In this document: positions 1 to 64,000 of the stretch, piece by piece
Layout: every line of letters begins with the position of its first letter
Numbering within the stretch: the stretch's first letter is position 1
Assembly: GCF_015223355.1 (NCBI RefSeq)
Contig: NZ_JADFFK010000001.1
Location: 434,001-498,000, forward strand
Origin: Salipiger mangrovisoli
Lineage (GTDB): Bacteria; Pseudomonadota; Alphaproteobacteria; Rhodobacterales; Rhodobacteraceae
DNA length: 64,000 nucleotides
Reading direction: 5' to 3'
The notes under the pieces: model-generated
The model's input: the letters and a program-made list of their open reading frames with translations, nothing else
Told to the model about the DNA's origin: nothing
The model's database searches: none
Translations under genes and position numbers: made by a program

Positions 1-519
1 CTTCGCGGGCCGAATGGCTCGGGCAAGACCACGCTGCTGCGCACCATTGCCGGGCTGCAACCGGCCTTTGGCGGCACGATCGAAGGCGCGGGCGAGCGCA
101 TCGCCTACGCTGCCCATTCAGACGGGCTGAAGTCCATGCTGACGGTGACCGAGAACCTGCGCTTCTGGGCGCAGGTCTTTGCGCAATCGGACATCGAGCC
201 GGCGCTCGACGCCTTCGATCTGCGCGGGCTTGAGGACCGTCCCGCAGCCACGCTTTCGGCCGGGCAGAAGCGGCGGCTGGGACTGGCGCGCCTGATGGTC
301 ACCGCACGCCTGGTCTGGGTGCTGGACGAGCCCACCGTATCGCTCGACACGGCCTCGGTGGCGCGCTTTGCCGAGGCGGTGAGAGGGCATCTGGCCGAGG
401 GTGGCTCGGCGCTGCTCGCGACCCATATCGACCTCGGCCTAAACGAGGCGGAGGTCCTTGACGTGACCCCCTTCAAGGCCGCGCCGCGGGTCTCGCTGGA
501 AGACGAGGCCTTCCTGTGA
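1..519 (+). CDS. ccmA: Haem exporter ATP-binding protein CcmA (5' end missing)
   Basis: ATPase of the CcmABCD complex, which serves haem delivery and release of holo-CcmE during cytochrome c maturation. The frame is open from base 1 and begins inside the Walker A loop (GPNGSGKTT), so roughly the first 35 residues lie outside the window. The ABC signature is LSAGQKRRL and Walker B is [11 protein letters not shown], followed by the switch histidine in LLATHIDLG. The stop TGA overlaps the GTG start of ccmB, which indicates translational coupling. Identity rests on the ccmB, ccmC, ccmD and ccmG homologues that follow in canonical order. Sure, apart from the missing start. Confidence 0.95.
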
Positions 520-1172
520 TCGCGCTGCTTCTCAGGGACTTGCGGCTTGCGGTCCGGGCGGGCGGGGGCTTTGGCCTCGGCCTTGCCTTCTTCCTGATCG
601 TCACCGTGCTGATCCCCTTCGGCGTGGGTCCCGAGACCGGGCTTCTGAGCCGCATCGCGCCCGGTGTGCTTTGGATCGGCGCGCTGCTGGCCTGCCTGCT
701 GTCGCTCGACCGCATCTTCGCGCTCGACTGGGAGGACGGCTCGCTCGACCTCTTGGCCACCGCGCCGCTGCCGATGGAGGGCATCGTCACCATCAAGGCG
801 CTCGCCCATTGGATCACCACCGGCCTGCCGCTGGTTCTGGCCGCGCCGGCGCTCGGCGTGCTGCTGAGCCTGCCGCCCTCGGGCTATCTCTGGGTGCTGG
901 TCTCGCTCGCGCTCGGCACCCCGGCGCTGTCGGTCATCGGCACCTTCGGCGCGGCGCTGACCGTCGGGCTGAAGCGGGGCGGGCTGCTGCTGTCGATCCT
1001 CGTGCTGCCGCTCTACGTGCCGACGCTGATCTTCGGCGCAGAGGTGGCGCGGCGCGGGGCCGAGGGGCTGGCGGTGCAGACGCCGCTGCTGATGCTGGCG
1101 GGGATCAGCTTCGGCACGCTGGCGCTGCTGCCCTTCGCCAGCGCTGCGGTGCTGCGGATCAACCTGCGCTGA
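516..1172 (+). CDS. ccmB: Haem exporter permease CcmB
   Basis: Inner-membrane permease partner of CcmA, 218 residues, the usual length of the family. About six hydrophobic segments are visible, starting with one at residues 20-42. The sequence [16 protein letters not shown] near residue 70 is typical of CcmB. It starts with GTG inside the ccmA stop codon (GTGA overlap), so it is made with CcmA. About 80 bases separate it from ccmC; that gap holds a weak CGAATATTTGAAG motif but no clear terminator. Confidence 0.95.
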
Positions 1173-1253
1173 GAGGCCGCAGGGCAGCGGCAAGCATTGC
1201 CCCTGCCGAATATTTGAAGTGTAAAAAGCCGCGAGCTGGGCTAGGGGAGCCGC

Positions 1254-1982
1254 ATGTCGATCTGGGAATACGCCAATCCGGTGAAGTTCATCCGCACCAC
1301 CGACCGCATCCTGCCCTGGGTGTCGGTCGCGGCGGTGCTGTGCCTCGTGACCGGGTTGGTCTGGGGCTATTTCTTCACCCCCGACGACTACCGTCAGGGT
1401 GCGACGGTGAAGATCATCTACCTGCATGTGCCCGCGGCACTGATGGCGATCAATGCCTGGATCATGATGCTGGTCGCCTCGCTGATCTGGATCGTCCGCC
1501 GCCACCACGTCTCGGCGCTGGCAGCGCGCGCGGCGGCGCCCGTGGGAGCGATCTTCACGGTGATCGCGCTGGCCACCGGGGCGCTCTGGGGCCAGCCGAT
1601 GTGGGGCACCTGGTGGGCCTGGGACCCGCGCCTCACGTCGTTCCTGATCCTGTTCCTCTTCTACCTCGGCTACATGGCGCTCTGGTCGGCGATCGAGAAT
1701 GACGACACCGCCGCCGATCTCACCTCGATCCTCTGCCTCGTCGGCTCGGTCTTCGCGCTGCTGTCGCGCTACGCGGTGCTGTTCTGGAACCAGGGGCTGC
1801 ACCAGGGGGCCTCGCTGTCGCTCGACAAGGAAGAAAACGTCGCCGACGTCTTCTGGTACCCGCTGCTGGTCTGCATCGCGGGCTTCGTGCTGCTCTTCGT
1901 GGCGCTGGTCTTCCTGCGCACGCAGACCGAAATCCGCGCCCGCCGCACGCGCGCGCTTCTGGCACGGGAGAGCCGGACATGA
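1254..1982 (+). CDS. ccmC: Haem-handling membrane protein CcmC
   Basis: Six-transmembrane protein of the haem-handling family that presents haem to CcmE at the periplasmic face. The tryptophan-rich WWD motif is clear (WGQPMWGTWWAWDPRLTS, about residues 110-127). Conserved histidines sit before it (YLHVPAAL) and after it (NQGLHQGASLS), as expected of haem ligands in this family. Length 242 residues is normal. The stop overlaps the ATG of ccmD. Confidence 0.97.
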   Translation: MSIWEYANPVKFIRTTDRILPWVSVAAVLCLVTGLVWGYFFTPDDYRQGATVKIIYLHVPAALMAINAWIMMLVASLIWIVRRHHVSALAARAAAPVGAIFTVIALATGALWGQPMWGTWWAWDPRLTSFLILFLFYLGYMALWSAIENDDTAADLTSILCLVGSVFALLSRYAVLFWNQGLHQGASLSLDKEENVADVFWYPLLVCIAGFVLLFVALVFLRTQTEIRARRTRALLARESRT

Positions 1983-2137
1983 TGCCCGATCTGGGGAAAT
2001 ACGCCTTTGCCGTGCTGGCCTCCTACGGGGTGAGCCTCGGGCTGATCATCGTGCTCGTGTCGTTGAGCCTGCGCCGCGCGCGCCGCGTCCGCGCCGAGCT
2101 GGACAAGGTCGAGGAAAGGGTGAAGCGCCATGGCTAA
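1979..2137 (+). CDS. ccmD: Haem exporter small subunit CcmD
   Basis: Small membrane protein of 52 residues that belongs to the CcmABCD complex and helps release holo-CcmE. The sequence begins MMPDLGKYAFAVLASYG. It then has one hydrophobic segment and an arginine-rich cytoplasmic tail with a short charged helix (RRARRVRAELDKVEERVK), the normal CcmD plan. The start ATG overlaps the ccmC stop and the end overlaps the ccmG start by 8 bases. A second ATG follows directly, so the start could be 3 bases later. Confidence 0.9.
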   Translation: MMPDLGKYAFAVLASYGVSLGLIIVLVSLSLRRARRVRAELDKVEERVKRHG

Positions 2138-2681
2138 GATCTCGCCGCTGATGGTGATCCCGCCGGTGCTCTTCGCCGCCTTCGCGGTGATGGCCTATTT
2201 CGGCATGCAGCGCGGCGATCCGAACACGCTGCCCTCGACCTTCCTCGGCAAGCCCGCGCCGGGCCTGCCGCCGGAAACGCTCGAAGGCTTCCCGGCCGCC
2301 TCCGACGCCGACCTGCGCAGCGGCGAGGTGACGGTGGTGAACTTCTGGGCCAGCTGGTGCCCGCCCTGCCGCGCCGAGCACCCCGTTCTGCTGCACCTGC
2401 AGGAGCAGGGCGTGCGCATCGTGGGTGTGAACTACAAGGACAAGACCGGCGCCGCCTCGGGCTACCTGACCGAGGACGGCTCGCCCTTCATCGGCGTGCC
2501 CTACGACCCGCAGGGGCGCGCAGCGATCGAATGGGGCGTCACCGGTCCGCCCGAGACCTTCATCCTGAGCGGCGACGGCACGGTGCTGCACAAGCACGTC
2601 GGTCCGCTGGCCGGCACGCTCTACACCGAGGATTTCCTGCCGGCGCTGGAGAAGGCGCTGGGGCGCGACCTCGAGCCGTGA
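2130..2681 (+). CDS. ccmG: Thiol:disulfide interchange protein CcmG/DsbE
   Basis: Membrane-anchored periplasmic thioredoxin-like reductant that keeps apocytochrome c haem-binding cysteines reduced. An N-terminal membrane anchor (residues 5-24) is followed by a thioredoxin fold with active site NFWASWCPPCRAEHP near residue 75. The cis-proline loop appears as GVTGPPETF, and the CcmG family sequence GVNYKD is present. Length 183 residues is typical. It is the last clear gene of the ccm operon; a hairpin lies about 45 bases downstream. Confidence 0.96.
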   Translation: MAKISPLMVIPPVLFAAFAVMAYFGMQRGDPNTLPSTFLGKPAPGLPPETLEGFPAASDADLRSGEVTVVNFWASWCPPCRAEHPVLLHLQEQGVRIVGVNYKDKTGAASGYLTEDGSPFIGVPYDPQGRAAIEWGVTGPPETFILSGDGTVLHKHVGPLAGTLYTEDFLPALEKALGRDLEP

Positions 2682-2726
2682 CACTGCGTGGCCCGGGCGG
2701 GATTGCGTATTTGGGGAACAATGAAG

Positions 2727-2749
2727 GGCCGGGGGCATCGCCTCCGGCC
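2727..2749 (+). terminator. Hairpin downstream of the ccm operon
   Basis: A 10-bp stem (left GGCCGGGGGC, loop ATC, right GCCTCCGGCC) with one G-U pair. It is followed by only two T residues, so it is not a classical intrinsic terminator. It also lies in the leader of the NUDIX gene. Just upstream, GCGTATTTGGGGAACAATGAAG resembles the tail of the intergenic element family seen elsewhere in the window. Confidence 0.35.
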
Positions 2750-2768
2750 TTGCCATGCGAGGGTCGGA

Positions 2769-3308
2769 ATGGCTGATCTGCCATGGAGGATGGTGCTGCG
2801 CGACGCGCGGGACCGCGAGAACCGCGCCGCGCTGGCGGCGCTTCTGGACCGGGTGCCCGATCCCTACGGCCGCGACCCGCGGCACGATCATGTGACCGGT
2901 TCGGGTTTCGTCGTCTCGCCCTGCCGCGGCTTCACGCTGCTGATGCACCATGCCAAGCTGGGCCGCTGGCTGCAGCCGGGAGGCCATTGCGACGGCGATG
3001 CGGATATCGCGGGCGTGGCGGCGCGCGAGGTCTTCGAGGAGACCGGCCTGCGCGCGCGGCTGCTGTCGGACGGGCTTTTCGACATCGACATCCACCAAAT
3101 CCCCGCGCGCGGCGACGCGCCTGCGCATTTTCACTACGATCTGCGCTTTCTCTTCGAGGCTGACCCAGCGAAGCCCTTGCTTGGCAACGAGGAATCACAC
3201 GACCTTCACTGGGTGGCGCTGGACGATCTGCCGCGCTACGCGCCGCAGCGCTCGGTCTGCGTGCTGCGCGAGAAGTTGCCCCTCTGGAGGGCCGAGAGCG
3301 GAGAGTGA
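2769..3308 (+). CDS. NUDIX hydrolase
   Basis: Hydrolase of nucleoside diphosphate-linked substrates; the substrate is unknown. The Nudix core REVFEETGL is intact and is preceded by GGHCDGDADIAGVAA. The first glutamate of the formal box (GX5E) is not at its usual place, with Asp residues nearby, as in several subfamilies. The frame is open from 2688, but I start at the ATG at 2769 (179 residues). It has a purine-rich AGGGTCGG just upstream, and the 27 extra residues do not look like protein. The stop overlaps the next gene by 4 bases, so the two are probably co-translated. Confidence 0.85.
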   Translation: MADLPWRMVLRDARDRENRAALAALLDRVPDPYGRDPRHDHVTGSGFVVSPCRGFTLLMHHAKLGRWLQPGGHCDGDADIAGVAAREVFEETGLRARLLSDGLFDIDIHQIPARGDAPAHFHYDLRFLFEADPAKPLLGNEESHDLHWVALDDLPRYAPQRSVCVLREKLPLWRAESGE

Positions 3309-4045
3309 CGAGAATGATCCTGCAGGCACGGATTCCCTATGACCTGACCGAGATGAAACCGCTGCCGGGCATCGCACCGCTCGATCCGTCGTCCTGGCTC
3401 AAGGTCGACGATGCCTACGCCGAGCAGATGGCCGAGCGCGCGCGCCTGCTGTCCACGCAGCGCGAGGCGGTGCTGGCGATCGAGCCGGAGGCCATGGCGG
3501 CGGCGCAGGAACTGCTGGAGGTCGTGCTGGCGCATCTGCCTGGCGGATTCGCGCGCACGGGAGAGGTGGTGACACGCCCCGATGGGGTGCAGGTCACGCT
3601 CGACCGGCAGGATCCGATGGGCACGCTGGGGGTGTTGGTGCAGGAGGATCTCTGCCTGCTTCAGAAGCGCGGCGACGAGCATGTGCTGACCGGCGCGGTG
3701 CTCTGCTTCCCGGCGGGATGGCGTCTGGCGGACAAGGTCTCGCGCCCGCTCAGCATCATCCACGTTCCGATCCCGGAGTATGACGAGAATATCGGGCGGC
3801 GGGTACAGCGGCTCTTCGACGGGATTCGGCCGGGCAAGCCGCTGGTGCGGGTGAACCGGCTGTTCCACGACAATCCGGCGCTGTTCCAGCCCGGACCGCG
3901 GCGCAGCAACGCCGACCGCGCCAACCCGGCAACCGCCCCGTACCTGCGCTCGGAGCGGCAATGCCTGCTGCGGTTGCCGGAGACGCAGGCAGTGGTGTTC
4001 TCGATCCACACCTATGTCATCGCGCGGGGGCCGGATACGCCCTAG
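3305..4045 (+). CDS. Haem-dependent oxidative N-demethylase family protein (DUF3445)
   Basis: Belongs to the DUF3445/HODM family, whose characterised members are haem-containing subunits of dimethylamine-type monooxygenases. Family hallmarks are CFPAGWRLADKVSRPLS near residue 140, RVNRLFHDNPALFQP near residue 185, and a C-terminal block SERQCLLRLPETQAVVFSIHTY. Length 246 residues fits. None of the reductase or ferredoxin partners of a full HODM operon is adjacent; the only coupled gene is the NUDIX hydrolase. The substrate is therefore open and could be an amine other than dimethylamine. The stop overlaps the converging gene at 4042 by 4 bases. Confidence 0.85.
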   Translation: MTRMILQARIPYDLTEMKPLPGIAPLDPSSWLKVDDAYAEQMAERARLLSTQREAVLAIEPEAMAAAQELLEVVLAHLPGGFARTGEVVTRPDGVQVTLDRQDPMGTLGVLVQEDLCLLQKRGDEHVLTGAVLCFPAGWRLADKVSRPLSIIHVPIPEYDENIGRRVQRLFDGIRPGKPLVRVNRLFHDNPALFQPGPRRSNADRANPATAPYLRSERQCLLRLPETQAVVFSIHTYVIARGPDTP

Positions 4046-4767
4046 ATCGGAAGCGGCAGCAACCCGGCGTCGCGCAGCGACACCGCCAGGACGGTCAGGC
4101 TCAGGATTTGCGTTGCGAAGCGGAAATCCATCCCGCGCCGCAGGCCGATGGCAGCCAGGACGATGGCGACCGGAAAGCTGAGCATGCCGACCAGTCCGGT
4201 CATGATCCAGGCGGCAAGGCTGAGCCGCGTGCGTGCGGGATCGTTCTGCGGCAGAACCGCCGGCAGCCCGGCGCCCGGAGCCGAGGGCGCAGCCAGCGTT
4301 GAGGCCATGGCGTGGCGGATGCCCTCGGACAGAAGCTTTTCGGCCTCGGGGTCGATCGGTGCGAGCCGCTTGCGGGGGGCGCGGTTGAGCTGGTCGGGCA
4401 GGGTGTTCGGGGCAAGCCGGGTGCGGGGCGAGAGCCACTCGATCTCGGTGGCGGCGCAGAGCGGGGAAAGACGGCGCACCGCTTCCAGAAGCAGGGCAAT
4501 GGCCTTGGGTCCGCGTGCCAGGCCGCCTTCGCGGCTCAGGACGCGCAGCACGATCCGCGGTGTACCCCGCTTGCCGTCGAAATGGGTCAGGCACAGCCCC
4601 ATGCAGTCACCCATCAGCGCAAGCCGGCGCCGGGACACCAGAAGCGGCCGCCCGGAGCTGTTGTCGAGCGCCAGCAAGGTCTTGCCGGCTGTCTTGAGCA
4701 GCTGGACGAGGTCCGGCGCTGGCGTGTCGGGCAGGTAGAGGGCCGCGTAGGGGGCTTTGCCCGTCAT
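4042..4767 (-). CDS. Hypothetical protein with two C-terminal membrane segments
   Basis: I do not recognise a family. The 241 residues show a soluble N-terminal region of about 170 residues (LYLPDTPAPDLVQLLKTAG, LVSRRRLALMGDCMGLCLT, EIEWLSPRTRL). Two hydrophobic segments follow near the C terminus (ARTRLSLAAWIMTGLVGML onward and the last 40 residues), so it is likely a membrane-anchored cytoplasmic protein. I start at the ATG at 4767, which has AAGGAACACGAGG directly upstream; an upstream in-frame ATG at 4815 would add an Arg-rich stretch. GC content and codon use match the neighbours. Confidence 0.6.
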   Translation of the reverse strand: MTGKAPYAALYLPDTPAPDLVQLLKTAGKTLLALDNSSGRPLLVSRRRLALMGDCMGLCLTHFDGKRGTPRIVLRVLSREGGLARGPKAIALLLEAVRRLSPLCAATEIEWLSPRTRLAPNTLPDQLNRAPRKRLAPIDPEAEKLLSEGIRHAMASTLAAPSAPGAGLPAVLPQNDPARTRLSLAAWIMTGLVGMLSFPVAIVLAAIGLRRGMDFRFATQILSLTVLAVSLRDAGLLPLPI

Positions 4768-4898
4768 CCTCGTGTTCCTTCTGAAACGTCTTTTGACGCC
4801 AGTCTTGCGCGCCAAATGAGGAGGAACTTTGTCTCAAACGGGTCTCGGGATGGGCGATCTGAATAAAATCGGACCACCCCGAGTTGCAGAGGATTGAA

Positions 4899-5705
4899 TC
4901 ACCCGACTTTCTGGGCAACCAGCGCGATGGCCTGCTGGTAGACGGTCGCGGCGTTCCATTCGTTCAGCACGCGGAAGTTCGCGGTGCCTTCGCCATAGGG
5001 CTGGCCTGGCTGCCAGCCCATCTGGCGCAGGTAGTTGGCGGTCGAGGCCAGCGCGTCGAACTGGTTGTAGAAATCGACCCGACCGTCGCCGTTTCCGTCC
5101 ACGCCGTAGCGGAGCGCGTTGCCGGGCAGGAACTGGGTATGCCCGAGTTCGCCATGGGCCGCGCCCTGCTGGTTCGGCGAGAGCATGCCCTTGTCCACCA
5201 TCTTCAGCGCGGCGATCGCATGCGGCGTGAAGAAGGACGCGCGGCGGCAGTCATAGGCAACGGTGCTGATCGAGGAAATCACCGGCACGTTGCCCATGGT
5301 GCGCCCGAAGCCGGTTTCCATGCCGTGGATCGCCAGGAGAATTCCCGCGGGTACGCCATAGCGCTGCTCGATGGCGTTGAAGAACTGCGGATTCTGGGCG
5401 CGGCGCTTGCGGACCTGCGCCGCGAATCCGTCCACCGAGCCGAGACGGATGCGGATGAACTCATCCAGCGGGTATTTCACGCCTTTCTGGCTGCGATCGA
5501 CCTTGATCGTGTAGCTTGAGTAGGGCGCGCTCATCAGCGCATCGATCCCGCGCTGCCCGACGCCGGCGCGCTGCGCCTCGGCGGCAAATTCGCGTTTCCA
5601 TGCATCGAAGCCAGAGGCCGTGTTGCCGCAGCTTGCTGCGACGGCAGCTCCGGCGGACAGGGACAGCGTGGCTGCCGCAAAGAAGTTCAATAGGGTGCGA
5701 CGCAT
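4899..5705 (-). CDS. Lytic murein transglycosylase, MltB-like (GH103)
   Basis: Cleaves the MurNAc-GlcNAc bond of peptidoglycan in the periplasm. It has a signal peptide (about residues 1-24, AGAAVA-AS), then a short soluble form of the MltB catalytic domain. The catalytic glutamate is E130 in IHGMETGFGRTMGN. The downstream GELGHTQFLPGNALRYGVD and DGNGDGRVDFYN motifs are diagnostic of the family. At 268 residues it lacks the C-terminal peptidoglycan-binding domain found in longer family members. It is monocistronic; 82 gene-free bases separate it from the gene to its left. Confidence 0.9.
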   Translation of the reverse strand: MRRTLLNFFAAATLSLSAGAAVAASCGNTASGFDAWKREFAAEAQRAGVGQRGIDALMSAPYSSYTIKVDRSQKGVKYPLDEFIRIRLGSVDGFAAQVRKRRAQNPQFFNAIEQRYGVPAGILLAIHGMETGFGRTMGNVPVISSISTVAYDCRRASFFTPHAIAALKMVDKGMLSPNQQGAAHGELGHTQFLPGNALRYGVDGNGDGRVDFYNQFDALASTANYLRQMGWQPGQPYGEGTANFRVLNEWNAATVYQQAIALVAQKVG

Positions 5706-5837
5706 TTTGGGACTCCGAACAAACGCATGTGCCGCAGCAAGGTAGTGCGCCGACCCCTGTGCGGAAAGGGAGGGCGGACAGACGCACGGTCACGAGGCGG
5801 GAGTCTGCCGGATGCCGCGGGGTCAACTGGCCCCTAG

Positions 5838-6062
5838 TCAGAGCGAGGCGATCTCCATCGCGCGCGTGATGATCATGCCCGCCAGCGAGAAGAGCGTGAC
5901 GACGCTGAGGCTCAGAAGCACAAGGCGCTGGGTTCGCCGCCGCCGCGCCCGCGTGTCGTCGCTCGGACCGTGCACGGTGCGATCGCCCTGCGCCACGCGC
6001 AGCCCCTCGGCTGGCGCAGTCCGCGAAGCCGTGTCGAGATGACGGGCGAAATCCTCGTTCAT
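5838..6062 (-). CDS. Small single-span membrane protein of unknown function
   Basis: The 74 residues have a polar N-terminal half, an RRRRTQR stop-transfer-like basic patch, then one transmembrane segment (LVLLSLSVVTLFSLAGMIIT). Topology is probably a cytoplasmic N terminus. A good ribosome binding site (GAGGAATTTCAGT) precedes the ATG, and the base composition matches nearby genes, which supports a real gene. It lies downstream of glnA, beyond that gene's terminator, so it is probably transcribed on its own. No family recognised. Confidence 0.65.
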   Translation of the reverse strand: MNEDFARHLDTASRTAPAEGLRVAQGDRTVHGPSDDTRARRRRTQRLVLLSLSVVTLFSLAGMIITRAMEIASL

Positions 6063-6155
6063 ACTGAAATTCCTCTGTGTCTCGCGAGGTAGAAATTCCC
6101 TCTGCGGCTACAATCCTGAGGCAATCTGGAGAATGAAGGGCAGAAATCCGGCATG

Positions 6156-6183
6156 AAAAAGGCGCCCCGAGGGGCGCCTTTCC
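6156..6183 (-). terminator. Intrinsic terminator of glnA
   Basis: A perfect stem AAAGGCGCCCC/GGGGCGCCTTT. Read on the minus strand it ends in a T-run (TTTTT at 6160-6156). It lies 22 bases past the glnA stop codon. Confidence 0.9.
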
Positions 6184-6204
6184 GTGCTGTCCGCGAAAGC
6201 GGGA

Positions 6205-7611
6205 TCAGCAGCTGTAGTACATCGCGAATTCGACCGGGTGCGGCGTCATTTCGTAGGCTTCCAGCTCTTCCATCTTCAGAGCGATGTAGCCTTCGACCTG
6301 GCTCTTGGTGAACACGTCGCCGGCCAGCAGGAAGTCCATGTCGGCTTCCAGCTCGGTGAGCGCTTCACGCAGCGAACCGCAGACGGTCGGGATCTCTGCG
6401 AGCTCTTCCGGCGGAAGGTCGTAGAGGTTCTTGTCCATGGCTTCGCCCGGATCGATCTTGTTCTTGATGCCGTCGAGGCCGGCCATCAGGAGCGCTGCGA
6501 AGCACAGGTAGGGGTTGGCCGAGGGGTCGGGGAAGCGGGCTTCCACACGCTTTGCCTTCGGCGATTCGGTCCACGGAATACGGACGCAGCCCGAGCGGTT
6601 GCGTGCCGAGTAGGCGCGCAGAACGGGCGCTTCGTAGCCCGGAACCAGACGCTTGTACGAGTTGGTCGCCGGGTTGGTGAAGGCGTTCAGCGCCTTGGCG
6701 TGCTTCAGGATGCCGCCGATGAAGTACAGCGCTTCCTGCGACAGGTCCGCATACTTGTCACCTGCGAAGAGCGGCTTGCCGTCCTTCCAGATCGACATGT
6801 TCACGTGCATGCCCGAGCCGTTGTCGCCCTTGATCGGCTTCGGCATGAAGGTTGCCGAGCGGCCGTAGGCCTGTGCCACGTTGTGGATGACGTACTTGTA
6901 CTTCTGCAGCTCGTCGGCCTGCTTGGTCAGCGTGCCGAAGATCAGGCCCAACTCGTGCTGCGAGGTCGCAACTTCGTGGTGGTGCTTGTCGACCTTCATG
7001 CCGAGGCGCTTCATGGTCGACAGCATCTCGGAACGGATGTCTTGGCCGTCGTCCATCGGGTTCACCGGGAAGTAGCCGCCCTTGTAGGTCGGACGGTGGC
7101 CCAGGTTGCCCATCTCGAAATCAGCGTCGGTGTTCCAGGCGGCGTGGTCTGCGTCGACCTCGTAGGACACCTTGTTCGGGGCGACCGAGTACTTCACGTC
7201 GTCGAACAGGAAGAATTCAGCTTCCGGGCCGAAGAACGCCGAGTCACCGATGCCCGAGGACTTCAGGTAGGCTTCGGCCTTCATCGCGGTGCCGCGCGGG
7301 TCACGGTCGTAGGCTTCGCCGGTGTCGGGCTCGACCACCGAGCAATGGATGCAGAGCGTCTTCTCGGCGTAGAACGGGTCGATGTAGACGCTTTCGGTGT
7401 CGGGCATGAGCTTCATGTCGGAAGCTTCGATCGACTTCCAGCCGGCGATCGACGAGCCGTCGAACATGAAGCCTTCGTCGAGGAAGTCTTCGTCGACGAG
7501 GTCGGCGATGACGGTCACGTGCTGGAGCTTGCCGCGCGGGTCGGTAAAGCGGATGTCGACGTAGGCTACGTCCTCATCCTTAATAAGCTTGAGAACTGCG
7601 TCCTTGCTCAT
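6205..7611 (-). CDS. glnA: Glutamine synthetase type I
   Basis: ATP-dependent amidation of glutamate, the main ammonium-assimilating step, as a cytoplasmic dodecamer. The 468 residues starting [15 protein letters not shown] match the usual GlnA length. Visible motifs are [11 protein letters not shown], the metal-site region [27 protein letters not shown], and the adenylylation tyrosine region [12 protein letters not shown]. The frame continues upstream, but I start at the ATG preceded by AAGAAGGGA. It follows glnB by 100 bases in the standard alphaproteobacterial glnBA arrangement. Post-translational control by GlnE and GlnB is expected from the intact Tyr site. Confidence 0.98.
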
Positions 7612-7660
7612 TCCCTTCTTCCCTTTCTGTACTTGGGTCCGGTTTGTTCTGGTGTGTGAT

Positions 7661-7690
7661 CTTCCGCCCCGTCCCGGCGGCGGGCGGAAG
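7661..7690 (-). other. Hairpin between glnB and glnA
   Basis: Perfect 9-bp stem CTTCCGCCC/GGGCGGAAG with a 12-base GC-rich loop, inside the glnB-glnA intercistronic region. It lacks a T-run, so an RNA processing or stability role is more likely than termination. Confidence 0.35.
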
Positions 7691-7711
7691 ACAGCGCAGG
7701 GCGGTTTCGGC

Positions 7712-9763
<2,052 letters not shown>

Positions 9764-9767
<4 letters not shown>

Positions 9768-10273
9768 CCGGGCCGCGAGACGGGCGTGGCGGCGGCCAAT
9801 TCCAGCCCGCCGCCATAGAAGATATGCGGGGCCGCGAAGCTGAGGCTGAAGAGCCGGACCGGCTGCCGGCCGGCGTCGCGCACGAAATAGCCGTCCAGCA
9901 GGCGCTCCAGCGGCACCAGCACCTGATGCGCACCGAAGAGCGCGCTGGCCCGCCAATCCCGCAGCAGGATCTGCTGCGCTGCCGGAAACAGCGCGTCGCT
10001 CTCGGGCCGCGCGGTGCCGAGGCTGCCGGCGCGGATCGCCACAAGCGGCAGCGTCCTGACGCCCTGCTGCACGCAGGTCAGCGTGGCAACGCCGCTGTCG
10101 CGGGTGATCATCCTGTCTCCCGGCGCAAGGACTTCGACGGGAAGCGCGCCGTCGAGGGTCAGCACGAGCGTGCCGGCGACAAGCGCGTTGAGCGCGAGGC
10201 TTCCGCAGCGGCATGTGTCTATTTGGCGCGCGGGAAGTGTCCCGTCGTCGCGCCGGACCGTTTTCGGTTCCAT
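9764..10273 (-). CDS. Stand-alone Hint-domain protein, probably non-processing
   Basis: 169 residues resembling the Hedgehog/intein (Hint) domain proteins common in this bacterial family. The frame is seen in AGTLVLTLDGALPVEVLAPGD (about residues 33-53) and in the later block QQILLRDWRASALFGAHQVLVPLERLLDG. The usual nucleophile motif C-F-x-x-G-T reads A-L-V-A-G-T here, and the usual Q-H-R reads Q-Q-I, so both autoprocessing residues appear lost. There is no signal peptide and no attached extein or RTX region. The family is seen directly; loss of activity is inferred. Confidence 0.7.
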
Positions 10274-10430
10274 GGGCGCTGTCCTGCTGTGGGTCTGCCT
10301 CTTTCCTTGCAGACCTTACGTCAAGACGGGATTAATGTCGCGGCATTTGTCCGAAGCGATTTTTCCTCTCGCCTCGCGGGTGGAGCTTTGCTAGAGATCC
10401 GCGCGATCCGGGCGCCACGTGCGTCCGCGT

Positions 10431-10515
10431 GCGGGTGTGGCGAAATTGGTAGACGCACCAGATTTAGGTTCTGGCGCCGCAAGGCGTGGGGGTTCAAGTC
10501 CCTTCACCCGCACCA
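10431..10515 (+). tRNA. tRNA-Leu (anticodon TAG)
   Basis: Acceptor stem GCGGGTG/CACCCGC, discriminator A and encoded CCA. The D-arm region is GCGAAATTGGTAGACGC. The anticodon stem is CCAGA/TCTGG with loop TTTAGGT, giving anticodon TAG, which reads CUN leucine codons. The long variable arm CGCCGCAAGGCG is a class II feature as expected for leucine. The T-arm GGTTCAAGTCC is canonical. Confidence 0.97.
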
Positions 10516-11142
10516 TTGCGAAGTTGAGCCAAAGGCATCGCAAGCTCCTGCTCTCCACCTGAACACCTCGTGCCGCGACGCGTCGAAACTGCGCGCCTGA
10601 GCAGATCCGTCGCCTCAGCGATCGGGCCAGCCTTGGATCACCTCGTTTGGTTTCGCCGGCGCGTGCCCGGAGCGTCGTCCCGCCGCGGACATGGCGGTAT
10701 AGCGGTTTCAGGCTGACTGGAGTGGGCGACCTTGCCGAAGCGGTCTCGGGCACGCATCGCGCGCCGCGGTGTGATCCGCGCGCAAGGCGGTCGTGCAATC
10801 TCTGCCGTGCTGGCGTGCCTGCGTCGCTGCCTGGCGGCCGTAAGGCGCTAGGGTGCTGCGTGGTCTGGCTGGCGGGAGATGGATGGCTGGCTGGCGTCTT
10901 GGCTGGCTCGCTATCTATGAACTGTCTCTAGCTGACCGACGATCCGCAGGCAAGAGGCACGGGTGAAAAAATGTAGAAAATCAATTAGTTGACTGAATTT
11001 GTCGGGTAGGTGTCGGGCTGGGTGATCGGGGCTAAGGTCTCGGCGCGCATAGATTTCCGCAGCTGCCGGATGGGCACGCGGCCCGCCGAGGCGCGGGACC
11101 AATTTGGCCAAGATGACCGCGGCGGCTCCCGTCTCGGGGGCC
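10516..11142. other. Gene-free stretch after tRNA-Leu
   Basis: About 630 bases with no convincing gene. The frame at 10647-10931 has atypical composition and no recognisable content. It shows repeated TGGCTGGC units (10864-10910) and an AT-rich patch (about 10965-11005). It is bounded by a tRNA pointing in and a leftward gene ending there, so no promoter is needed. No duplicate of the tRNA 3' end or integrase fragment was found. Confidence 0.5.
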
Positions 11143-12033
11143 TCAGGCCCGTGCGAGTCGGACGGCGGCCTGCTCGGCGGGGGCTTCGGAAGGGCCGGGA
11201 CCGAAGCTGGCCACGGTGACCGGGCGCGGGGCATCCGGGAAGTGGTACACCGCATTGGCGCAAAACGGACCCGCCCCGGAATGTCCGATGGCGCGCCCGG
11301 CGGCCCCGAAGGCACCGCTCATCAGTCCGAGCGCGTAACCGCAGTCGGTCCAGGGGCGGCCCGCGATGGCGCCGCCGAGCGGGTGTCTGACCAGCATCTG
11401 CCGCAGGCTGCGTGGGGGCAGCAGCGCGCCGCGGAACACCGCGTGCAGCAGGCGCGCGGCATCCGGCGCGGTGCCGATCAGGCAGCCATGGTAGACCCAG
11501 CCCGGATGGTAGCGGCGCGCGGCGGGCCAGTGCACGCGTGCGAAATCCGCGCGGCGCGTTGCCAGCGCGAGGCTGTGCAGCCCGAGAGGGGTGGCGAGGC
11601 TCTGCCGCACGAGGGTGCCGATGCATGCGCCGGTGACCTGCTCGATCAGTTCGCGCACCAGCATGTAGCCGAGGTTGGAATAGGCCCATCCCGTGCCGGG
11701 CGCGAAGAGCGGCCCCTGCGCCATGGTCTGCGCCCAGAGATGATCGCGTGGCCAGGGTTCCGCGTCGGCCGCGACAGCCGCGCGATAGGCGGGCAGGGTG
11801 ACGTAGTCGGGCAGCCCGGAGGTATGGTTGAGCAGCTGGCGCAGGGTGACCGCCTTGTCCGGCAGGGGCGCGTCGAGGTGCAGGGCCCCCTCCGCCACCA
11901 GCCGCAGCGCGCAGATCGCGAGCACGGTCTTGGTGAAACTCCAGTAGGGCAGGATCTCGCTGCCGTCGCCGCCGCGCAACTCGGCGGCGGTGTCGGTGAT
12001 GCGGCAGGTGAGAAGCGCTGCGTCCGGAGCCAT
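11143..12033 (-). CDS. Serine hydrolase, beta-lactamase/class C PBP family
   Basis: Member of the beta-lactamase superfamily (PF00144 type), which includes esterases, D-aminopeptidases and PBP-like enzymes. The SxxK nucleophile motif is S32-F-T-K35, the YxN motif is Y118-S-N120, and a third H-S-G motif lies in IGHSGAGPF near residue 260. QLLNHTSGLPDY is the familiar family block. I start at the ATG at 12033 (296 residues); 33 more upstream residues are possible but look non-coding. No signal peptide is visible, so a cytoplasmic enzyme is likely. The substrate cannot be given. Confidence 0.85.
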   Translation of the reverse strand: MAPDAALLTCRITDTAAELRGGDGSEILPYWSFTKTVLAICALRLVAEGALHLDAPLPDKAVTLRQLLNHTSGLPDYVTLPAYRAAVAADAEPWPRDHLWAQTMAQGPLFAPGTGWAYSNLGYMLVRELIEQVTGACIGTLVRQSLATPLGLHSLALATRRADFARVHWPAARRYHPGWVYHGCLIGTAPDAARLLHAVFRGALLPPRSLRQMLVRHPLGGAIAGRPWTDCGYALGLMSGAFGAAGRAIGHSGAGPFCANAVYHFPDAPRPVTVASFGPGPSEAPAEQAAVRLARA

Positions 12034-12177
12034 GCAACCGGGGTAGCACGGGGCGCGCGCCCCGCCCAGCCGGGACGGTGCCGCGCCGCAGGTCGGGCGC
12101 AGGCTCTTGCCCGAAAGCGGCAGGGATGCCATATCGCCCGGAACGATTTACGGCAAAAGCAGAGGGGCACGGGCCTT

Positions 12178-12915
12178 ATGTTCGATCTGACGGGAAAATG
12201 CGCGCTGATCACCGGCGCTTCGGGCGGCATCGGCGGCGCCATCGCCAAGGCGCTGCACGGCGCGGGCGCGACGGTGGCGCTCTCGGGCACCCGCGAGGCG
12301 CCGCTGCAGGAGCTGGCCGCAGAGCTCGGCGAGCGCGCCTTCGTGCTGCCCTGCAACCTTTCCGATCCCGAGGCCGTGGCGGCGCTGCCGAAGCAGGCGG
12401 CAGACGCGATGGGCGCGGTCGACATCCTGGTGAACAACGCCGGCATCACCCGCGACAACCTCTTCATGCGCATGTCGGATGACGAGTGGCAGTCGGTGAT
12501 CGACGTCAACCTCACCGCCAACTTCAAGCTCTGCAAGGGCGTGCTGCGCGGCATGATGAAGGCGCGCTGGGGACGCATCGTCAACGTCTCGTCGATCGTC
12601 GGCGCCACCGGCAACCCCGGCCAGGGCAACTACGCCGCGGCCAAGGCGGGCCTCGTCGGCATGACCAAGTCGCTGGCCTATGAGGTCGCCTCGCGCGGGA
12701 TCACCGCCAATGCCGTGGCGCCGGGCTTCATCGAGACCGCGATGACCGACAAGCTGAACGACGAGCAGAAGTCCGGCATCATGGGGCAGATCCCCGCGGG
12801 ACGCATGGGCACGGCGGATGAAATTGCCGCAGCTGTCCTCTATCTTTCCAGTCAGGAAGCTGCTTATGTCACAGGCGCGACGCTGCATGTGAACGGCGGT
12901 ATGGCGATGCTCTGA
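12178..12915 (+). CDS. fabG: 3-oxoacyl-[acyl-carrier-protein] reductase
   Basis: NADPH-dependent reduction of 3-oxoacyl-ACP in fatty acid elongation. The 245 residues form a classical SDR: TGASGGIGGAIA nucleotide-binding motif, NNAG, catalytic Ser-Tyr-Lys (NVSSIVGATG and YAAAKAG) and C-terminal TGATLHVNGGMAML. The start at 12178 has GAGGGG upstream. It precedes acpP, as in many bacteria, which separates it from the many other SDR paralogues. Confidence 0.95.
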   Translation: MFDLTGKCALITGASGGIGGAIAKALHGAGATVALSGTREAPLQELAAELGERAFVLPCNLSDPEAVAALPKQAADAMGAVDILVNNAGITRDNLFMRMSDDEWQSVIDVNLTANFKLCKGVLRGMMKARWGRIVNVSSIVGATGNPGQGNYAAAKAGLVGMTKSLAYEVASRGITANAVAPGFIETAMTDKLNDEQKSGIMGQIPAGRMGTADEIAAAVLYLSSQEAAYVTGATLHVNGGMAML

Positions 12916-12945
12916 CCGCGTGCCTTCGGGTGCGGCGGAAAGCGT

Positions 12946-12973
12946 TTGCCATCCTGCGAGCTTATGCTATAGG
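12946..12973 (+). promoter_or_regulatory. Predicted promoter for acpP
   Basis: TTGCCA (12946-12951), 16-base spacer, TATAGG (12968-12973), in the 219-base fabG-acpP gap. This would give acpP a long leader of about 155 bases. Matched by eye only. Confidence 0.4.
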
Positions 12974-13134
12974 CGCGCAGGACCTTTGATCGGGTGGGTG
13001 CACGCGTGCCGGCCTGGTCATTCCCCGGACCTCCGGGGGTACGTTGCCCGGTTCCGGGCGGATTGAGCAGCCACCCCGCTGGGGCAAGGGCAAAGACGGG
13101 TCGAGAGACCCAGACACATTGTGAGGACAGAAGA

Positions 13135-13368
13135 ATGAGCGATATCCCTGATCGCGTGCGCAAGATCGTGGTTGAGCACCTGGGCGTTGAAGAAGACAAG
13201 GTGACCGAGAGCGCCTCCTTCATCGACGATCTCGGCGCGGACAGCCTCGACACCGTGGAACTGGTCATGGCCTTCGAAGAAGAGTTCGGCATCGAGATCC
13301 CCGATGACGCAGCCGAGACCATCCAGACCTTCGGCGACGCGGTGAAGTTCATCAAGGAAGCCTCCTGA
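13135..13368 (+). CDS. acpP: Acyl carrier protein
   Basis: Carries acyl chains on a phosphopantetheine arm in fatty acid, lipid A and lipoate synthesis. It has 77 residues and is strongly acidic, starting [18 protein letters not shown]. The attachment serine is S37 in the DSL motif ([11 protein letters not shown]). The start is fixed by GAGGACAG upstream. An intrinsic terminator follows within 30 bases. Confidence 0.98.
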
Positions 13369-13397
13369 GCTTTTCCGACTCCCCAAGCGGAGTTGTG

Positions 13398-13424
13398 AAC
13401 GGCGCCCCTCGCGGGCGCCGTTTT
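13398..13424 (+). terminator. Intrinsic terminator of acpP
   Basis: Stem AACGGCGCCC/GGGCGCCGTT with a 5-base loop, ending in TTTT, 29 bases past the acpP stop. Confidence 0.88.
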
Positions 13425-13461
13425 GCGTTTCGCGGGGGCTTGTCGCTCCTGTCGTGCCACA

Positions 13462-13568
13462 GGGGGCGCTGCCCCCTCGCCGCTGCGCGGCTCACCCCCG
13501 GCGTATTTTGAAAGAGAAGAGGGGCAAAGGCGGCCGTGCCCTTGCCCCTCTTCTCTTTCAAAATACGC
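13462..13568. repeat. Intergenic double-hairpin element with long inverted tail
   Basis: First hairpin GGGGGCGCTGCCCCC (13462-13476), then GCCGC-TGC-GCGGC, then CCCCCGGCGTATTTTGAAAG. The tail segment 13501-13530 is repeated as an inverted copy at 13539-13568, with 29 of 30 positions complementary across an 8-base spacer. It lies between the convergent acpP and ThDP-enzyme genes. The same element type recurs at 30569 and 58782. Confidence 0.8.
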
Positions 13569-13616
13569 AAATCCGGGGACGGATCCGGGCGCGCCGGCGG
13601 GCGGAGGCGCGCCGCC

Positions 13617-15320
13617 TCAGCCTGCAATGCGCACGTTGAGCAGGGCGCAGCGGCGCTCCTCGCGGATGACCGCGAGCGCGCTGTCGAGGGCCGGGCGGAG
13701 CTCACCCTGGGTCTCGACAGCGCGCGCCCAGGCATTGCTGGCCTCGGCGACCTTGCAGAAGTCGGGACTGGGCGCGAGACCGGTGAGCGGCATCACGTTG
13801 GCGCGGCCCGCCGCGCCCTCGGGGTAGAGCCCGGTGACAGAGGCGCGCACTGCGCCCCATTCGGCGTTGTTGAGGATCACGATGAGGATGGGCAGCGCCA
13901 GCGCCTCGGCGATCTGGTGGCAGGCCACCGGGTTGGCGAACATGTAGCTGCCGTCGCCGAGCGTCGCGACGCAGAGGCGGTCCGGTTCGGCGAGCTGCGC
14001 GCCGAGCGCGGCGGGGAAGGACCAGCCGAGCCCGCCGGAGTGTGGCTCCTGGAACCACGAGCGGTGCGCGCGGCGGGGCAGCGGGCCGAGCATCGTGCCG
14101 AGCTCGGAGAAGACCGTGCTGGGCGCTTCCTGCGCATCCAGCGCCTCGCCGAGGATGCGGCTGACCGCGGGCTTGGTGAGCAGCTCGCCCTGCGGCTGCG
14201 CGGCCTCCGACTGCGCCTTGCGGGCGCGGGCCGTGGTCTCGGCGAGGCGGGCGCGGCGCGGGGCGACGTGATCGCCCTTCGGCAGGTCTTCCATCGCGGC
14301 GATCAGGGCAGGGATCGTGCGGGCGTTTTCGCCCGTGATGCTGAGGTCCGAGCGGAAGTTGCGGACCGGGAAGCGCGAGAAGATCGGGTCGGGGCCCATG
14401 TTGGCGATCTTCGCCTCGGGGCGCGGCGCATGGGCGTCGGGCATCCAGGGGGCGAGGCAGTCGAGGATCAGCACCACGTCGGCCTGCGCCAGCCAGGGGC
14501 CGGGATCGGCGCCGACGTGGCAGGGGTGGTCGGTGGCGATGGCGAGATGCGTCGCCCACCACGAGCAGACCGCGATGCCCCAGTCCTCGGCCCAATCGGC
14601 GAAGGCGGCGAAGCTCTCGGCATCGCCGGCACCGCGCTGCGCGATGATCAGCGGCGCTTCGGCCTCGGCGAGCCAGCGGGCGAGGGTGGCCAGCGCCTCG
14701 GGGTTCGGCGCGGCCTCGGAAGCGGCCATGGAGGGGGCGACGTCCAGCCCCTCGGTCGGCACGGGCTCGCAGAGCACTTCGCGCGGGATCGACAGGTAGA
14801 CCGGGCCCTTGGGGGTGGAGCTGGCGATGGCATGGGCGCGGTCCAGCAGCCCCGGCACCTGCTCGGGGAACTTCAGCTCGTACTCCCACTTCGAGGCCTC
14901 GCGCACCAGGGCCGCCTGGTCTCGCATTTCCTGGCCCCAGCCGATCGGGACGGTGCGGGCGCCGAAGCGGCCCGCCTCGGTCACCGGTGTGCGGCCAGAC
15001 ATGAGGATCATCGGGATATGCTCGCAGGCGGCGTTGATCGCGCCGATCGCGCCGTTGGCGAGCCCGACGTTGGTGTGCAGCATCACCGCCTGCGCCTTGC
15101 CGGTCATCAGGGTGTAGCCATGGGCCATGCCCATCGCGGCGTGCTCATGCGGCATGACCAGCGCCTGCGGCAGATCGATGCCCTCGGCGGCGGCCTGCGC
15201 CAGCCCCTCGATGATCGGCGGGAAGTCGGTGCCGGAGTTGGCGAAGACATAGTCGACGCCAAGCGCCTTCAGCCGGGGGAAGATCGCTCCCCCGGCGGTG
15301 ACGGTCGTTTGGTCTTTCAT
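13617..15320 (-). CDS. ThDP-dependent decarboxylase, benzoylformate-decarboxylase-like
   Basis: 567-residue enzyme of the acetolactate synthase/benzoylformate decarboxylase superfamily. The cofactor-activating glutamate is E59 (MPHEHAAMGMAHGY), and the ThDP/Mg site is GDGSYMF (455-461) with N484-N485. H82 in VMLHTNVG aligns with the active-site His70 of Pseudomonas benzoylformate decarboxylase, while the loop carrying its Ser26 reads NSGTD, so the substrate may differ. It lacks the typical FAD-site features of acetolactate synthase as far as I can see. As the last gene of a ten-gene operon with two importers and an aldehyde dehydrogenase, it most likely decarboxylates a 2-oxo acid to an aldehyde. 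The substrate is inferred, not seen. Confidence 0.8.
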   Translation of the reverse strand: MKDQTTVTAGGAIFPRLKALGVDYVFANSGTDFPPIIEGLAQAAAEGIDLPQALVMPHEHAAMGMAHGYTLMTGKAQAVMLHTNVGLANGAIGAINAACEHIPMILMSGRTPVTEAGRFGARTVPIGWGQEMRDQAALVREASKWEYELKFPEQVPGLLDRAHAIASSTPKGPVYLSIPREVLCEPVPTEGLDVAPSMAASEAAPNPEALATLARWLAEAEAPLIIAQRGAGDAESFAAFADWAEDWGIAVCSWWATHLAIATDHPCHVGADPGPWLAQADVVLILDCLAPWMPDAHAPRPEAKIANMGPDPIFSRFPVRNFRSDLSITGENARTIPALIAAMEDLPKGDHVAPRRARLAETTARARKAQSEAAQPQGELLTKPAVSRILGEALDAQEAPSTVFSELGTMLGPLPRRAHRSWFQEPHSGGLGWSFPAALGAQLAEPDRLCVATLGDGSYMFANPVACHQIAEALALPILIVILNNAEWGAVRASVTGLYPEGAAGRANVMPLTGLAPSPDFCKVAEASNAWARAVETQGELRPALDSALAVIREERRCALLNVRIAG

Positions 15321-15323
15321 TGT

Positions 15324-16682
15324 TCAGCCTCCCAGCAGGGTTGGCAGCCAGAGCGTGAGCACGGGGAAGGCGAGGATCAGCGCGACCCGCACCAGCTCGG
15401 CGCAGAAGAAGGGGGCGACGCCCTTGAAGGTTTCGATCATCGGCGTGTCCTTGGCCAGCGCCGAGATGATGAAGACATTCATCCCCACCGGCGGGGTGAT
15501 CAGCCCCAGCTCGGCGACAATCAAGGCGAGGATGCCGAACCAGACCTTGAGATCCTCGGTGCTCATCCCGAAGCCCGCGCCGTCGGCCGTGGCGTAGAGC
15601 CCGCCGTTCAGCTCGACCAGCATCGGCCAGAAGAAGGGGATGACCAGCAGGATCATCGACATGCTGTCCATCAGGCAGCCGAGCAGGATCAGCGCGACGA
15701 GGATCAGCACCATGACCATCATCGGGGCCATGCCGCTTTCGGCGATCCATTGCGCCGCCTGCTGCGGCAGGCCGATGCGGGACATGAAGATCTTCATCAG
15801 CTCCGCGCCGAGCAGGATGACGTAGATCATCCCCGAGGTGCGGGCCGTGGATTTCAGCGCCACGACGATCTCGGAGAGGCCCACGCGGCGCTTTGCCAGC
15901 CCGTAGACCCAGACCAGGAAGACGCCGACGGCGGCGGCGGGGGTCGGGTTGAAGAAGCCGCCGTAGATGCCGCCCAGCACCAGCCCGAAGATCACCATGA
16001 CCGGCAGCAGGCCGAGCGTGGCGGTGATGAACTCCGAGCGGCTGGCGGCGCCGCCCGCGGGGCCCGCGGCGGGGCGGACGCGGACGTAGATGGCGATGGT
16101 CAGGATGAAGAAAAGCACCGCGAGGATGCCGGGCAGCATGGCCGCGGCAAACATGGTGACGATATTGGCCTCGACGATCACCGCGTAGACGATCAGCACC
16201 ACCGAGGGCGGGATCAGGATGCCCAGCACACCGCCCGCCGAAAGCGCGCCGGTGGCCAGCGCGCCGGAGTAGTTGTAGCGCTTCAGCTCGGGCAGGGCGA
16301 CCTTGCCCATGGTCGAGGCGGTGGCCAGCGACGAGCCGCAGACCGCGCCGAAGCCGGCGCAGCCGGCAATGGCCGCCATGGCGGTGCCGCCGCGCATCCA
16401 GCCGAGCCAGGCGTTGGCGCCGCGGAACAGCGCGTGGCTGAGCCCCGCGACCGTGGCCAGCTCGCCCATCAGCACGAACATCGGCACGACCGAGAGGTCG
16501 TAGATCGAGAACTGCCCGTAGGCGAGCGTCTTCAGCTGGCTCAACAGCAGCATCGGGCCGTTGACCAGCGCGATGCCGACACCGCCGACGAGGATCATCC
16601 CGTAGGCGATGGGAATGCGGATGGCGATCAGCACGATCAGCACGACCAGCGACAGGATTCCGAGGGTGATGGGATCGCTCAT
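15324..16682 (-). CDS. dctM: TRAP transporter large permease, DctM family
   Basis: 452-residue, roughly 12-span membrane subunit of a tripartite ATP-independent periplasmic importer, driven by an ion gradient. Family marks are GFGAVCGSSLATASTMGKVALPE, GILIPPSVVLIVYAV, FFNPTPAAAVGVF and ELGLITPPVGMNVFII. The ATG at 16682 overlaps the dctQ stop (ATGA); the stop is 3 bases before the ThDP-enzyme start. It forms a full TRAP set with the two genes upstream. Confidence 0.95.
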   Translation of the reverse strand: MSDPITLGILSLVVLIVLIAIRIPIAYGMILVGGVGIALVNGPMLLLSQLKTLAYGQFSIYDLSVVPMFVLMGELATVAGLSHALFRGANAWLGWMRGGTAMAAIAGCAGFGAVCGSSLATASTMGKVALPELKRYNYSGALATGALSAGGVLGILIPPSVVLIVYAVIVEANIVTMFAAAMLPGILAVLFFILTIAIYVRVRPAAGPAGGAASRSEFITATLGLLPVMVIFGLVLGGIYGGFFNPTPAAAVGVFLVWVYGLAKRRVGLSEIVVALKSTARTSGMIYVILLGAELMKIFMSRIGLPQQAAQWIAESGMAPMMVMVLILVALILLGCLMDSMSMILLVIPFFWPMLVELNGGLYATADGAGFGMSTEDLKVWFGILALIVAELGLITPPVGMNVFIISALAKDTPMIETFKGVAPFFCAELVRVALILAFPVLTLWLPTLLGG

Positions 16683-17185
16683 GTCCGGACCTCCGACAGG
16701 CTTTCGCGGAAGGTGACGGCGGCGGCGGCGATGAGCAGCGCCAGCGAGACGAGGATCGGCACGAAGGCCCACCAGATCGGCACCTGCAGGATCGTCGTCG
16801 TGTAGTTGTAAGCCTTCTGGTCGAGCATCCCGAGGGACATGCGCCACACCAGGATGCAGGCGAAACCGAAGGCGATCAGCGAGGCGATCGCGCGCAGCAC
16901 CGCCAGCACGGGGCGGGGGGCGTTCGCGGTGAAGATGTCGGCGGTGACGTTGGCGTCGGTCAGCTGGCAATAGGGCAGGAAGGCGAAGACGGCGACGGCC
17001 ACGCCCATCTCGGTCAGCTCGAAATCGCCGGGAAAGGGTTTGAGCACCACGGCGCCGACAACCGAGGCGACGTTGATCAGCACGATCACCAGCAGCAGCG
17101 CGCCGCCCAGCAGCGCCCAGAGGGTGACCAGACGTGCGACCGCAGCGGATACCCCGCTGCGGCCCTGAACTTCTGCGGCGAACAT
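16679..17185 (-). CDS. dctQ: TRAP transporter small permease, DctQ family
   Basis: 168-residue, four-span membrane protein that pairs with DctM. Hydrophobic segments lie at about residues 22-48, 60-75, 92-116 and 135-160. The VPIWWAFVPILVSL block near the C terminus is typical of the family. It overlaps both neighbours by one to four bases, so the three TRAP genes are translationally coupled. Confidence 0.93.
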   Translation of the reverse strand: MFAAEVQGRSGVSAAVARLVTLWALLGGALLLVIVLINVASVVGAVVLKPFPGDFELTEMGVAVAVFAFLPYCQLTDANVTADIFTANAPRPVLAVLRAIASLIAFGFACILVWRMSLGMLDQKAYNYTTTILQVPIWWAFVPILVSLALLIAAAAVTFRESLSEVRT

Positions 17186-18234
17186 CAGTTGCTCATGCTC
17201 GCGTCGGCATTCGCCTTGATCAGCTCGCGCGCCTTGGCGACCATGGCGGTGCCGTCGATGCCCTTGGACGAGACATCCTCGATCCAGCGGTCGACCACCG
17301 GCTCCAGCGCCGTCTCGAAGGCGGCGGTCTCTTCCTCGGTGAGCGTCACATGGGTGTTGCCCGCGTCGGTCGCGACCTTGATGCCGCGCTCATCGATGTC
17401 GCGCCAGATCTTGCCGACCTGCGCCACCCAGTCACGGCCGGACGCATCGCGGAAGGCCTTCTGGATGTCCTCGGGCAGGCCGTCCCAGCGGCCCTTGTTC
17501 ATCGACACCTGGAAAGTGGTGGTGCCGAAGCGGGTCTTGTCCGCGCCCTCGATCTGGTACTGGGTCTGGTCCTGCAGCTTCAGCGCCGGGATGATCTCCC
17601 AGGGGATGAAGGCGCCGTCGACGACCTTCTTCGACAGGGCCTGCGGCAGGTCAGGGACCGGCATCGACACCGGCGAGGCCCCAAGCGCCTCGATCACCCA
17701 GGCACCGGTGCGGGTGGGGATGCGCATCTTCAGACCGGCGAGGTCCTCGGGCTTGCGGATTTCCTTGTCCACGGTGTGGATGGCCTGGCCCGCGTGCACG
17801 TGCAGGAACATCGGCTCCACGCCGGCATAGTCGTCCTTCAGGTACTCGTCGTACATGTCGTACATCGCGAGGTTGGTCGCCACCGGATCGTTGGTGAAGA
17901 CGTTGGGCAGTTCCATCACCTCGGTGCGCGGGAACAGGCCCGGCGTGTATCCGTTCACCGTCCAGATCAGATCGACCACGCCGTCACGGGCCTGGTTGAT
18001 CAGCTCTGGCGGGCGGCCGCCGAGGGTCATCGAGGGGTAGATCTCGATCTTCACCTTGCCGCCGGAGTTCTCTTCGACCGCCTTGGCCCAGGGTTCGAGC
18101 ATCTCGGTCTGGGCCGGGGCCTTCGCGCCAAGGAAGTGGTGCAGCTTGAAGGTGTAGTCCTGGGCCCAGGCGCCGCCGGCGGCGACGCTCAGGGCCAGGA
18201 CCGCAACCGCGGTTTTTGCCAGTTTCAGTTTCAT
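17185..18234 (-). CDS. dctP: TRAP transporter solute-binding protein, DctP family
   Basis: Periplasmic binding protein of the TRAP importer, 349 residues with a signal peptide ending near AGGAWA-QD. The sequence LKMRIPTRTGAWVIEALGA holds the conserved arginine that usually binds the ligand carboxylate, so an organic acid ligand is expected. MNKGRWDGLPEDIQKAF is a further DctP mark. It lies 42 bases downstream of the aldehyde dehydrogenase gene. Confidence 0.93.
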   Translation of the reverse strand: MKLKLAKTAVAVLALSVAAGGAWAQDYTFKLHHFLGAKAPAQTEMLEPWAKAVEENSGGKVKIEIYPSMTLGGRPPELINQARDGVVDLIWTVNGYTPGLFPRTEVMELPNVFTNDPVATNLAMYDMYDEYLKDDYAGVEPMFLHVHAGQAIHTVDKEIRKPEDLAGLKMRIPTRTGAWVIEALGASPVSMPVPDLPQALSKKVVDGAFIPWEIIPALKLQDQTQYQIEGADKTRFGTTTFQVSMNKGRWDGLPEDIQKAFRDASGRDWVAQVGKIWRDIDERGIKVATDAGNTHVTLTEEETAAFETALEPVVDRWIEDVSSKGIDGTAMVAKARELIKANADASMSN

Positions 18235-18276
18235 GGATTTCTCCTCCCGTTTTGAACCGATCCGATCGCTTCCAGG

Positions 18277-19725
18277 TCAGATCGGGTAGTGCAGATCGCC
18301 GTCCTGCGTCGTCATCCAGCGCAGTTCGGTGAACTCGGCGACTCCCCACGTGCCGCCGAAGCGACCGTAGCCTGAATCCTTCACGCCGCCGAAGGGCATT
18401 TGCGCCTCGTCATGCACGGTCGGGCCGTTGACGTGGCAAATACCACTCTCGATGCGCCGGGCGACCGCCATGGCGCGGGCCTGGTCGCGGCCGAAGACCG
18501 CGGCCGACAGGCCGAATTCGCTTTCGTTGGCCACGCGCACCGCCTCGTCGACCGAGCCCACGCGGATGATCGAGGCAACCGGTCCGAAGCTTTCCTCGGA
18601 ATAGAGCCGCATCTGCGGGGTCACCCCATCCAGCGCCGCGGCGTTGAGAATGGTGCCGGTGCCGCCGCCGCCGATCAGCCGCGCGCCCTTCTGCACGGCG
18701 TCCTCGATGAGGTCGCGGATGCGGTCGGCGGCGCCGATGTTCACGAGGCTGCCGAGCGGTGCCTTGCCCTCGCGCGGATCGCCCGCGGTGAGGCTTTCGA
18801 CCTTTTCAGAGAAGGCCGCGACGAAGGCGTCGGCGATGCCGTCCATGACGATGATGCGCTCGGTCGACATGCAGATCTGGCCCTGGTTCATGTAGGCTCC
18901 GAAGCCCGCGGCCGCGACGGCGGCAGGGATGTCGGCGTCATCCAGAACGATGAACGGTGCCTTGCCGCCCAGCTCCAGCAGCGAGGGCTTGAGGTGGCGG
19001 GCCGAGAGTTCCGCGACGATGCGACCGACGCGCGTCGATCCGGTGAAGTTCACCCGGCGCACGGCGGGGTGGGCGATCAGCGTCTCGACCAGTTCCGGCG
19101 CATCCTCGGGGGCGTTCGAGATGGCGTTGACCACGCCCTTCGGCAGGCCCGCTTCGGACACGGCTTCAAGGATCAGCGCATGGGTGCGCGGGCAAAGCTC
19201 CGAGGTCTTCATCACCACGGTGTTGCCGCAGGCCAGCGGCGTGGCGATCGAGCGCACGCCGAGGATCACCGGCGCGTTCCAGGGCGCCATGGCCAGCACC
19301 ACACCCGCCGGCTGGCGCACCGCGTAGGCGGTCGAGCCGGGGCGGTTCGAGGGCACGATCTCGCCCTTGATCTGCGTGGTAAGGCTGGCCGCTTCCAGAA
19401 GCATGTCGGCGGCGAGCATGACGTTGAACCGGGCCCAGGCCTCGGTCGCGCCGATCTCGGCCTTCATCGCGGCGACGATGTCGTCACCGCGCGCCACCAG
19501 CGCCTCGGAGGCCTTGATCAGCAGCTTGCGGCGCTGGCCGGGAGCCACGGCGGCCCACTCGGGGAAGGCCGCGGCGGCGGCATCCACCGCACGGATCGCG
19601 TCGGCCTTGCTGGCGGCGGCGGCGCGGGTGGCCACCTCGCCCGACACGGGGTTTGCGCGTTCGAATTCGCGGCTGTCCTCGGCGGGAACATGTTCGCCGT
19701 CGATAAAGAGGTTGAGGCTATCCAT
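18277..19725 (-). CDS. Aldehyde dehydrogenase, vanillin/salicylaldehyde dehydrogenase-like
   Basis: NAD(P)-dependent oxidation of an aldehyde to the acid. 482 residues with the ALDH fold: MAPWNAPVILGVR, NFTGSTRVGR, catalytic Glu in LLELGGKAPFIVL and catalytic Cys in NQGQICMSTERIIV. The C-terminal region (HVNGPTVHDEAQMPFGGVKDSG, EFTELRWMT) resembles the aromatic-aldehyde subgroup (vanillin, benzaldehyde, salicylaldehyde). It sits between the ABC and TRAP transporter genes in one operon and would consume the product of the ThDP decarboxylase. Confidence 0.9.
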   Translation of the reverse strand: MDSLNLFIDGEHVPAEDSREFERANPVSGEVATRAAAASKADAIRAVDAAAAAFPEWAAVAPGQRRKLLIKASEALVARGDDIVAAMKAEIGATEAWARFNVMLAADMLLEAASLTTQIKGEIVPSNRPGSTAYAVRQPAGVVLAMAPWNAPVILGVRSIATPLACGNTVVMKTSELCPRTHALILEAVSEAGLPKGVVNAISNAPEDAPELVETLIAHPAVRRVNFTGSTRVGRIVAELSARHLKPSLLELGGKAPFIVLDDADIPAAVAAAGFGAYMNQGQICMSTERIIVMDGIADAFVAAFSEKVESLTAGDPREGKAPLGSLVNIGAADRIRDLIEDAVQKGARLIGGGGTGTILNAAALDGVTPQMRLYSEESFGPVASIIRVGSVDEAVRVANESEFGLSAAVFGRDQARAMAVARRIESGICHVNGPTVHDEAQMPFGGVKDSGYGRFGGTWGVAEFTELRWMTTQDGDLHYPI

Positions 19726-19743
19726 GCCTGTCCGTCTCCTTGG

Positions 19744-20470
<727 letters not shown>

Positions 20471-20478
<8 letters not shown>

Positions 20479-21199
20479 CCTCTTCTCCCAGGTAGGCGGC
20501 GACCACATGCGGGTCCGACAGGACTTCGACCGTGGGGCCGTCGGCGATCAGCGTGCCGGAGTTCATCACCGCGCAGCGCGGGCAGAGCGCGCGCACCGCG
20601 TCCATGATGTGCTCGACCATGATGATGGTGATGCCGGTCTGCTCCAGCTCGCGGATCAGCCTGATCCCCTCGTGCAGCTCGGTCGGGTTGAGCCCGGCCA
20701 GCCACTCGTCGAGCAGCAGCAGCTTCGGTGCCGAGGCGAGCGCGCGCGCCAGTTCCAGCCGCTTCTGGTCGATATATGTCAGCTCCGAGGCCTGCTGTCC
20801 GGCGCGGGACGTGAGCCCCACCATGTCGAGGCATTCGGCCACCTGCACCTTCAGCGCGCGGCCCCAGAGCCCCTCCGGGCCGAAGGCGGCGGGGACCATG
20901 ACGTTCTCTTCCAGCGTCAGCGAGGGCAGGATCTTCACCAGCTGGAAGGTCCGCGCCACGCCCGCCTTCGCGATGCGGTGGGGTGCGGAGCCGGTCATGT
21001 CCTTGCCATTGATCAGCAGCGCCCCCTCCGAGGATTTCAGCGCCCCCGAGATCAGGTTCATCAGGGTGGTCTTGCCCGAGCCGTTCGGCCCCAGCAGCCC
21101 CAGCACCTCGCCGCGCCTGACGGTGAGCGACACGCCGTTCACCGCCGTCAGCCCGCCGAAGCGCTTGGTGAGGCCCTGCGTTTCCAGAAGCACGCTCAT
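20471..21199 (-). CDS. livG: Liv-type ABC transporter ATP-binding protein LivG
   Basis: Second ATPase of the importer, 242 residues. Walker A is [13 protein letters not shown], the Q-loop is GVARTFQLVKILPSLTLEENV, and Walker B is LLLLDEWLAGLNPTE, with the switch His in MVEHIMDAV. The signature reads ELTYIDQKRLELARAL in place of LSGGQ; a similar non-canonical signature occurs in a branch of LivG proteins, so it is not damage. It overlaps livF by 8 and livM by 4 bases. Confidence 0.93.
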
Positions 21200-22134
21200 G
21201 CGCTGGCCTCCTTTGCCGGTTTGGTGGCGGAGGTGCCGTTGCCCCGATGGCGGACCTTCTCAATCGCCGCCAGCACGCCGTCGGGCAGGGCGTAGACCAC
21301 CGCCATGAACATCAGCCCCAGCAGGATCGAGAAGTGATCGGGGAAGCGCGCCGAGAGCCACTCGAACAGCAGGAACAGCGGCACCGCGCCGCAGAGCGGA
21401 CCCCAGAGCCTTGTCGCGCCGCCGAGCAGCGCCATGATCACCGTCAGGAAGCTGACCGTCGGGTTGAAGACGATCGAGGGCTCGACATAGACCCAGCGCG
21501 GTGCCTGGATCGCGCCGACCAGCGTGATGATCGTGGCCGAGACGACGAAGAGCACGAGCTTGGTGCGGGCGAGGTTGATGCCGGAATGCGCCGCGACGGT
21601 CTCGTCGTCGCCGATCACCCGCAGCGCGAGGCCGAGGCGGGAGCGCCGGATCCAGGCCGAGAGCACGAGCGTCGCCGCGCCGAGCGCGAGGAGCTGCCAG
21701 TAGATGTGTTTCGCCTCGAGATCGAGGAAGATGTAGCGGCCGAGCGTGCCGGTCACGTTGACCTCGAACCAGGTGATCAGCTGGCGCACAAGTTCCGCCA
21801 AGCCGAAGCTGAAGATCACGAAGTAGATGCCCGCGAGCCGCAGGGTGGAGAGCCCCACCAGCAGCGCCATGGTCGCGCCGATCCCTGCGGCGCAGAGCAG
21901 CACCAGCGGGTAGGGCAGTACCTCGTTCAGCACCGCGACCGTGTAGGCGCCGACGCCGAAGAAGGCGACCGTGGCCAGCGAGATGTAGCGCGTTGGCCCA
22001 GAGAACATCGCCCAGGAGGTGACCAGCGTCACGTAGCCCGCGAGGCCGACCAAGAGCCCGGTGCCGTAGTCGCCGAAGACCATCGGCAGGGCGGCCAGAG
22101 CCGCAAGTGCGGGGATCGCAAGAAGATAGCGCAT
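21196..22134 (-). CDS. livM: Liv-type ABC transporter permease LivM
   Basis: 312-residue integral membrane permease. Family blocks seen are PTRYISLATVAFFGVGAYT, RLAGIYFVIFSFGLAELVRQ, RVIGDDETVAAHSGIN and MALLGGATRLWGPLCGA. I start at the ATG at 22134, 4 bases after the livH stop and preceded by GGAGGCTGATCCG. A 19-residue extension is possible in frame but lacks coding character. It pairs with LivH. Confidence 0.93.
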   Translation of the reverse strand: MRYLLAIPALAALAALPMVFGDYGTGLLVGLAGYVTLVTSWAMFSGPTRYISLATVAFFGVGAYTVAVLNEVLPYPLVLLCAAGIGATMALLVGLSTLRLAGIYFVIFSFGLAELVRQLITWFEVNVTGTLGRYIFLDLEAKHIYWQLLALGAATLVLSAWIRRSRLGLALRVIGDDETVAAHSGINLARTKLVLFVVSATIITLVGAIQAPRWVYVEPSIVFNPTVSFLTVIMALLGGATRLWGPLCGAVPLFLLFEWLSARFPDHFSILLGLMFMAVVYALPDGVLAAIEKVRHRGNGTSATKPAKEASA

Positions 22135-22138
22135 CGGA

Positions 22139-23011
22139 TCAGCCTCCCGCCCTGCCGAAGAGCCCCGTCGGCCGCCAGAGCAGCACGGCAAGGAACATCG
22201 TGTAGGTGGCGGCCATCGTCAGGCCGGGATCGATGAAGGCGGCGACGAAGGTCTCGGCGAGCCCCAGCAGCAGCCCGGCGATCAGCGCGCCGAGGATGTT
22301 GCCGACGCCGCCCATGATCACGACGATCAGCGCCTTCATGGTGAAGACCACGCCGTCTGTCGCCGAGAAGGTCTGGAACATCGAGACCAGCGCGCCTCCG
22401 GCGGCGGCCAGCGCCCCGCCGAGCGCGAAGCCCTGGCGGCCCAGCTTGCCCACGTCGATGCCGACGAGATAGGCCGAGTCCGGGGCCAGCGCCACGGCGC
22501 GCAGCGCGCGGCCCCAGCGGGTGCGGATCAGCACGGCGTAAAGCCCGAAGCCGATGACCAGCGAGACCACGAAGGCGATCAGCCGGTTGGCGGCGATGGT
22601 GGTGCCGAGGATGCCGATGCCCTGGTTGAGATAGCTGTAGGAGGTGAAGTCGCTGCCGAAAGTGACCAGCATCAGCCCCTGCACGACGAAGAGCAGGCCG
22701 AAGGTGGCGAGGATCGTGTCGACCTCGAGCCGGCCTCCGCCGCCCGAACGCTTGATCAGCGGGCGCATCATGACGGTGTGGATGATCCAGCCGAGCGCGT
22801 AGCCCAGCGGCACGACGATCAGCAGCCCCCAGAGCGGGCCGAGGCCCCAGCTGGTGAACATCATGGTCACCGCGAAACAGGCGAGCAGCATGAACTCGCC
22901 ATACGCGAGGTTCATGATCCGGGCGATGCCGTATTGCAGCGACAGCCCCAGCGCCAGAAGCGCGTAGGTGCCGCCGAGCACGAGCCCGAGAAAGAGGGTG
23001 GAAAGAAACAT
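22139..23011 (-). CDS. livH: Liv-type ABC transporter permease LivH
   Basis: 290-residue membrane permease with about eight hydrophobic segments. Marks are GGTYALLALGLSLQYGIARIMNLAYGEFML, ALRAVALAPDSAYLVGIDV and VVIMGGVGNILGALIAGLLLG, all typical of LivH. It follows the binding-protein gene by 68 bases. Confidence 0.94.
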   Translation of the reverse strand: MFLSTLFLGLVLGGTYALLALGLSLQYGIARIMNLAYGEFMLLACFAVTMMFTSWGLGPLWGLLIVVPLGYALGWIIHTVMMRPLIKRSGGGGRLEVDTILATFGLLFVVQGLMLVTFGSDFTSYSYLNQGIGILGTTIAANRLIAFVVSLVIGFGLYAVLIRTRWGRALRAVALAPDSAYLVGIDVGKLGRQGFALGGALAAAGGALVSMFQTFSATDGVVFTMKALIVVIMGGVGNILGALIAGLLLGLAETFVAAFIDPGLTMAATYTMFLAVLLWRPTGLFGRAGG

Positions 23012-23079
23012 CTAGCGTCCCTGCGAGAGGGTTCGGGCGGGGCGGGCACAGGGCCCGCCTCCGCGGATTGACACGTGGA

Positions 23080-24294
23080 TTACCATTCGGGCTTCGGGAT
23101 GACCGGGGCGGATGCTCCGGTCTGGTCCGCCGGGCTGACGGCGACGAAGTGCTCGCCCTGCCACTGGCCGACCCACCAGAGCTTGCGCAGCTGGTTGTCC
23201 TCGAGTTTGACCTCGCCGATCACCGTGTCGAAGCTGCCGGTCGAAAGCTCGGAGGCGAGCGCCTCGTGGTCGAGGCCGACGCGTTTCACCGCCTCTTCGA
23301 GCATCTCCAGCGAGGCGTAGGTGATGGCGCTCGCCCAGCTGTCGGGCGGGGTGCCGATGACCTCGGTGTGCTTGGCGAAATACTCGGCGATCTCGGGGCT
23401 GTCCGCATTGACGCCGCCGATCGACATGACGCCCTCCTGCTTGCCCTCGGCAATCTTGCCGTAGATCGGGAAGGCCCCGCCGACGCCGATGTAGAAGACC
23501 TTGGGGTTGAAGCCCGTGGTCATCGCCTGCTTGGTCACGCCGAAGCTGCCCGGCGGGTAGGAGAAGGCGACGAAGCTGTCGGCACCCGAGCCCTGCACCT
23601 CGTTGAGGATGGCGGCGAAATCGGAGGTGCCGAGCGGGTAGCTCTCGTCGTAGACCAGCTCGAAACCGGCTTCCTCGAAGGCGGGGCGGGCCGCCTTCAC
23701 GAGGTCGATGCCGAAGCCGTCGGCGACCGAGATCATCGCGACCTTGTCGTTGATCGTGCCGGCCTCCTTGGCGGCGGAGAGCGTCTCGACGAGGGCAGTG
23801 GCGTAGTCATGCCCGCCCCCGAGCATCCAGAACGAGCGGTCCCAGCGCTTGGCGAACTCGGGGGCCATGTCGGTCACCGAGGTCACCGCCAGCTGCGGAT
23901 AGCCGAAGCGGTCCATCAGCGGCGCGATGGCGAGGTTGCCGCCGGTGCCCCAGGGCGGCAGGATGAGGTCGACCTTGTCCTGCGTCGCGAGCCGCTCGAT
24001 GGCGCGCACGAGATCCTCGGCGGTCGAGCGGTCGTCGTATTCCACCACCTCGATAGGGCGGCGAGAGCCGTCGGGCATCTCGAGCCCGCCGGCCTCGTTC
24101 ACTTCCTTCACCCAGAGCTCGTAGTTGGGGATTGTGGTGATGCCCGCGCCGGTGGCGTTGGGGCCGGATTTCGACACCGCGTACCCGATGGTGACGGGCT
24201 CTTGCTGGGCTGCGAGCGGCGCGGCCAGCGCCAGCGCCGAGACCATTGCAAGCGGCAGGGCGCGCAGCACAGCGCGCCTGGTGTTCTGTGTCAT
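23080..24294 (-). CDS. Liv-type periplasmic substrate-binding protein
   Basis: First gene of the ten-gene operon, 404 residues with a signal peptide ending near LAAPLAAQ-QE. Two-lobed type I periplasmic fold of the Leu/Ile/Val-binding family (VTIGYAVSKSGPNATGAG, DLILPPWGTGG, VAMISVADGFGIDLVKAA). Members of this family bind amino acids, amides or aromatic acids. The operon partners favour an aromatic or 2-oxo acid. The ligand cannot be read from the sequence by eye. Confidence 0.9.
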   Translation of the reverse strand: MTQNTRRAVLRALPLAMVSALALAAPLAAQQEPVTIGYAVSKSGPNATGAGITTIPNYELWVKEVNEAGGLEMPDGSRRPIEVVEYDDRSTAEDLVRAIERLATQDKVDLILPPWGTGGNLAIAPLMDRFGYPQLAVTSVTDMAPEFAKRWDRSFWMLGGGHDYATALVETLSAAKEAGTINDKVAMISVADGFGIDLVKAARPAFEEAGFELVYDESYPLGTSDFAAILNEVQGSGADSFVAFSYPPGSFGVTKQAMTTGFNPKVFYIGVGGAFPIYGKIAEGKQEGVMSIGGVNADSPEIAEYFAKHTEVIGTPPDSWASAITYASLEMLEEAVKRVGLDHEALASELSTGSFDTVIGEVKLEDNQLRKLWWVGQWQGEHFVAVSPADQTGASAPVIPKPEW

Positions 24295-24391
24295 GTTGTC
24301 CTCCCGGTTGATGCCTTTGCAGCATCGCGTTGCGCCTCAGGCGTCCCTCTCCCCGAGACGTCCTGTGGCGGATGCAGCAGAAGTTATCTGA

Positions 24392-24438
24392 AAAATGCGT
24401 TGATAAAATGCACGTATGAGCGGATGAATTGCACAGAT
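24392..24438. promoter_or_regulatory. Tandem direct repeats, candidate AraC-family operator
   Basis: Three related 13-base units: AAAATGCGTTGAT (24392), AAAATGCACGTAT (24405) and GAATTGCACAGAT (24426). The last two share TGCAC..AT and are 21 bases apart, two helical turns, the spacing typical of AraC-family half-sites. They lie in the only divergent intergenic region of the locus, 98 bases upstream of the operon's first start and 24 bases upstream of araC. Confidence 0.45.
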
Positions 24439-24461
24439 ACGTCCAAAAGCGCGCCCAAATC

Positions 24462-25337
24462 ATGAGCACGATGAAAACTTTCCCCCTGCGGCCTGCGGCC
24501 CATCACGGCATCACCGCACATGAGATCCGCAGCCCGCTGGCCGAGACCACCTATGGGCTGCGGGCCGAGAACGCCTGTCTGTTGGTGCTGCAATCGGGGC
24601 GGGGGCGGGTTCAGAGCGGCGAGCGTGACATGGCGCTGGAAGCGCCGCGATTCGTCTGGCTCGCACCGGGCCGGGATGGCGCGCTGCGCCTGTCACCGGG
24701 CAGTCGCGGCGAGCTGGTGACGCTGACCAAGGGGGCGCTCGCACGTGTGCTCCCCGGGTCCGCCTTCGGCGACGAGTTGAGCCAGGTGCTTGCCGCCGAC
24801 CTGTCGGTACCGCTTGGCGCGCAGCGCGAGCGCGTGGCGCGGCGGCTCGCCGAGCTGCGCGAGGAGCTGACGGAAAGCGCGCCGGGGGTCGAGATCATGG
24901 CCGGGCACATGCTGTCGATGCTGCTGATCCAGCTCTGGCGCGGGGTCAAGGAGGGGCGAGCGCGGCCCGACGTGGCGACAGGCGGGCTGGTGCAGGGCTT
25001 CGTGCAACTGGCCGGGCTGCACCTGCGCGAGCACTGGGAGGTGGGCGATTATGCCCGCGCGCTGGGGGTGTCGCGGGACCGTCTGGCCGGGGCGGTGAGG
25101 CGCGCCACGGGACGCTCGCCGCAGGGTTGGCTGCACGAGGCGCTGCACCGCGAGGCGGCTGAACTGCTGACCAACTCGGGGCTGCAGGTGGCGCAGGTCG
25201 GGTTCCGGCTGGGGTTTTCGGACCCTGCCTATTTCAACAGGTTTTTCAAACGGATGGAGGGCGTTCCTCCGAGCCGGTTCCGGCGGCGGGTGATGAAGCG
25301 CAGCGCGCCGGCAACCTCCTATGCGGCCTGGCCGTGA
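24462..25337 (+). CDS. AraC family transcriptional regulator
   Basis: 291 residues: an N-terminal cupin-like sensing region (LLVLQSGRGRVQSGERDMALEAPRFVWLAPG) and a C-terminal double helix-turn-helix (DYARALGVSRDRLAGAVRRATGRSP and VAQVGFRLGFSDPAYFNRFFKRMEG). I start at the ATG at 24462; a TTG frame from 24429 is also open. It is divergent from the importer/decarboxylase operon and probably activates it in response to the substrate. Confidence 0.9.
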   Translation: MSTMKTFPLRPAAHHGITAHEIRSPLAETTYGLRAENACLLVLQSGRGRVQSGERDMALEAPRFVWLAPGRDGALRLSPGSRGELVTLTKGALARVLPGSAFGDELSQVLAADLSVPLGAQRERVARRLAELREELTESAPGVEIMAGHMLSMLLIQLWRGVKEGRARPDVATGGLVQGFVQLAGLHLREHWEVGDYARALGVSRDRLAGAVRRATGRSPQGWLHEALHREAAELLTNSGLQVAQVGFRLGFSDPAYFNRFFKRMEGVPPSRFRRRVMKRSAPATSYAAWP

Positions 25338-25489
25338 GGTGGGGCGTCTGAAACGGGAAGATGCATTCACGATCTCGGTCCCCGCTTGTCCCACGTCCGG
25401 GCCAAAGCGGAAGAGCGCATTTCGGATGCGTCCTGTTGCGCCCCTCGGGCTCAGGCTCGGGCGCGTTCCTCAACCCTGAACCGGAGAGG

Positions 25490-26539
25490 TCAGGCCCGCC
25501 GCCGCCGTCCGCCCCGCCGCCCGCCACGGGCCTCGCCGCCGCTCTCCTGGGCCTTGTTCATCGCGATCCAGGCGGTGCCGTGTGGGTCCTGGTTCACAAG
25601 GAAATTCGCGGCGCGTATCGCCTGCATCTCGGCGCCGGGGCCGGCGGTCAACGACCCGAGCCCGAAAAGCCGCACGAAGTCCGCATCCTCCAGCGGCGGC
25701 AGCATCACCCCGGCGGCCTCCAGTTCGGCCTTCTTGGCGGCGATCTTGCTTTGGCTCACCGGCATGGCCACGGGATTCATGATCGCCGAGGTCATCCCGG
25801 CACCGATCGCCATCGGCAGGAAGGCGGTGTTGATCCCGTGCCGGTTCGGCAGGCCGAAGGAGATGTTCGAGGCGCCGCAGGTGGTGTTCACCCCCAGCTC
25901 TTCGCGCAGCCGCCGGACCAGTGCAAAAACCTGCTGCCCGGCGGTGGCCATCGCCCCCACCGGCATGACCAGCGGGTCGACCACGATGTCCTGCGCGGGG
26001 ATGCCGAAATCGGCAGCGCGCTCGACGATCTTGCGCGCCACGGCGAAGCGTATTTCGGGATCTTCCGAAATGCCCGTGTCGTCGTTCGAGATCGCCACCA
26101 CCGGCACGTTGTATTTCTTGACCAGCGGCAACACGCGCTCCAGCCGCTCCTCCTCGCCGGTGACAGAGTTGAGCAGGGGGCGTCCCTTGGCCGCCGCCAG
26201 ACCTGCTTCAAGCGCGCCGGGCACCGAGCTGTCGATGCAGAGCGGCACATCGACCGTCTGCTGCACGAGCTCGATCATCTGCCGCATCAACGGGGGCTCG
26301 GTCACATTCGGATCGGGGTTGGAGTTGTAGACCACGCCCGCGTTCACATCGAGTACCGCGGCACCTGCCGCCACCTGCGCCAGCGCGTCCGCCACGACGG
26401 TGGAGAAGTCTCCCGCCTCCAGTTCCGCCGCCAGCTTCTTGCGTCCGGTGGGATTGATCCGCTCGCCGATCACGCAGAAGGGCTGATCGAAACCGATGAT
26501 CACGGTGCGGGTCTTCGACTCCAGAACGGTGCGGGTCAT
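25490..26539 (-). CDS. Methyltetrahydrofolate:corrinoid methyltransferase (pterin-binding)
   Basis: TIM-barrel pterin-binding protein that moves a methyl group between 5-methyltetrahydrofolate and a corrinoid protein. Marks are VIGERINPTGRKK, AAVLDVNAG, LCIDSSVPGALEAGL, NSVTGEEERLE and NISFGLPNRHGINTAFLPMA. 349 residues; the last 16 form a Gly/Arg tail (GGEARGGRRGGRRRRA) not usual for the family. In Roseobacter-group strains, methionine synthase has been reported as separate pterin-, B12- and homocysteine-binding proteins, and this fits the pterin-binding part. The corrinoid and homocysteine-binding partners are not in the window. Confidence 0.85.
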   Translation of the reverse strand: MTRTVLESKTRTVIIGFDQPFCVIGERINPTGRKKLAAELEAGDFSTVVADALAQVAAGAAVLDVNAGVVYNSNPDPNVTEPPLMRQMIELVQQTVDVPLCIDSSVPGALEAGLAAAKGRPLLNSVTGEEERLERVLPLVKKYNVPVVAISNDDTGISEDPEIRFAVARKIVERAADFGIPAQDIVVDPLVMPVGAMATAGQQVFALVRRLREELGVNTTCGASNISFGLPNRHGINTAFLPMAIGAGMTSAIMNPVAMPVSQSKIAAKKAELEAAGVMLPPLEDADFVRLFGLGSLTAGPGAEMQAIRAANFLVNQDPHGTAWIAMNKAQESGGEARGGRRGGRRRRA

Positions 26540-26566
26540 CGGTGCTTCTCCTTGCGGGTGTGGGCT

Positions 26567-27217
26567 CTATTCCAATCTGGCCAGCAGCGCGGCGAGCGCC
26601 GGGTCGGTGTAATCGGTGACAACGGTCTGCGCCCCGGCGTCCTGAAGCTGGCGCACCGTCAGCCCCGACGAACGGATGCCGACGGTATGCGCGCCCGAGG
26701 CGGCGGCGGCGCGCATGCCCGAGGGGCTGTCCTCGAAGGCGAGGCACTCCCGCGGGGCGACGTCGAAGGCGCGCATGGCGGCGAGATAGGGCTCGGGGTC
26801 GGGCTTGGCGCGGCTGCATTCGTCGCCGATCACCAGCAGCTCGATGCGCGGCCGCAGGCCGATCGCGCGCAGCATGGCCTCGGCATTGACCCGCGGCGCA
26901 TTGGTGACCACGGCAATGCGCCAGCCACGCGCTTCGGCCCGGTCGAGCAGCGCCACGGCGCCCGGCATCGGCGCATGGCCCTCAACGAGCCGGTCGCGGA
27001 ACCGAGCCTCCTTGAGGTCGGAGAGAGCGTGGGCATCCTCTCCGGGGAAGAGTTCGGGGAAACTGTCGAGGTTGTGCCGCCCGTGGATGTCCGAGAGGTA
27101 GCCCGCTTCGGTCAGCTCGCGGCCGCGCTCGGCGTAGAGGCCGGCGAAGACCTCGAAATGCAGCGGGTCCGAATGGAGGAGTGTGCCGTCGAGATCGAAG
27201 AGGAGTGCCTTGATCAT
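26567..27217 (-). CDS. HAD-superfamily phosphatase (beta-phosphoglucomutase/Gph-like)
   Basis: 216-residue Mg-dependent phosphatase. Motif I is LLFDLDGTLLHSD, with the cap domain after it. Motif II is VVTNAPRVNAEAML, motif III the lysine in SRAKPDPEPYL, and motif IV FEDSPSGMRAAAASG. The C1-type cap places it with phosphoglycolate phosphatase and beta-phosphoglucomutase relatives. It lies between the MTHFR and methyltransferase genes with short gaps, so it belongs to that transcription unit. The substrate is unknown. Confidence 0.85.
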   Translation of the reverse strand: MIKALLFDLDGTLLHSDPLHFEVFAGLYAERGRELTEAGYLSDIHGRHNLDSFPELFPGEDAHALSDLKEARFRDRLVEGHAPMPGAVALLDRAEARGWRIAVVTNAPRVNAEAMLRAIGLRPRIELLVIGDECSRAKPDPEPYLAAMRAFDVAPRECLAFEDSPSGMRAAAASGAHTVGIRSSGLTVRQLQDAGAQTVVTDYTDPALAALLARLE

Positions 27218-27258
27218 GCCTGTCCCTTGCGCGTTGGTTGCCTTGACGGACCGGCCCC

Positions 27259-28179
27259 TCAGACGGCCCGCGAGGCCGGCTGCGCGGCGGCGCCGCCATG
27301 TCGGGCGGCCCAGTCCGTCGCCGCAGGGATGCCCCCGAGCGGGAAGAGATGCAACCGCGCGATGGGGAGATCTGGCTCGGCGGCGCAGGCATGGGCGATC
27401 TCGGCGACAAACTCGGTGGGCTCATAGGGCAGCATCAGCTTGCTCACGTCGCGGGCGCGCTTTTGCAGCACCTTGAGCGAGGGCCCGACGCCGCAGGTCA
27501 CGGCAAAGCGGATCAGCGTTTGCAGCTTCGCCGGTCCGGCGATGCCAAGGTGCACGGGCAGGGTGATCCCCTCGGTCCGCAGGCGGCGGGCCCATGCGAG
27601 CACCGGCTCCGCGTCGAAGGCGAATTGCGTGACCAGTGCCATCTCTGCGTCGCTGCGCTCGGAGAAGGCCTGCTTCCAGTGCAGCGCCTGCATCACCGCG
27701 CGATCGGAGCCGTCGGGATCGATGTCGCGGTTGCCCTCGGGGTGGCCGGCCACGTGCAGCCGGGTGAAGCCGGCGTGGTCGAAGAGGCCGGTGTCGAGCA
27801 GCTGCATCGAGGAGTGGAAGTCGACGCGCGCTTCGGCAATTCCCCCGGCGAGGATCAGTCCCTGATGCACCCCCGCCTCGCCCCGGTAGCGGGCGATCCA
27901 GTCACGCAGCGTGGCGGCATCGGGGATTGCCCGTGCCGGAAAGTGCGGCATGACGCTGAAGCCGTCCTTGGCAAGGCGCGCGGCGGTGGCCACCATGTGC
28001 TCGATTGGCGTGCCGTCGATATGGGCGATGTAGACGCGCGTGCCCTCGGGCAGCAGGGCGCGGAAATCGGTGATCTGCGCGGCGGTGCGCGGCGTTACCT
28101 CGATCGAATAGCCCCCGAGCGCCGAGGGCGGAAGATGCGGTGCGGCGGCGCGCCTGCGCCGGAAGGTCAGCAGCTTCAT
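27259..28179 (-). CDS. Methylenetetrahydrofolate reductase family protein
   Basis: 306-residue TIM-barrel protein of the MTHFR family, giving 5-methyltetrahydrofolate for methyl transfer. Recognisable blocks are [51 protein letters not shown] and [15 protein letters not shown] start at the ATG at 28179, preceded by GGGAAAGGACCCGG; the frame is open further but with no coding sense. It follows the virulence-factor family gene by 23 bases and belongs with the methyltransferase downstream. Confidence 0.87.
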
Positions 28180-28202
28180 CCGGGTCCTTTCCCTTCTGGC
28201 GG

Positions 28203-28517
28203 TCAGCTCTCCGAGCCGCCTCGATCCGCCAGCGCGGCAAGCCGCTCTGGTCCGTAGTCCGCGTCGAGCCGGGCGGCAAGCGCCGCGGCGATTTCCTGTG
28301 CCGTGCCCGTCTGTGCCGGACCCGGCTGTGCGGGCGCGGGCGCTCGGCGCCAGGCCGAAAGATAGGCCTCTGTCGCATGGGCGCCGCTGCGCATGGCGGC
28401 GCGGTCGATGGCGGCGGCGAAGCGCTGCGGGAGCACGCATTTCGCCGCGTGCCGCCCGGAGCCGACGATCACCTGCGCCGGGATGTCGCGCCAGTAGAGG
28501 ATCGTGGTCTGCGTCAT
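28203..28517 (-). CDS. 'Virulence factor' family protein (PF13769 type)
   Basis: 104-residue protein beginning MTQTTILYWRDIPAQVIVG, then KCVLPQRFAAAIDRAAMRSG and ATEAYLSAWRR, the signature of a small family named 'virulence factor' but found next to MTHFR genes in Rhodobacteraceae. The Pro/Ala-rich middle (APAPAQPGPAQTG) is a linker. It is the first gene of the methyl-transfer cluster. Its constant link to MTHFR suggests a role in folate or methionine metabolism rather than virulence; that is inference. Confidence 0.8.
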   Translation of the reverse strand: MTQTTILYWRDIPAQVIVGSGRHAAKCVLPQRFAAAIDRAAMRSGAHATEAYLSAWRRAPAPAQPGPAQTGTAQEIAAALAARLDADYGPERLAALADRGGSES

Positions 28518-28697
28518 CCCGCCCGTATCCGCGCCGCCCGTCTCGCCCAGTCTAGGATGCGCCGCACTGCCCGGGCGGTCAGTTTTCGACCGCATGGCCA
28601 CCTTGAGCGACGCCGGCCGGGCGCGGGGCGCTTGGCCATTGTGCCCGCGTCTCCGGTTGCTTAGGCTCGCTGTCGTCAGGGAAAGGCAGCGCTGGTC

Positions 28698-29390
28698 ATG
28701 GTTATCGCCGTTGAGGCACATCGCATCGCCTACATGGCGCTTCCCAAGGCCGGGTGCACCACGGTGAAGACCGCGCTGGCGCAGATCGATCCCGCCGTGC
28801 GGCAACAGGGCGCGCCGGACACGGCAAATGTCCACGCGCTCTATCCCACCCGGCGCTTCCGGCCGCACCGCTGGCAGGGCTACGCGGGCTACTGGCGGTT
28901 CTGCGTGGTGCGCGAGCCGTTGCAGCGGCTGCTGTCGGTCTACACCAACCGGGTGGTGGAACTGGGCGAGCTTCACAATTCGCGCCGGCTGCGCCGCGCC
29001 AGGCCCGATTTGCCCTGCGATCCCGACCCGGATTTCTTTTTCCGCAACCTTGCCGGCTACCGTGACATGGCGTCCGTGATCCGCCACCACGTGCTGCCCG
29101 CCTGGCTGTTCCTCGGGCCGGACCTGGATCGCTATGACCGCATCTACACGACCGGCACGCTTGATCAGCTCGCCTCGGATCTCGCCCTGCGCAGCGGCGC
29201 GCAGGTCACCATGCCTCGGGCCAATGCCAGCGCCCGCAGGCTCGCCCCCGAGAGCCTGAAGCCCGAGACGCTCGCCGCCCTCGGGGCGCATCTCGCGCCG
29301 GAGTACGAATATTTGAATGCCTTCTTCCCAAACCCGTTCAAACCGGGCGGAAGGTTCTCTTGCGCCGCCTCCTTGCGCCGCGTATCCTGA
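28698..29390 (+). CDS. Sulfotransferase family 2-like protein
   Basis: 230 residues with the PAPS-binding signature of sulfotransferases near the N terminus (MALPKAGCTTVKTAL; the 5'-phosphosulfate loop) and the 3'-phosphate motif RFCVVREPLQRLLSVYTN. This matches the carbohydrate/polysaccharide sulfotransferase family. No signal peptide. The acceptor is unknown; no capsule genes are adjacent. The 180-base region upstream is shared with the divergent methyl-transfer cluster. Confidence 0.82.
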   Translation: MVIAVEAHRIAYMALPKAGCTTVKTALAQIDPAVRQQGAPDTANVHALYPTRRFRPHRWQGYAGYWRFCVVREPLQRLLSVYTNRVVELGELHNSRRLRRARPDLPCDPDPDFFFRNLAGYRDMASVIRHHVLPAWLFLGPDLDRYDRIYTTGTLDQLASDLALRSGAQVTMPRANASARRLAPESLKPETLAALGAHLAPEYEYLNAFFPNPFKPGGRFSCAASLRRVS

Positions 29391-29421
29391 CCGCAACAAG
29401 ATATACGGAAAGGCGCAGAAC

Positions 29422-30534
29422 ATGGCGCCAAGGCGTCCCAGAGGTGCGGGCGCTTTCCCGAAGCCGGTAGAGAGCCCCGCGCCGAACAAACCCGATCCCA
29501 ATGCGCTTTACGCGGCGCTGGATCTGGGGACCAACAGTTGTCGCATGCTGATTGCCCAGCCAAAGGGCAGCCAGTTCCATGTGGTCGACTCGTTTTCGAA
29601 ATCCGTCCAGCTGGGCCACGGGCTCGAGCGGAGCGGTCGGCTGTCGCGTGCCTCGATGGCGCGGACCGTTGCGGCGCTGCGCGTCTGCCAACAGAAGATC
29701 CGCCGCCACGAGGTGACGCGGATGCGGCTGGTGGCGACCGAGGCCTGCCGCCGGGCGAAGAACTCCCGCGACTTCATCCGCCAGATCAAGCGCGAGACCG
29801 GCCTGGAGATGGAGATCATCCAGCCCGAGGAGGAGGCCCGCCTGGCGGTGATCTCCTGCGCGCCGCTGGTCTCGACCCGCACCGAGCAGCTCCTGGTGGT
29901 GGACATCGGCGGCGGTTCGACCGAGCTGGTGTGGATCGACCTCTCGTCGGTGCCCAACCGCGACCGGCCGCGCGCCATCATGCGGCTGCACTCGGGCTTC
30001 CATCCGCCCGAGAGTCCGTTCCCGGCGGCCAAGGTGGTCGACTGGATCTCGGTTCCGCTCGGCGTTGCGACGCTGCGCGACCAGTTCAACGACGTGCAGG
30101 ACGACGCCGCGCGCTACGCGTTGATGAGCTGGTTCTTCGAGGAGAACCTCTCGGAATTCGCACCCTACAAGGACGCGCAGAGCCGCGAGGGCTTCCAGAT
30201 CATCGGCACCTCGGGCACGGTGACCACCGTGGCCGCCTCGCACCTCGGGCTGCGCCGCTACGACCGCACCAAGGTCGACGGGCTGCGCATGTCCTCGGAC
30301 CAGATCGAGGCGGTGATCGGCAAGTACCTGGAGATGGGCCCGGCCGGGCGGCGGCGTGATCCGCGCATCGGCCAGGACCGCCAGGCGCTGATCATGTCGG
30401 GCGCGGCGATCCTGCAGGCGCTGTTGCGCATCTGGCCCACCGACCGGCTGTCGGTGGCCGACCGCGGGCTGCGCGAGGGTCTGCTCTATGCGCAGATGTC
30501 GGTGGATGGTGTTCTGGAGGACGGGCCGCTATAG
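29422..30534 (+). CDS. Exopolyphosphatase / guanosine pentaphosphatase family (Ppx/GppA)
   Basis: 370-residue ASKHA-fold phosphatase that hydrolyses polyphosphate or pppGpp. Motifs are YAALDLGTNSCRMLI, RLVATEACRRAKN, VVDIGGGSTELVW and IIGTSGTVTTVAA. The C-terminal regulatory HD-like domain of the longer E. coli proteins is absent, a common alphaproteobacterial form. I start at the ATG at 29422 after GGAAAGG; the frame upstream overlaps the sulfotransferase gene. Followed by rlmE, a frequent pairing. Confidence 0.92.
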   Translation: MAPRRPRGAGAFPKPVESPAPNKPDPNALYAALDLGTNSCRMLIAQPKGSQFHVVDSFSKSVQLGHGLERSGRLSRASMARTVAALRVCQQKIRRHEVTRMRLVATEACRRAKNSRDFIRQIKRETGLEMEIIQPEEEARLAVISCAPLVSTRTEQLLVVDIGGGSTELVWIDLSSVPNRDRPRAIMRLHSGFHPPESPFPAAKVVDWISVPLGVATLRDQFNDVQDDAARYALMSWFFEENLSEFAPYKDAQSREGFQIIGTSGTVTTVAASHLGLRRYDRTKVDGLRMSSDQIEAVIGKYLEMGPAGRRRDPRIGQDRQALIMSGAAILQALLRIWPTDRLSVADRGLREGLLYAQMSVDGVLEDGPL

Positions 30535-30568
30535 GAGCGGCTTGACTTCATGGGTCATGACCGGAAAA

Positions 30569-30630
30569 GGGGGCGCTGCCCCCGTCTGCCTGCGGCAGAC
30601 TCCCCCGGGATACTTGGGCCTAGAAGAAAC
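30569..30630 (+). repeat. Intergenic double-hairpin element before rlmE
   Basis: GGGGGCGCTGCCCCC (30569-30583), then a perfect hairpin GTCTGCC-TGC-GGCAGAC (30584-30600), then TCCCCCGGGATACTTGGG and an A-rich tail. Same plan as at 13462 and 58782. It ends 35 bases before the rlmE start. Confidence 0.75.
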
Positions 30631-30665
30631 CTGTTGATCGAAGCGGCTGGAAGAAGAGCGGGACC

Positions 30666-31382
30666 ATGGCGAAGACACCTGACGGCAAGAACACTTCGGG
30701 ACGTGGCCAGCGTGACCTCAAGGTCAAGGTGAAGTCGGCGCGCGGGCGCAAGCTCAGCTCGACGCGCTGGTTGCAGCGGCAGCTCAACGACCCCTACGTG
30801 AAACGCGCCCAGACCGAGGGCTACCGCGGCCGCGCGGCCTTCAAGATCCTCGAGCTCGACGAGAAGTTCCGTTTCCTCGTGCCCGGCGCGCGGGTGGTCG
30901 ATCTTGGCTGCGCCCCCGGCGGCTGGTGCCAGGTGGCGGTGCCGCGGGTCAACGCGCTCGGCGAGAAGAAGGGCAAGGCGATTGGCACCGTTCTGGGGGT
31001 CGATCTGCAGGAGGTGGCGCCGATCGCCGGCGCCGAGATCCATCAGCTCGACTTCCTCGAGGATGGCGCCGACGAGAAGGTCAAGGAATGGCTGGGCGGC
31101 AAGGCCGATGTGGTCATGTCGGACATGGCGGCGGCGTCGTCGGGCCACAAGCAGACCGACCACCTGCGCATCATCGCGCTCTGCGAGGCAGCGGCCTATC
31201 TGGCCTTCGACGTGCTCGAGGTGGGGGGCACCTTCGTCGCAAAGGTTCTGGCGGGCGGGGCCGAGGGCTCCCTGCAGCATCTCCTGAAGCAGCGCTTCGA
31301 CAAGGTCGCCAATGTGAAGCCGCCGGCAAGCCGCTCGGATTCTTCGGAAAAATTCGTCGTGGCGAGCGGCTTCCGCGGCTGA
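30666..31382 (+). CDS. rlmE: 23S rRNA (uridine-2'-O-)-methyltransferase RlmE (FtsJ)
   Basis: SAM-dependent methylation of U2552 (E. coli numbering) in the large-subunit A-loop. 238 residues; a basic N-terminal stretch is followed by [16 protein letters not shown] (first catalytic Lys), the SAM motif [15 protein letters not shown], the Asp in VVMSDMAA, the Lys in GTFVAKVL and C-terminal [12 protein letters not shown]. All K-D-K-E positions are present. A ribosome binding site (GGAAGAAGAG) precedes the start. Confidence 0.95.
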
Positions 31383-31465
31383 TTTCCGCCCGTATCGCGG
31401 CGCGGTGCTTGCACCTCTCAAGCGGCTGGGACAGGCTGCTCCCGACGTTCCGGGAGTTTGCCGCC

Positions 31466-31939
31466 ATGGCTGTGAAATGCCGTCCATCGCGCCTTGCCGC
31501 GCTGCTTTTGCCAGCGCTGCTGCTGGCCTGCGCCGACGCCGCGCCGCCGCCGCCCGCCGAGATCCCGCTGCGCAATCCGACCGCGCCGGTGGGCTCGCAG
31601 GCGGACGCGGGGTTGGCGCGGCTCCTGGGCGGCTGGACGGTCACCGAGGCCGCGGGCATGACGCCCGGCGCGCACATCGAGATCGCGGCCGGCGAAATGC
31701 GGATCGACGGCGTGGCGCTGCCGCTGCGCGAGGAGACGCCCGGTCGGCTGCGCGTCGGCGATGAGCCGCTTTGGGTGCATTGGATCGACGCCGACAACCG
31801 CACCGCGGTGATCGGCGCGCCCGGGGGCGGGCGGGTCTGGATCATGGACCGCCGTGGCGCTCCGGGCGAAAGGCGCACCGCGGCGCGCGAGATCCTCGCG
31901 TGGTACGGCTACGATCTGGCGCGGCTTCGGGGCCGCTGA
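31466..31939 (+). CDS. Small lipoprotein of unknown function
   Basis: 157 residues with a basic N terminus, hydrophobic stretch and lipobox L-L-A-C at about residues 19-22, so it should be lipidated and envelope-anchored. After a Pro-rich linker comes a region beginning LARLLGGWTVTEAAGM and ending GGGRVWIMDRRG and ILAWYGYDLARL, which suggests a small lipocalin-like barrel. The start ATG at 31466 is chosen because the signal peptide begins there. No specific function can be given. Confidence 0.7.
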   Translation: MAVKCRPSRLAALLLPALLLACADAAPPPPAEIPLRNPTAPVGSQADAGLARLLGGWTVTEAAGMTPGAHIEIAAGEMRIDGVALPLREETPGRLRVGDEPLWVHWIDADNRTAVIGAPGGGRVWIMDRRGAPGERRTAAREILAWYGYDLARLRGR

Positions 31940-32070
31940 TGCTGCGCGGATGGGCGGGGCTGTGGCAATGCCGTGCCTGTGCCGCGCGACCCTGTGCCAA
32001 GATCCGGTTTGCACTCGCTTTTCGAGAGTCATTCGGGTGTGATTGAGTGGCAGAAACCCGGTGTGTTCCC

Positions 32071-33771
32071 ATGTCCAAGGCGTTGTCCCGCTCGCTTGCT
32101 CCAAGGTCGGTCGCGGTCATCGGTCCCAGTGCCGAGATCGCCCCGGTGATCGCCGCGCTGCGCCGCGACGGCTATCCCTGGACGATCCGGCCGGTGACCG
32201 AGGAGGCGCCGACGGTGGCGGGCATCGCCGCCATAGCGCGGATCGCCGATCTGCCCGAGCCGCCGGATCTGGCGCATGTGGTGCTGGCCGGGGCGGCGCT
32301 GGACAAGGCACTGACCGAGCTTGCCGAGCTGGGCGCGGGCGCGGCGGTGCTCCCGGAGCTTGGGGCCGAGGCGCTGGCAGGGCTGGCGGCACCACTGCCG
32401 GTCTTCGCCGGCGGGTTGCTGTCGCCCGCCGCGAGGCTGCCGCTCTGGCGGGACATCGCGCCGCTGGAGCCGGTGACTCGCGGTGTTGCGGTGCTGCTCT
32501 CGGACGCGCGGGGGGTGGCGCGGCTGCTGGCATTGCGCCACGGGCTGCCGCTGGCCATGGTCCTGCCGCTGGCCGGCTGGCAGGGACCGGGCCTTGCGGC
32601 GCTGGTGTCGGCGCTTGTGGCGGACGACCGCATCACCGCTCTGGCGATCGAGACCGCGGGACCGGGGTCGGCGGAGCAGGTGCTGGCGCTTGGGCGGCTG
32701 GCGCAGAAACATGGCAAGCCGCTGATCTTCCTGACTCCCGACCTGCCATCCGGTCCCGCCGCGGTGTTGCGCCGCGCCGGGCTGTCGCATGTCGCGGAGA
32801 CCGCCGCGCTGGTCGAGGCGCTGTGGATTCTTCACCTTGTCGGCCCGCTGCCGGCCAATGCGCTTTCGGTCACCGTCTTTGATGCGGGGCTGGTGGAACG
32901 GGCGGCGGTCCTCGCCGGGGGACAGGGCGTCGAGCTTGCCCCTCTCAGCCCGTTGCAGGAGGAGGCGTTGCGGCGCGATCTGCCCGAAGGGCGTGCGCCG
33001 GGCAATCCGCTGGATGCCTCGGAGCTGCTCACGCATGACGAAGCGCGGATCGCGCGGGTCCTGGCCGAGATGATGGCGGGGGCTGCGGTGCTTTCCCTTG
33101 GGGTGGTCCGCAGGGCCGACGATGTCGCCTGGGCGCGGGTGCAGCGGGCTGCGGCGCGGGCACGGGCGCGGGTCGGGATGCCGCTGGCGCTGCTGTCGCT
33201 CAACCGTGTCGAGATGACCGAGGCGCGCGCCCAGGCTCTGCTCGCCGACGGGGTGATCCCGCTGGCGGGACTCAAGCCGGCCCTCGCTGCGCTGCGTGCG
33301 GTGATCGAGATCGGCTCGCAGGCACCGGGTGGTGCGCCGCTGCTGATGCCGGCGGGCGGCGGTGCAGGGCGCGCGCGCCGGCGCGGTGCGGAGGCCGGCG
33401 CGATGCTGGGCCTCGAGATGGCCGCGGCGGCAGAGGGCGACGCCGGGCTGCGGCTGGTGCTGACCTCGGATGTGTCCTTCGGCTATCTCGTCACGCTTAC
33501 GGCAGCGTCGGGGGGCTCGGCCTCGGGACTTCTGCCGCTTTCACCGCCGGCGTGCCGGGACATGGCCTCGGCGGTGGCGGGCAGCGCCCCGCAGCAGGAG
33601 GCCCTGGTGGCGCTCCTGGAGGTGGTGCAGGATCGGGTCACAGAGGCGGCGGGGGCGCTTGCGGGGCTGGAGATCGCGCTCGATTTGGGCGAGAACGGGC
33701 CTGCGCTCGCGCGGAGCATTGAGCTTTGCACCTGGATCGAGGACGCGACCACGCCGAAGAGGAGCCCGTAG
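32071..33771 (+). CDS. CoA-binding, acetate-CoA ligase (ADP-forming)-like protein, apparently incomplete
   Basis: 566 residues related to ADP-forming acyl-CoA synthetases. The N terminus has the CoA-binding start [10 protein letters not shown] and a succinyl-CoA-ligase-like middle (about 140-380), with [10 protein letters not shown] in place of GNPVDL. No intact ATP-grasp nucleotide-binding domain can be seen; the last 130 residues are Gly/Ala-rich and only faintly like its C-terminal end. About 700 residues would be normal. It may be an inactive or repurposed paralogue. The start is ATG 32071 (a GTG at 32047 is possible). The stop overlaps the glycerate kinase GTG start by one base, so the two are coupled. 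Confidence 0.65.
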
Positions 33772-35039
33772 TGACCGACGAAAAAGCATTTCTTGCCAGT
33801 CTCTTCGAGGCCGCTGTTGCGGCGGCGGACCCAGAGCGGGCCCTGCGCGCCGCGCTGCCCGAGGCGCCCGAGGGGCGCACGGTGGTGATCGGTCTCGGCA
33901 AGGGGGCGGCGCAGCTTGCGCGCGCCTTCGAAACGCTCTGGGAAGGGCCGCTCGAGGGGGTGGTTGTGACCCGCTACGGCTATGCCGCGCCCTGCGCGCG
34001 GCTGCAGGTTATGGAGGCGGCGCACCCTGTGCCCGATGCTGCCGGGCTCGCGGCCAGCGCGGCGCTTTTCAAGGCGGTCGAGGGGCTGACCGAGAAGGAC
34101 CTCGTGGTCGCGCTGGTGTGCGGCGGCGGCTCGGCGCTGCTGCCCGCCCCACCGGACGGGCTGACGCTGGAGGACGAGCAGGCGCTGAACCAGGCGCTGC
34201 TCGCCTCGGGCGCCCCGATCGGGGTGATGAACGCGATCCGCAAACACGCCAGCCGGATCAAGGGTGGGCGGCTCGCCGCCGCCTGCGCGCCCGCGAAGGT
34301 GGTCAGCCTTATCGTCTCGGACGTGCCCGGCGACGATCCGGCGCAAGTCGCCTCGGGCCCGACCGTGCCTGACGCCGTGGATGCCGCGGCGGCGCTGGCG
34401 ATGGTGGATGCCTGGAACATCGCGCTGCCGGAGAGGATTCTCGCGCATATGCGCAGCGATGCCTCTGCCGCGCCGAAGCCGGAGGATCCCCGGTTTGCCC
34501 GTAACGAGGTCCGCGTGATCGCCTCGGCGCGGCTCTCGCTCGAGGCGGCCGCGGCAAAGGCCGAGGCGGCCGGGTTTCCGGCGGTGATTCTCTCGGATGC
34601 CATGGAGGGCGAGGCGCGGGATGTCGGCCGGGTGCACGCGGCCATGGCACGCGAGGTGGTCGCGCGCGGGCGTCCCTTCGCCGCGCCGGTGGTGATGCTC
34701 TCGGGCGGCGAGACCACGGTGACCCTGCGCGGCAAGGGCGGACGCGGGGGGCGTAACACCGAGTTCCTGCTCGCCTTTGCCCATGCCATCGACGGTGTTG
34801 TCGGCATCCACGCGCTGGCGGCCGACACCGACGGCATCGACGGCACCGAGGACAACGCCGGGGCCTTTGCCGACGGCACCAGCGCGGCACGGCTGCGGGC
34901 CGCGGGAGGAGACGCCATGGCCGCGCTCTCGCGCAACGACGCCTGGGGCGCTTTCGACCTGATCTCCGATCTCTTCGCGCCAGGGCCGACGGGAACGAAT
35001 GTCAATGATTTCAGGGCTGTGCTCATCAAGGCAGAGTGA
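33771..35039 (+). CDS. Glycerate 2-kinase (MOFRL/DUF4147 family)
   Basis: ATP-dependent phosphorylation of glycerate to 2-phosphoglycerate, used in the serine cycle and in tartronate or hydroxypyruvate breakdown. 422 residues: N-terminal [12 protein letters not shown] and [13 protein letters not shown], then [17 protein letters not shown], and C-terminal MOFRL domain with [21 protein letters not shown]-like sequence and [22 protein letters not shown] start inside TAGTG with GAGGAG upstream. Identity as type II glycerate kinase is firm. Confidence 0.93.
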
Positions 35040-35493
35040 CGCCCTCTGCCGAAGGCCCTAGTCCCCGGCGCCGGTTCCGTCACCGCAACGTCATGGCCCT
35101 GTCACGACTCCGTGATGCCCTTGGGTCAATCTTGGGGTGCCGGGCCAGGGGACGTTCCGGCGTGCTGCAATCCGGGGACAAGAGCCATGATGGTCATCGA
35201 TCCTGTGCGTTTCGTGCTGACCTGCTGTTTCCTGCCGGCACCGAACGGGCGCATCGCACAGCTGCTGCGGCGCACGCTTCGCTGAGCTTGACCCAGGCTG
35301 ACACGACGTCATCGCTGCCCGCCGCCAGAAGATTCTGAGCTTTCCGATCAAACCGGCGCGATTCCGCGCAGTTCGGGTTGCCAAACCGCTTGCGAAGCCC
35401 TTCGGATGGTGGAGAATTGCCGAACCTGTCCGGAAGGTGCTGCGACACTCGCTGCGGCATCCGGCAGGTCCGGTCCACGGAAGGAGAGCAGCG
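35040..35493. other. Stretch of about 450 bases without a firm gene
   Basis: Lies between the glycerate kinase stop and the oxygenase start. Apart from the tiny frame at 35187 it holds no convincing gene. An imperfect inverted sequence (GTCACGACTCCGTGAT) is seen near 35101. No T-rich terminator is evident. Confidence 0.4.
35187..35285 (+). CDS. Possible 32-residue small ORF
   Basis: Starts ATGATG after GGGGACAAGAGCC, a fair ribosome binding site, and encodes a short peptide with a hydrophobic part (RFVLTCCFLPAP) and a basic end (QLLRRTLR). It could be a small membrane-associated peptide, a leader peptide, or chance. No homologue is known to me. Confidence 0.25.
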   Translation: MMVIDPVRFVLTCCFLPAPNGRIAQLLRRTLR

Positions 35494-36471
35494 ATGATCC
35501 CCGTGCTCGATTTCGAAGATCTCGACGACGATCCCGAGGGCTTTGCCTTCGCGCTCGGGCAGGCATGCCGCGAGGATGGGTTCTTTCTTCTCGCCAACCC
35601 GCCGATCCCCGAGGCGCTGATGGCACGGGTCTTCGCCGCGTCCGAGGCGTTCTTCGCGTTGCCCGAATCGCGCAAGGCGCAGCTCGGCATAAGCTCCAAC
35701 GCCCGCAACCGGGGCTGGGCCGGGCTCGGCTCGGAGCAGCAGGACGGCGCCAGTCATCCTGATCGGAAGGAAGCCTTCAACATCGGGCTCGACCTGCCCG
35801 CCAATGACCCGCGGGTGCTGGCCGGCGAGCCCTTCCGTGGCCCGAACCTCTGGCCGGACCTGCCGGATTTTCGCGACGCGATGCTGGCCTATTATGCCGC
35901 GGCGATGGCGCTGGGGATCAAGCTGCACGAGGCGGTCGCGATGGATCTCGGTGTGCCGCAGGGATTCTTCGCACAGCATTTCACCGAGCCGATGGCGACG
36001 CTGCGACTGCTGCACTATCCTCCGGGCACCGGCGCGACGGATGAGCGCGGTGCCTCGGCGCATACCGACTACGGCGCGCTGACGTTGCTGGCCACGGACG
36101 GCGAGCCGGGCTTGCAGGTGCGTCCTCGCGGCGGGCATTGGATGGACGTGCCACAGCTTCCCGGCGCGCTGATCGTCAATATCGGCGACTGCCTGATGCG
36201 CTGGACCAACGACATCTACGTCTCGACCACCCACCGGGTGCTGCCACCGGTGCGGACGCGGCATTCCGTGGCCTTCTTCCTCGATCCGAATCCCGAGAGC
36301 CTGATCGCCGCGCTGCCGGGCACCGGCACCCCGGTCTACCCGCCGGTGCGCGCGGTCGACTACCTGCGCTGGCGGCTGGAAAGCACCGAACCCGAAGCCG
36401 AGCAGGCGGAGAGCGGAGCGGCCGAGATACCGGCGCATCAGGCCGGGCAGGCGGCGGGGGCCGCCCCCTGA
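35494..36471 (+). CDS. 2-oxoglutarate/Fe(II)-dependent dioxygenase, isopenicillin N synthase-like
   Basis: 325-residue non-haem iron oxygenase. The iron facial triad is H190, D192 (SAHTDYGAL) and H247 (STTHRVL), and the 2-oxoglutarate-binding R-x-S is R256-H-S258. The N-terminal DIOX_N-like region has GFFLLANPPIP and NRGWAGLGSEQQDG. Start fixed by AAGGAGAG. Substrate unknown; family members in this group act on amino acids, flavonoid-like compounds or xenobiotics. The end is Ala/Gln-rich and probably disordered. Confidence 0.88.
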   Translation: MIPVLDFEDLDDDPEGFAFALGQACREDGFFLLANPPIPEALMARVFAASEAFFALPESRKAQLGISSNARNRGWAGLGSEQQDGASHPDRKEAFNIGLDLPANDPRVLAGEPFRGPNLWPDLPDFRDAMLAYYAAAMALGIKLHEAVAMDLGVPQGFFAQHFTEPMATLRLLHYPPGTGATDERGASAHTDYGALTLLATDGEPGLQVRPRGGHWMDVPQLPGALIVNIGDCLMRWTNDIYVSTTHRVLPPVRTRHSVAFFLDPNPESLIAALPGTGTPVYPPVRAVDYLRWRLESTEPEAEQAESGAAEIPAHQAGQAAGAAP

Positions 36472-36499
36472 GAGGCAGCGGCTCGGGCTTCGGGAGGGA

Positions 36500-38023
36500 C
36501 TAGTCCTCGAGCGGGCGCTCGCGCAGGAAGAACCCGATGACGCAGGCCAGGGCAGCCCCGGCGGAAGCGATCAGGAACACCGGGTGCAGCGCCGCGCTGA
36601 AGCCCTCGATGATCGCCTGCTGCTGCCCGGCGGGCAGGGCGTGGACCATCTCGGCGCTCATGCTGCGGATGCCGCCCTCCATGCCCTCGGGAAGATGCCC
36701 CTCGAGGTTGCGCGCGAGCCCAAGACCGAAGATCGCACCGAAACCCGCTGTGCCGATCGAGCCGCCGATCAGCCGGAACATGTTGGCGCTGGCGGTGCCG
36801 ACTCCGATCATGCTGCGCGGGACCGAGTTCTGGATCGCGGTCACGCCGACGCTGAAGACCGGGCCGAGTCCCAGCCCTACACCCACCATGTTGAGCGCCA
36901 GCAGCCAGAGCGGCGTGTCGCCCGACAGCCGGCTCAGGGCCAGCATCGACACGCAGAGCAGTGCCGTCGAGAGGATCGGCATCACCTTGTAGGTGCCACG
37001 CTTCGACATGATGCGCCCGGCACCGATCGAGCCGCCCAGCAGCCCGCCCATCATCGGCACCAGGAACAGCCCGGACTGGGTCGGCGAAATGCCCTTGGCG
37101 ACTTGCAGGAACAGCGGCAGGAAGGTGATCGTGCCGAACATCGCCATGCCGATCAGGAAACCCATGGAGTTGACCGTCAAGAAGGCATTGTTGCGGAACA
37201 GCGAAAGCGGCAGGATCGGCTCGGGCGCGCGGCGCTCCACCAGCACGAAGCCGACGAGCGCGGCGAGACCGAGCGCCGCCAGCGCCAGCACGCCGGGGTG
37301 GCTCCAGGGCAGCACCGTGCCGCCCATGTTCGAGATCAGCACCGCCGAGGCGAGGATCGTCGCCAGCAGCACCGCGCCCGCGTAGTCCACCGACTTGCGG
37401 CTGCGGTCGCTGCGCGAAGGCAGCGCCATGCCCAGCACCACGAAGGCCAGTGCGCCGACGGGGAAGTTCACGAAGAAGATCCAGTGCCAGGACCAGTGCT
37501 GCACGATGAAGCCGCCGAGCAGCGGGCCGACCACGGTCGAGACGCCGAAGGCCGCCCCCATGAGGCCCTGCGCCTGACCGCGCTGGCGTGCAGGCAGCAG
37601 GTCGCCCACCACCGCCATCGAGGTCACGATGAGCGCGCCCGCGCCCGAGCCCTGGATCAACCGCCCGGCAATGATCATCCCCATATTCGCCGCGAAGCCG
37701 CAGAGCACCGCGCCAGCCAGGAAGATGCCGATCGCGGTCTGGAGCACCGCCTTGCGGCCGTAGAGGTCCGAGAGCTTGCCGGCGATCGGCGCGCCGATGG
37801 TCGAGGCCATCAGGTAGGCGGTGATCACCCAGGTGATGTGCTCCATGCCGCCGAGATCGGCCACCATGATCGGCATGGCCGTCGAGACGATGGTCTGGCC
37901 GAGCGAGGCGAAGAGCAGCGTGGCCGAGACCGCGAAGAGCGCGAGGCGCACCACCGCCGGGTCCTGCTCGGCAGGGGCGGCAACGGGCTCACGAAGGTCG
38001 ATGGGGTCGGCGCGGTCACTCAT
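36500..38023 (-). CDS. MFS drug efflux transporter, DHA2 (EmrB/QacA) family
   Basis: 507 residues and about 14 transmembrane segments, a proton-driven exporter of the DHA2 type. Marks are LDLYGRKAVLQ-type loop (GKLSDLYGRKAVLQT), the antiporter motif C region GLMGAAFGVSTVVGPLLGGFIVQHWSWHWIFFVNFPVG, and an N-terminal motif SLGQTIVSTAMPIMV. I start at the ATG at 38023 with AAGGACC upstream. A divergent MarR gene and repeats lie 140 bases away, so MarR control is likely. Confidence 0.93.
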   Translation of the reverse strand: MSDRADPIDLREPVAAPAEQDPAVVRLALFAVSATLLFASLGQTIVSTAMPIMVADLGGMEHITWVITAYLMASTIGAPIAGKLSDLYGRKAVLQTAIGIFLAGAVLCGFAANMGMIIAGRLIQGSGAGALIVTSMAVVGDLLPARQRGQAQGLMGAAFGVSTVVGPLLGGFIVQHWSWHWIFFVNFPVGALAFVVLGMALPSRSDRSRKSVDYAGAVLLATILASAVLISNMGGTVLPWSHPGVLALAALGLAALVGFVLVERRAPEPILPLSLFRNNAFLTVNSMGFLIGMAMFGTITFLPLFLQVAKGISPTQSGLFLVPMMGGLLGGSIGAGRIMSKRGTYKVMPILSTALLCVSMLALSRLSGDTPLWLLALNMVGVGLGLGPVFSVGVTAIQNSVPRSMIGVGTASANMFRLIGGSIGTAGFGAIFGLGLARNLEGHLPEGMEGGIRSMSAEMVHALPAGQQQAIIEGFSAALHPVFLIASAGAALACVIGFFLRERPLED

Positions 38024-38135
38024 GCGCGGGGGTCCTTGCAGGCTGGCAGGCGCGGCGGCACCGCGCAACAGGCACCGCGCGCGCGCCCGAAAAAGGGCGA
38101 CTCGCGGGGCACCTTGCGAAAAATGATTGCTGAGC

Positions 38136-38163
38136 GCATATATGTGCCGAGGGCATATACATG
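38136..38163. promoter_or_regulatory. Direct repeats in the MFS-MarR divergent region
   Basis: GCATATATGTG (38136-38146) and GCATATACATG (38153-38163), 17 bases apart; the first contains the 8-base palindrome CATATATG. An AT-rich patch in a GC-rich region between a MarR gene and its likely target is a good operator candidate. The second copy covers the ATG at 38161. Confidence 0.45.
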
Positions 38164-38814
38164 TCAACTGCACGTAATTTGGAGCGCGCCACGATGCCGG
38201 ACAAGGACGCGAGAATCCGGGACCACCTGCGCCGGGCAGGGATCGACGACGCCTCTGCGCAGGCGGCGATCGAGATCGACGTGGCGCTTCAGAAGTGGCG
38301 CCGCAGGGTGATGAAGCGCGAGCTGGGGCAGCGCGCGCTGGCCGATCTGTGCCTGCCCATCGATCTGGCGCAGCTTGATGTCCTCTTGGCGGTGCGCGCG
38401 CCGGAGGGAGAGTTCGAGGAACCCGCTGCCTGTGGCGAAGACGCCGAAACCATGGTCTCGACCGTGGCCGCGCGGCTGCGCATCGACCCGTCGCGCGCCA
38501 GCCGGATTGCCTCGGACCTCATCCGCCTTGGGCTGATCCGTCGCGCGGTCAGCCAGCAGGATGCGCGCCGCACGGTGCTCGAGCTGACGCCCTCGGGGGC
38601 CGAGATCGTCTCGGCCGTGCGCAGCTACAAGTTTCTTGTGCTGGGCAGCTTCCTCAAGGATTGGAGTGCCGAGGAGATCGCGCTGTTCCTGCCGCTGCTC
38701 GACCGCTTCAGTGCCTGGTCGGACCGTGCCGGACAGCACAGCCCCGAGGTGGCCGAGCGCATCTCGGAGCTGCGGAGCGCGCTTTCGGCGCTGCCGGAAC
38801 GCGACGCCGGCTAG
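38161..38814 (+). CDS. MarR family transcriptional regulator
   Basis: 217 residues with a winged helix-turn-helix: DLAQLDVLLAV, VSTVAARLRIDPSRASRIASDLIRLGLIRRAVSQQDARRTVLELTPSG-type recognition and wing, and helical ends for dimerisation. Longer than the usual 140-160 residues because of N- and C-terminal helices. The start could also be the ATG at 38194 (GGAG 9 bases upstream). It probably represses the divergent efflux pump and itself, responding to a phenolic or drug-like ligand. Confidence 0.85.
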   Translation: MSTARNLERATMPDKDARIRDHLRRAGIDDASAQAAIEIDVALQKWRRRVMKRELGQRALADLCLPIDLAQLDVLLAVRAPEGEFEEPAACGEDAETMVSTVAARLRIDPSRASRIASDLIRLGLIRRAVSQQDARRTVLELTPSGAEIVSAVRSYKFLVLGSFLKDWSAEEIALFLPLLDRFSAWSDRAGQHSPEVAERISELRSALSALPERDAG

Positions 38815-39081
38815 GCGCGCCGGCTTTTCCAAAGCGTTTCAAAACTGCGAATTTTACGGGCTTTCCTGCGCGGGCCTTGGCGGGATCTTGCCGCCCGTGC
38901 TTGGGGGCAGAGGTGTCCCTGCACCGCGTGCCGCGCGGCTTGTGGGCGAGACGTTGACCGTCCGGTCGGGTTTTGGCCTCATTGGATCAAAGCGTCCGTC
39001 GCCGAGCGGCCCTGCCAGCCGCGATCCCCCGCCGGGCGTGACCGCAGACCTGCCGCCCACGGGCGCCACACGGAGACCCGA

Positions 39082-39693
39082 ATGACCCTACCGCCGGTGA
39101 TCGACTACTTCTTCGCGCCGATGTCGGGCTATGCCTACCTCGGCCATCAGGAGGTGACGGCGCTGGCGCGGCGCGTGGGGGCCAAGCTGCGCTTCCTGCC
39201 GATGGAGGTTGCGCGTGTCTACGAGGCCGCAGGGGTCACGCCGCCCTACGAGCACACTGACCCGCGCCGCAGCTACCGCATCGAGGACCAGGCCCGCTGG
39301 GCGCGGATCCGGGGCCTGCCGATGGCGGCCATGCCGCCGAGCTGGCCGACCGATCCGCGCCTGGCCTGCCGCTGCATCCTTGCCGCCGGGCGGTTGGGGC
39401 TGGATCAGGACGCGGTCACCTTTGCCTGCCTGCGCGGGGTCTGGGCCGAGCATCGCAACCTGGCTGATCCGGGCGACCTGCAGGAGGCGTTCGAATCCAT
39501 CGACCTGCCGGCGGCGCGCATCCTGGCGTTGGCGCAGCGCGAAGAGTTGCGCGACGAGGCTGACGCGGTCACCGAGGAGGCGATCGCGCGAGGGATTTTC
39601 GGCTCGCCCACCTACGTGCTGCACGGCAAGCGCTATTACGGGCAGGACCAGTTCGACTTCCTCGGCGAGGCTCTGCAACGCGCCGCCGCCTGA
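39082..39693 (+). CDS. 2-hydroxychromene-2-carboxylate isomerase / DsbA-like GST kappa family
   Basis: 203-residue thioredoxin-fold protein of the DSBA oxidoreductase family. IDYFFAPMSGYAYLGH carries a serine in place of the redox cysteine, as in HCCA isomerases and kappa GSTs. The last third has the typical EEAIARGIFGSPTYVLHGKRYYGQDQFDFL. Glutathione-dependent isomerisation is expected, but the substrate need not be the naphthalene intermediate. It stands alone; 267 bases upstream hold no gene. Confidence 0.87.
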   Translation: MTLPPVIDYFFAPMSGYAYLGHQEVTALARRVGAKLRFLPMEVARVYEAAGVTPPYEHTDPRRSYRIEDQARWARIRGLPMAAMPPSWPTDPRLACRCILAAGRLGLDQDAVTFACLRGVWAEHRNLADPGDLQEAFESIDLPAARILALAQREELRDEADAVTEEAIARGIFGSPTYVLHGKRYYGQDQFDFLGEALQRAAA

Positions 39694-39709
39694 GGGCCGG
39701 TATCGCTCG

Positions 39710-42322
39710 CTAGCGCGCCTCTTCCGGCAGCTCGCCGCTCTCGTAACCCAGCATTCGCCCGCCGAGGTCGCGGAAGGCGCGCTGGCGGCAGGTGAGCACG
39801 AGGATCTGCAGGTCGCCCGCCTGCCGGTGCAGCGCATCGAACATCCGCTCGATCCGCGCGTCGTCGGTATAGACCAGCGCGTCATCGAGGATCACCGGCG
39901 CAGGACGCCCGCCGCGCGCGAGCAACCGCGCGAAGGCCAGCCGCACCAGCAGGGCGATTTGCTCGCGGGTGCCTCCGGACAGCACCTCCATCGGCTCTTC
40001 CTGGCCATTGCGCGACAGCGCGCGCGGCAGCGCGCTGTCCTCGTCGAAAACCAGCTCGGCCTCGGGCCAGAGCAGGCGGAGAAGCGGGGTGAGCTCGCGG
40101 GTGACCGGCTCGAAGTAGTGCTCGCGCGCCTCCGAGCGGGCGGTCTCCAACGTGTGCTTCAGAAGCACCAGCGTATCGCGCTCGAAGCCATAGCGCTCGG
40201 CGGTGTCACGGGCCTTGGCGAGCGCCTCCTCCGTGGCGGCGAGTTCTTCCTCGACGCCCTCGCCGGCGCGCAGGCTGATCTCTGTGTCGAGTGCGGCTTT
40301 GCGCTCCGACAGGTCGCGCTGGCGTTTGGCGGCCTGGTCGAGCACGTCCTGCGCGCGGGTCAGCGTGGCCTCGGCGCTCGCCAGGTCGGGGGCCTCGCCC
40401 TGCACCTCCGCCAGCGCGGCGCGGGCGGCCGCCAGGGCGGTCTCTGCCTCTGTCCGTGCCTCGGCGAGGGTCGCCGCCGCGCCCTCCGGGTCGTCCGGCA
40501 GCGTCTCGCGCAGTTCGGCAAGGCGGATCTCGGCAGCTTCGCGGCTGGTGAGCGCGCGAATCTCGGCCAGCCGGGCCATCTCGTCGCCGCTGCGCGCGGC
40601 TTCGAACGCGGTTTCTGCCGCGGCCTGCGCCTCCTCGGCCCGGCTCAGTGCCTCGGCGGCGGCCTCGGCGTCGGGGGCTTCGGTGAACGGGCGCGGCGCG
40701 GGCAGGGCAGCAAGGGCATTTTCCAGCGCGCGCAGCCCCTCGGGCGCGATGCCGCGCAGGGCGGCGCGGCTTTCCTGCAGCCGCGCTTCCGCCTTGCGCC
40801 GGGCTTGCGCAGCCTCGCGCGCGGCCGCGGCATCCTCGCAGCCGGTGGCGGCAAGCGCCGCGGCAAAAGCGTCGCGGGCCTGGTCCAGCGCGCCGGTCTG
40901 CGCGGCAGCGCCGGGATCGAGCGCCAGGCGACCGATCCCGGGCAGATCGAGCGTCACCGGGCGGTTTAGCGGCCGCTCCGTGCCATCGGCCAGCGGTGCG
41001 CCATCGAGCAGCACCTCGGCGGCGCCGGACGCATAGTCGAGCCGCAGCCGGGGGGCGGTTCGGGCGTGCAGTTCTTCCTGTACGCGCAAGTCTCCGGCGG
41101 CACGGCCGAGCGCCTCCATCGCCGCCTCGTCGGGCCCGCCCCGCGCCGCAGCCGTTGCCTCGGTCTCGGCCTTGGCGAGGGTGCGGGCATCGGCGAGGCG
41201 CTTTTCAAGCGCGTCGCGCTCGGCCGCCAGCCGGACCTGCTGCGCCGCTTCCTGCGCTTCGGTCCGGGCCTTCAAAGCCGCGCGCTGTGCGGCGCGGGCA
41301 CCGTCGCGGGTGGTCTCGGCCGCGGCCAGCTTGGACTTGGACTCGGCGGCGGTCTTGCGGGCTTGTGCCTCGGTGTCCGAAAGCCCCGCCAGCCGGGTCT
41401 CGGCCTCTGTGACGGCGGTGCGGGCGCGGGCCAGCGCCTCGGCTTTCTCGGCGGTGGCATCGCGGCCCGCCTCGAGCGCCGAGACCCGCTCGGACGCGCG
41501 GCGCTGGCGCTCGGCAAAGGCGCGGGCGGATTCGGCAGCGGCGCGGGCCTCGGTCAGCCGGGCCACGCGCGCGGCCTGCGCCTCCGGGTCCTGCAACTCG
41601 GTCAGTTCACGGCGCAGCCGGCGGCGGTCGGCGATCGCCTGCTCGAGCGCCCGAGCGGTGCCGGCAAGCGCCTCGCGGCGCTCGCCCAGCGCGGCGAGCT
41701 CATCCTCGGCGGCCTTCAGTGGCCCGCCGGCCTTGGGCTTGCCGGAAGCGGTGACCAGCTCGGCAAGCGCCGCCTCGGTCTGCGCCAGCGCCCGCTCCAT
41801 GCGGCGGCCGCCGGTCAATGCTTCGACCTCTCCCGCGACCGAGGACAGCAGATCGCGCCGGGCTCGGTGAGCGTGGTCCTGTTCGCGTTTCTCGCCCTGA
41901 TCGAGCGCCACCAGCCCCTGACGCACCCAGAGCAGCCCCGCCGGGCCGCCGTCCTCGGGGGGCTGGGTGAGGCCCGAGATCCACTCTTCCGCCGCCTCGC
42001 CCTTGGCGACGAGCCGGGCGCCCTCGTGCACCTCGGCCATGGGGCGCGAAAGCCAGCGCTTGGTCAGGCGGTAACTGCGGCCATCGTCCTCGATCTCGGC
42101 CGAGATCGTCGGCGCGCCGCCCGCATGAGGGCGCAGCGCCGCGATTTCCTTTGCGCGGCTGCGGTGAGGAATGAAGAACAGCGCCTGCAACGCGTCGAAG
42201 AGCGTCGACTTGCCGTCCTCGTTGGGCGCCGAAAGCACGTTGAGGCCCGGACCGAAGCCTTGCACGGTGACCGGGCGGGCAAAGCGGCGGACGTCCGAAA
42301 GGGTGACGGACAGCAGTCTCAT
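39710..42322 (-). CDS. SMC-like AAA ATPase, YhaN/SbcC-related
   Basis: 870 residues. The N-terminal half of an ABC-type ATPase has Walker A SAPNEDGKSTLFDAL. A very long Ala/Glu/Arg-rich coiled coil (about residues 150-720) follows. The C-terminal half has signature VLSGGTREQIALLVRLAF, Walker B PVILDDALVYTDD and switch region VLTCRQRAF. No CxxC zinc hook is present at the coiled-coil apex, which separates it from SbcC/Rad50. It overlaps the nuclease gene by 4 bases; together they resemble the YhaN-YhaO pair thought to act on DNA ends. Confidence 0.85.
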   Translation of the reverse strand: MRLLSVTLSDVRRFARPVTVQGFGPGLNVLSAPNEDGKSTLFDALQALFFIPHRSRAKEIAALRPHAGGAPTISAEIEDDGRSYRLTKRWLSRPMAEVHEGARLVAKGEAAEEWISGLTQPPEDGGPAGLLWVRQGLVALDQGEKREQDHAHRARRDLLSSVAGEVEALTGGRRMERALAQTEAALAELVTASGKPKAGGPLKAAEDELAALGERREALAGTARALEQAIADRRRLRRELTELQDPEAQAARVARLTEARAAAESARAFAERQRRASERVSALEAGRDATAEKAEALARARTAVTEAETRLAGLSDTEAQARKTAAESKSKLAAAETTRDGARAAQRAALKARTEAQEAAQQVRLAAERDALEKRLADARTLAKAETEATAAARGGPDEAAMEALGRAAGDLRVQEELHARTAPRLRLDYASGAAEVLLDGAPLADGTERPLNRPVTLDLPGIGRLALDPGAAAQTGALDQARDAFAAALAATGCEDAAAAREAAQARRKAEARLQESRAALRGIAPEGLRALENALAALPAPRPFTEAPDAEAAAEALSRAEEAQAAAETAFEAARSGDEMARLAEIRALTSREAAEIRLAELRETLPDDPEGAAATLAEARTEAETALAAARAALAEVQGEAPDLASAEATLTRAQDVLDQAAKRQRDLSERKAALDTEISLRAGEGVEEELAATEEALAKARDTAERYGFERDTLVLLKHTLETARSEAREHYFEPVTRELTPLLRLLWPEAELVFDEDSALPRALSRNGQEEPMEVLSGGTREQIALLVRLAFARLLARGGRPAPVILDDALVYTDDARIERMFDALHRQAGDLQILVLTCRQRAFRDLGGRMLGYESGELPEEAR

Positions 42323-43455
42323 GCGTCGCCCTCCCGGAGCAGCCCGTAAAGCCGGTTGAGCGCCGCCGAGGCCACGGCGCGCGCGCGGCCGTCGGCATCG
42401 CCGTCCTCGGCCGCCGCGGCGAGCCGCTCGGCGGCCAGGCGCAGCGCCCCGGCGCGGTCGATGGCGTCGAGATCGGACAGTTCATGCTCGGTGCCGAGGG
42501 CGGAGGTGTCGAGCTCGAAGTACCCGAAATCCGGGCCGACGTCGCGACCGGCGGCCTCGAGTTCGGCGCGCCCGGCAAGCGTCGTGCGCCCCTCGGCGCG
42601 CAGGCGCAGCAGGTGATCGCGGCGTGCGGCGCGGCCCTCGGGCAGGGCTTCGTGCAGCGCCCGCGTCGCGTCCTGTCCGGGCAGCAGCGGCAGGGCGGTG
42701 TCCTGCCAATGGTAGAGCCCGGTCTCGATGCTTTCGATCTGCGGCGCGGCCCCGGCGGCGGTGAGGGTCACCGCCAGGCAGAGGCCGCGGCCCTCGTGGC
42801 GGAAGCCATCGCGTTCGGGCGTGCCGGAATAGCGGGTGCGCGGCCCGAGCGCCACCTGTCCGTGCCAGTCGCCGAGCGCGAGATAGTCGAGCCGGGCGGT
42901 CTCTGCCCGGTCGGGCGGAATCACCTCGGAGGCGCGGGCGTCCTCTTCGTCGAAGCTGCGCACCGCGCCATGCGCGAGGCCGATGCGCAGCGCGCCGTGC
43001 GGCGTCTCGGCAGTGGCCATCCAGGCGGTGAGATCGTAGCCGGGGAACTTGCGCGGCAGCGGCGCGGGCAGGAGCCAGACGCCGGGGACCATCTCGGCAG
43101 GCTCGGCCTTGTCGAGCAGGCGCAGGTTGGCGGGCGCACGGGAGGCGACCTCGGCCCAGAGCGCCTCGGCTCCGAGGCTGTCGTGGTTGCCGGGCAGCAC
43201 CCACCAGGTGAGACCGTCCTCGGCCCCGAGGGCATTGAGCGCCTGGACCAGCACGCGCGGGCTGGGGGTCGGCGTGTCGAAGAGGTCCCCGGCGATCAGC
43301 ACATGCGCTGCCTGGGCTGCGCGGGCGGCAGCGGCAAGCCGTGGAATGGCGCCGTGGCGCGCCTCGGCGAGATGCGGACGGATGTCCTCGGGCATGGCGG
43401 CGAAGCGCCGTCCCAGGTGCAGGTCCGAGGCGTGGATGAAGCGGAAGTCTGCCAT
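42319..43455 (-). CDS. Metallophosphoesterase DNA nuclease, YhaO/SbcD-like
   Basis: 378-residue calcineurin-like enzyme. The metal-binding motifs of Mre11/SbcD are present: FIHASDLHLGR, IAGDLFDTP, VLPGNHDSLG, IGLAHGAVR and LALGDWHGQ. The C-terminal part (about 250-378) is a cap with no family name I can give. I start at the ATG at 43455; upstream frame to 43662 runs into the divergent promoter region. The stop overlaps the SMC-like ATPase start (ATGA), so the pair is co-translated. Confidence 0.87.
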   Translation of the reverse strand: MADFRFIHASDLHLGRRFAAMPEDIRPHLAEARHGAIPRLAAAARAAQAAHVLIAGDLFDTPTPSPRVLVQALNALGAEDGLTWWVLPGNHDSLGAEALWAEVASRAPANLRLLDKAEPAEMVPGVWLLPAPLPRKFPGYDLTAWMATAETPHGALRIGLAHGAVRSFDEEDARASEVIPPDRAETARLDYLALGDWHGQVALGPRTRYSGTPERDGFRHEGRGLCLAVTLTAAGAAPQIESIETGLYHWQDTALPLLPGQDATRALHEALPEGRAARRDHLLRLRAEGRTTLAGRAELEAAGRDVGPDFGYFELDTSALGTEHELSDLDAIDRAGALRLAAERLAAAAEDGDADGRARAVASAALNRLYGLLREGDA

Positions 43456-43547
43456 GATGTCCCCTTTGCGCAAGTGATTGCGCATCTCTCCGGCGAACGC
43501 AACGCGAACAGGGCGGAATTTCGCACGTGCCTGCTGAGGTTGTGAAG

Positions 43548-43572
43548 TCCGACCGAATTTGTCGGATTGACA
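43548..43572 (+). promoter_or_regulatory. Palindrome beside a -35-like box upstream of the iron operon
   Basis: TCCGAC-CGAATTT-GTCGGA (43548-43566) is an inverted repeat with perfect 6-base arms, directly followed by TTGACA (43567-43572). No clear -10 box is seen at the right distance. It lies between the leftward nuclease gene and the rightward hemP operon, so it may bind an iron-responsive regulator. Tentative. Confidence 0.35.
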
Positions 43573-43681
43573 AACCCGATCTATTTGCTCAGTTTTGGCC
43601 GAAAGCAAGCCACCTCGTGCCGGTTCGTGCCGGAGCCCGAGGAAGCCGACAGACGAGGGCACTTGGACAGAGGGAGCCGTT

Positions 43682-43861
43682 GTGAAGCACGAGATCGGAT
43701 ATGCGACCGCGGCTCAGGCGCGCGAGATGCAAGCGGAGCTTCTGGCCATGGTCTTCGGGGCGTTCTGGCCGGCGGAGGGCGCGCTCGAGGCGTTGCTCGA
43801 CCGCGTAGAGATGTCGCGCGACGTGCCCGGTGCGCGTTCCGCACGAGGAGTAAAGCAATGA
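43682..43861 (+). CDS. Small protein upstream of and coupled to hemP
   Basis: 59 residues from a GTG start with AGAGGGAG upstream. The sequence starts (M)KHEIGYATAAQAREMQAELL and has an amphipathic or hydrophobic centre (AMVFGAFWPAEGALEALLDRV). The TGA stop overlaps the hemP ATG (ATGA), which is the main support for translation. I know no family. It could serve as a translational coupler for hemP or as a small membrane-associated iron-stress protein. Confidence 0.5.
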   Translation: MKHEIGYATAAQAREMQAELLAMVFGAFWPAEGALEALLDRVEMSRDVPGARSARGVKQ

Positions 43862-44019
43862 TGATCGACCGGTTCCAAGCTGACGCAGCACATCCCGCAA
43901 TCCCGCGCCACGACGCGCGCCTGCTGACCGACAGCGGCAACCTCGCCGAAATCGAACTGGACGGACAGGTCTACACGCTGCGCATCACCAAGGCGGGCAA
44001 GCTGATCCTGACCAAGTAA
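43858..44019 (+). CDS. hemP: Haemin uptake protein HemP
   Basis: 53-residue protein whose C terminus VYTLRITKAGKLILTK is the HemP signature. HemP promotes haem-uptake gene expression and is iron-regulated in alphaproteobacteria. GAGGAG stands 8 bases before the ATG. It is followed after 51 bases by the imelysin gene, which links it to the iron operon. Confidence 0.88.
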   Translation: MMIDRFQADAAHPAIPRHDARLLTDSGNLAEIELDGQVYTLRITKAGKLILTK

Positions 44020-44070
44020 GACGTCTTCACCAGCCGCAAGAACAAGAAAGCCACGAGGGGACACACCTAG

Positions 44071-45330
44071 ATGAAATTCCTGACCACATCCGCGCTCGCG
44101 CTCTGCATTGCCGCACCGGCGCTGGCCGCCACCGACAAGGCCGCGGTGATCGAAACCTACGCGAATATCGCGCAGGCCGGATATGAGGACAGCCTGAGCA
44201 CCGCCAAGGCGTTGCAGGAGGCCGTTGCCGCGCTGGTCGCAACGCCCTCCGCAGAGACGCTGGCCGCAGCCCGCGAAGCCTGGCTCGCCGCGCGCAACCC
44301 TTATCAGCAGACCGAGGTCTTCCGCTTCGGCAACCCGATCGTGGATGACTGGGAGGGCAAGGTGAATGCCTGGCCGCTCGACGAGGGTCTGATCGACTAC
44401 GTGGACGGGTCCTATGGCGGCGCGTCGGACGAGAACCCCTTCGCGGCCTCGAACGTGATCGCCAACCCGGTGCTGGAACTGGCGGGTGCAGAGGTCGACG
44501 CCTCCGAGATCACTCCCGAGCTGATCGCCGAGACGCTCAACGAAGCCGATGGCATCGAGACCAACGTGGCGCGCGGTTACCACGCAATCGAGTTCCTGCT
44601 CTGGGGGCAGGACCTCAATGGCACCGAACCGGGCGCGGGCGAGCGTCCCTACACCGACTACGTCACCGGGGATGACTGCACCGGCGGCAACTGCGACCGC
44701 CGCGCGGCCTATCTGACCGCGGCGACGCAGCTGCTGGTCTCGGACCTCGAGGAAATGGCGGCGAACTGGGCCGAGGGCGGCGCAGCGCGCGAAGAGGTCA
44801 GCGCCAATGCCGACGCCGGCATCGTGGCGATGCTGACCGGCATGGGCTCGCTCTCCTACGGTGAGCAGGCCGGCGAGCGCATGCGCCTCGGGCTGATGCT
44901 GAACGACCCCGAGGAAGAGCACGACTGCTTCTCGGACAACACCCACAACTCGCACTTCTACGACGGCAAGGGCATCCAGAACGTCTATCTTGGCAGCTAC
45001 ACCCGCGTGGACGGCAGCACCGTCGAGGGTCCGTCGCTGAGCGATCTGGTTTCGGAAACCTCGCCCGAGCTTGACGCCGAGATGAAGGGCAAGCTCGACG
45101 CCACGATGACCGCACTCGGTGAAATCAAGAGCGCGGCCGAGGGCGGCTTTGCCTACGACCAGATGCTCGAAGCGGGCAACGAGAAGGGCGAGGCGCTGAT
45201 CATGGGCGGCGTCAACGGCCTGATCGACCAGACCCGCACGATCGAGCGGATCGTCACCTCGCTGGCGCTTGAGGGCATCGAGTTCGAGGGGTCGGACAGC
45301 CTCGACAACCCGACCTCGGTCTTCCAGTAA
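44071..45330 (+). CDS. Imelysin family (M75/EfeO-like) iron-uptake protein
   Basis: Periplasmic iron-binding protein, 419 residues with a signal peptide ending near APALAA-TDK. The imelysin GxHxxE motif is intact as G169-Y-H171-A-I-E174 (RGYHAIEFLLWGQD). A second acidic/His-rich site is EEEHDCFSDNTHNSHF. Called IrpA or ICMP in other bacteria. It works with the dihaem oxidoreductase and second imelysin encoded downstream. Cleavage of peptides, once proposed for the family, is not supported. Confidence 0.92.
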   Translation: MKFLTTSALALCIAAPALAATDKAAVIETYANIAQAGYEDSLSTAKALQEAVAALVATPSAETLAAAREAWLAARNPYQQTEVFRFGNPIVDDWEGKVNAWPLDEGLIDYVDGSYGGASDENPFAASNVIANPVLELAGAEVDASEITPELIAETLNEADGIETNVARGYHAIEFLLWGQDLNGTEPGAGERPYTDYVTGDDCTGGNCDRRAAYLTAATQLLVSDLEEMAANWAEGGAAREEVSANADAGIVAMLTGMGSLSYGEQAGERMRLGLMLNDPEEEHDCFSDNTHNSHFYDGKGIQNVYLGSYTRVDGSTVEGPSLSDLVSETSPELDAEMKGKLDATMTALGEIKSAAEGGFAYDQMLEAGNEKGEALIMGGVNGLIDQTRTIERIVTSLALEGIEFEGSDSLDNPTSVFQ

Positions 45331-45344
45331 CAGGAGCCTTTCAG

Positions 45345-45641
45345 ATGATCGTCTGCCACTGCATGGGTATCTCGGATCGCGACATTCACGCCGCGATCGA
45401 CTGGATGCGTCAATCGGATCCGCAGACGATCATCACGCCCGGCAAGATCTATCACGCCTTGGGAAAAGCTGCCGATTGCGGAGGTTGCATGCCGCTCTTC
45501 TTGCAAACCATGCGACGTAACGACAATCTGGAAGTTCCCATGCACCTCCGTGGCCTGCGCGGCCACGGAAAAACACAGGAAGGCGGATATGAAGGGCGAC
45601 GAGAAGGTCATCGAGTACCTCAACAAGGCACTCCGTTCTGA
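45345..45641 (+). CDS. bfd: Bacterioferritin-associated ferredoxin
   Basis: [2Fe-2S] protein that reduces bacterioferritin to release stored iron. Cluster cysteines are C4, C6 (MIVCHC), C45 and C48 (DCGGCMP); the 38-residue gap is several residues longer than usual. 98 residues, of which the last about 30 are Gly/Arg-rich and read through the start of bfr in another frame (53-base overlap). Preceded by AGGAG. Function assured by the adjacent bfr. Confidence 0.9.
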
Positions 45642-46074
45642 ACTCACCGCGGTCAGCCAGTACTGGCTCCACTACCGGCTGCAAGACGACTGGGGACTTG
45701 GCCACATGGCCAAGAAAAGCCGCGAGGAAAGCATCGAGGAGATGCACCACGCGGACAAGCTGATCACACGGATCATCTTCCTCGGCGGCCATCCGAACTT
45801 GCAGAAGCTCGATCCGCTGCGCATCGGCCAGACGCCGAAGGAAACGCTCGAGGCCGATCTCGCGGCCGAAGAGGAGGCCCGCGCGCTTTACAAGGAAGCC
45901 CGCGAGTACTGCAATTCGGCGGGCGACTACGTGACCATGAAACTCTTCGAGGAGTTGCTGATGGACGAGGAAGGGCATATCGACTTCCTCGAAACACAGC
46001 TGGACCTCTACGAAAAGCTCGGAGAAGAACGCTATGCGCTTCTCAATGCGTCCAAGATGGACGAAGCCGAGTAG
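45589..46074 (+). CDS. bfr: Bacterioferritin
   Basis: 161-residue subunit of the 24-mer iron-storage shell. Ferroxidase ligands are all present: E18, E51, H54, E94, E127 and H130, as is the haem ligand M52 (EEMHHAD). The start at 45589 has AGGAAGG upstream, inside bfd. Its last 41 bases are shared with the dihaem oxidoreductase start. Confidence 0.97.
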
Positions 46075-47608
46075 CCTCGCGCTTTGCGCCGCCCTCGCGG
46101 GCGGCGCTTCCCACGCTGCCGAGGGCACGCCCTCTGACAAGATGGTGTCCGGGCTGCAGGACCTGCATCTTCACATCCTTCCCCGCACCGAGGACGAGAC
46201 CGCGCGCATTGCCGCGGTGACCGCCCCGCCGCAGGATTTCTCGGCTCCCGAACAATTCGAGGACTTGCCCGCCGGGGCCGCCACCGTCCGCCCGCGGCGC
46301 AATGCCGAGGCTTTCTCGCAGCCGTCGGGCAACATGGAATTCGACCGCGAGCTCGAATTCAAGGTGGGCAACGGGCTGTTCCGCAAGCTCTGGGTCTCCT
46401 CGCCCTCGTCGACGCTCGCCTCCGACGGGCTCGGGCCGCTCTACAACGCGCGCGGCTGCCAGAACTGCCACCTGAAGGACGGGCGCGGCCATCCGCCCGA
46501 GGGGCCGAACGACGGCGCGGTATCGATCTTCCTGCGCGTCTCCGTGCCCGCGCGGCCCGGTGCAGAGATGCCGGAGATCGCGGAGTGGATCGCGACCGAG
46601 CCCGACCCGGTCTACGGCAGCCAGATCCAGGACTTCGCCACTGTCGGGCAGGGCGGCGAGGCGCGCTTCGAGGTGCGCTACGCGGAAATCGACGTGCCGC
46701 TCTCCGGCGGCGAGATGGCCTCGTTGCGGGAGCCGACCTATGCGGCTGCGGATCTCGGCTACGGTCCGCTGGGCGAGGGCGCGATGCTCAGTCCGCGCGT
46801 TGCGCCGCAGATGATCGGCCTCGGCCTGCTCGAGGCGATTCCGGCGCGGGACATCCTTGCCCATGCCGATCCCGAGGATGCCGACGGTGACGGCATCTCC
46901 GGCCGCGCGGCGATTGTCTGGTCGCTCGAGCAGGGCGCGCCGATGCTCGGCCGCTTCGGGCACAAGGCGGGCATGGCGACGATCCGCGAGCAAAGCTCGG
47001 CGGCTTTCGCCAGCGACATCGGCATCTCGACCCCGCTGCATCCCGAGAAATGGGGCGATTGCACCCCGGCGCAGGTGGCCTGCCGCGAAGCGCCCGGCGG
47101 CGACGATGCCGCGCACGGCGGCTTCGAGGCGGACATGGCCGCGCTCGATCTCGTCACCTTCTACAGCCGCAACCTTGGCGTGCCGGCACGGCGCGATGTG
47201 GACGATCCGCAGGTGCTGCGCGGCAAGAGGGTCTTCTACGAGACCGGCTGCCCCGCCTGTCATACCCCGAAATTCGTCACCCACCGGCTCGACGCTCAGC
47301 CTGAGCAGAGCTTCCAGCTGATCTGGCCCTATAGCGACATGCTGCTGCATGACATGGGCGAGGGGCTGGCGGACCACCGCCCCGAGGGCCGCGCCACGGG
47401 GCGCGAATGGCGCACCGCGCCTCTCTGGGGCATCGGCCTCACCCAAAGGGTGAGCGGCCACACCACCTTCCTGCACGACGGACGGGCCCGCAGCCTGCTG
47501 GAGGCGATCCTCTGGCACGGCGGCGAGGCCGAAACGCAGCGCGCGCAGGTGGTTTCCATGGAGCCCGCCGAGCGCGCGGCTCTGATCCGGTATCTGGAGA
47601 GTTTGTGA
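46034..47608 (+). CDS. Dihaem c-type cytochrome oxidoreductase (DUF1111/DiHOP)
   Basis: 524-residue periplasmic protein with two CxxCH haem sites, C142-H146 (CQNCH) and C406-H410 (CPACH). The signal peptide ends near GGASHA-AE. Family marks are [17 protein letters not shown]-like text, [11 protein letters not shown] and [22 protein letters not shown]. The start ATG has GGAGAAG upstream within bfr, giving a 41-base overlap. In such imelysin clusters it is thought to drive iron redox change; cytochrome maturation by the ccm system is needed. Confidence 0.9.
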
Positions 47609-48604
47609 ATGAAGAAAACACTGACCGTTTGTGCCGCGCTGCTGGCAGCGCCGCTTGCGCTCCCGGCGCGGGCCGGTGTGCCGGAGGCGCTGAAAGAGCA
47701 TATCCTGCCCGGCTACGCGGGTTTCGCGCAGGCCACCGAGACGCTCGCAGGGGCGGCGCAGGCCGATTGCACGGCGCCGGCGCTCCGCGGCGCGTGGATG
47801 CATGCCTTCGACCTTTGGAACGCGGTTGCCGATATCCATATCGGACCCTCGGAGACAGGGGCGCTGCCGGTCGCCTTCTGGCCCGACAGCCGCGGCTTCA
47901 CCCCCAAGACGCTGACCAAGCTGATCTCGGGCGAGGAAGAGATCGGCCACGACCCGCTCGGCTACGGCGATGTCTCGATCGCGGCGCGCGGGCTCTACCC
48001 GCTGGAATTCATGCTCTATGATCCGCAATTCTCGGACTACGAGAAGGGCAGCTATGCCTGCACGCTGGTGCAGACCATGACCCGCGACCTGGCGCGGCAG
48101 GCGGCGACGCTGGATGCCGGATGGGAAGAGCAGTTCGCCGATGTGCTGCGCACCGCAGGGCAGGAGGGCAACGCCACCTACATGGGAGAGGACGAGGCGG
48201 TCCGCGCGATCTACACGCAGATCCTCACCGGGCTGGAGTTCACCGCCGACACCCGCCTCGGCCGTCCTCTCGGGACCTTCGAGCGGCCGCGCCCGACCCG
48301 CGCCGAGGCCTGGCGCTCGGGGCGCAGCCTGCGCAACGTGCTGCAGGATTCCAAGGGTGCCTACGACATGGCCGCGGCGCTGGCAGACTGGGATTTGCCG
48401 CAGAGCAAGGCGGCGCTGGATCGGCTCTACGAGCTGGCCGAGCGCGTCGAGGATCCGAGCTTCCAGAAGGTCGAGGATCCGGGCGAGCGGCTGCACGTCG
48501 AGATCCTCCAGCAGCAGGTGCGCGCCCTGAGCGACGCGCTCGAGCAGGAGATCGGCGTGCGTCTCGGCATCCAGCCGGGCTTCAACTCGGGCGATGGAGA
48601 CTGA
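47609..48604 (+). CDS. Second imelysin family protein
   Basis: 331-residue periplasmic protein, signal peptide ending near LPARA-GV. The imelysin fold is seen in FVDLWNAVADIHIGPSE-like text (AFDLWNAVADIHIGP) and GPL..FWPDSRG. The GxHxxE motif reads G128-L-Y-P-L-E133, the histidine being replaced by tyrosine. It starts one base after the dihaem oxidoreductase stop. The paralogue at 44071 keeps the motif, so the two probably have different roles. Confidence 0.87.
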   Translation: MKKTLTVCAALLAAPLALPARAGVPEALKEHILPGYAGFAQATETLAGAAQADCTAPALRGAWMHAFDLWNAVADIHIGPSETGALPVAFWPDSRGFTPKTLTKLISGEEEIGHDPLGYGDVSIAARGLYPLEFMLYDPQFSDYEKGSYACTLVQTMTRDLARQAATLDAGWEEQFADVLRTAGQEGNATYMGEDEAVRAIYTQILTGLEFTADTRLGRPLGTFERPRPTRAEAWRSGRSLRNVLQDSKGAYDMAAALADWDLPQSKAALDRLYELAERVEDPSFQKVEDPGERLHVEILQQQVRALSDALEQEIGVRLGIQPGFNSGDGD

Positions 48605-48608
48605 CGCC

Positions 48609-49685
48609 ATGACAACCAGACGCAGTTTCATCGCCAGCCTGCTGGCCGTTTCGGCCGCACCTGCGACCGGCTGGGCGGCGGTTGGCGATCCCAGCTACCT
48701 TGCGGCCGCGAAGCAGGGCGACGGCAGCTTCGTGCTGATCGGCCTGCGCGAGGGCGGCGACGAGGCCTTCCGGGTGCCGCTGCCGGCGCGCGGCCACGCC
48801 GCCTGCGCCCATCCCAGCCGCGCCGAGGCGGTGGGCTTCGCGCGCCGTCCCGGCACCTACGCGCTGGTCATCGACTGCATCTCGGGCGAGGTGCTGCACG
48901 AGCTGAGCGCGCCCGAGGGGCACAGTTTCAACGGCCACGGGGCCTTCTCTGCCGACGGCACCGTGCTCTTCACCTCCGAGCAGGTGGCCGAGGGCAGCGA
49001 GGGGCGGGTCGGCATCTGGGACGTCGATGCCGGTTACGCGCGGGTCTCGGATATTCCGACGCATGGGCTTGGCCCGCACGAGCTGCGGCTGATGCCGGAC
49101 GGGCAGAGCCTGGTGGTCGCCAATGGCGGCATCCAGACCGACGCCTTCGACCGCAACCAGCTCAATGTCGACACCATGCAGCCGAGCCTCGCCTATGTCG
49201 GCTTCGACGGCAGCCTGCTGGAGCGGGTCGAACTCGACCCCGAGCTGCATCAGAATTCGATCCGCCATCTGGCGCTGCGGCCCGATGGTCTGGTCGGCTT
49301 CTGCATGCAGTGGCAAGGCGAGGCGGGAGCGGCAACGCCGCTGCTGGGGCTGCACCGCCGCGGCGCGGCGCCGGTGCTCTGCGAGGCGCCGCTGGAGGAT
49401 GAGCTGGTGATGTCGGGCTACGCGGGCAGCGTCGCCTTTGCCGGAGGCGGGAGCGAGATCGCCATCACCTCGCCGAAGGGCGGGCGGATGCACCGTTTCT
49501 CGGATGCGGGAGAGTTTCTCGGGGCGGTGTCGCGGACGGATGTCTGCGGGCTGGCCACGCATGACGGCGGCTACATGGCCAGCGACGGGCTGGGCGGGCT
49601 GATCCTGGTGCAGGGCAAGACCCCGAAGCCGCTGCGCCGGGCCGAGGTCGCCTGGGACAACCACCTGGTGCGCATCGCGGGCTAG
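48609..49685 (+). CDS. DUF1513 protein, Tat-exported beta-propeller-like
   Basis: 358 residues with a Tat-type signal (TTRRSFIASLLAVSA) followed by repeated blade-like segments (HAACAHPSRAEAVGFARRPG, GHGAFSADGTVLFTSE, RLMPDGQSLVVANGG, GYAGSVAFAGGGSEIAITSPKGGR). Family DUF1513 is regularly the last gene of imelysin-dihaem oxidoreductase iron clusters; its biochemical role is not known. I take the ATG at 48609; an ATG 15 bases earlier overlaps the preceding stop. Confidence 0.85.
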   Translation: MTTRRSFIASLLAVSAAPATGWAAVGDPSYLAAAKQGDGSFVLIGLREGGDEAFRVPLPARGHAACAHPSRAEAVGFARRPGTYALVIDCISGEVLHELSAPEGHSFNGHGAFSADGTVLFTSEQVAEGSEGRVGIWDVDAGYARVSDIPTHGLGPHELRLMPDGQSLVVANGGIQTDAFDRNQLNVDTMQPSLAYVGFDGSLLERVELDPELHQNSIRHLALRPDGLVGFCMQWQGEAGAATPLLGLHRRGAAPVLCEAPLEDELVMSGYAGSVAFAGGGSEIAITSPKGGRMHRFSDAGEFLGAVSRTDVCGLATHDGGYMASDGLGGLILVQGKTPKPLRRAEVAWDNHLVRIAG

Positions 49686-49716
49686 GGGCAGGGCCACGCC
49701 GCCACAGGTCAAGAGA

Positions 49717-49745
49717 AAAGCGGGCCGCAACGGCCCGCTTTCAGC
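49717..49745. terminator. Bidirectional intrinsic terminator
   Basis: Stem AAAGCGGGCC/GGCCCGCTTT, loop GCAAC. Located between the convergent DUF1513 and peroxiredoxin genes, with A and T tracts on both sides, so it can end both transcripts. Confidence 0.85.
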
Positions 49746-49763
49746 ATCGGATGGGGGGAAGCC

Positions 49764-50312
49764 TCAGGCCGCCGCTTCGGTCTTCGCGTTGGCGAGGTAC
49801 TCGAGCAGGTTTTCCGGGCTCGACACGCCGTAGGGATCCTCGCCGTGGTTGTCGCACAGGCCCGGCTCCTCGAACCATGCCTCGACCACGCCGTCGTCGA
49901 TGATCGCCGCATAGCGCCAGGAGCGCATGCCGAAGCCGAGGTTGTCCTTGTTCACCAGCATGCCGATGCGGCGGGTGAACTCGCCCGAGCCGTCCGGGAT
50001 CACCTTGACGGCCTCGAGGTTCTGCGACTTGGCCCATTGGTTCATCACGAAGCTGTCGTTGACCGACATGCAGTAGATCTCGTCGATGCCATTGGCGCGG
50101 AAGGTCTCGGCGTTCTTTTCAAAGCCCGGCAGCTGGTAGGTCGAGCAGGTCGGGGTGAAGGCGCCCGGCAGCGAGAAGAGGATCACGCGCTTGCCCTTGA
50201 AGTAATCCGCCGTGGTCATGTCCTGCCAACGGAAGGGGTTCGGTCCCTCGATCGCTTCGTCGCGGACGCGGGTGCGGAAGGTGACATTGGGAAGCGCGAC
50301 GCCGGTTCTCAT
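49764..50312 (-). CDS. Peroxiredoxin, Prx5 family
   Basis: Thiol peroxidase reducing H2O2 and alkyl hydroperoxides. 182 residues; peroxidatic cysteine C56 in the PGAFTPTCSTYQLPGFE motif, a fuller Prx5 block CMSVNDSFVMNQWAK and a conserved RSWRYAAI. The start at 50312 has AAGGACATC upstream; the frame is open farther with poor coding sense. No glutaredoxin fusion. Confidence 0.94.
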   Translation of the reverse strand: MRTGVALPNVTFRTRVRDEAIEGPNPFRWQDMTTADYFKGKRVILFSLPGAFTPTCSTYQLPGFEKNAETFRANGIDEIYCMSVNDSFVMNQWAKSQNLEAVKVIPDGSGEFTRRIGMLVNKDNLGFGMRSWRYAAIIDDGVVEAWFEEPGLCDNHGEDPYGVSSPENLLEYLANAKTEAAA

Positions 50313-50592
50313 TCTGATGTCCTTTCGGGAACTTGGGTCATGGGCTCTCCTCCTTGCCGTGGGGATAGGCGGCGGCGACGGCGGGCGCAAGCGGAAGCCG
50401 GCCGCTACGGAAAGCTGCCGTCCACTTGTGACCACGGTTGCCCGGCGATTGCGCTTTTGAGCGGATCGGCGTAGGGGAGGCAGCGACACGTGACGCCTCG
50501 CGGGGGGTGCCGATCCAGGGTGCGGGGGTGGAACCTCTGCCGGAACGGGTCTATCCTGCGGGCATCTTGACCCACATCGCGGGGGAAACGCT

Positions 50593-51543
50593 TTGCGAGA
50601 CCTGAAGATCCCGGCGCAGCGCCATCCGGAGAAGGCGCATCGTCCCGACAATGCCCAGCCCAAGAAACCGGACTGGATTCGCGTCAAGGCACCGGGCGGT
50701 GCGGGCTATAACGAGACCCGCCGCATCATGCGCGAGCACAAGCTGGTCACCGTCTGCGAAGAGGCCGGCTGCCCCAACGTGGGCGAGTGCTGGAGTCAGG
50801 GCCACGCCACCATGATGATCATGGGCGACATCTGTACCCGTGGCTGCACCTTCTGCAACATCGCCACCGGCCGCCCCGACACCCTCGACGTCTTCGAGCC
50901 CGGCCGAGTCGCCGACTCGGTGCAGAAGCTGGGGCTGAAGCACGTCGTGATCACATCGGTGGACCGCGACGACCTCGACGATGGCGGCGCTGAACATTTC
51001 GCCCAGACCATCCGAGCGATCCGTCACCGCTCGCCGGAAACCACCATCGAGATCCTGACGCCGGACTTCCTGAAGTCCAAGCCCGGCGCGCTGGAGACCG
51101 TCGTGGCCGCGCTTCCCGACGTGTTCAACCACAACCTGGAAACGGTGCCCGGCCTTTATCCCACGGTGCGCCCCGGCGCGCGCTACTTCCATTCGCTGCG
51201 CCTGCTGCAACGGGTCAAGGAACTGGATCCGCACATCTTTACCAAATCCGGCATCATGGTCGGTCTGGGCGAGGAGCGTCAGCAGGTTGTGCAGGTGATG
51301 GACGACATGCGCGCCGCCGACATCGACTTCCTGACCATCGGCCAGTACCTGCAACCGACGCCGAAGCACCACCGGGTTGACCGTTTCGTCACGCCGGACG
51401 AGTTCGCATCCTACGAGAAAGCGGCCTTCGGCAAGGGCTTCCTGATGGTTTCGGCGACGCCGCTGACCCGGTCGAGCTATCACGCCGGCGACGACTTCGC
51501 CCGCCTGCGCGCGGCCCGCGAGGCCAAGCTCGCCAACGGCTGA
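50593..51543 (+). CDS. lipA: Lipoyl synthase
   Basis: Radical SAM enzyme that inserts two sulfurs into protein-bound octanoyl groups. 316 residues; auxiliary cluster cysteines C55, C60, C66 ([13 protein letters not shown]), radical SAM cluster C81, C85, C88 (CTRGCTFC), and the C-terminal RSSYHAGDD ligand serine. TTG start at 50593, with GGGGGAAACGC upstream; no better ATG is in frame near it. A terminator follows. Confidence 0.97.
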
Positions 51544-51578
51544 CCCGCCCGAAGGGCGCGCAAGCCCCGGACATGGAT

Positions 51579-51610
51579 AGGCCCTCGCAGGTGACTGCGA
51601 GGGCCTTTCT
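51579..51610 (+). terminator. Intrinsic terminator of lipA
   Basis: Stem AGGCCCTCGCAG/CTGCGAGGGCCT with a GTGA tetraloop, then TTCTC. 36 bases after the lipA stop. Confidence 0.85.
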
Positions 51611-51680
51611 CGTCAGTGCCGGGGTCCGGCAGTGCCGTCGCGCAGGGCGGCGGCACCTTGGCGAGACCGAGCGTCGAGGC

Positions 51681-51968
51681 TCAGTCGGCCTTCGGAAGCA
51701 TCACGACGGTGGTCGAGATGTTGTAAGGCAGGATTACGATTTCGTGCACTTCGGGATCGCCGCCGGCGAAAGAAATCTGCATTGCTGCTTCGCAGATTTT
51801 TTCCTCTGCAGCGGTCATGGAACCGGCCTGTTTTTCGGCTGCGGCGGCGATATCATCCGAAACAGCGATGATGAACTTCTCGCAGTTGACTTGCTTCACA
51901 TTTGCAAACGCTGCGCTCGACGACATGACAAGCACAAGCGAAATAGCGGAAATTTTCGTGAACTTCAT
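51681..51968 (-). CDS. Small secreted protein of unknown function
   Basis: 95 residues with a clear signal peptide (MKFTKISAISLVLVMSSSAAFA-NV). The mature part of about 73 residues has two cysteines (VNCEKFIIAVSD and EEKICEAAMQ) that may form a disulfide. A good ribosome binding site (GGAG) precedes the ATG. Codons are more AT-rich than in the neighbours (for example AAATTTTC), which hints at separate origin or strong selection. No family recognised. Confidence 0.7.
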   Translation of the reverse strand: MKFTKISAISLVLVMSSSAAFANVKQVNCEKFIIAVSDDIAAAAEKQAGSMTAAEEKICEAAMQISFAGGDPEVHEIVILPYNISTTVVMLPKAD

Positions 51969-52271
51969 CTCAATAACTCCAAATTAATATGAATCAGACG
52001 TTACCTAGGGGCAACCATTCTTGCAACCTAATGTTGCTGGCGCCGGATGTGTAAACTACCATGCTGCGAGTGCAAAATCCTGCACGAGGGTACTAAAATA
52101 AGGTCATATCACTCCCGGACGATTTGTAGAAGAACAAGGTTTCTATCCGTCGGACGCGCTGTGTCGCAGCGTTGCGGCCGATCGCGGCGCGGAAATCGCT
52201 TCGGATGGGCTTTGCGTTCCTGCCGCGCGCCTCTTAGGATTCCGTGATCACGGCAGGGAAGGGTGCGCGGG
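51969..52271. other. AT-richer intergenic stretch
   Basis: About 300 bases between the small secreted protein and the DUF1275 gene, divergent promoters likely. It is distinctly AT-richer over 51969-52130 than the rest of the window. No gene, tRNA or clear repeat is seen. Confidence 0.4.
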
Positions 52272-52973
52272 ATGCTGATCCGGGTTGGGGATGATCGGAC
52301 CGGGGTCATCGACCTTTTCCTCGCCGGTGTGCTGTCGTCGGTGTCAGGGGCCCTGAACGCGGTGGGGTTCCTGATCGCAGGGTCGTTTACCGCGAATATG
52401 ACCGGCAATATCTCGGCCTTTGCCGACCATATGGCCGGCGGCGCGGTGCTGCTGTCCTTGTCCTTCCTTGGACTGGTGGCGGCCTTCATCTGCGGCGCGG
52501 CGGCCGCGGGTTTCGCGATCCAGTCGGGAGAACGCCATCACCTGCGAACGATCTATGCGCTGGCGATCGTCGCCGAAGCGCTGTTCGTGCTGCTGCTCGG
52601 GGTCTTGCTGGCGCTCTGGCCCTCGGTGCCGCAGGGGCTGCTCGTCAGCGCGCTCAGTTTTGTCATGGGGCTGCAGAACGCGGTGACCACGATGATCTCG
52701 AGCTCGCGTGTCCGCACCACCCATGTCTCTGGCATGGCGACCGACATCGGCATCGGCCTGGCGCTGCTGTTCGGCAACCCCGGAGCGCGGCGGGATACGC
52801 TGCCGAAGCTGCGGCTGCACAGCCTGACGCTGGTCTGCTTCGCCTGTGGCGGGGTGCTCGGGGCCGTGCTCTTCGGGCTTGTCGGCCATTGGCTCTTCAC
52901 GCTCTGCGGCGCGGTGCTGCTGCTCATCTCCGTGCCACCCGTCCTGCGCGCAGCGGCGTCTTCGCGGCCGTGA
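52272..52973 (+). CDS. YoaK/DUF1275 family membrane protein
   Basis: 233 residues and six hydrophobic segments. The DUF1275 hallmarks are [13 protein letters not shown] near residue 40, [29 protein letters not shown] near residue 135 and the final hydrophobic pair. The biochemical function is unknown; relatives are linked to transport. I start at the ATG at 52272 after GGGAAGGG; a GTG 9 bases earlier is also in frame. Confidence 0.88.
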
Positions 52974-53113
52974 GCGCAATCAGGTGGCGGGGAATATCCC
53001 GGCTTCATCCTGTATACGAATGTATTCAGTTAATTATCTGAAATAGAAGGATTAAATTCTTTACATCGGGCCGGGTGACGCTAGTGTCCCCGCAACGTCC
53101 CGGAGCCAGACCC

Positions 53114-54397
53114 ATGCCGCCCATCACAGATCATCCGCTGCGCTACGAGCTCGCCAACGAGCTTCACGCCCGTCCGTTTCCGTCGCTCGAGGTGCCGTGC
53201 CGCGCGATCTACCTCGCCATCAAACGCCCCACCGATGCCGCGTCGCGTGATCGGAACGAGGATCTTGCGCATCTGGTCGACCTGCTGGATCGCCACGGCG
53301 CTCCGCACCCGCAGCCCGAGGCGCGGCATTATGCCGGCCGGATTGGCAAGGCCGAGATCAAGTGGGAACTGCACACCGAGTTCGTCACCTATACCGCCTT
53401 CCTGCCGGGACTTGGCGAGATGCCCTTCGATCCGCGCGATTTCGGCATTTTTCCCGAGGATTGGCTGCAGACGCTGCCCGGCGTCCGGATGACCTCGGCG
53501 ATGATCCGCGTCACCGAGCGCCCGGCGGATCCCGCGGCGATCAACGCTGCCTGCGGCGACTGGTTCGTGCCCGACAGCATCGCGGTAAGCCGGATGCTCG
53601 ACGACGCGCTGGTCACCGCCGGCGATTTCCGCATCGACCCGGCGGGTCATCAGCGCTTCGCCATCTTCGTCAGTCCCGGCGTCGGCGCGCAGCGGGTGGG
53701 GCGCGTCGTGCAGCGCATCTGCGAGATCGAGGTCTACAAGACCATGGCCATGCTCGGCTTCACGCGGGTCAGCGCGATCCGGTCCGAGCTGACGCGCATC
53801 GACGAGACCCTGACGCGGCTCTCGACCGAGATGTCGCACGGCGATGCCCCCGAGGAGGACGTGTTGAAAGCGCTGCTCGGCGTGTCCTCCGAGCTGGAGA
53901 CCGTGCAGGCGCAGAGCGCCTTCCGCCTGTCGGCCACGGCGGCCTATGAAGCATTGGTCAACCAGCGCATCACGGTGCTGCGCGAGGAGCGTTTCGAGGG
54001 GCGGCAGACCTTCCGCGAGTTCATGGCGCGGCGCTTCGAGCCGGCCATGCGGACTGTCAAGAGCAGCGAGAAGCGGCTCGCCGAGATGTCGGCGCGGGCG
54101 ATGCGTGCGGGCGAGCTGCTGCGCACCAGCGTCGAGGTCAAGCGCTCCGCCCAGAACCAGGAGATCCTTGCCAGCCTCGATCGCCGGGCCGATCAGCAGC
54201 TGCAGTTGCAGACCACGGTCGAGGGGCTGTCGGTTGTGGCGATCTCCTATTACGCGGTCTCGCTTGTGGGCTATCTGCTCTACCCGGTGGCGGATGTCGT
54301 CGGCATCTCCAAGGGCGCGCTCACCGCGCTGGCGGTGATCCCCGTGGCGTTGCTGGTCTGGTTCGGCATCCGTCGCATCCGCCATTCGGTGCACTGA
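53114..54397 (+). CDS. DUF3422 family protein with C-terminal membrane anchor
   Basis: 427 residues starting MPPITDHPLRYELANELHARPFP, the DUF3422 signature. The middle is a long helical region with coiled-coil character (about 230-350: RIDETLTRLSTEMSH, SSEKRLAEMSARAM). Two transmembrane helices near the C terminus follow (VVAISYYAVSLVGYLLY and LTALAVIPVALLVWFGI). A conserved alphaproteobacterial membrane protein of unknown function. GGAG lies 8 bases before the start. Confidence 0.88.
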   Translation: MPPITDHPLRYELANELHARPFPSLEVPCRAIYLAIKRPTDAASRDRNEDLAHLVDLLDRHGAPHPQPEARHYAGRIGKAEIKWELHTEFVTYTAFLPGLGEMPFDPRDFGIFPEDWLQTLPGVRMTSAMIRVTERPADPAAINAACGDWFVPDSIAVSRMLDDALVTAGDFRIDPAGHQRFAIFVSPGVGAQRVGRVVQRICEIEVYKTMAMLGFTRVSAIRSELTRIDETLTRLSTEMSHGDAPEEDVLKALLGVSSELETVQAQSAFRLSATAAYEALVNQRITVLREERFEGRQTFREFMARRFEPAMRTVKSSEKRLAEMSARAMRAGELLRTSVEVKRSAQNQEILASLDRRADQQLQLQTTVEGLSVVAISYYAVSLVGYLLYPVADVVGISKGALTALAVIPVALLVWFGIRRIRHSVH

Positions 54398-54478
54398 CGC
54401 CGCGCCTGTTCCGCGAGAGGTTGGCCTTTGCCGGCGCTTTGGGCTAAAGCGCTGGCAAGACCGATCCGGAGAAGCATC

Positions 54479-55273
54479 ATGCGCGCCAATATCTTCTGCA
54501 TCAAATGGGGCACTGCCTTTGGCCCGGAGTACGTCAACCGGCTCTATTCCGGCGTGCGCCGCCACATGGACCGCCCGGTGCGCTTCTTCTGCATGACCGA
54601 GCACGCCGAGGGGCTGCATCCCGACATCGAGATCCTCGATCTGCCGGTCGAACCTTTCGCCGAGCCGATGGCCGCAGCGCTGGCCGTGGCCAACCGGCAG
54701 GGCGCGATGCGCAAGATTTCCCTGTTCCGTCCCGGACTTGTGCCCGACCTCGAAGGGCCGGTGCTGGGCTTCGATCTCGATGTCGTGATCACCGGGCCGC
54801 TCGGCGACATTCACGACCTCGTGCCGGGGACCGTCGCCATGCGCCACGACTGGACCGAGAAGCGCAAGGGCCGGCCCACCGGGCACGGCTCGGTGTTCCG
54901 CTTCGATCCGGCGCAGCACGGGTTCCTTTACGAGGATCTGGCAGCCAACGCCTACGCCGAGGTCGAGAGGGCCCGCGGCTCGGAACAGAGATACACCTCT
55001 CACAAGGCGATGGACAATGGTGTTTTCACATACATTCCAGAGCCTTGGGTCGTTTCGTTCAAGTATGACTGCAACCCGTTTCCGGGCAATTGGCTGCATG
55101 CGCCGCGGCTGCCCGAGGCTGCGCGCGTGGTCTGCTTCCACGGCCATCCGAAGATGTCCGAGGCCCTCGAAGGCTACAACGGCAGCTTCATTCGCCACTC
55201 CAAGCGCTGCGACTGGCTGCGGGAGCATTGGATCGACCGGGCGCAGGCGGATCTCGGCTCAGACTGGGCCTGA
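54479..55273 (+). CDS. Putative glycosyltransferase-like protein
   Basis: 264 residues; begins MRANIFCIKWGTAFGPEYVNRLYSGV, a pattern of a family of small nucleotide-sugar-type transferases in Rhodobacteraceae. A DxD-like FDLDVVITGPL near residue 100 and an acidic active-site style loop EGYNGSFIRHSKRCDWLREHW near the end fit a GT-A fold. Donor and acceptor cannot be read. RBS CCGGAGAAG. 30 more residues upstream are open in frame but not supported. Confidence 0.7.
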   Translation: MRANIFCIKWGTAFGPEYVNRLYSGVRRHMDRPVRFFCMTEHAEGLHPDIEILDLPVEPFAEPMAAALAVANRQGAMRKISLFRPGLVPDLEGPVLGFDLDVVITGPLGDIHDLVPGTVAMRHDWTEKRKGRPTGHGSVFRFDPAQHGFLYEDLAANAYAEVERARGSEQRYTSHKAMDNGVFTYIPEPWVVSFKYDCNPFPGNWLHAPRLPEAARVVCFHGHPKMSEALEGYNGSFIRHSKRCDWLREHWIDRAQADLGSDWA

Positions 55274-55317
55274 GCGGTCCGCCGGACCTGATCGGACACA
55301 CAAATTAACCGTTATGC

Positions 55318-55347
55318 TTGCCGAGCAAGCCGCCCGCGCGGTATGAG
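55318..55347 (+). promoter_or_regulatory. Predicted promoter for fabF
   Basis: TTGCCG (55318-55323), 17- to 18-base spacer, GTATGAG (55341-55347), 39 bases upstream of the fabF start. By eye only. Confidence 0.3.
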
Positions 55348-55385
55348 CGGCGTCAACATTGGGAACTTGAGAGAGAGGCAGAGCA

Positions 55386-56645
55386 ATGCGTCGCGTTGTG
55401 GTTACCGGGCTGGGGCTTGTCACGCCGCTGGCGGATGGGGTCGAGAAAAGCTGGGAACGTATTCTGGACGGGCAATCCGGTGCCGGGCCGATCAAGGGCT
55501 TCGACACCGAGGGTCTGACCACCACCTACGCCTGCGAAGTGCCGCTGGGCGACGGCTCTGACGGCACCTTCAATGCCGACACCTACATGGAGCCGAAAGA
55601 GCAGCGCAAGGTCGATACCTTCATCCTGTTCGGCATGGCCGCCGCGCAGCAGGCCGTCGAGGATTCCGGCTGGCTGCCGACCGAGAAGGAAGATCAGGAG
55701 CGCACCGGCGTGCTGATCGGCTCGGGCATCGGTGGTCTCAATTCCATCGCCAATACCGCCGTCATGATGCAGGAAAAGGGCCCGCGCCGCGTGTCGCCCT
55801 TCTTCGTGCCCGGCGCGCTGATCAACCTGATCTCGGGTCAGGTGTCGATCAAGTACGGCTTCCGCGGGCCGAACCACTCGGTGGTCACCGCCTGCTCGAC
55901 CGGCGCCCATGCCATCGGCGACGCGATGCGCCTGATCAAGTACGGCGACGCCGACGTGATGGTCGCGGGCGGTGCCGAGGCGGCGATCTGCAAGATCGGC
56001 ATCGCCGGCTTCAACGCCTGCAAGGCGCTGTCGACCAAGCGCGCCGACGATCCGACCAAGGCCAGCCGTCCCTATGACGCCGACCGCGACGGCTTCGTCA
56101 TGGGCGAGGGCGCGGGCGTCGTCGTGCTGGAAGAATACGAGCACGCCAAGGCGCGCGGCGCGAAGATCTACGCCGAGGTGCTCGGCTACGGCCTGTCGGG
56201 CGACGCCTACCACATCACCGCCCCGTCGGAAGACGGCGACGGCGCCCTGCGCTCGATGGGCGCGGCACTGAAGTCGGCGGGCCTCGAGGCGAGCCAGATC
56301 GACTACATCAACGCCCACGGCACCTCGACCATGGCCGACACGATCGAGCTTGGCGCGGTCGAGAAGCTGCTTGGCGAGCATGCTGCCCATGTGACCATGT
56401 CCTCGACCAAGTCCGCGACCGGCCACCTGCTGGGCGCTGCTGGCGCGATCGAGGCGATCTTCTCGATCCTCGCGATCCGTGACCAGGTTGCGCCGCCGAC
56501 GATCAACCTCGACAACCCGGCGGTGGAGACGCCGATTGACCTCGCGCCCAATGCCAAGCGCGCGCGCAAGATCGACTACGCGCTCTCCAACAGCTTCGGC
56601 TTCGGCGGCACCAACGCGAGCGTGATCTTCGGGAAGGCCAGCTGA
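55386..56645 (+). CDS. fabF: 3-oxoacyl-[acyl-carrier-protein] synthase II
   Basis: Condensing enzyme of fatty acid elongation. 419 residues; catalytic C170 in VTACSTGAHAIG, H311 in NAHGTSTMADTIE and H347 in KSATGHLLGAAGA. Ends with the family's SFGFGGTNASVIF. Ribosome binding site GAGAGAGG. Followed at once by mltG, a usual alphaproteobacterial order. Confidence 0.97.
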   Translation: MRRVVVTGLGLVTPLADGVEKSWERILDGQSGAGPIKGFDTEGLTTTYACEVPLGDGSDGTFNADTYMEPKEQRKVDTFILFGMAAAQQAVEDSGWLPTEKEDQERTGVLIGSGIGGLNSIANTAVMMQEKGPRRVSPFFVPGALINLISGQVSIKYGFRGPNHSVVTACSTGAHAIGDAMRLIKYGDADVMVAGGAEAAICKIGIAGFNACKALSTKRADDPTKASRPYDADRDGFVMGEGAGVVVLEEYEHAKARGAKIYAEVLGYGLSGDAYHITAPSEDGDGALRSMGAALKSAGLEASQIDYINAHGTSTMADTIELGAVEKLLGEHAAHVTMSSTKSATGHLLGAAGAIEAIFSILAIRDQVAPPTINLDNPAVETPIDLAPNAKRARKIDYALSNSFGFGGTNASVIFGKAS

Positions 56646-56646
56646 G

Positions 56647-57807
56647 ATGTGGCGCAACATCGCCTCCAACGCGATGACCTTCCTCGTCGTGCTCGTCTTC
56701 CTCGCCGGGGGGTTCCTGCTCTGGGCGCAGAACGAGTATAGCGCCGAGGGGCCGCTCACGCAGCCGATCTGCCTTCAGGTGCAGCGCGGCTCGAACTTCG
56801 GTCGGGTCTCGCGCGATCTTGCCGAGCAGGGGGCGGTCAGCTCGGACATGCTGTTCCGGCTCGGCGCGGATTACACCGACAAGACCGGCGCGCTGAAGGC
56901 GGGTTCCTACCTGGTGCCCGAGCGCGCCTCGATGTCGCAGATCACCGACATCGTCACCAAGGGTGGCGCCTCGACCTGCGGCACCGAGGTGGTCTACCGC
57001 ATCGGCGTGAACAGCGCCGAGGTGCAGGTGCGCGAGCTCGACCCCGAAACCGGCCGCTACGTCGAGCGGATCGAATTCGATCCCGCCAGCGAGGAGCCGC
57101 ATCCCGAGGGCTACGAGACGATCAAGTCCGAGGTCGGCACGCGCTTCCGCGTGGCGCTGGCCGAGGGCGTGACCAGCTGGAAGGTGGTCGAGGAGCTGGG
57201 CCTCATCGACATCCTAGAGGGCGAGGCGGGCGAGCGCCCGGCCGAGGGCTCGCTGGCCCCCGACAGCTACGAGATCACCCCCGGCGACAGCCGCGCCGAT
57301 CTCGTCACGCGGATGCGCCAGGCGCAGGAGGCGATCCTCGCCGAGGCCTGGGCCAATCGCGCCGAGGGCGTGCCCTACGAAAGCCCCGAGGAAGCGCTGG
57401 TCATGGCGTCGATCGTCGAGAAGGAAACCGGGGTCGCCGACGAACGCCCGCTGGTGGCCTCGGTCTTCGTCAACCGGCTCGAACGCGGCATGCGCCTGCA
57501 GACGGACCCGACGGTGATCTACGGGCTGACCAATGGCGAGGGTGTGCTGGGCCGGGGCCTGCGCCAGTCCGAACTGCGCAAGGAAACGCCCTACAACACC
57601 TATGTCATCGACGGGCTGCCGCCGACCCCGATCGCCAATCCGGGCCGCGCCAGCATCGAGGCGGCGTTGAACCCGGCGCAATCGGAGTATCTCTACTTCG
57701 TGGCGGATGGCTCGGGCGGCCATGCCTTCGCGGCGACGCTCAACGAGCACAACCGCAACGTCGCCAACTGGCGCAAGATCGAAGCGCAGAAGACCGAGGG
57801 CAACTGA
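56647..57807 (+). CDS. mltG: Endolytic murein transglycosylase MltG
   Basis: Inner-membrane enzyme that cuts nascent glycan strands. 386 residues with a single N-terminal membrane span (about 8-27), a LysM-like region (VQRGSNFGRVSRDLAEQGAV) and the YceG domain with SLAPDSYEITPG, catalytic Glu in ASIVEKETGVADER, RLQTDPTVIYGL and YNTYVIDGLPPTPIANPG. Starts two bases after the fabF stop and ends before a strong terminator. Confidence 0.96.
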   Translation: MWRNIASNAMTFLVVLVFLAGGFLLWAQNEYSAEGPLTQPICLQVQRGSNFGRVSRDLAEQGAVSSDMLFRLGADYTDKTGALKAGSYLVPERASMSQITDIVTKGGASTCGTEVVYRIGVNSAEVQVRELDPETGRYVERIEFDPASEEPHPEGYETIKSEVGTRFRVALAEGVTSWKVVEELGLIDILEGEAGERPAEGSLAPDSYEITPGDSRADLVTRMRQAQEAILAEAWANRAEGVPYESPEEALVMASIVEKETGVADERPLVASVFVNRLERGMRLQTDPTVIYGLTNGEGVLGRGLRQSELRKETPYNTYVIDGLPPTPIANPGRASIEAALNPAQSEYLYFVADGSGGHAFAATLNEHNRNVANWRKIEAQKTEGN

Positions 57808-57827
57808 GGGTTTCCTGCCGAAGACAG

Positions 57828-57857
57828 AAAAGGCCGGGCGCGATGCCCGGCCTTTTT
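57828..57857 (+). terminator. Intrinsic terminator of fabF-mltG
   Basis: Stem AAAAGGCCGGGC/GCCCGGCCTTTT with loop GCGAT and a T-run. Could also end ksgA, which converges 74 bases away, since the A-tract on the left gives a T-run on the other strand. Confidence 0.9.
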
Positions 57858-57930
57858 CGTATTGGGCTGTGTGTGCAGGATGCCTGTCGGCCCGGGCTCA
57901 AGCCGACGCCGACGCAGCGGGGCGGGCGTT

Positions 57931-58770
57931 TCAGCCCTTGATCACCCGCGCCAATGCGCAGAACTGCTCGAGCGAGACCTGCTCGGCGCGCTCGGTGGGC
58001 TCGATGCCCGCGGCCAGCAGCTTCTCCTCGATGTCCGGCGCCAGCCCCTTGAGCGCGGCGCGCAGCATCTTGCGGCGCTGGTTGAAGGCCATGGCGACCA
58101 CCCGTTCCAGCGTCTTGGCATCGGCGGGGAAGCGCGGCTCGGGCAGCGCCTTCAGGTGCACCACGGCCGAGGAGACCTTGGGCGGCGGGGTGAAGGCCGA
58201 GGGCGGCAGGCTGATCACGATGCGCGCCTCGCAGCGCCATTGCGCCAGCAGCGCCAGCCGACCGTAGGCCTTCGATCCCGGCTGCGCCACGATGCGCTCG
58301 GCCACTTCGCGCTGGAACATCAGCGTCAGCGTCGACCAGAACGGCGGCCAGTCGGTCGGGGTCAGCCAGCGCACCAGCAACTCGGTGCCGACGTTGTAGG
58401 GCAGGTTGGCGCAGATGGCGATCGGCGGGGTCAGCTTCTCCAGCGGGTCGACCTGCAGCGCGTCGCCATTGATCACCTCGAGCCGGCCCTCGTAATGCCG
58501 CGCGATCTCGTCCAGCGCCGGCAGGCAGCGCTCGTCCTTTTCCACCGCAAGCACCCGGCGCGCGCCCTCGGCGAGCAGGCCGCGGGTGAGGCCACCCGGG
58601 CCGGGGCCGACCTCGAGCACGTCCATGCCCGAAAGGTCCCCCGCCGCCCGCGCGATCTTGGCGGTCAGGTTCAGGTCGAGCAGGAAGTTCTGGCCCAGCG
58701 ACTTCTTGGCGCTGAGCTGATGCGTCGCGATCACCTCGCGCAGCGGAGGAAGGCCGTCGATCCCGCTCAT
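57931..58770 (-). CDS. ksgA: 16S rRNA (adenine1518/1519-N6,N6)-dimethyltransferase
   Basis: Dimethylates two adjacent adenines of the 3' small-subunit hairpin. 279 residues; [20 protein letters not shown] motif [26 protein letters not shown], and catalytic NLPY ([12 protein letters not shown]), with the C-terminal [16 protein letters not shown] start at 58770 with AAGGAAAG upstream. Last gene of the lptG-lptD-surA-pdxA-ksgA operon. Confidence 0.97.
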
Positions 58771-58781
58771 GCTGTCATCTT

Positions 58782-58828
58782 TCCTTGAATACTCCGGGGT
58801 GTGCCCGCAGGGCGAGGGGCAGAGCCCC
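58782..58828 (-). repeat. Intergenic double-hairpin element before ksgA
   Basis: Read on the minus strand: GGGGCTCTGCCCC, then GCCC-TGC-GGGC, then ACACCCCGGAGTATTCAAGG. The tail runs into the ksgA ribosome binding site. Same plan as the elements at 13462 and 30569. Confidence 0.75.
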
Positions 58829-58837
58829 TCTATACCC

Positions 58838-59821
58838 TTACCCGCGTGCCGCGCCAGCCGAAAGCTCGGCGGCCATGCGCAGCGCGGCCAGCGTCGAGGA
58901 GGGATTGGCGATCCCCTTGCCCGCGATGTCGAAGGCGGTGCCATGGTCGGGCGAGGTGCGCACGAAGGGCAGGCCCAGCGTCACGTTGACGCCCTCGTCG
59001 AAGCCCAGCGTCTTGACCGGGATCAGCGCCTGATCGTGGTACATGCAGACCGCCACGTCGTAGCGGGCGCGGGCGGCGGCGTGGAACATGGTGTCGGCGG
59101 GCAGCGGGCCGGCAAGGTCCATGCCTTCGCCGCGCAGCCGGTCCAGCAGCGGGGAGATCATCTCGATTTCCTGCATCCCCATGCGTCCGCCTTCGCCGGC
59201 GTGCGGGTTCAGTCCCGCGACGGCGATGCGCGGATGCGGAATGCCGAAGCCCGCCATGGCGTCATGGGTGATCCTGAGCCGCGCTTCCAGAAGCTCCGAG
59301 GTCAGCGCCTGCGGCACCTCCTCGAGCGCGATGTGGATGGTGGCGGGCACCACCTTCAGCTCGGGGCAGGCGAGCATCATCACCACCTCGGGCACGCCGC
59401 CAAGATGGGCAAGGAACTCGGTGTGGCCGGGGAAGGCGAAGCCGCATCCCTCGGCCAGCGCCTGCTTGGAGATGGGGAGGGTGCAGAGCGCCGCCGCCTC
59501 GCCAGACCGGCAGAGTGCGACACCGCGCTCGATGGCCGCCACCACGCCCGCCGCCTGCACCGCCTGTGGCACGCCGGGCAGGCGCGGACCCGGCATTTCC
59601 TGCACCAGCACCGGCAGACCGCGGGTCGCGGCCCCGGCTGCCTCGGCGGGGCGGTCGATCACAACGTGCGGAACGCCGCCCGGAAGGTGCCGGGGCTCGC
59701 CGATCCAGAAGAACGGCAGCGAGGCCCCCAGCTCTGACCAGCATGCCTCGGCAAGCTCGGGACCGATGCCCGAGGGCTCGCCGCAGGACAGCGCGATGGG
59801 CAGGGCCGGGGCCGCGCTCAT
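58838..59821 (-). CDS. pdxA: 4-hydroxythreonine-4-phosphate dehydrogenase
   Basis: NAD-dependent step of the DXP-dependent vitamin B6 pathway. 327 residues; starts [16 protein letters not shown], with metal ligands in [11 protein letters not shown] and [41 protein letters not shown]-type C terminus and the [11 protein letters not shown] block. Its ATG overlaps the surA stop (ATGA). Confidence 0.96.
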
Positions 59822-61044
59822 TTCTCCACGATATGCGCGTTGGCGCGCAGCTGGGCGAGATAGGCCTCGGCCATCTGGTTGAGCCGCTGGTTGCGCAGCC
59901 CGATGGTCACCTGCTGGCGATCGGCGTCCGCCGCGACGCTGGCGGTGCGGCCGCACAGCATGAGCACCATCAGCGTCTGCCCGTTCGAGCGGGTCAGCGC
60001 CGTGGAGATCTCGCCCGGATCAAGCTTCGAGAGCTCGTAGGCGATGTCGGTCGGAAGCTCGGAAGGCGCCATCGATTGGCGCTGGAGCACCTCGGCGGGC
60101 TGACCCTTGGCATAGCCATAGAGATCATCGCAGCGATCGACCTTGCTGGCCAGCACGCGGGCCTTGGCCAGGGTCTCGGGGCTGCGGCCGCCGGCCATGT
60201 AATAGGTCGCGTAATCCACCGAGGCGATCTCGGGGGCCGAATAGCCGGTTTCCTCGACCTGGCGCATCTGGAACAGCGCCACGGCCCCCGGGATCGGGAT
60301 CGGCGCGGTCACCTCGCCCGGCGACAGGCCGATGACCAGCGGGCGCAGCACCGGCGGCAGCTCGGACAGGTCCTGCCAGGGCAGGCGGCCGCCTTCGCCG
60401 CGGGTCGCGGTGGCGGAATATTCGCGCGCGGCGGCCGAGAACTCGGCGGTCGAGCGGTACTGCGAGATGCGCTCGGCCAGGCTCTGGACCTGCTGCTCGG
60501 TGCCGGGGCGGATCGGGATGATCAGCTCGGACAGGAGCACGCGCACGTTCGAGCCGGTGCCGCTGCCCGAAAGCGCGCGGTCGACTTCCTCGTCGCTGAC
60601 GTTGGTGCGGGCCTGGAAGCGCTGCTGCACCAGCTGCCGCCAGGCGAAGCCGGCGCGCACGAAGTCGCGGAAGGTCTGTTCTTCAACGCCGTTCTGCGCC
60701 AGCACGCCGACGAACTGCTCCAGGCTGAGGTTGCCGCGCTGCGCGAACTCGGTCATGCCGTCGCGAAGTTCCTCGTCGGTCGGCACGATGCCGGCGTCCT
60801 TGGCGGCTTGCAGCCGCAGCCGGTCGTCAACGAGCTGCTCGCGGGCGAGGGAGATCGGATCGGTGCCCGAGTTCAGCACCTCGATCATCCGGGCGCGCTG
60901 CTGGATCTCGTAGGTGGTGATCACCATCTCGTCGACGAGGATCGCGGGCGAGAAGAGCCCCTGTGCCGGCAGCGCCACCGGGGCGAGCGCCAGCCCGGCG
61001 GCACAGATGACGGAGCGGAGGAAACGTGCGGGGATCACTTGCAT
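59818..61044 (-). CDS. surA: Periplasmic chaperone / peptidyl-prolyl isomerase SurA
   Basis: Chaperone for outer-membrane proteins including LptD. 408 residues with a signal peptide (ending near VALPAQ-GL). N-terminal SurA_N region (ILVDEMVITTYEIQQRARM, EQLVDDRLRLQAAKDAGI) and a parvulin-like domain (ELIIPIRPGTEQQVQSLAERI, EGGRLPWQDLSELPPVL). The second parvulin domain is weak. Start at 61044 overlaps lptD by 10 bases. Confidence 0.92.
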   Translation of the reverse strand: MQVIPARFLRSVICAAGLALAPVALPAQGLFSPAILVDEMVITTYEIQQRARMIEVLNSGTDPISLAREQLVDDRLRLQAAKDAGIVPTDEELRDGMTEFAQRGNLSLEQFVGVLAQNGVEEQTFRDFVRAGFAWRQLVQQRFQARTNVSDEEVDRALSGSGTGSNVRVLLSELIIPIRPGTEQQVQSLAERISQYRSTAEFSAAAREYSATATRGEGGRLPWQDLSELPPVLRPLVIGLSPGEVTAPIPIPGAVALFQMRQVEETGYSAPEIASVDYATYYMAGGRSPETLAKARVLASKVDRCDDLYGYAKGQPAEVLQRQSMAPSELPTDIAYELSKLDPGEISTALTRSNGQTLMVLMLCGRTASVAADADRQQVTIGLRNQRLNQMAEAYLAQLRANAHIVEK

Positions 61045-63200
61045 TGGCGTCGATACTCCTTGGCGCTTTCCGAGGTTCCGAAGCCAGTCAGCGCCACGGA
61101 GAGGCCATAATCGGTGGACGGTTCCAGGTTGGTCGAGGACGCGTATTTGCGCGTCACCGAGAAGTCGACCTGGACGCATTCATTGCGGTATTGCAGGCCG
61201 AAACCGCTGCGGTCAAGCCGTTGATCGGCAAGGTCGTAGCGCCATTCTGCCGAGCTGGTCCAATTGGTCGCGAAACGGTAGCTGCCTTCGAGTGACCATT
61301 CGGACTGGGTCTCGTCGCGCTCTTCCTGAGCGTCCTGTACCAGCAGCAGGTAAGAGGCGCCGAGATCGATACGGTCGTTGGACCAATCGACCCGTGCCTC
61401 GGCCTTGTTCAGGTCGCTGGCATCCGCCATCAGCCCGCGGGCAGAGATGGTCAGGCCGCTGTCGTTGCTGAAGCCGGCGGCGACGAGCCAGTCCGACAGC
61501 GCGCTGTCGAGGCCCGTGGACTGGCTGAAGTCCTCGTCGACCTCGTCCTGCCAGACCCGGCCCATGGTCATGCTGGCGCGCCAGCCCTGGGGCGCCTCGT
61601 GCAGCCAGCGCAGGCCGGCGGCCAGCGTCTGGCCGTGCTCGCGGCGGTCGGCCGCTGGGAAGCGTGACAGCGCCAGCAGGTTGGCCTCGTCGAATTCGAC
61701 GCGGGTGCTTTCATCGGCGACGATGTTGACCCGGCTGCCGCCCATCAGCCCGTATTGCATCACCGGCTCGAGCAGCGTGTGCGAGCCGTCCGCGCCGTGC
61801 CGGACAAGCGGCCAGCGCAGTTCAAGCGCGGTGCCTGCCATGGCGCGCGAGACATCGCTTTCTGACAAGCTGTCCTGGCGGTAGGCGTAGCGGTCGAACC
61901 AAAGCTCGGTGGTCACCCCGAAGCGGAGCCCGCCGTCCAGCGTCCAGCGCCGCCGCCAGCTCGCCTCGGCGCTGAGCCGGGCAACATCGCGCCCTTCGAT
62001 ATCGTCCGAAGAGGCGCGGTAGTGGCCATGGATCTCGGTGCCCAGCCGCAGCTCGCCACCGATCCGGTTCGGGAAGAAGCGCTTTTCGTAGGACGTATCG
62101 ATGATCCAGGACGGCAGCAGCGCGTCCTTTTCCGAGGCGCGCAGGGACTGGTAATGCGCCAGGCCGATCTGCAGCAAGTCGTCCGAGCGTGCGCGCGACA
62201 GCTCGATCGTGCTGTCGAGACGGTCGAGATCCTCGTAGTCGTAGTCGTTGAGATAGGCCTCGTCGCTGACCATCTTGAGGTCGAAATCGAGCTGGAACTC
62301 GTTGCGCAGGCCGAAATTGCCCTCGGCGAACAGGTAGCCGCGGGTCTCGTCGCTGGTCAGCGTGTCGCGGGTCAGCGCGCCGTTGACCTCGACGTCGCCG
62401 TTGACGAAGGCGCGGCGGTAGCGCGTCTCGAGGGTTTTGGTGACCGAGGAGATATAGGGCGTAAGCGTGACGTCCTGGTGATCGCCGATCGGGATGAAAT
62501 AGGGAATCTTCACTCCGAAACCGAGCAGCGTCGTCGTCCGGTAGGAAGGGACGAGGAAGCCGCGCGCGCGTTTCAGCGAAGGGTCGGGCAGGCGCACGCT
62601 GGGCAGCCAGAGGAGCGGCACGTCGAGCACGCGCAGCTGCGCTCCTTCAAGGTAGAATTGCCGGGAGACCTGGTCGTGCACGATGCGCTCTGCGCGAATT
62701 GCCCAGAGTGGCACCTCGTCGGGGCCGCAAACCTGGCAGGAGCTCACGGCGACGCGGCTGAGCTGGGTGAAGCGCCCCTCCGCCCGGCGCGCCTCGACCG
62801 CGGCGAGCTGGAGCTGGTCTTCCATCACCATGCGGGCCCCAAGCAGGATGCCGTTGCGGATGCCCTCGTCGAGTTGCGCGCTTTCGGCGAGCAAAAGGTT
62901 GCCCGAGGCGTCGGTGATGCGCACCGGGCCTTCGATGTCGAGCGTTCCCGACTTCTGGTCATAGACGATCCGGCTGGCGGCAAGCCGCGTACCATCCTGG
63001 AGCGCCTCGACATTGCCCTGGGCGATCAGGCGGTTGCCGTCTTCGACAAAGACTTCGTCGGCGACGAGGATCGCCGGACTTTCGCCCTCGGAGGGGGAAA
63101 TCTGGGTGGAGGTCTGCGCGCGCAGGGTCTGAGGCAGCGCGGCGGCGAGCGGCAGGCTCAGCGCCAGCGCCGTGGCGAGCAGGCGGGTCTTGGGAGTCAT
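61035..63200 (-). CDS. lptD: LPS-assembly protein LptD
   Basis: Outer-membrane beta-barrel that inserts LPS. 721 residues with a signal peptide (ending near TLRAQ-TS), an OstA-like periplasmic domain (about 40-150: DEVFVEDGNRLIAQGNVEALQDGTRLAASRIVYD) and a long barrel of Asp/Tyr/Arg-rich strands. Two cysteines (CQVC) mark the disulfide region near 160 and two more near the C terminus. Overlaps lptG by 4 bases. Confidence 0.95.
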   Translation of the reverse strand: MTPKTRLLATALALSLPLAAALPQTLRAQTSTQISPSEGESPAILVADEVFVEDGNRLIAQGNVEALQDGTRLAASRIVYDQKSGTLDIEGPVRITDASGNLLLAESAQLDEGIRNGILLGARMVMEDQLQLAAVEARRAEGRFTQLSRVAVSSCQVCGPDEVPLWAIRAERIVHDQVSRQFYLEGAQLRVLDVPLLWLPSVRLPDPSLKRARGFLVPSYRTTTLLGFGVKIPYFIPIGDHQDVTLTPYISSVTKTLETRYRRAFVNGDVEVNGALTRDTLTSDETRGYLFAEGNFGLRNEFQLDFDLKMVSDEAYLNDYDYEDLDRLDSTIELSRARSDDLLQIGLAHYQSLRASEKDALLPSWIIDTSYEKRFFPNRIGGELRLGTEIHGHYRASSDDIEGRDVARLSAEASWRRRWTLDGGLRFGVTTELWFDRYAYRQDSLSESDVSRAMAGTALELRWPLVRHGADGSHTLLEPVMQYGLMGGSRVNIVADESTRVEFDEANLLALSRFPAADRREHGQTLAAGLRWLHEAPQGWRASMTMGRVWQDEVDEDFSQSTGLDSALSDWLVAAGFSNDSGLTISARGLMADASDLNKAEARVDWSNDRIDLGASYLLLVQDAQEERDETQSEWSLEGSYRFATNWTSSAEWRYDLADQRLDRSGFGLQYRNECVQVDFSVTRKYASSTNLEPSTDYGLSVALTGFGTSESAKEYRRQCK

Positions 63201-64000
63201 CCTTCCTCCATCTGAAGCACCAGTCCGAGCGCCAGCAGCAAGGCGGCGACGGGTGGCACCCATGCGGCGAGCAGCGGGTTGAGCTGCCCGTTTTCGCCGA
63301 GGATCTGCGCGAAGTTCCTGACGTAGTAAAGCCCGAAGCCGAGCATGACCGCCGCGAGCACCGACAGACCGGTGTTGGCGAGCCGTGCGGGGCGCATGGT
63401 GAACCCCGCGGCGACCAGCACCATGGCCACCAGGAAGATCGGCTGCGCCAGTTCCGATTGCAGCCAGACGATGTGGCGGCGCGCCGAGAAGCCTGCTTCT
63501 TCCAGGCCGTGAATGAACGCCGGCAATTCCCAGATGGGAATCGCCGAAGGCTGGCCGAAGCGGTCGCGGATGCCGTCTTGGGTCAGGTTCGAGGGCAGGC
63601 GCAGCTCGGCGTAGGTTTCTGCGGCCTGCTCCGGGTTGGCGGTGTCGCCCAGCGGCCAGGTCTTGGCATTGGTCAGAACCCAGTCGCCGGCCTCGAGCTG
63701 GCCGCGTTCGGCGACGATCCGCTGCTCGGGTCCGCCGCCCGCAGCGTAGGAGACGAAGCTCACGTCGTAGAGCACACTGGCATCGGGGTTGGTGCGGCTG
63801 GCGCGGATCACCGTCTGCGCGCCGCCCGTGCCCTGGCGCAACCACAGGCCCTCGGCGCCGATCGACAGGATCGAGCCGCCGTCGCTGTCCCAGTCCTGTT
63901 CGAGGTCCGCGGCCCGCTTCGAGGTGGCGGCGACGATGGGATTGAGCATCCCGACGGCCAGCCCGGCGATCACCAGGGCAACGCCCACCGGACCCATCAG
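63197..64000 (-). CDS. lptG: LPS export permease LptG (N terminus missing)
   Basis: Inner-membrane permease of the LptB2FG exporter. 267 residues from the window edge to the stop, including a segment GVALVIAGLAVGMLNPIVAATSKRAADLE typical of the YjgP/YjgQ family, a periplasmic domain, and three C-terminal transmembrane helices (IFLVAMVLVAAGFTMR and two more). The first about 100 residues lie past base 64000. Adjacent lptD makes LptG more likely than LptF. Confidence 0.9.
   Translation of the reverse strand: MMGPVGVALVIAGLAVGMLNPIVAATSKRAADLEQDWDSDGGSILSIGAEGLWLRQGTGGAQTVIRASRTNPDASVLYDVSFVSYAAGGGPEQRIVAERGQLEAGDWVLTNAKTWPLGDTANPEQAAETYAELRLPSNLTQDGIRDRFGQPSAIPIWELPAFIHGLEEAGFSARRHIVWLQSELAQPIFLVAMVLVAAGFTMRPARLANTGLSVLAAVMLGFGLYYVRNFAQILGENGQLNPLLAAWVPPVAALLLALGLVLQMEEG

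What the first reader, a model, noticed from the sequence alone, without database searches (positions are those of the whole stretch)
13617..25337. Ten-gene operon joining ABC and TRAP importers to a ThDP decarboxylase and aromatic-type ALDH
Seen: ten leftward genes with short gaps or overlaps encode livK-H-M-G-F, an aldehyde dehydrogenase, dctP-Q-M and a ThDP enzyme, with a divergent AraC gene. Two complete importers of unlike energy source in one operon is unusual. Known: ThDP enzymes with the H82-type histidine include benzoylformate decarboxylase, and the ALDH resembles vanillin/salicylaldehyde dehydrogenases. Inference: uptake of an aromatic 2-oxo acid (or both it and a precursor), decarboxylation to aldehyde, oxidation to the acid. 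The pathway is not one I recognise as described.
Basis: partly seen in the sequence, partly recalled or inferred. Interest (0 to 1): 0.72.

Follow-up and report, generated by a model that had tools for sequence, protein, structure and literature searches.

The report
Aromatic keto-acid uptake and breakdown operon
A marine-type bacterium carries one gene block that probably imports aromatic keto-acids of the kind released from lignin and trims them to simple aromatic acids, using a little-known thiamine enzyme family in place of the textbook one.

Summary
The ten-gene block is real: livK-H-M-G-F, ALDH, dctP-Q-M and a ThDP enzyme on the minus strand, junctions of -8 to 68 nt, plus a divergent AraC gene. 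The ThDP enzyme belongs to NCBIfam NF006203 (PRK08327, no named function). It is not acetolactate synthase or oxalyl-CoA decarboxylase: in trees its family falls with benzoylformate decarboxylase (BFD), and the BFD His70 position is His in 48 of 48 aligned proteins. By family score it is nevertheless not a BFD. The TRAP binding protein is TarP-like: 17 of the 18 best PDB fold rows are titled TarP or aromatic-acid binders (one title was cut off). Relatives elsewhere sit beside mandelate dehydrogenase-like, arylmalonate decarboxylase, 2,4'-dihydroxyacetophenone dioxygenase or pca genes, though many show none of these. Best reading: uptake of an aroylformate, decarboxylation to the benzaldehyde, oxidation to the benzoate, then PobA/Pca (pobA and pcaH lie elsewhere in this genome). 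New is a second, non-BFD enzyme family in a recurrent alphaproteobacterial architecture. No activity or ligand was measured.

The parts
13617..15320 (-). ThDP-dependent enzyme, NCBIfam NF006203/PRK08327, 567 aa; probable aroylformate decarboxylase
   Evidence: NF006203 658 bits, cut-off 456; tree and motif alignment; AF2 model pLDDT 89.8, Foldseek
15324..16685 (-). dctM, TRAP large permease (start 16682 or 16685)
   Evidence: PF06808
16679..17185 (-). dctQ, TRAP small permease
   Evidence: PF04290
17185..18234 (-). dctP, TarP-like TRAP solute-binding protein, probably for aromatic acids
   Evidence: PF03480; phmmer best 7nr2, 7nsw, 7nrr; AF2 pLDDT 90.4; Foldseek rows 1-18: 17 titled TarP or aromatic-acid SBP, one (5im2) title cut off
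18277..19725 (-). aldehyde dehydrogenase, salicylaldehyde/vanillin dehydrogenase type
   Evidence: PF00171; best PDB 6qhn 617 bits, 9ihb 591 bits
19744..20508 (-). livF-like ABC ATPase (start 20478 or 20508)
   Evidence: PF00005; best NCBIfam model LivF, 255 bits, below its cut-off 441
20471..21199 (-). livG-like ABC ATPase
   Evidence: PF00005, PF12399
21196..22134 (-). livM-like permease (start 22134 or 22191)
   Evidence: PF02653
22139..23011 (-). livH-like permease
   Evidence: PF02653
23080..24294 (-). livK-like solute-binding protein, ligand unknown; GGGAGGA before the ATG at 24294
   Evidence: PF13458; sequence
24409..24434 (.). putative AraC operator: TGCAC at 24409 and TGCAC at 24430, 21 bp apart. 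In the five aligned gaps the first half-site is TGCAC in 5 of 5; the second is TGNAC (TGCAC in the window and L012, TGTAC in L009 and L010, TGGAC in L013)
24462..25337 (+). divergent AraC-family regulator
   Evidence: PF12833
13501..13568 (.). 31-nt inverted repeat with 6 nt between the arms, between the convergent ThDP and acpP ends; candidate operon terminator
   Evidence: arm belongs to a genome-wide repeat family

Best explanation
It is a catabolic operon for aryl-C2 keto-acids. The TarP-like TRAP system, and perhaps also the Liv-type ABC system, imports an aroylformate, most likely 4-hydroxybenzoylformate or a ring-substituted relative. The ThDP enzyme removes CO2 to give the benzaldehyde, the ALDH oxidises that to the benzoate, and PobA and the protocatechuate 3,4-dioxygenase encoded elsewhere in the genome take it on. 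The AraC protein probably senses the substrate and acts on the TGCAC/TGNAC repeat. Shown here: gene content, order and recurrence; family placement of each protein; His at the BFD His70 position; TarP-like fold of DctP; aryl-C2 genes beside some relatives; pobA and pcaH in the genome. Inferred: substrate, reaction, co-transcription, regulation.
For: ThDP: NF006203 at 658 bits. In a tree of 22 relatives and 6 references, the relatives and BFD form one side of a branch with 96/94 support, and 99/95, 99/99 and 98/94 in three rebuilds with rows dropped. At the BFD His70 position the window protein and BFD have His, while IlvI, Oxc, Gcl, PoxB and AruI do not; it is His in 48 of 48 aligned proteins, window included. 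The two best Foldseek entries are titled 4-hydroxybenzoylformate decarboxylases, 6qsi and 7orx. DctP: of Foldseek rows 1-18 (36-39% identity, E 2.4e-34 or better), 17 are TarP_Sse, TarP_Csal or a marine SBP titled as specific for aromatic acids; then a drop to 3.3e-28. ALDH: salicylaldehyde and vanillin dehydrogenases. Context: an FMN enzyme whose best PDB match is (S)-mandelate dehydrogenase lies directly after ThDP in L063, L075 and L044 and nearby in L030, L034, L058 and L061; Ponticoccus L095 has an alpha-hydroxy acid oxidase, a mandelate-racemase-superfamily gene, an arylmalonate decarboxylase, ALDH and ThDP; DAD in L083, L099, L102 and 5 of 24 order-sample loci, 336 bits to crystallised DAD 4p9g; Chelatococcus L094 pca genes, ALDH, dctPQM and ThDP in one direction. 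Control: TRAP/TTT permease 13 of 24 vs 0 of 40, ALDH 8 of 24 vs 0 of 40. Own genome: pobA and pcaH over cut-off.
Against: No assay. NF006203 members Klebsiella L100, Diaphorobacter L101 and Thermomicrobium L098 pass the same cut-off without aromatic-named genes in the fetched stretches, so family membership alone does not fix the function. The BFD His281 region has Trp292 instead (gapped there). Other ThDP enzymes score within about three orders of magnitude in Foldseek. Tree branches are long and the tool warned of it. Ring-cleavage and mandelate markers were not significantly enriched: 6 of 24 vs 3 of 40, p 0.06. 37 of 80 relatives and 12 of 24 order-sample loci had none of TarP-type DctP, ALDH, LivK, MDH or DAD. 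The mandelate-dehydrogenase-like protein also scores for L-lactate dehydrogenase, 275 bits, below cut-off 376; in L063 the TRAP SBP beside it is only 28% identical to the window DctP. The window operon has no mandelate dehydrogenase or DAD, and no DAD match was found in the genome. R. palustris TarP itself (7nqg) is only row 24, 24% identity.
Confidence: 0.65

Rival explanations
1. The ThDP enzyme is a carbon-carbon lyase acting on aryl alpha-hydroxyketones or 1,2-diketones (benzaldehyde-lyase-like), releasing a benzaldehyde that the ALDH oxidises.
For: DAD, which cleaves an aryl alpha-hydroxyketone (PMC4219425, passages), is a neighbour in L083, L099, L102 and 5 of 24 order-sample loci; invariant W292, E425 and H427 suggest an active site unlike BFD.
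Against: TarP-type importers are known for carboxylates; mandelate-type neighbours of other relatives point to an aroylformate; His at the BFD His70 position.
Confidence: 0.12
2. The enzyme decarboxylates arylpyruvates (phenylpyruvate, 4-hydroxyphenylpyruvate) to arylacetaldehydes, which are oxidised to arylacetates.
For: R. palustris TarP also binds 4-HPP, Kd 42 nM (PMC3610893, passage). Among neighbours scanned, one dioxygenase and one hydrolase match HpaD/HpaG models below cut-off.
Against: The ALDH matches salicylaldehyde and vanillin dehydrogenases at 617 and 591 bits, while phenylacetaldehyde dehydrogenase models give 287 and 283 bits, cut-offs 800 and 850 (different programs, so only a rough comparison). 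Named neighbours are mandelate- or benzoate-type; no dedicated search for phenylacetate genes was made.
Confidence: 0.1
3. The enzyme is an acetolactate-synthase-like or other non-aromatic 2-oxo acid enzyme (for example for sulfopyruvate), and the operon is not aromatic.
For: One PLSDB record names a 42% homologue acetolactate synthase (H26); NF006203 spans distant hosts.
Against: Trees separate it from IlvI, Oxc, Gcl, PoxB and AruI; DctP and ALDH are of aromatic types.
Confidence: 0.06
4. The two importers serve different substrates: TRAP takes the keto-acid, ABC takes a precursor or another aromatic, so the block is two fused modules. This is compatible with the best explanation.
For: Of 33 relatives with TarP-type dctP, 23 have no LivK match in the fetched stretch; L083 and L099 have liv, ALDH and ThDP without TRAP in the stretch; LivK has only weak PDB matches.
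Against: Both importers recur with the ThDP gene in 10 of 80, 4 of 24 and 1 of 6 loci, in different gene orders.
Confidence: 0.45

Closest known systems
Mandelate pathway (MdlABCD, Pseudomonas putida; recalled)
   Same: ThDP decarboxylation of an aroylformate followed by ALDH; some relatives carry mandelate dehydrogenase-like and racemase-superfamily genes
   Different: ThDP enzyme is a separate family (BFD model 155 bits, cut-off 493); no dehydrogenase or racemase in the window operon; two importers
4-hydroxybenzoylformate pathway of Rhodococcus jostii RHA1 and P. fluorescens Pf-5 (7orx, 6qsi; PMC9811514, passages)
   Same: Same inferred chemistry, to 4-hydroxybenzaldehyde or vanillin
   Different: ThDP enzyme only 22-24% identical in the fold alignment and outside the BFD family
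bzf cluster of Pseudomonas sp. LLC-1 (PMC7760541, passages)
   Same: Decarboxylase, benzaldehyde/vanillin dehydrogenase, transporter and regulator in one cluster
   Different: MFS transporter and porin instead of TRAP and ABC; enzyme close to MdlC
TarPQM and CouPSTU of Rhodopseudomonas palustris (PMC3610893, passages)
   Same: A TRAP and an ABC importer for aromatic acids in one catabolic gene cluster
   Different: There for phenylpropenoids and the non-beta-oxidation route; whether one transcript was not seen

Membership tests
NCBIfam NF006203 (PRK08327 thiamine pyrophosphate-requiring protein) | Score over curated cut-off | tested here: met
   658.5 bits, cut-off 456
Benzoylformate decarboxylase (NF005485/PRK07092) | Score over curated cut-off | tested here: not met
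   155.5 bits, cut-off 493; a BFD, L097, scores 802
Benzoylformate decarboxylase (NF005485/PRK07092) | Catalytic His70 position | tested here: met
   H82, 48 of 48; residue role recalled
Benzoylformate decarboxylase (NF005485/PRK07092) | Ser26 and His281 positions | tested here: not met
   Thr31, and Trp292 in the His281 region, where the alignment is gapped
Benzoylformate decarboxylase (NF005485/PRK07092) | Decarboxylates benzoylformate | not testable with these tools
   needs assay
Acetolactate synthase / oxalyl-CoA decarboxylase | Groups with them in a tree | tested here: not met
   Opposite side of a branch with 96/94 to 99/99 support, long branches; one reference of each
TarP-type aromatic TRAP transporters | SBP nearest in sequence and fold to TarP proteins | tested here: met
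TarP-type aromatic TRAP transporters | Binds aromatic acids | not testable with these tools
   needs ligand screen
Mandelate pathway operon | Mandelate dehydrogenase and racemase in the operon | tested here: not met
   Absent from the window operon. Own-genome FMN hits: L090 passes the L-lactate dehydrogenase cut-off, L089 is undecided, so an unlinked mandelate dehydrogenase is not excluded
Liv-type ABC importer | SBP, two BPD_transp_2 permeases, two ATPases | tested here: met

The most novel reading that the evidence does not exclude
The alphaproteobacterial NF006203 enzymes are a second, independent family of aryl-C2-processing ThDP enzymes that act as carbon-carbon lyases, or as broad decarboxylase/lyases, on lignin-type aryl ketones and keto-acids. 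Together with TarP-type uptake, DAD and ALDH they would form an unrecognised aryl-C2 funnel in marine bacteria.
Probability: 0.15. Interest if true: 0.72.

Novelty: new variant of a known kind. Interest (0 to 1): 0.5.

Why it matters
PMC9811514 says the 4-hydroxybenzoylformate pathway of R. [quoted passage not shown] If these NF006203 enzymes do this chemistry, the route is wider: the family passes its cut-off in 23 of 196 sampled genomes of this order, and a member in Sagittula stellata lies near an alpha-hydroxy acid oxidase and an ALDH. It would give a function to a family that NCBIfam leaves without one and would link aryl-C2 lignin fragments to marine carbon turnover. One purified enzyme and one binding protein suffice for a direct test.

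Tried and rejected
Acetolactate synthase and oxalyl-CoA decarboxylase identity: tested, rejected. Classical BFD in 190 genomes of the class: 0 found, but the controls were silent too, so nothing is concluded. Enrichment of ring-cleavage and mandelate markers near the ThDP gene: not significant in the order sample (6 of 24 vs 3 of 40, p 0.06). A mandelate dehydrogenase in the own genome: hits at 41% and 35%, one an L-lactate dehydrogenase over cut-off, one undecided; not claimed. Sigma-70 promoters: none found by the scan. Literature: searches gave no paper on this operon or on PRK08327, judged from the titles and abstract beginnings listed (25 of 59, 30 of 244).

Limits of the counts. The 40 control stretches were placed by me at round positions on contigs of the same genomes, not by a random generator; one held a dctP match at 27% and one a livG match. 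Related genomes are not independent. Of the 24 order-sample loci, 22 pass the 38% ThDP identity threshold; the two others are second copies in G152 and G141. Of nine NF006203-type plasmid stretches fetched, six entered the count and the three distant ones (L098, L100, L101) were left out. Stretches L184-L186 were fetched but not analysed.
Full report
Observation. The window holds ten minus-strand genes from 24294 down to 13617 and a divergent AraC gene. Pfam confirms an SBP, two permeases and two ATPases of a Liv-type ABC importer, an aldehyde dehydrogenase, a three-part TRAP importer and a ThDP enzyme, and the AraC type. Junctions run from -8 to +68 nt. The block is flanked by a small acyl-carrier-protein-like gene in convergent orientation (read from the ORF list) and, beyond AraC, by a methyltetrahydrofolate:corrinoid methyltransferase gene. 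A 31-nt inverted repeat lies between the two convergent ends. In the AraC/livK gap, TGCAC at 24409 is followed 21 bp on by TGCAC at 24430; across the window and the four relatives with the same operon the first half-site is unchanged in 5 of 5 and the second reads TGNAC. Two of those relatives are one species.

Recurrence. A scan of genome contigs found 292 stretches encoding relatives, of which the best 80 were kept. The full ten genes plus AraC occur in 4 of 80 (L009, L010, L012, L013). My gene caller put the ThDP gene of 75 of 80 loci in one cluster; tblastn found it in 80 of 80. With stricter thresholds TarP-type dctP occurs in 33 of 80, the ALDH in 19, LivK in 11 and both importers in 10, in differing gene orders. 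In a sample drawn over the order, 23 of 196 genomes, the window's included, carry NF006203; none of the three other genomes listed there as same genus does. Around the 24 other loci I found a TRAP/TTT permease in 13, ALDH in 8, LivK in 7 and DAD in 5, against 0 of 40 control stretches for each (one-sided Fisher p 1.9e-7, 1.7e-4, 5.6e-4, 5.6e-3). Related genomes make these p values optimistic. Ring-cleavage and mandelate markers together were 6 of 24 vs 3 of 40 (p 0.06). By the stricter count 12 of 24 order loci and 37 of 80 relatives showed none of TarP-type DctP, ALDH, LivK, MDH or DAD.

The ThDP enzyme. It scores 658 bits for NF006203, 155 for BFD and 123 for acetolactate synthase. In a tree of 22 relatives (NF006203 scored directly for five of them: the window protein and L093, L098, L100, L101) and six references, the relatives are one clade (100/97), on the same side as BFD (96/94) and apart from IlvI, Oxc, Gcl, PoxB and AruI. 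Three rebuilds with rows dropped gave 99/95, 99/99 and 98/94. Branches are long, so this is support, not proof. His82 aligns with BFD His70, Glu59 with the cofactor-activating Glu and Thr31 with Ser26; the BFD His281 region carries Trp292 (residue roles recalled). T31, H58, E59, H82, W292, E425 and H427 are invariant in 48 of 48 aligned proteins. The AlphaFold2 model (pLDDT 89.8) has as its two best PDB entries the 4-hydroxybenzoylformate decarboxylases of P. fluorescens Pf-5 and R. jostii RHA1, but glyoxylate carboligase, 2-hydroxyacyl-CoA lyase and AHAS follow closely.

The importers and ALDH. For DctP (AF2 pLDDT 90.4) Foldseek rows 1-18 are chains of four proteins: TarP_Sse and TarP_Csal (with coumarate, ferulate, cinnamate, caffeate or open), a marine metagenome SBP titled as specific for aromatic acids, and Rfer_2570, whose title was cut off. 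Identity is 36-39%, followed by a clear drop. R. palustris TarP comes at row 24 with 24% identity. LivK is undetermined. The ALDH is closest to salicylaldehyde dehydrogenase 6qhn (617 bits) and vanillin dehydrogenase 9ihb (591 bits).

Neighbourhoods of relatives. Bradyrhizobium L063 reads ALDH, a MarR-like regulator, a TRAP importer of another kind (SBP 28% identical), ThDP, and an FMN enzyme whose best PDB match is (S)-mandelate dehydrogenase. By clustering, that FMN enzyme occurs in 7 of 80 loci; by the stricter tblastn cut, in 4 of 80. Ponticoccus L095 adds a mandelate-racemase-superfamily gene and an arylmalonate decarboxylase; NCBIfam puts the former nearest to sugar-acid dehydratases, below their cut-offs, so racemase activity is not claimed. 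Ensifer L099 and Sulfitobacter L102 carry liv, ALDH, SDR, ThDP and a DAD-family gene; the L099 protein matches crystallised DAD at 336 bits. DAD gives 4-hydroxybenzoate and formate (PMC4219425, passages), and a DAD-like gene is the most strongly induced gene of Novosphingobium MBES04 in a lignin-response study (PMC10866074, abstract and passages). Chelatococcus L094 runs pca genes, ALDH, dctPQM and ThDP in one direction; Sagittula stellata L093 has an alpha-hydroxy acid oxidase and an ALDH nearby. Against this, the Klebsiella, Diaphorobacter and Thermomicrobium members have no aromatic-named genes in the stretches fetched.

Mechanism. Uptake of an aroylformate, decarboxylation on ThDP, oxidation of the aldehyde, then PobA and protocatechuate 3,4-dioxygenase: pobA and pcaH both pass their cut-offs on contig C66 of this genome; pcaG was not sought by itself. 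The 4-hydroxy ring pattern is inferred from PobA, Pca and DAD neighbours and is the least certain step.

Known work. The chemistry is known from R. jostii RHA1 (PMC9811514, passages; its source, Wei et al. 2019, seen only as a reference entry) and from the Pseudomonas bzf cluster (PMC7760541, passages). TRAP and ABC uptake of the same aromatics is known in R. palustris (PMC3610893, passages). No paper on this enzyme family or combined operon turned up in the searches listed under Tried and rejected. Verdict: a well-supported new variant of a known kind, moderately interesting, with activity untested.

Noticed in passing
window 13501-13568 and 31 further sites in the genome: The arm of the inverted repeat belongs to a repeat family: 33 sites in all with up to 3 mismatches, 0 for the reversed control pattern; possibly a recurrent terminator-like element.
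   Followed up: partly
window 25490-28179: A methyltetrahydrofolate:corrinoid methyltransferase, a HAD hydrolase and a gene without a family match above cut-off lie on the minus strand beyond the AraC gene.
   Followed up: no
L030: A record titled Enemella evansiae (an actinomycete) carries a racemase-superfamily gene 98.7% identical to the Ponticoccus plasmid copy and a near-identical ThDP gene: mislabelled or contaminated record, or recent transfer.
   Followed up: no
L027:11755-12867 and eight other loci: A MetE-like methyltransferase (NF005085 over cut-off in L027) lies near the ThDP gene in 9 of 80 relatives; its role in an aromatic setting is unclear.
   Followed up: no
19 loci among L059-L088, mostly Thalassospira: A regulator nearest to the PcaR/PcaU/PobR model (L062 copy 165 bits, cut-off 285) clusters in 19 loci, beside the ThDP gene on the other strand where the gene order was printed; 11 of these 19 loci also hold pobA further away.
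   Followed up: partly
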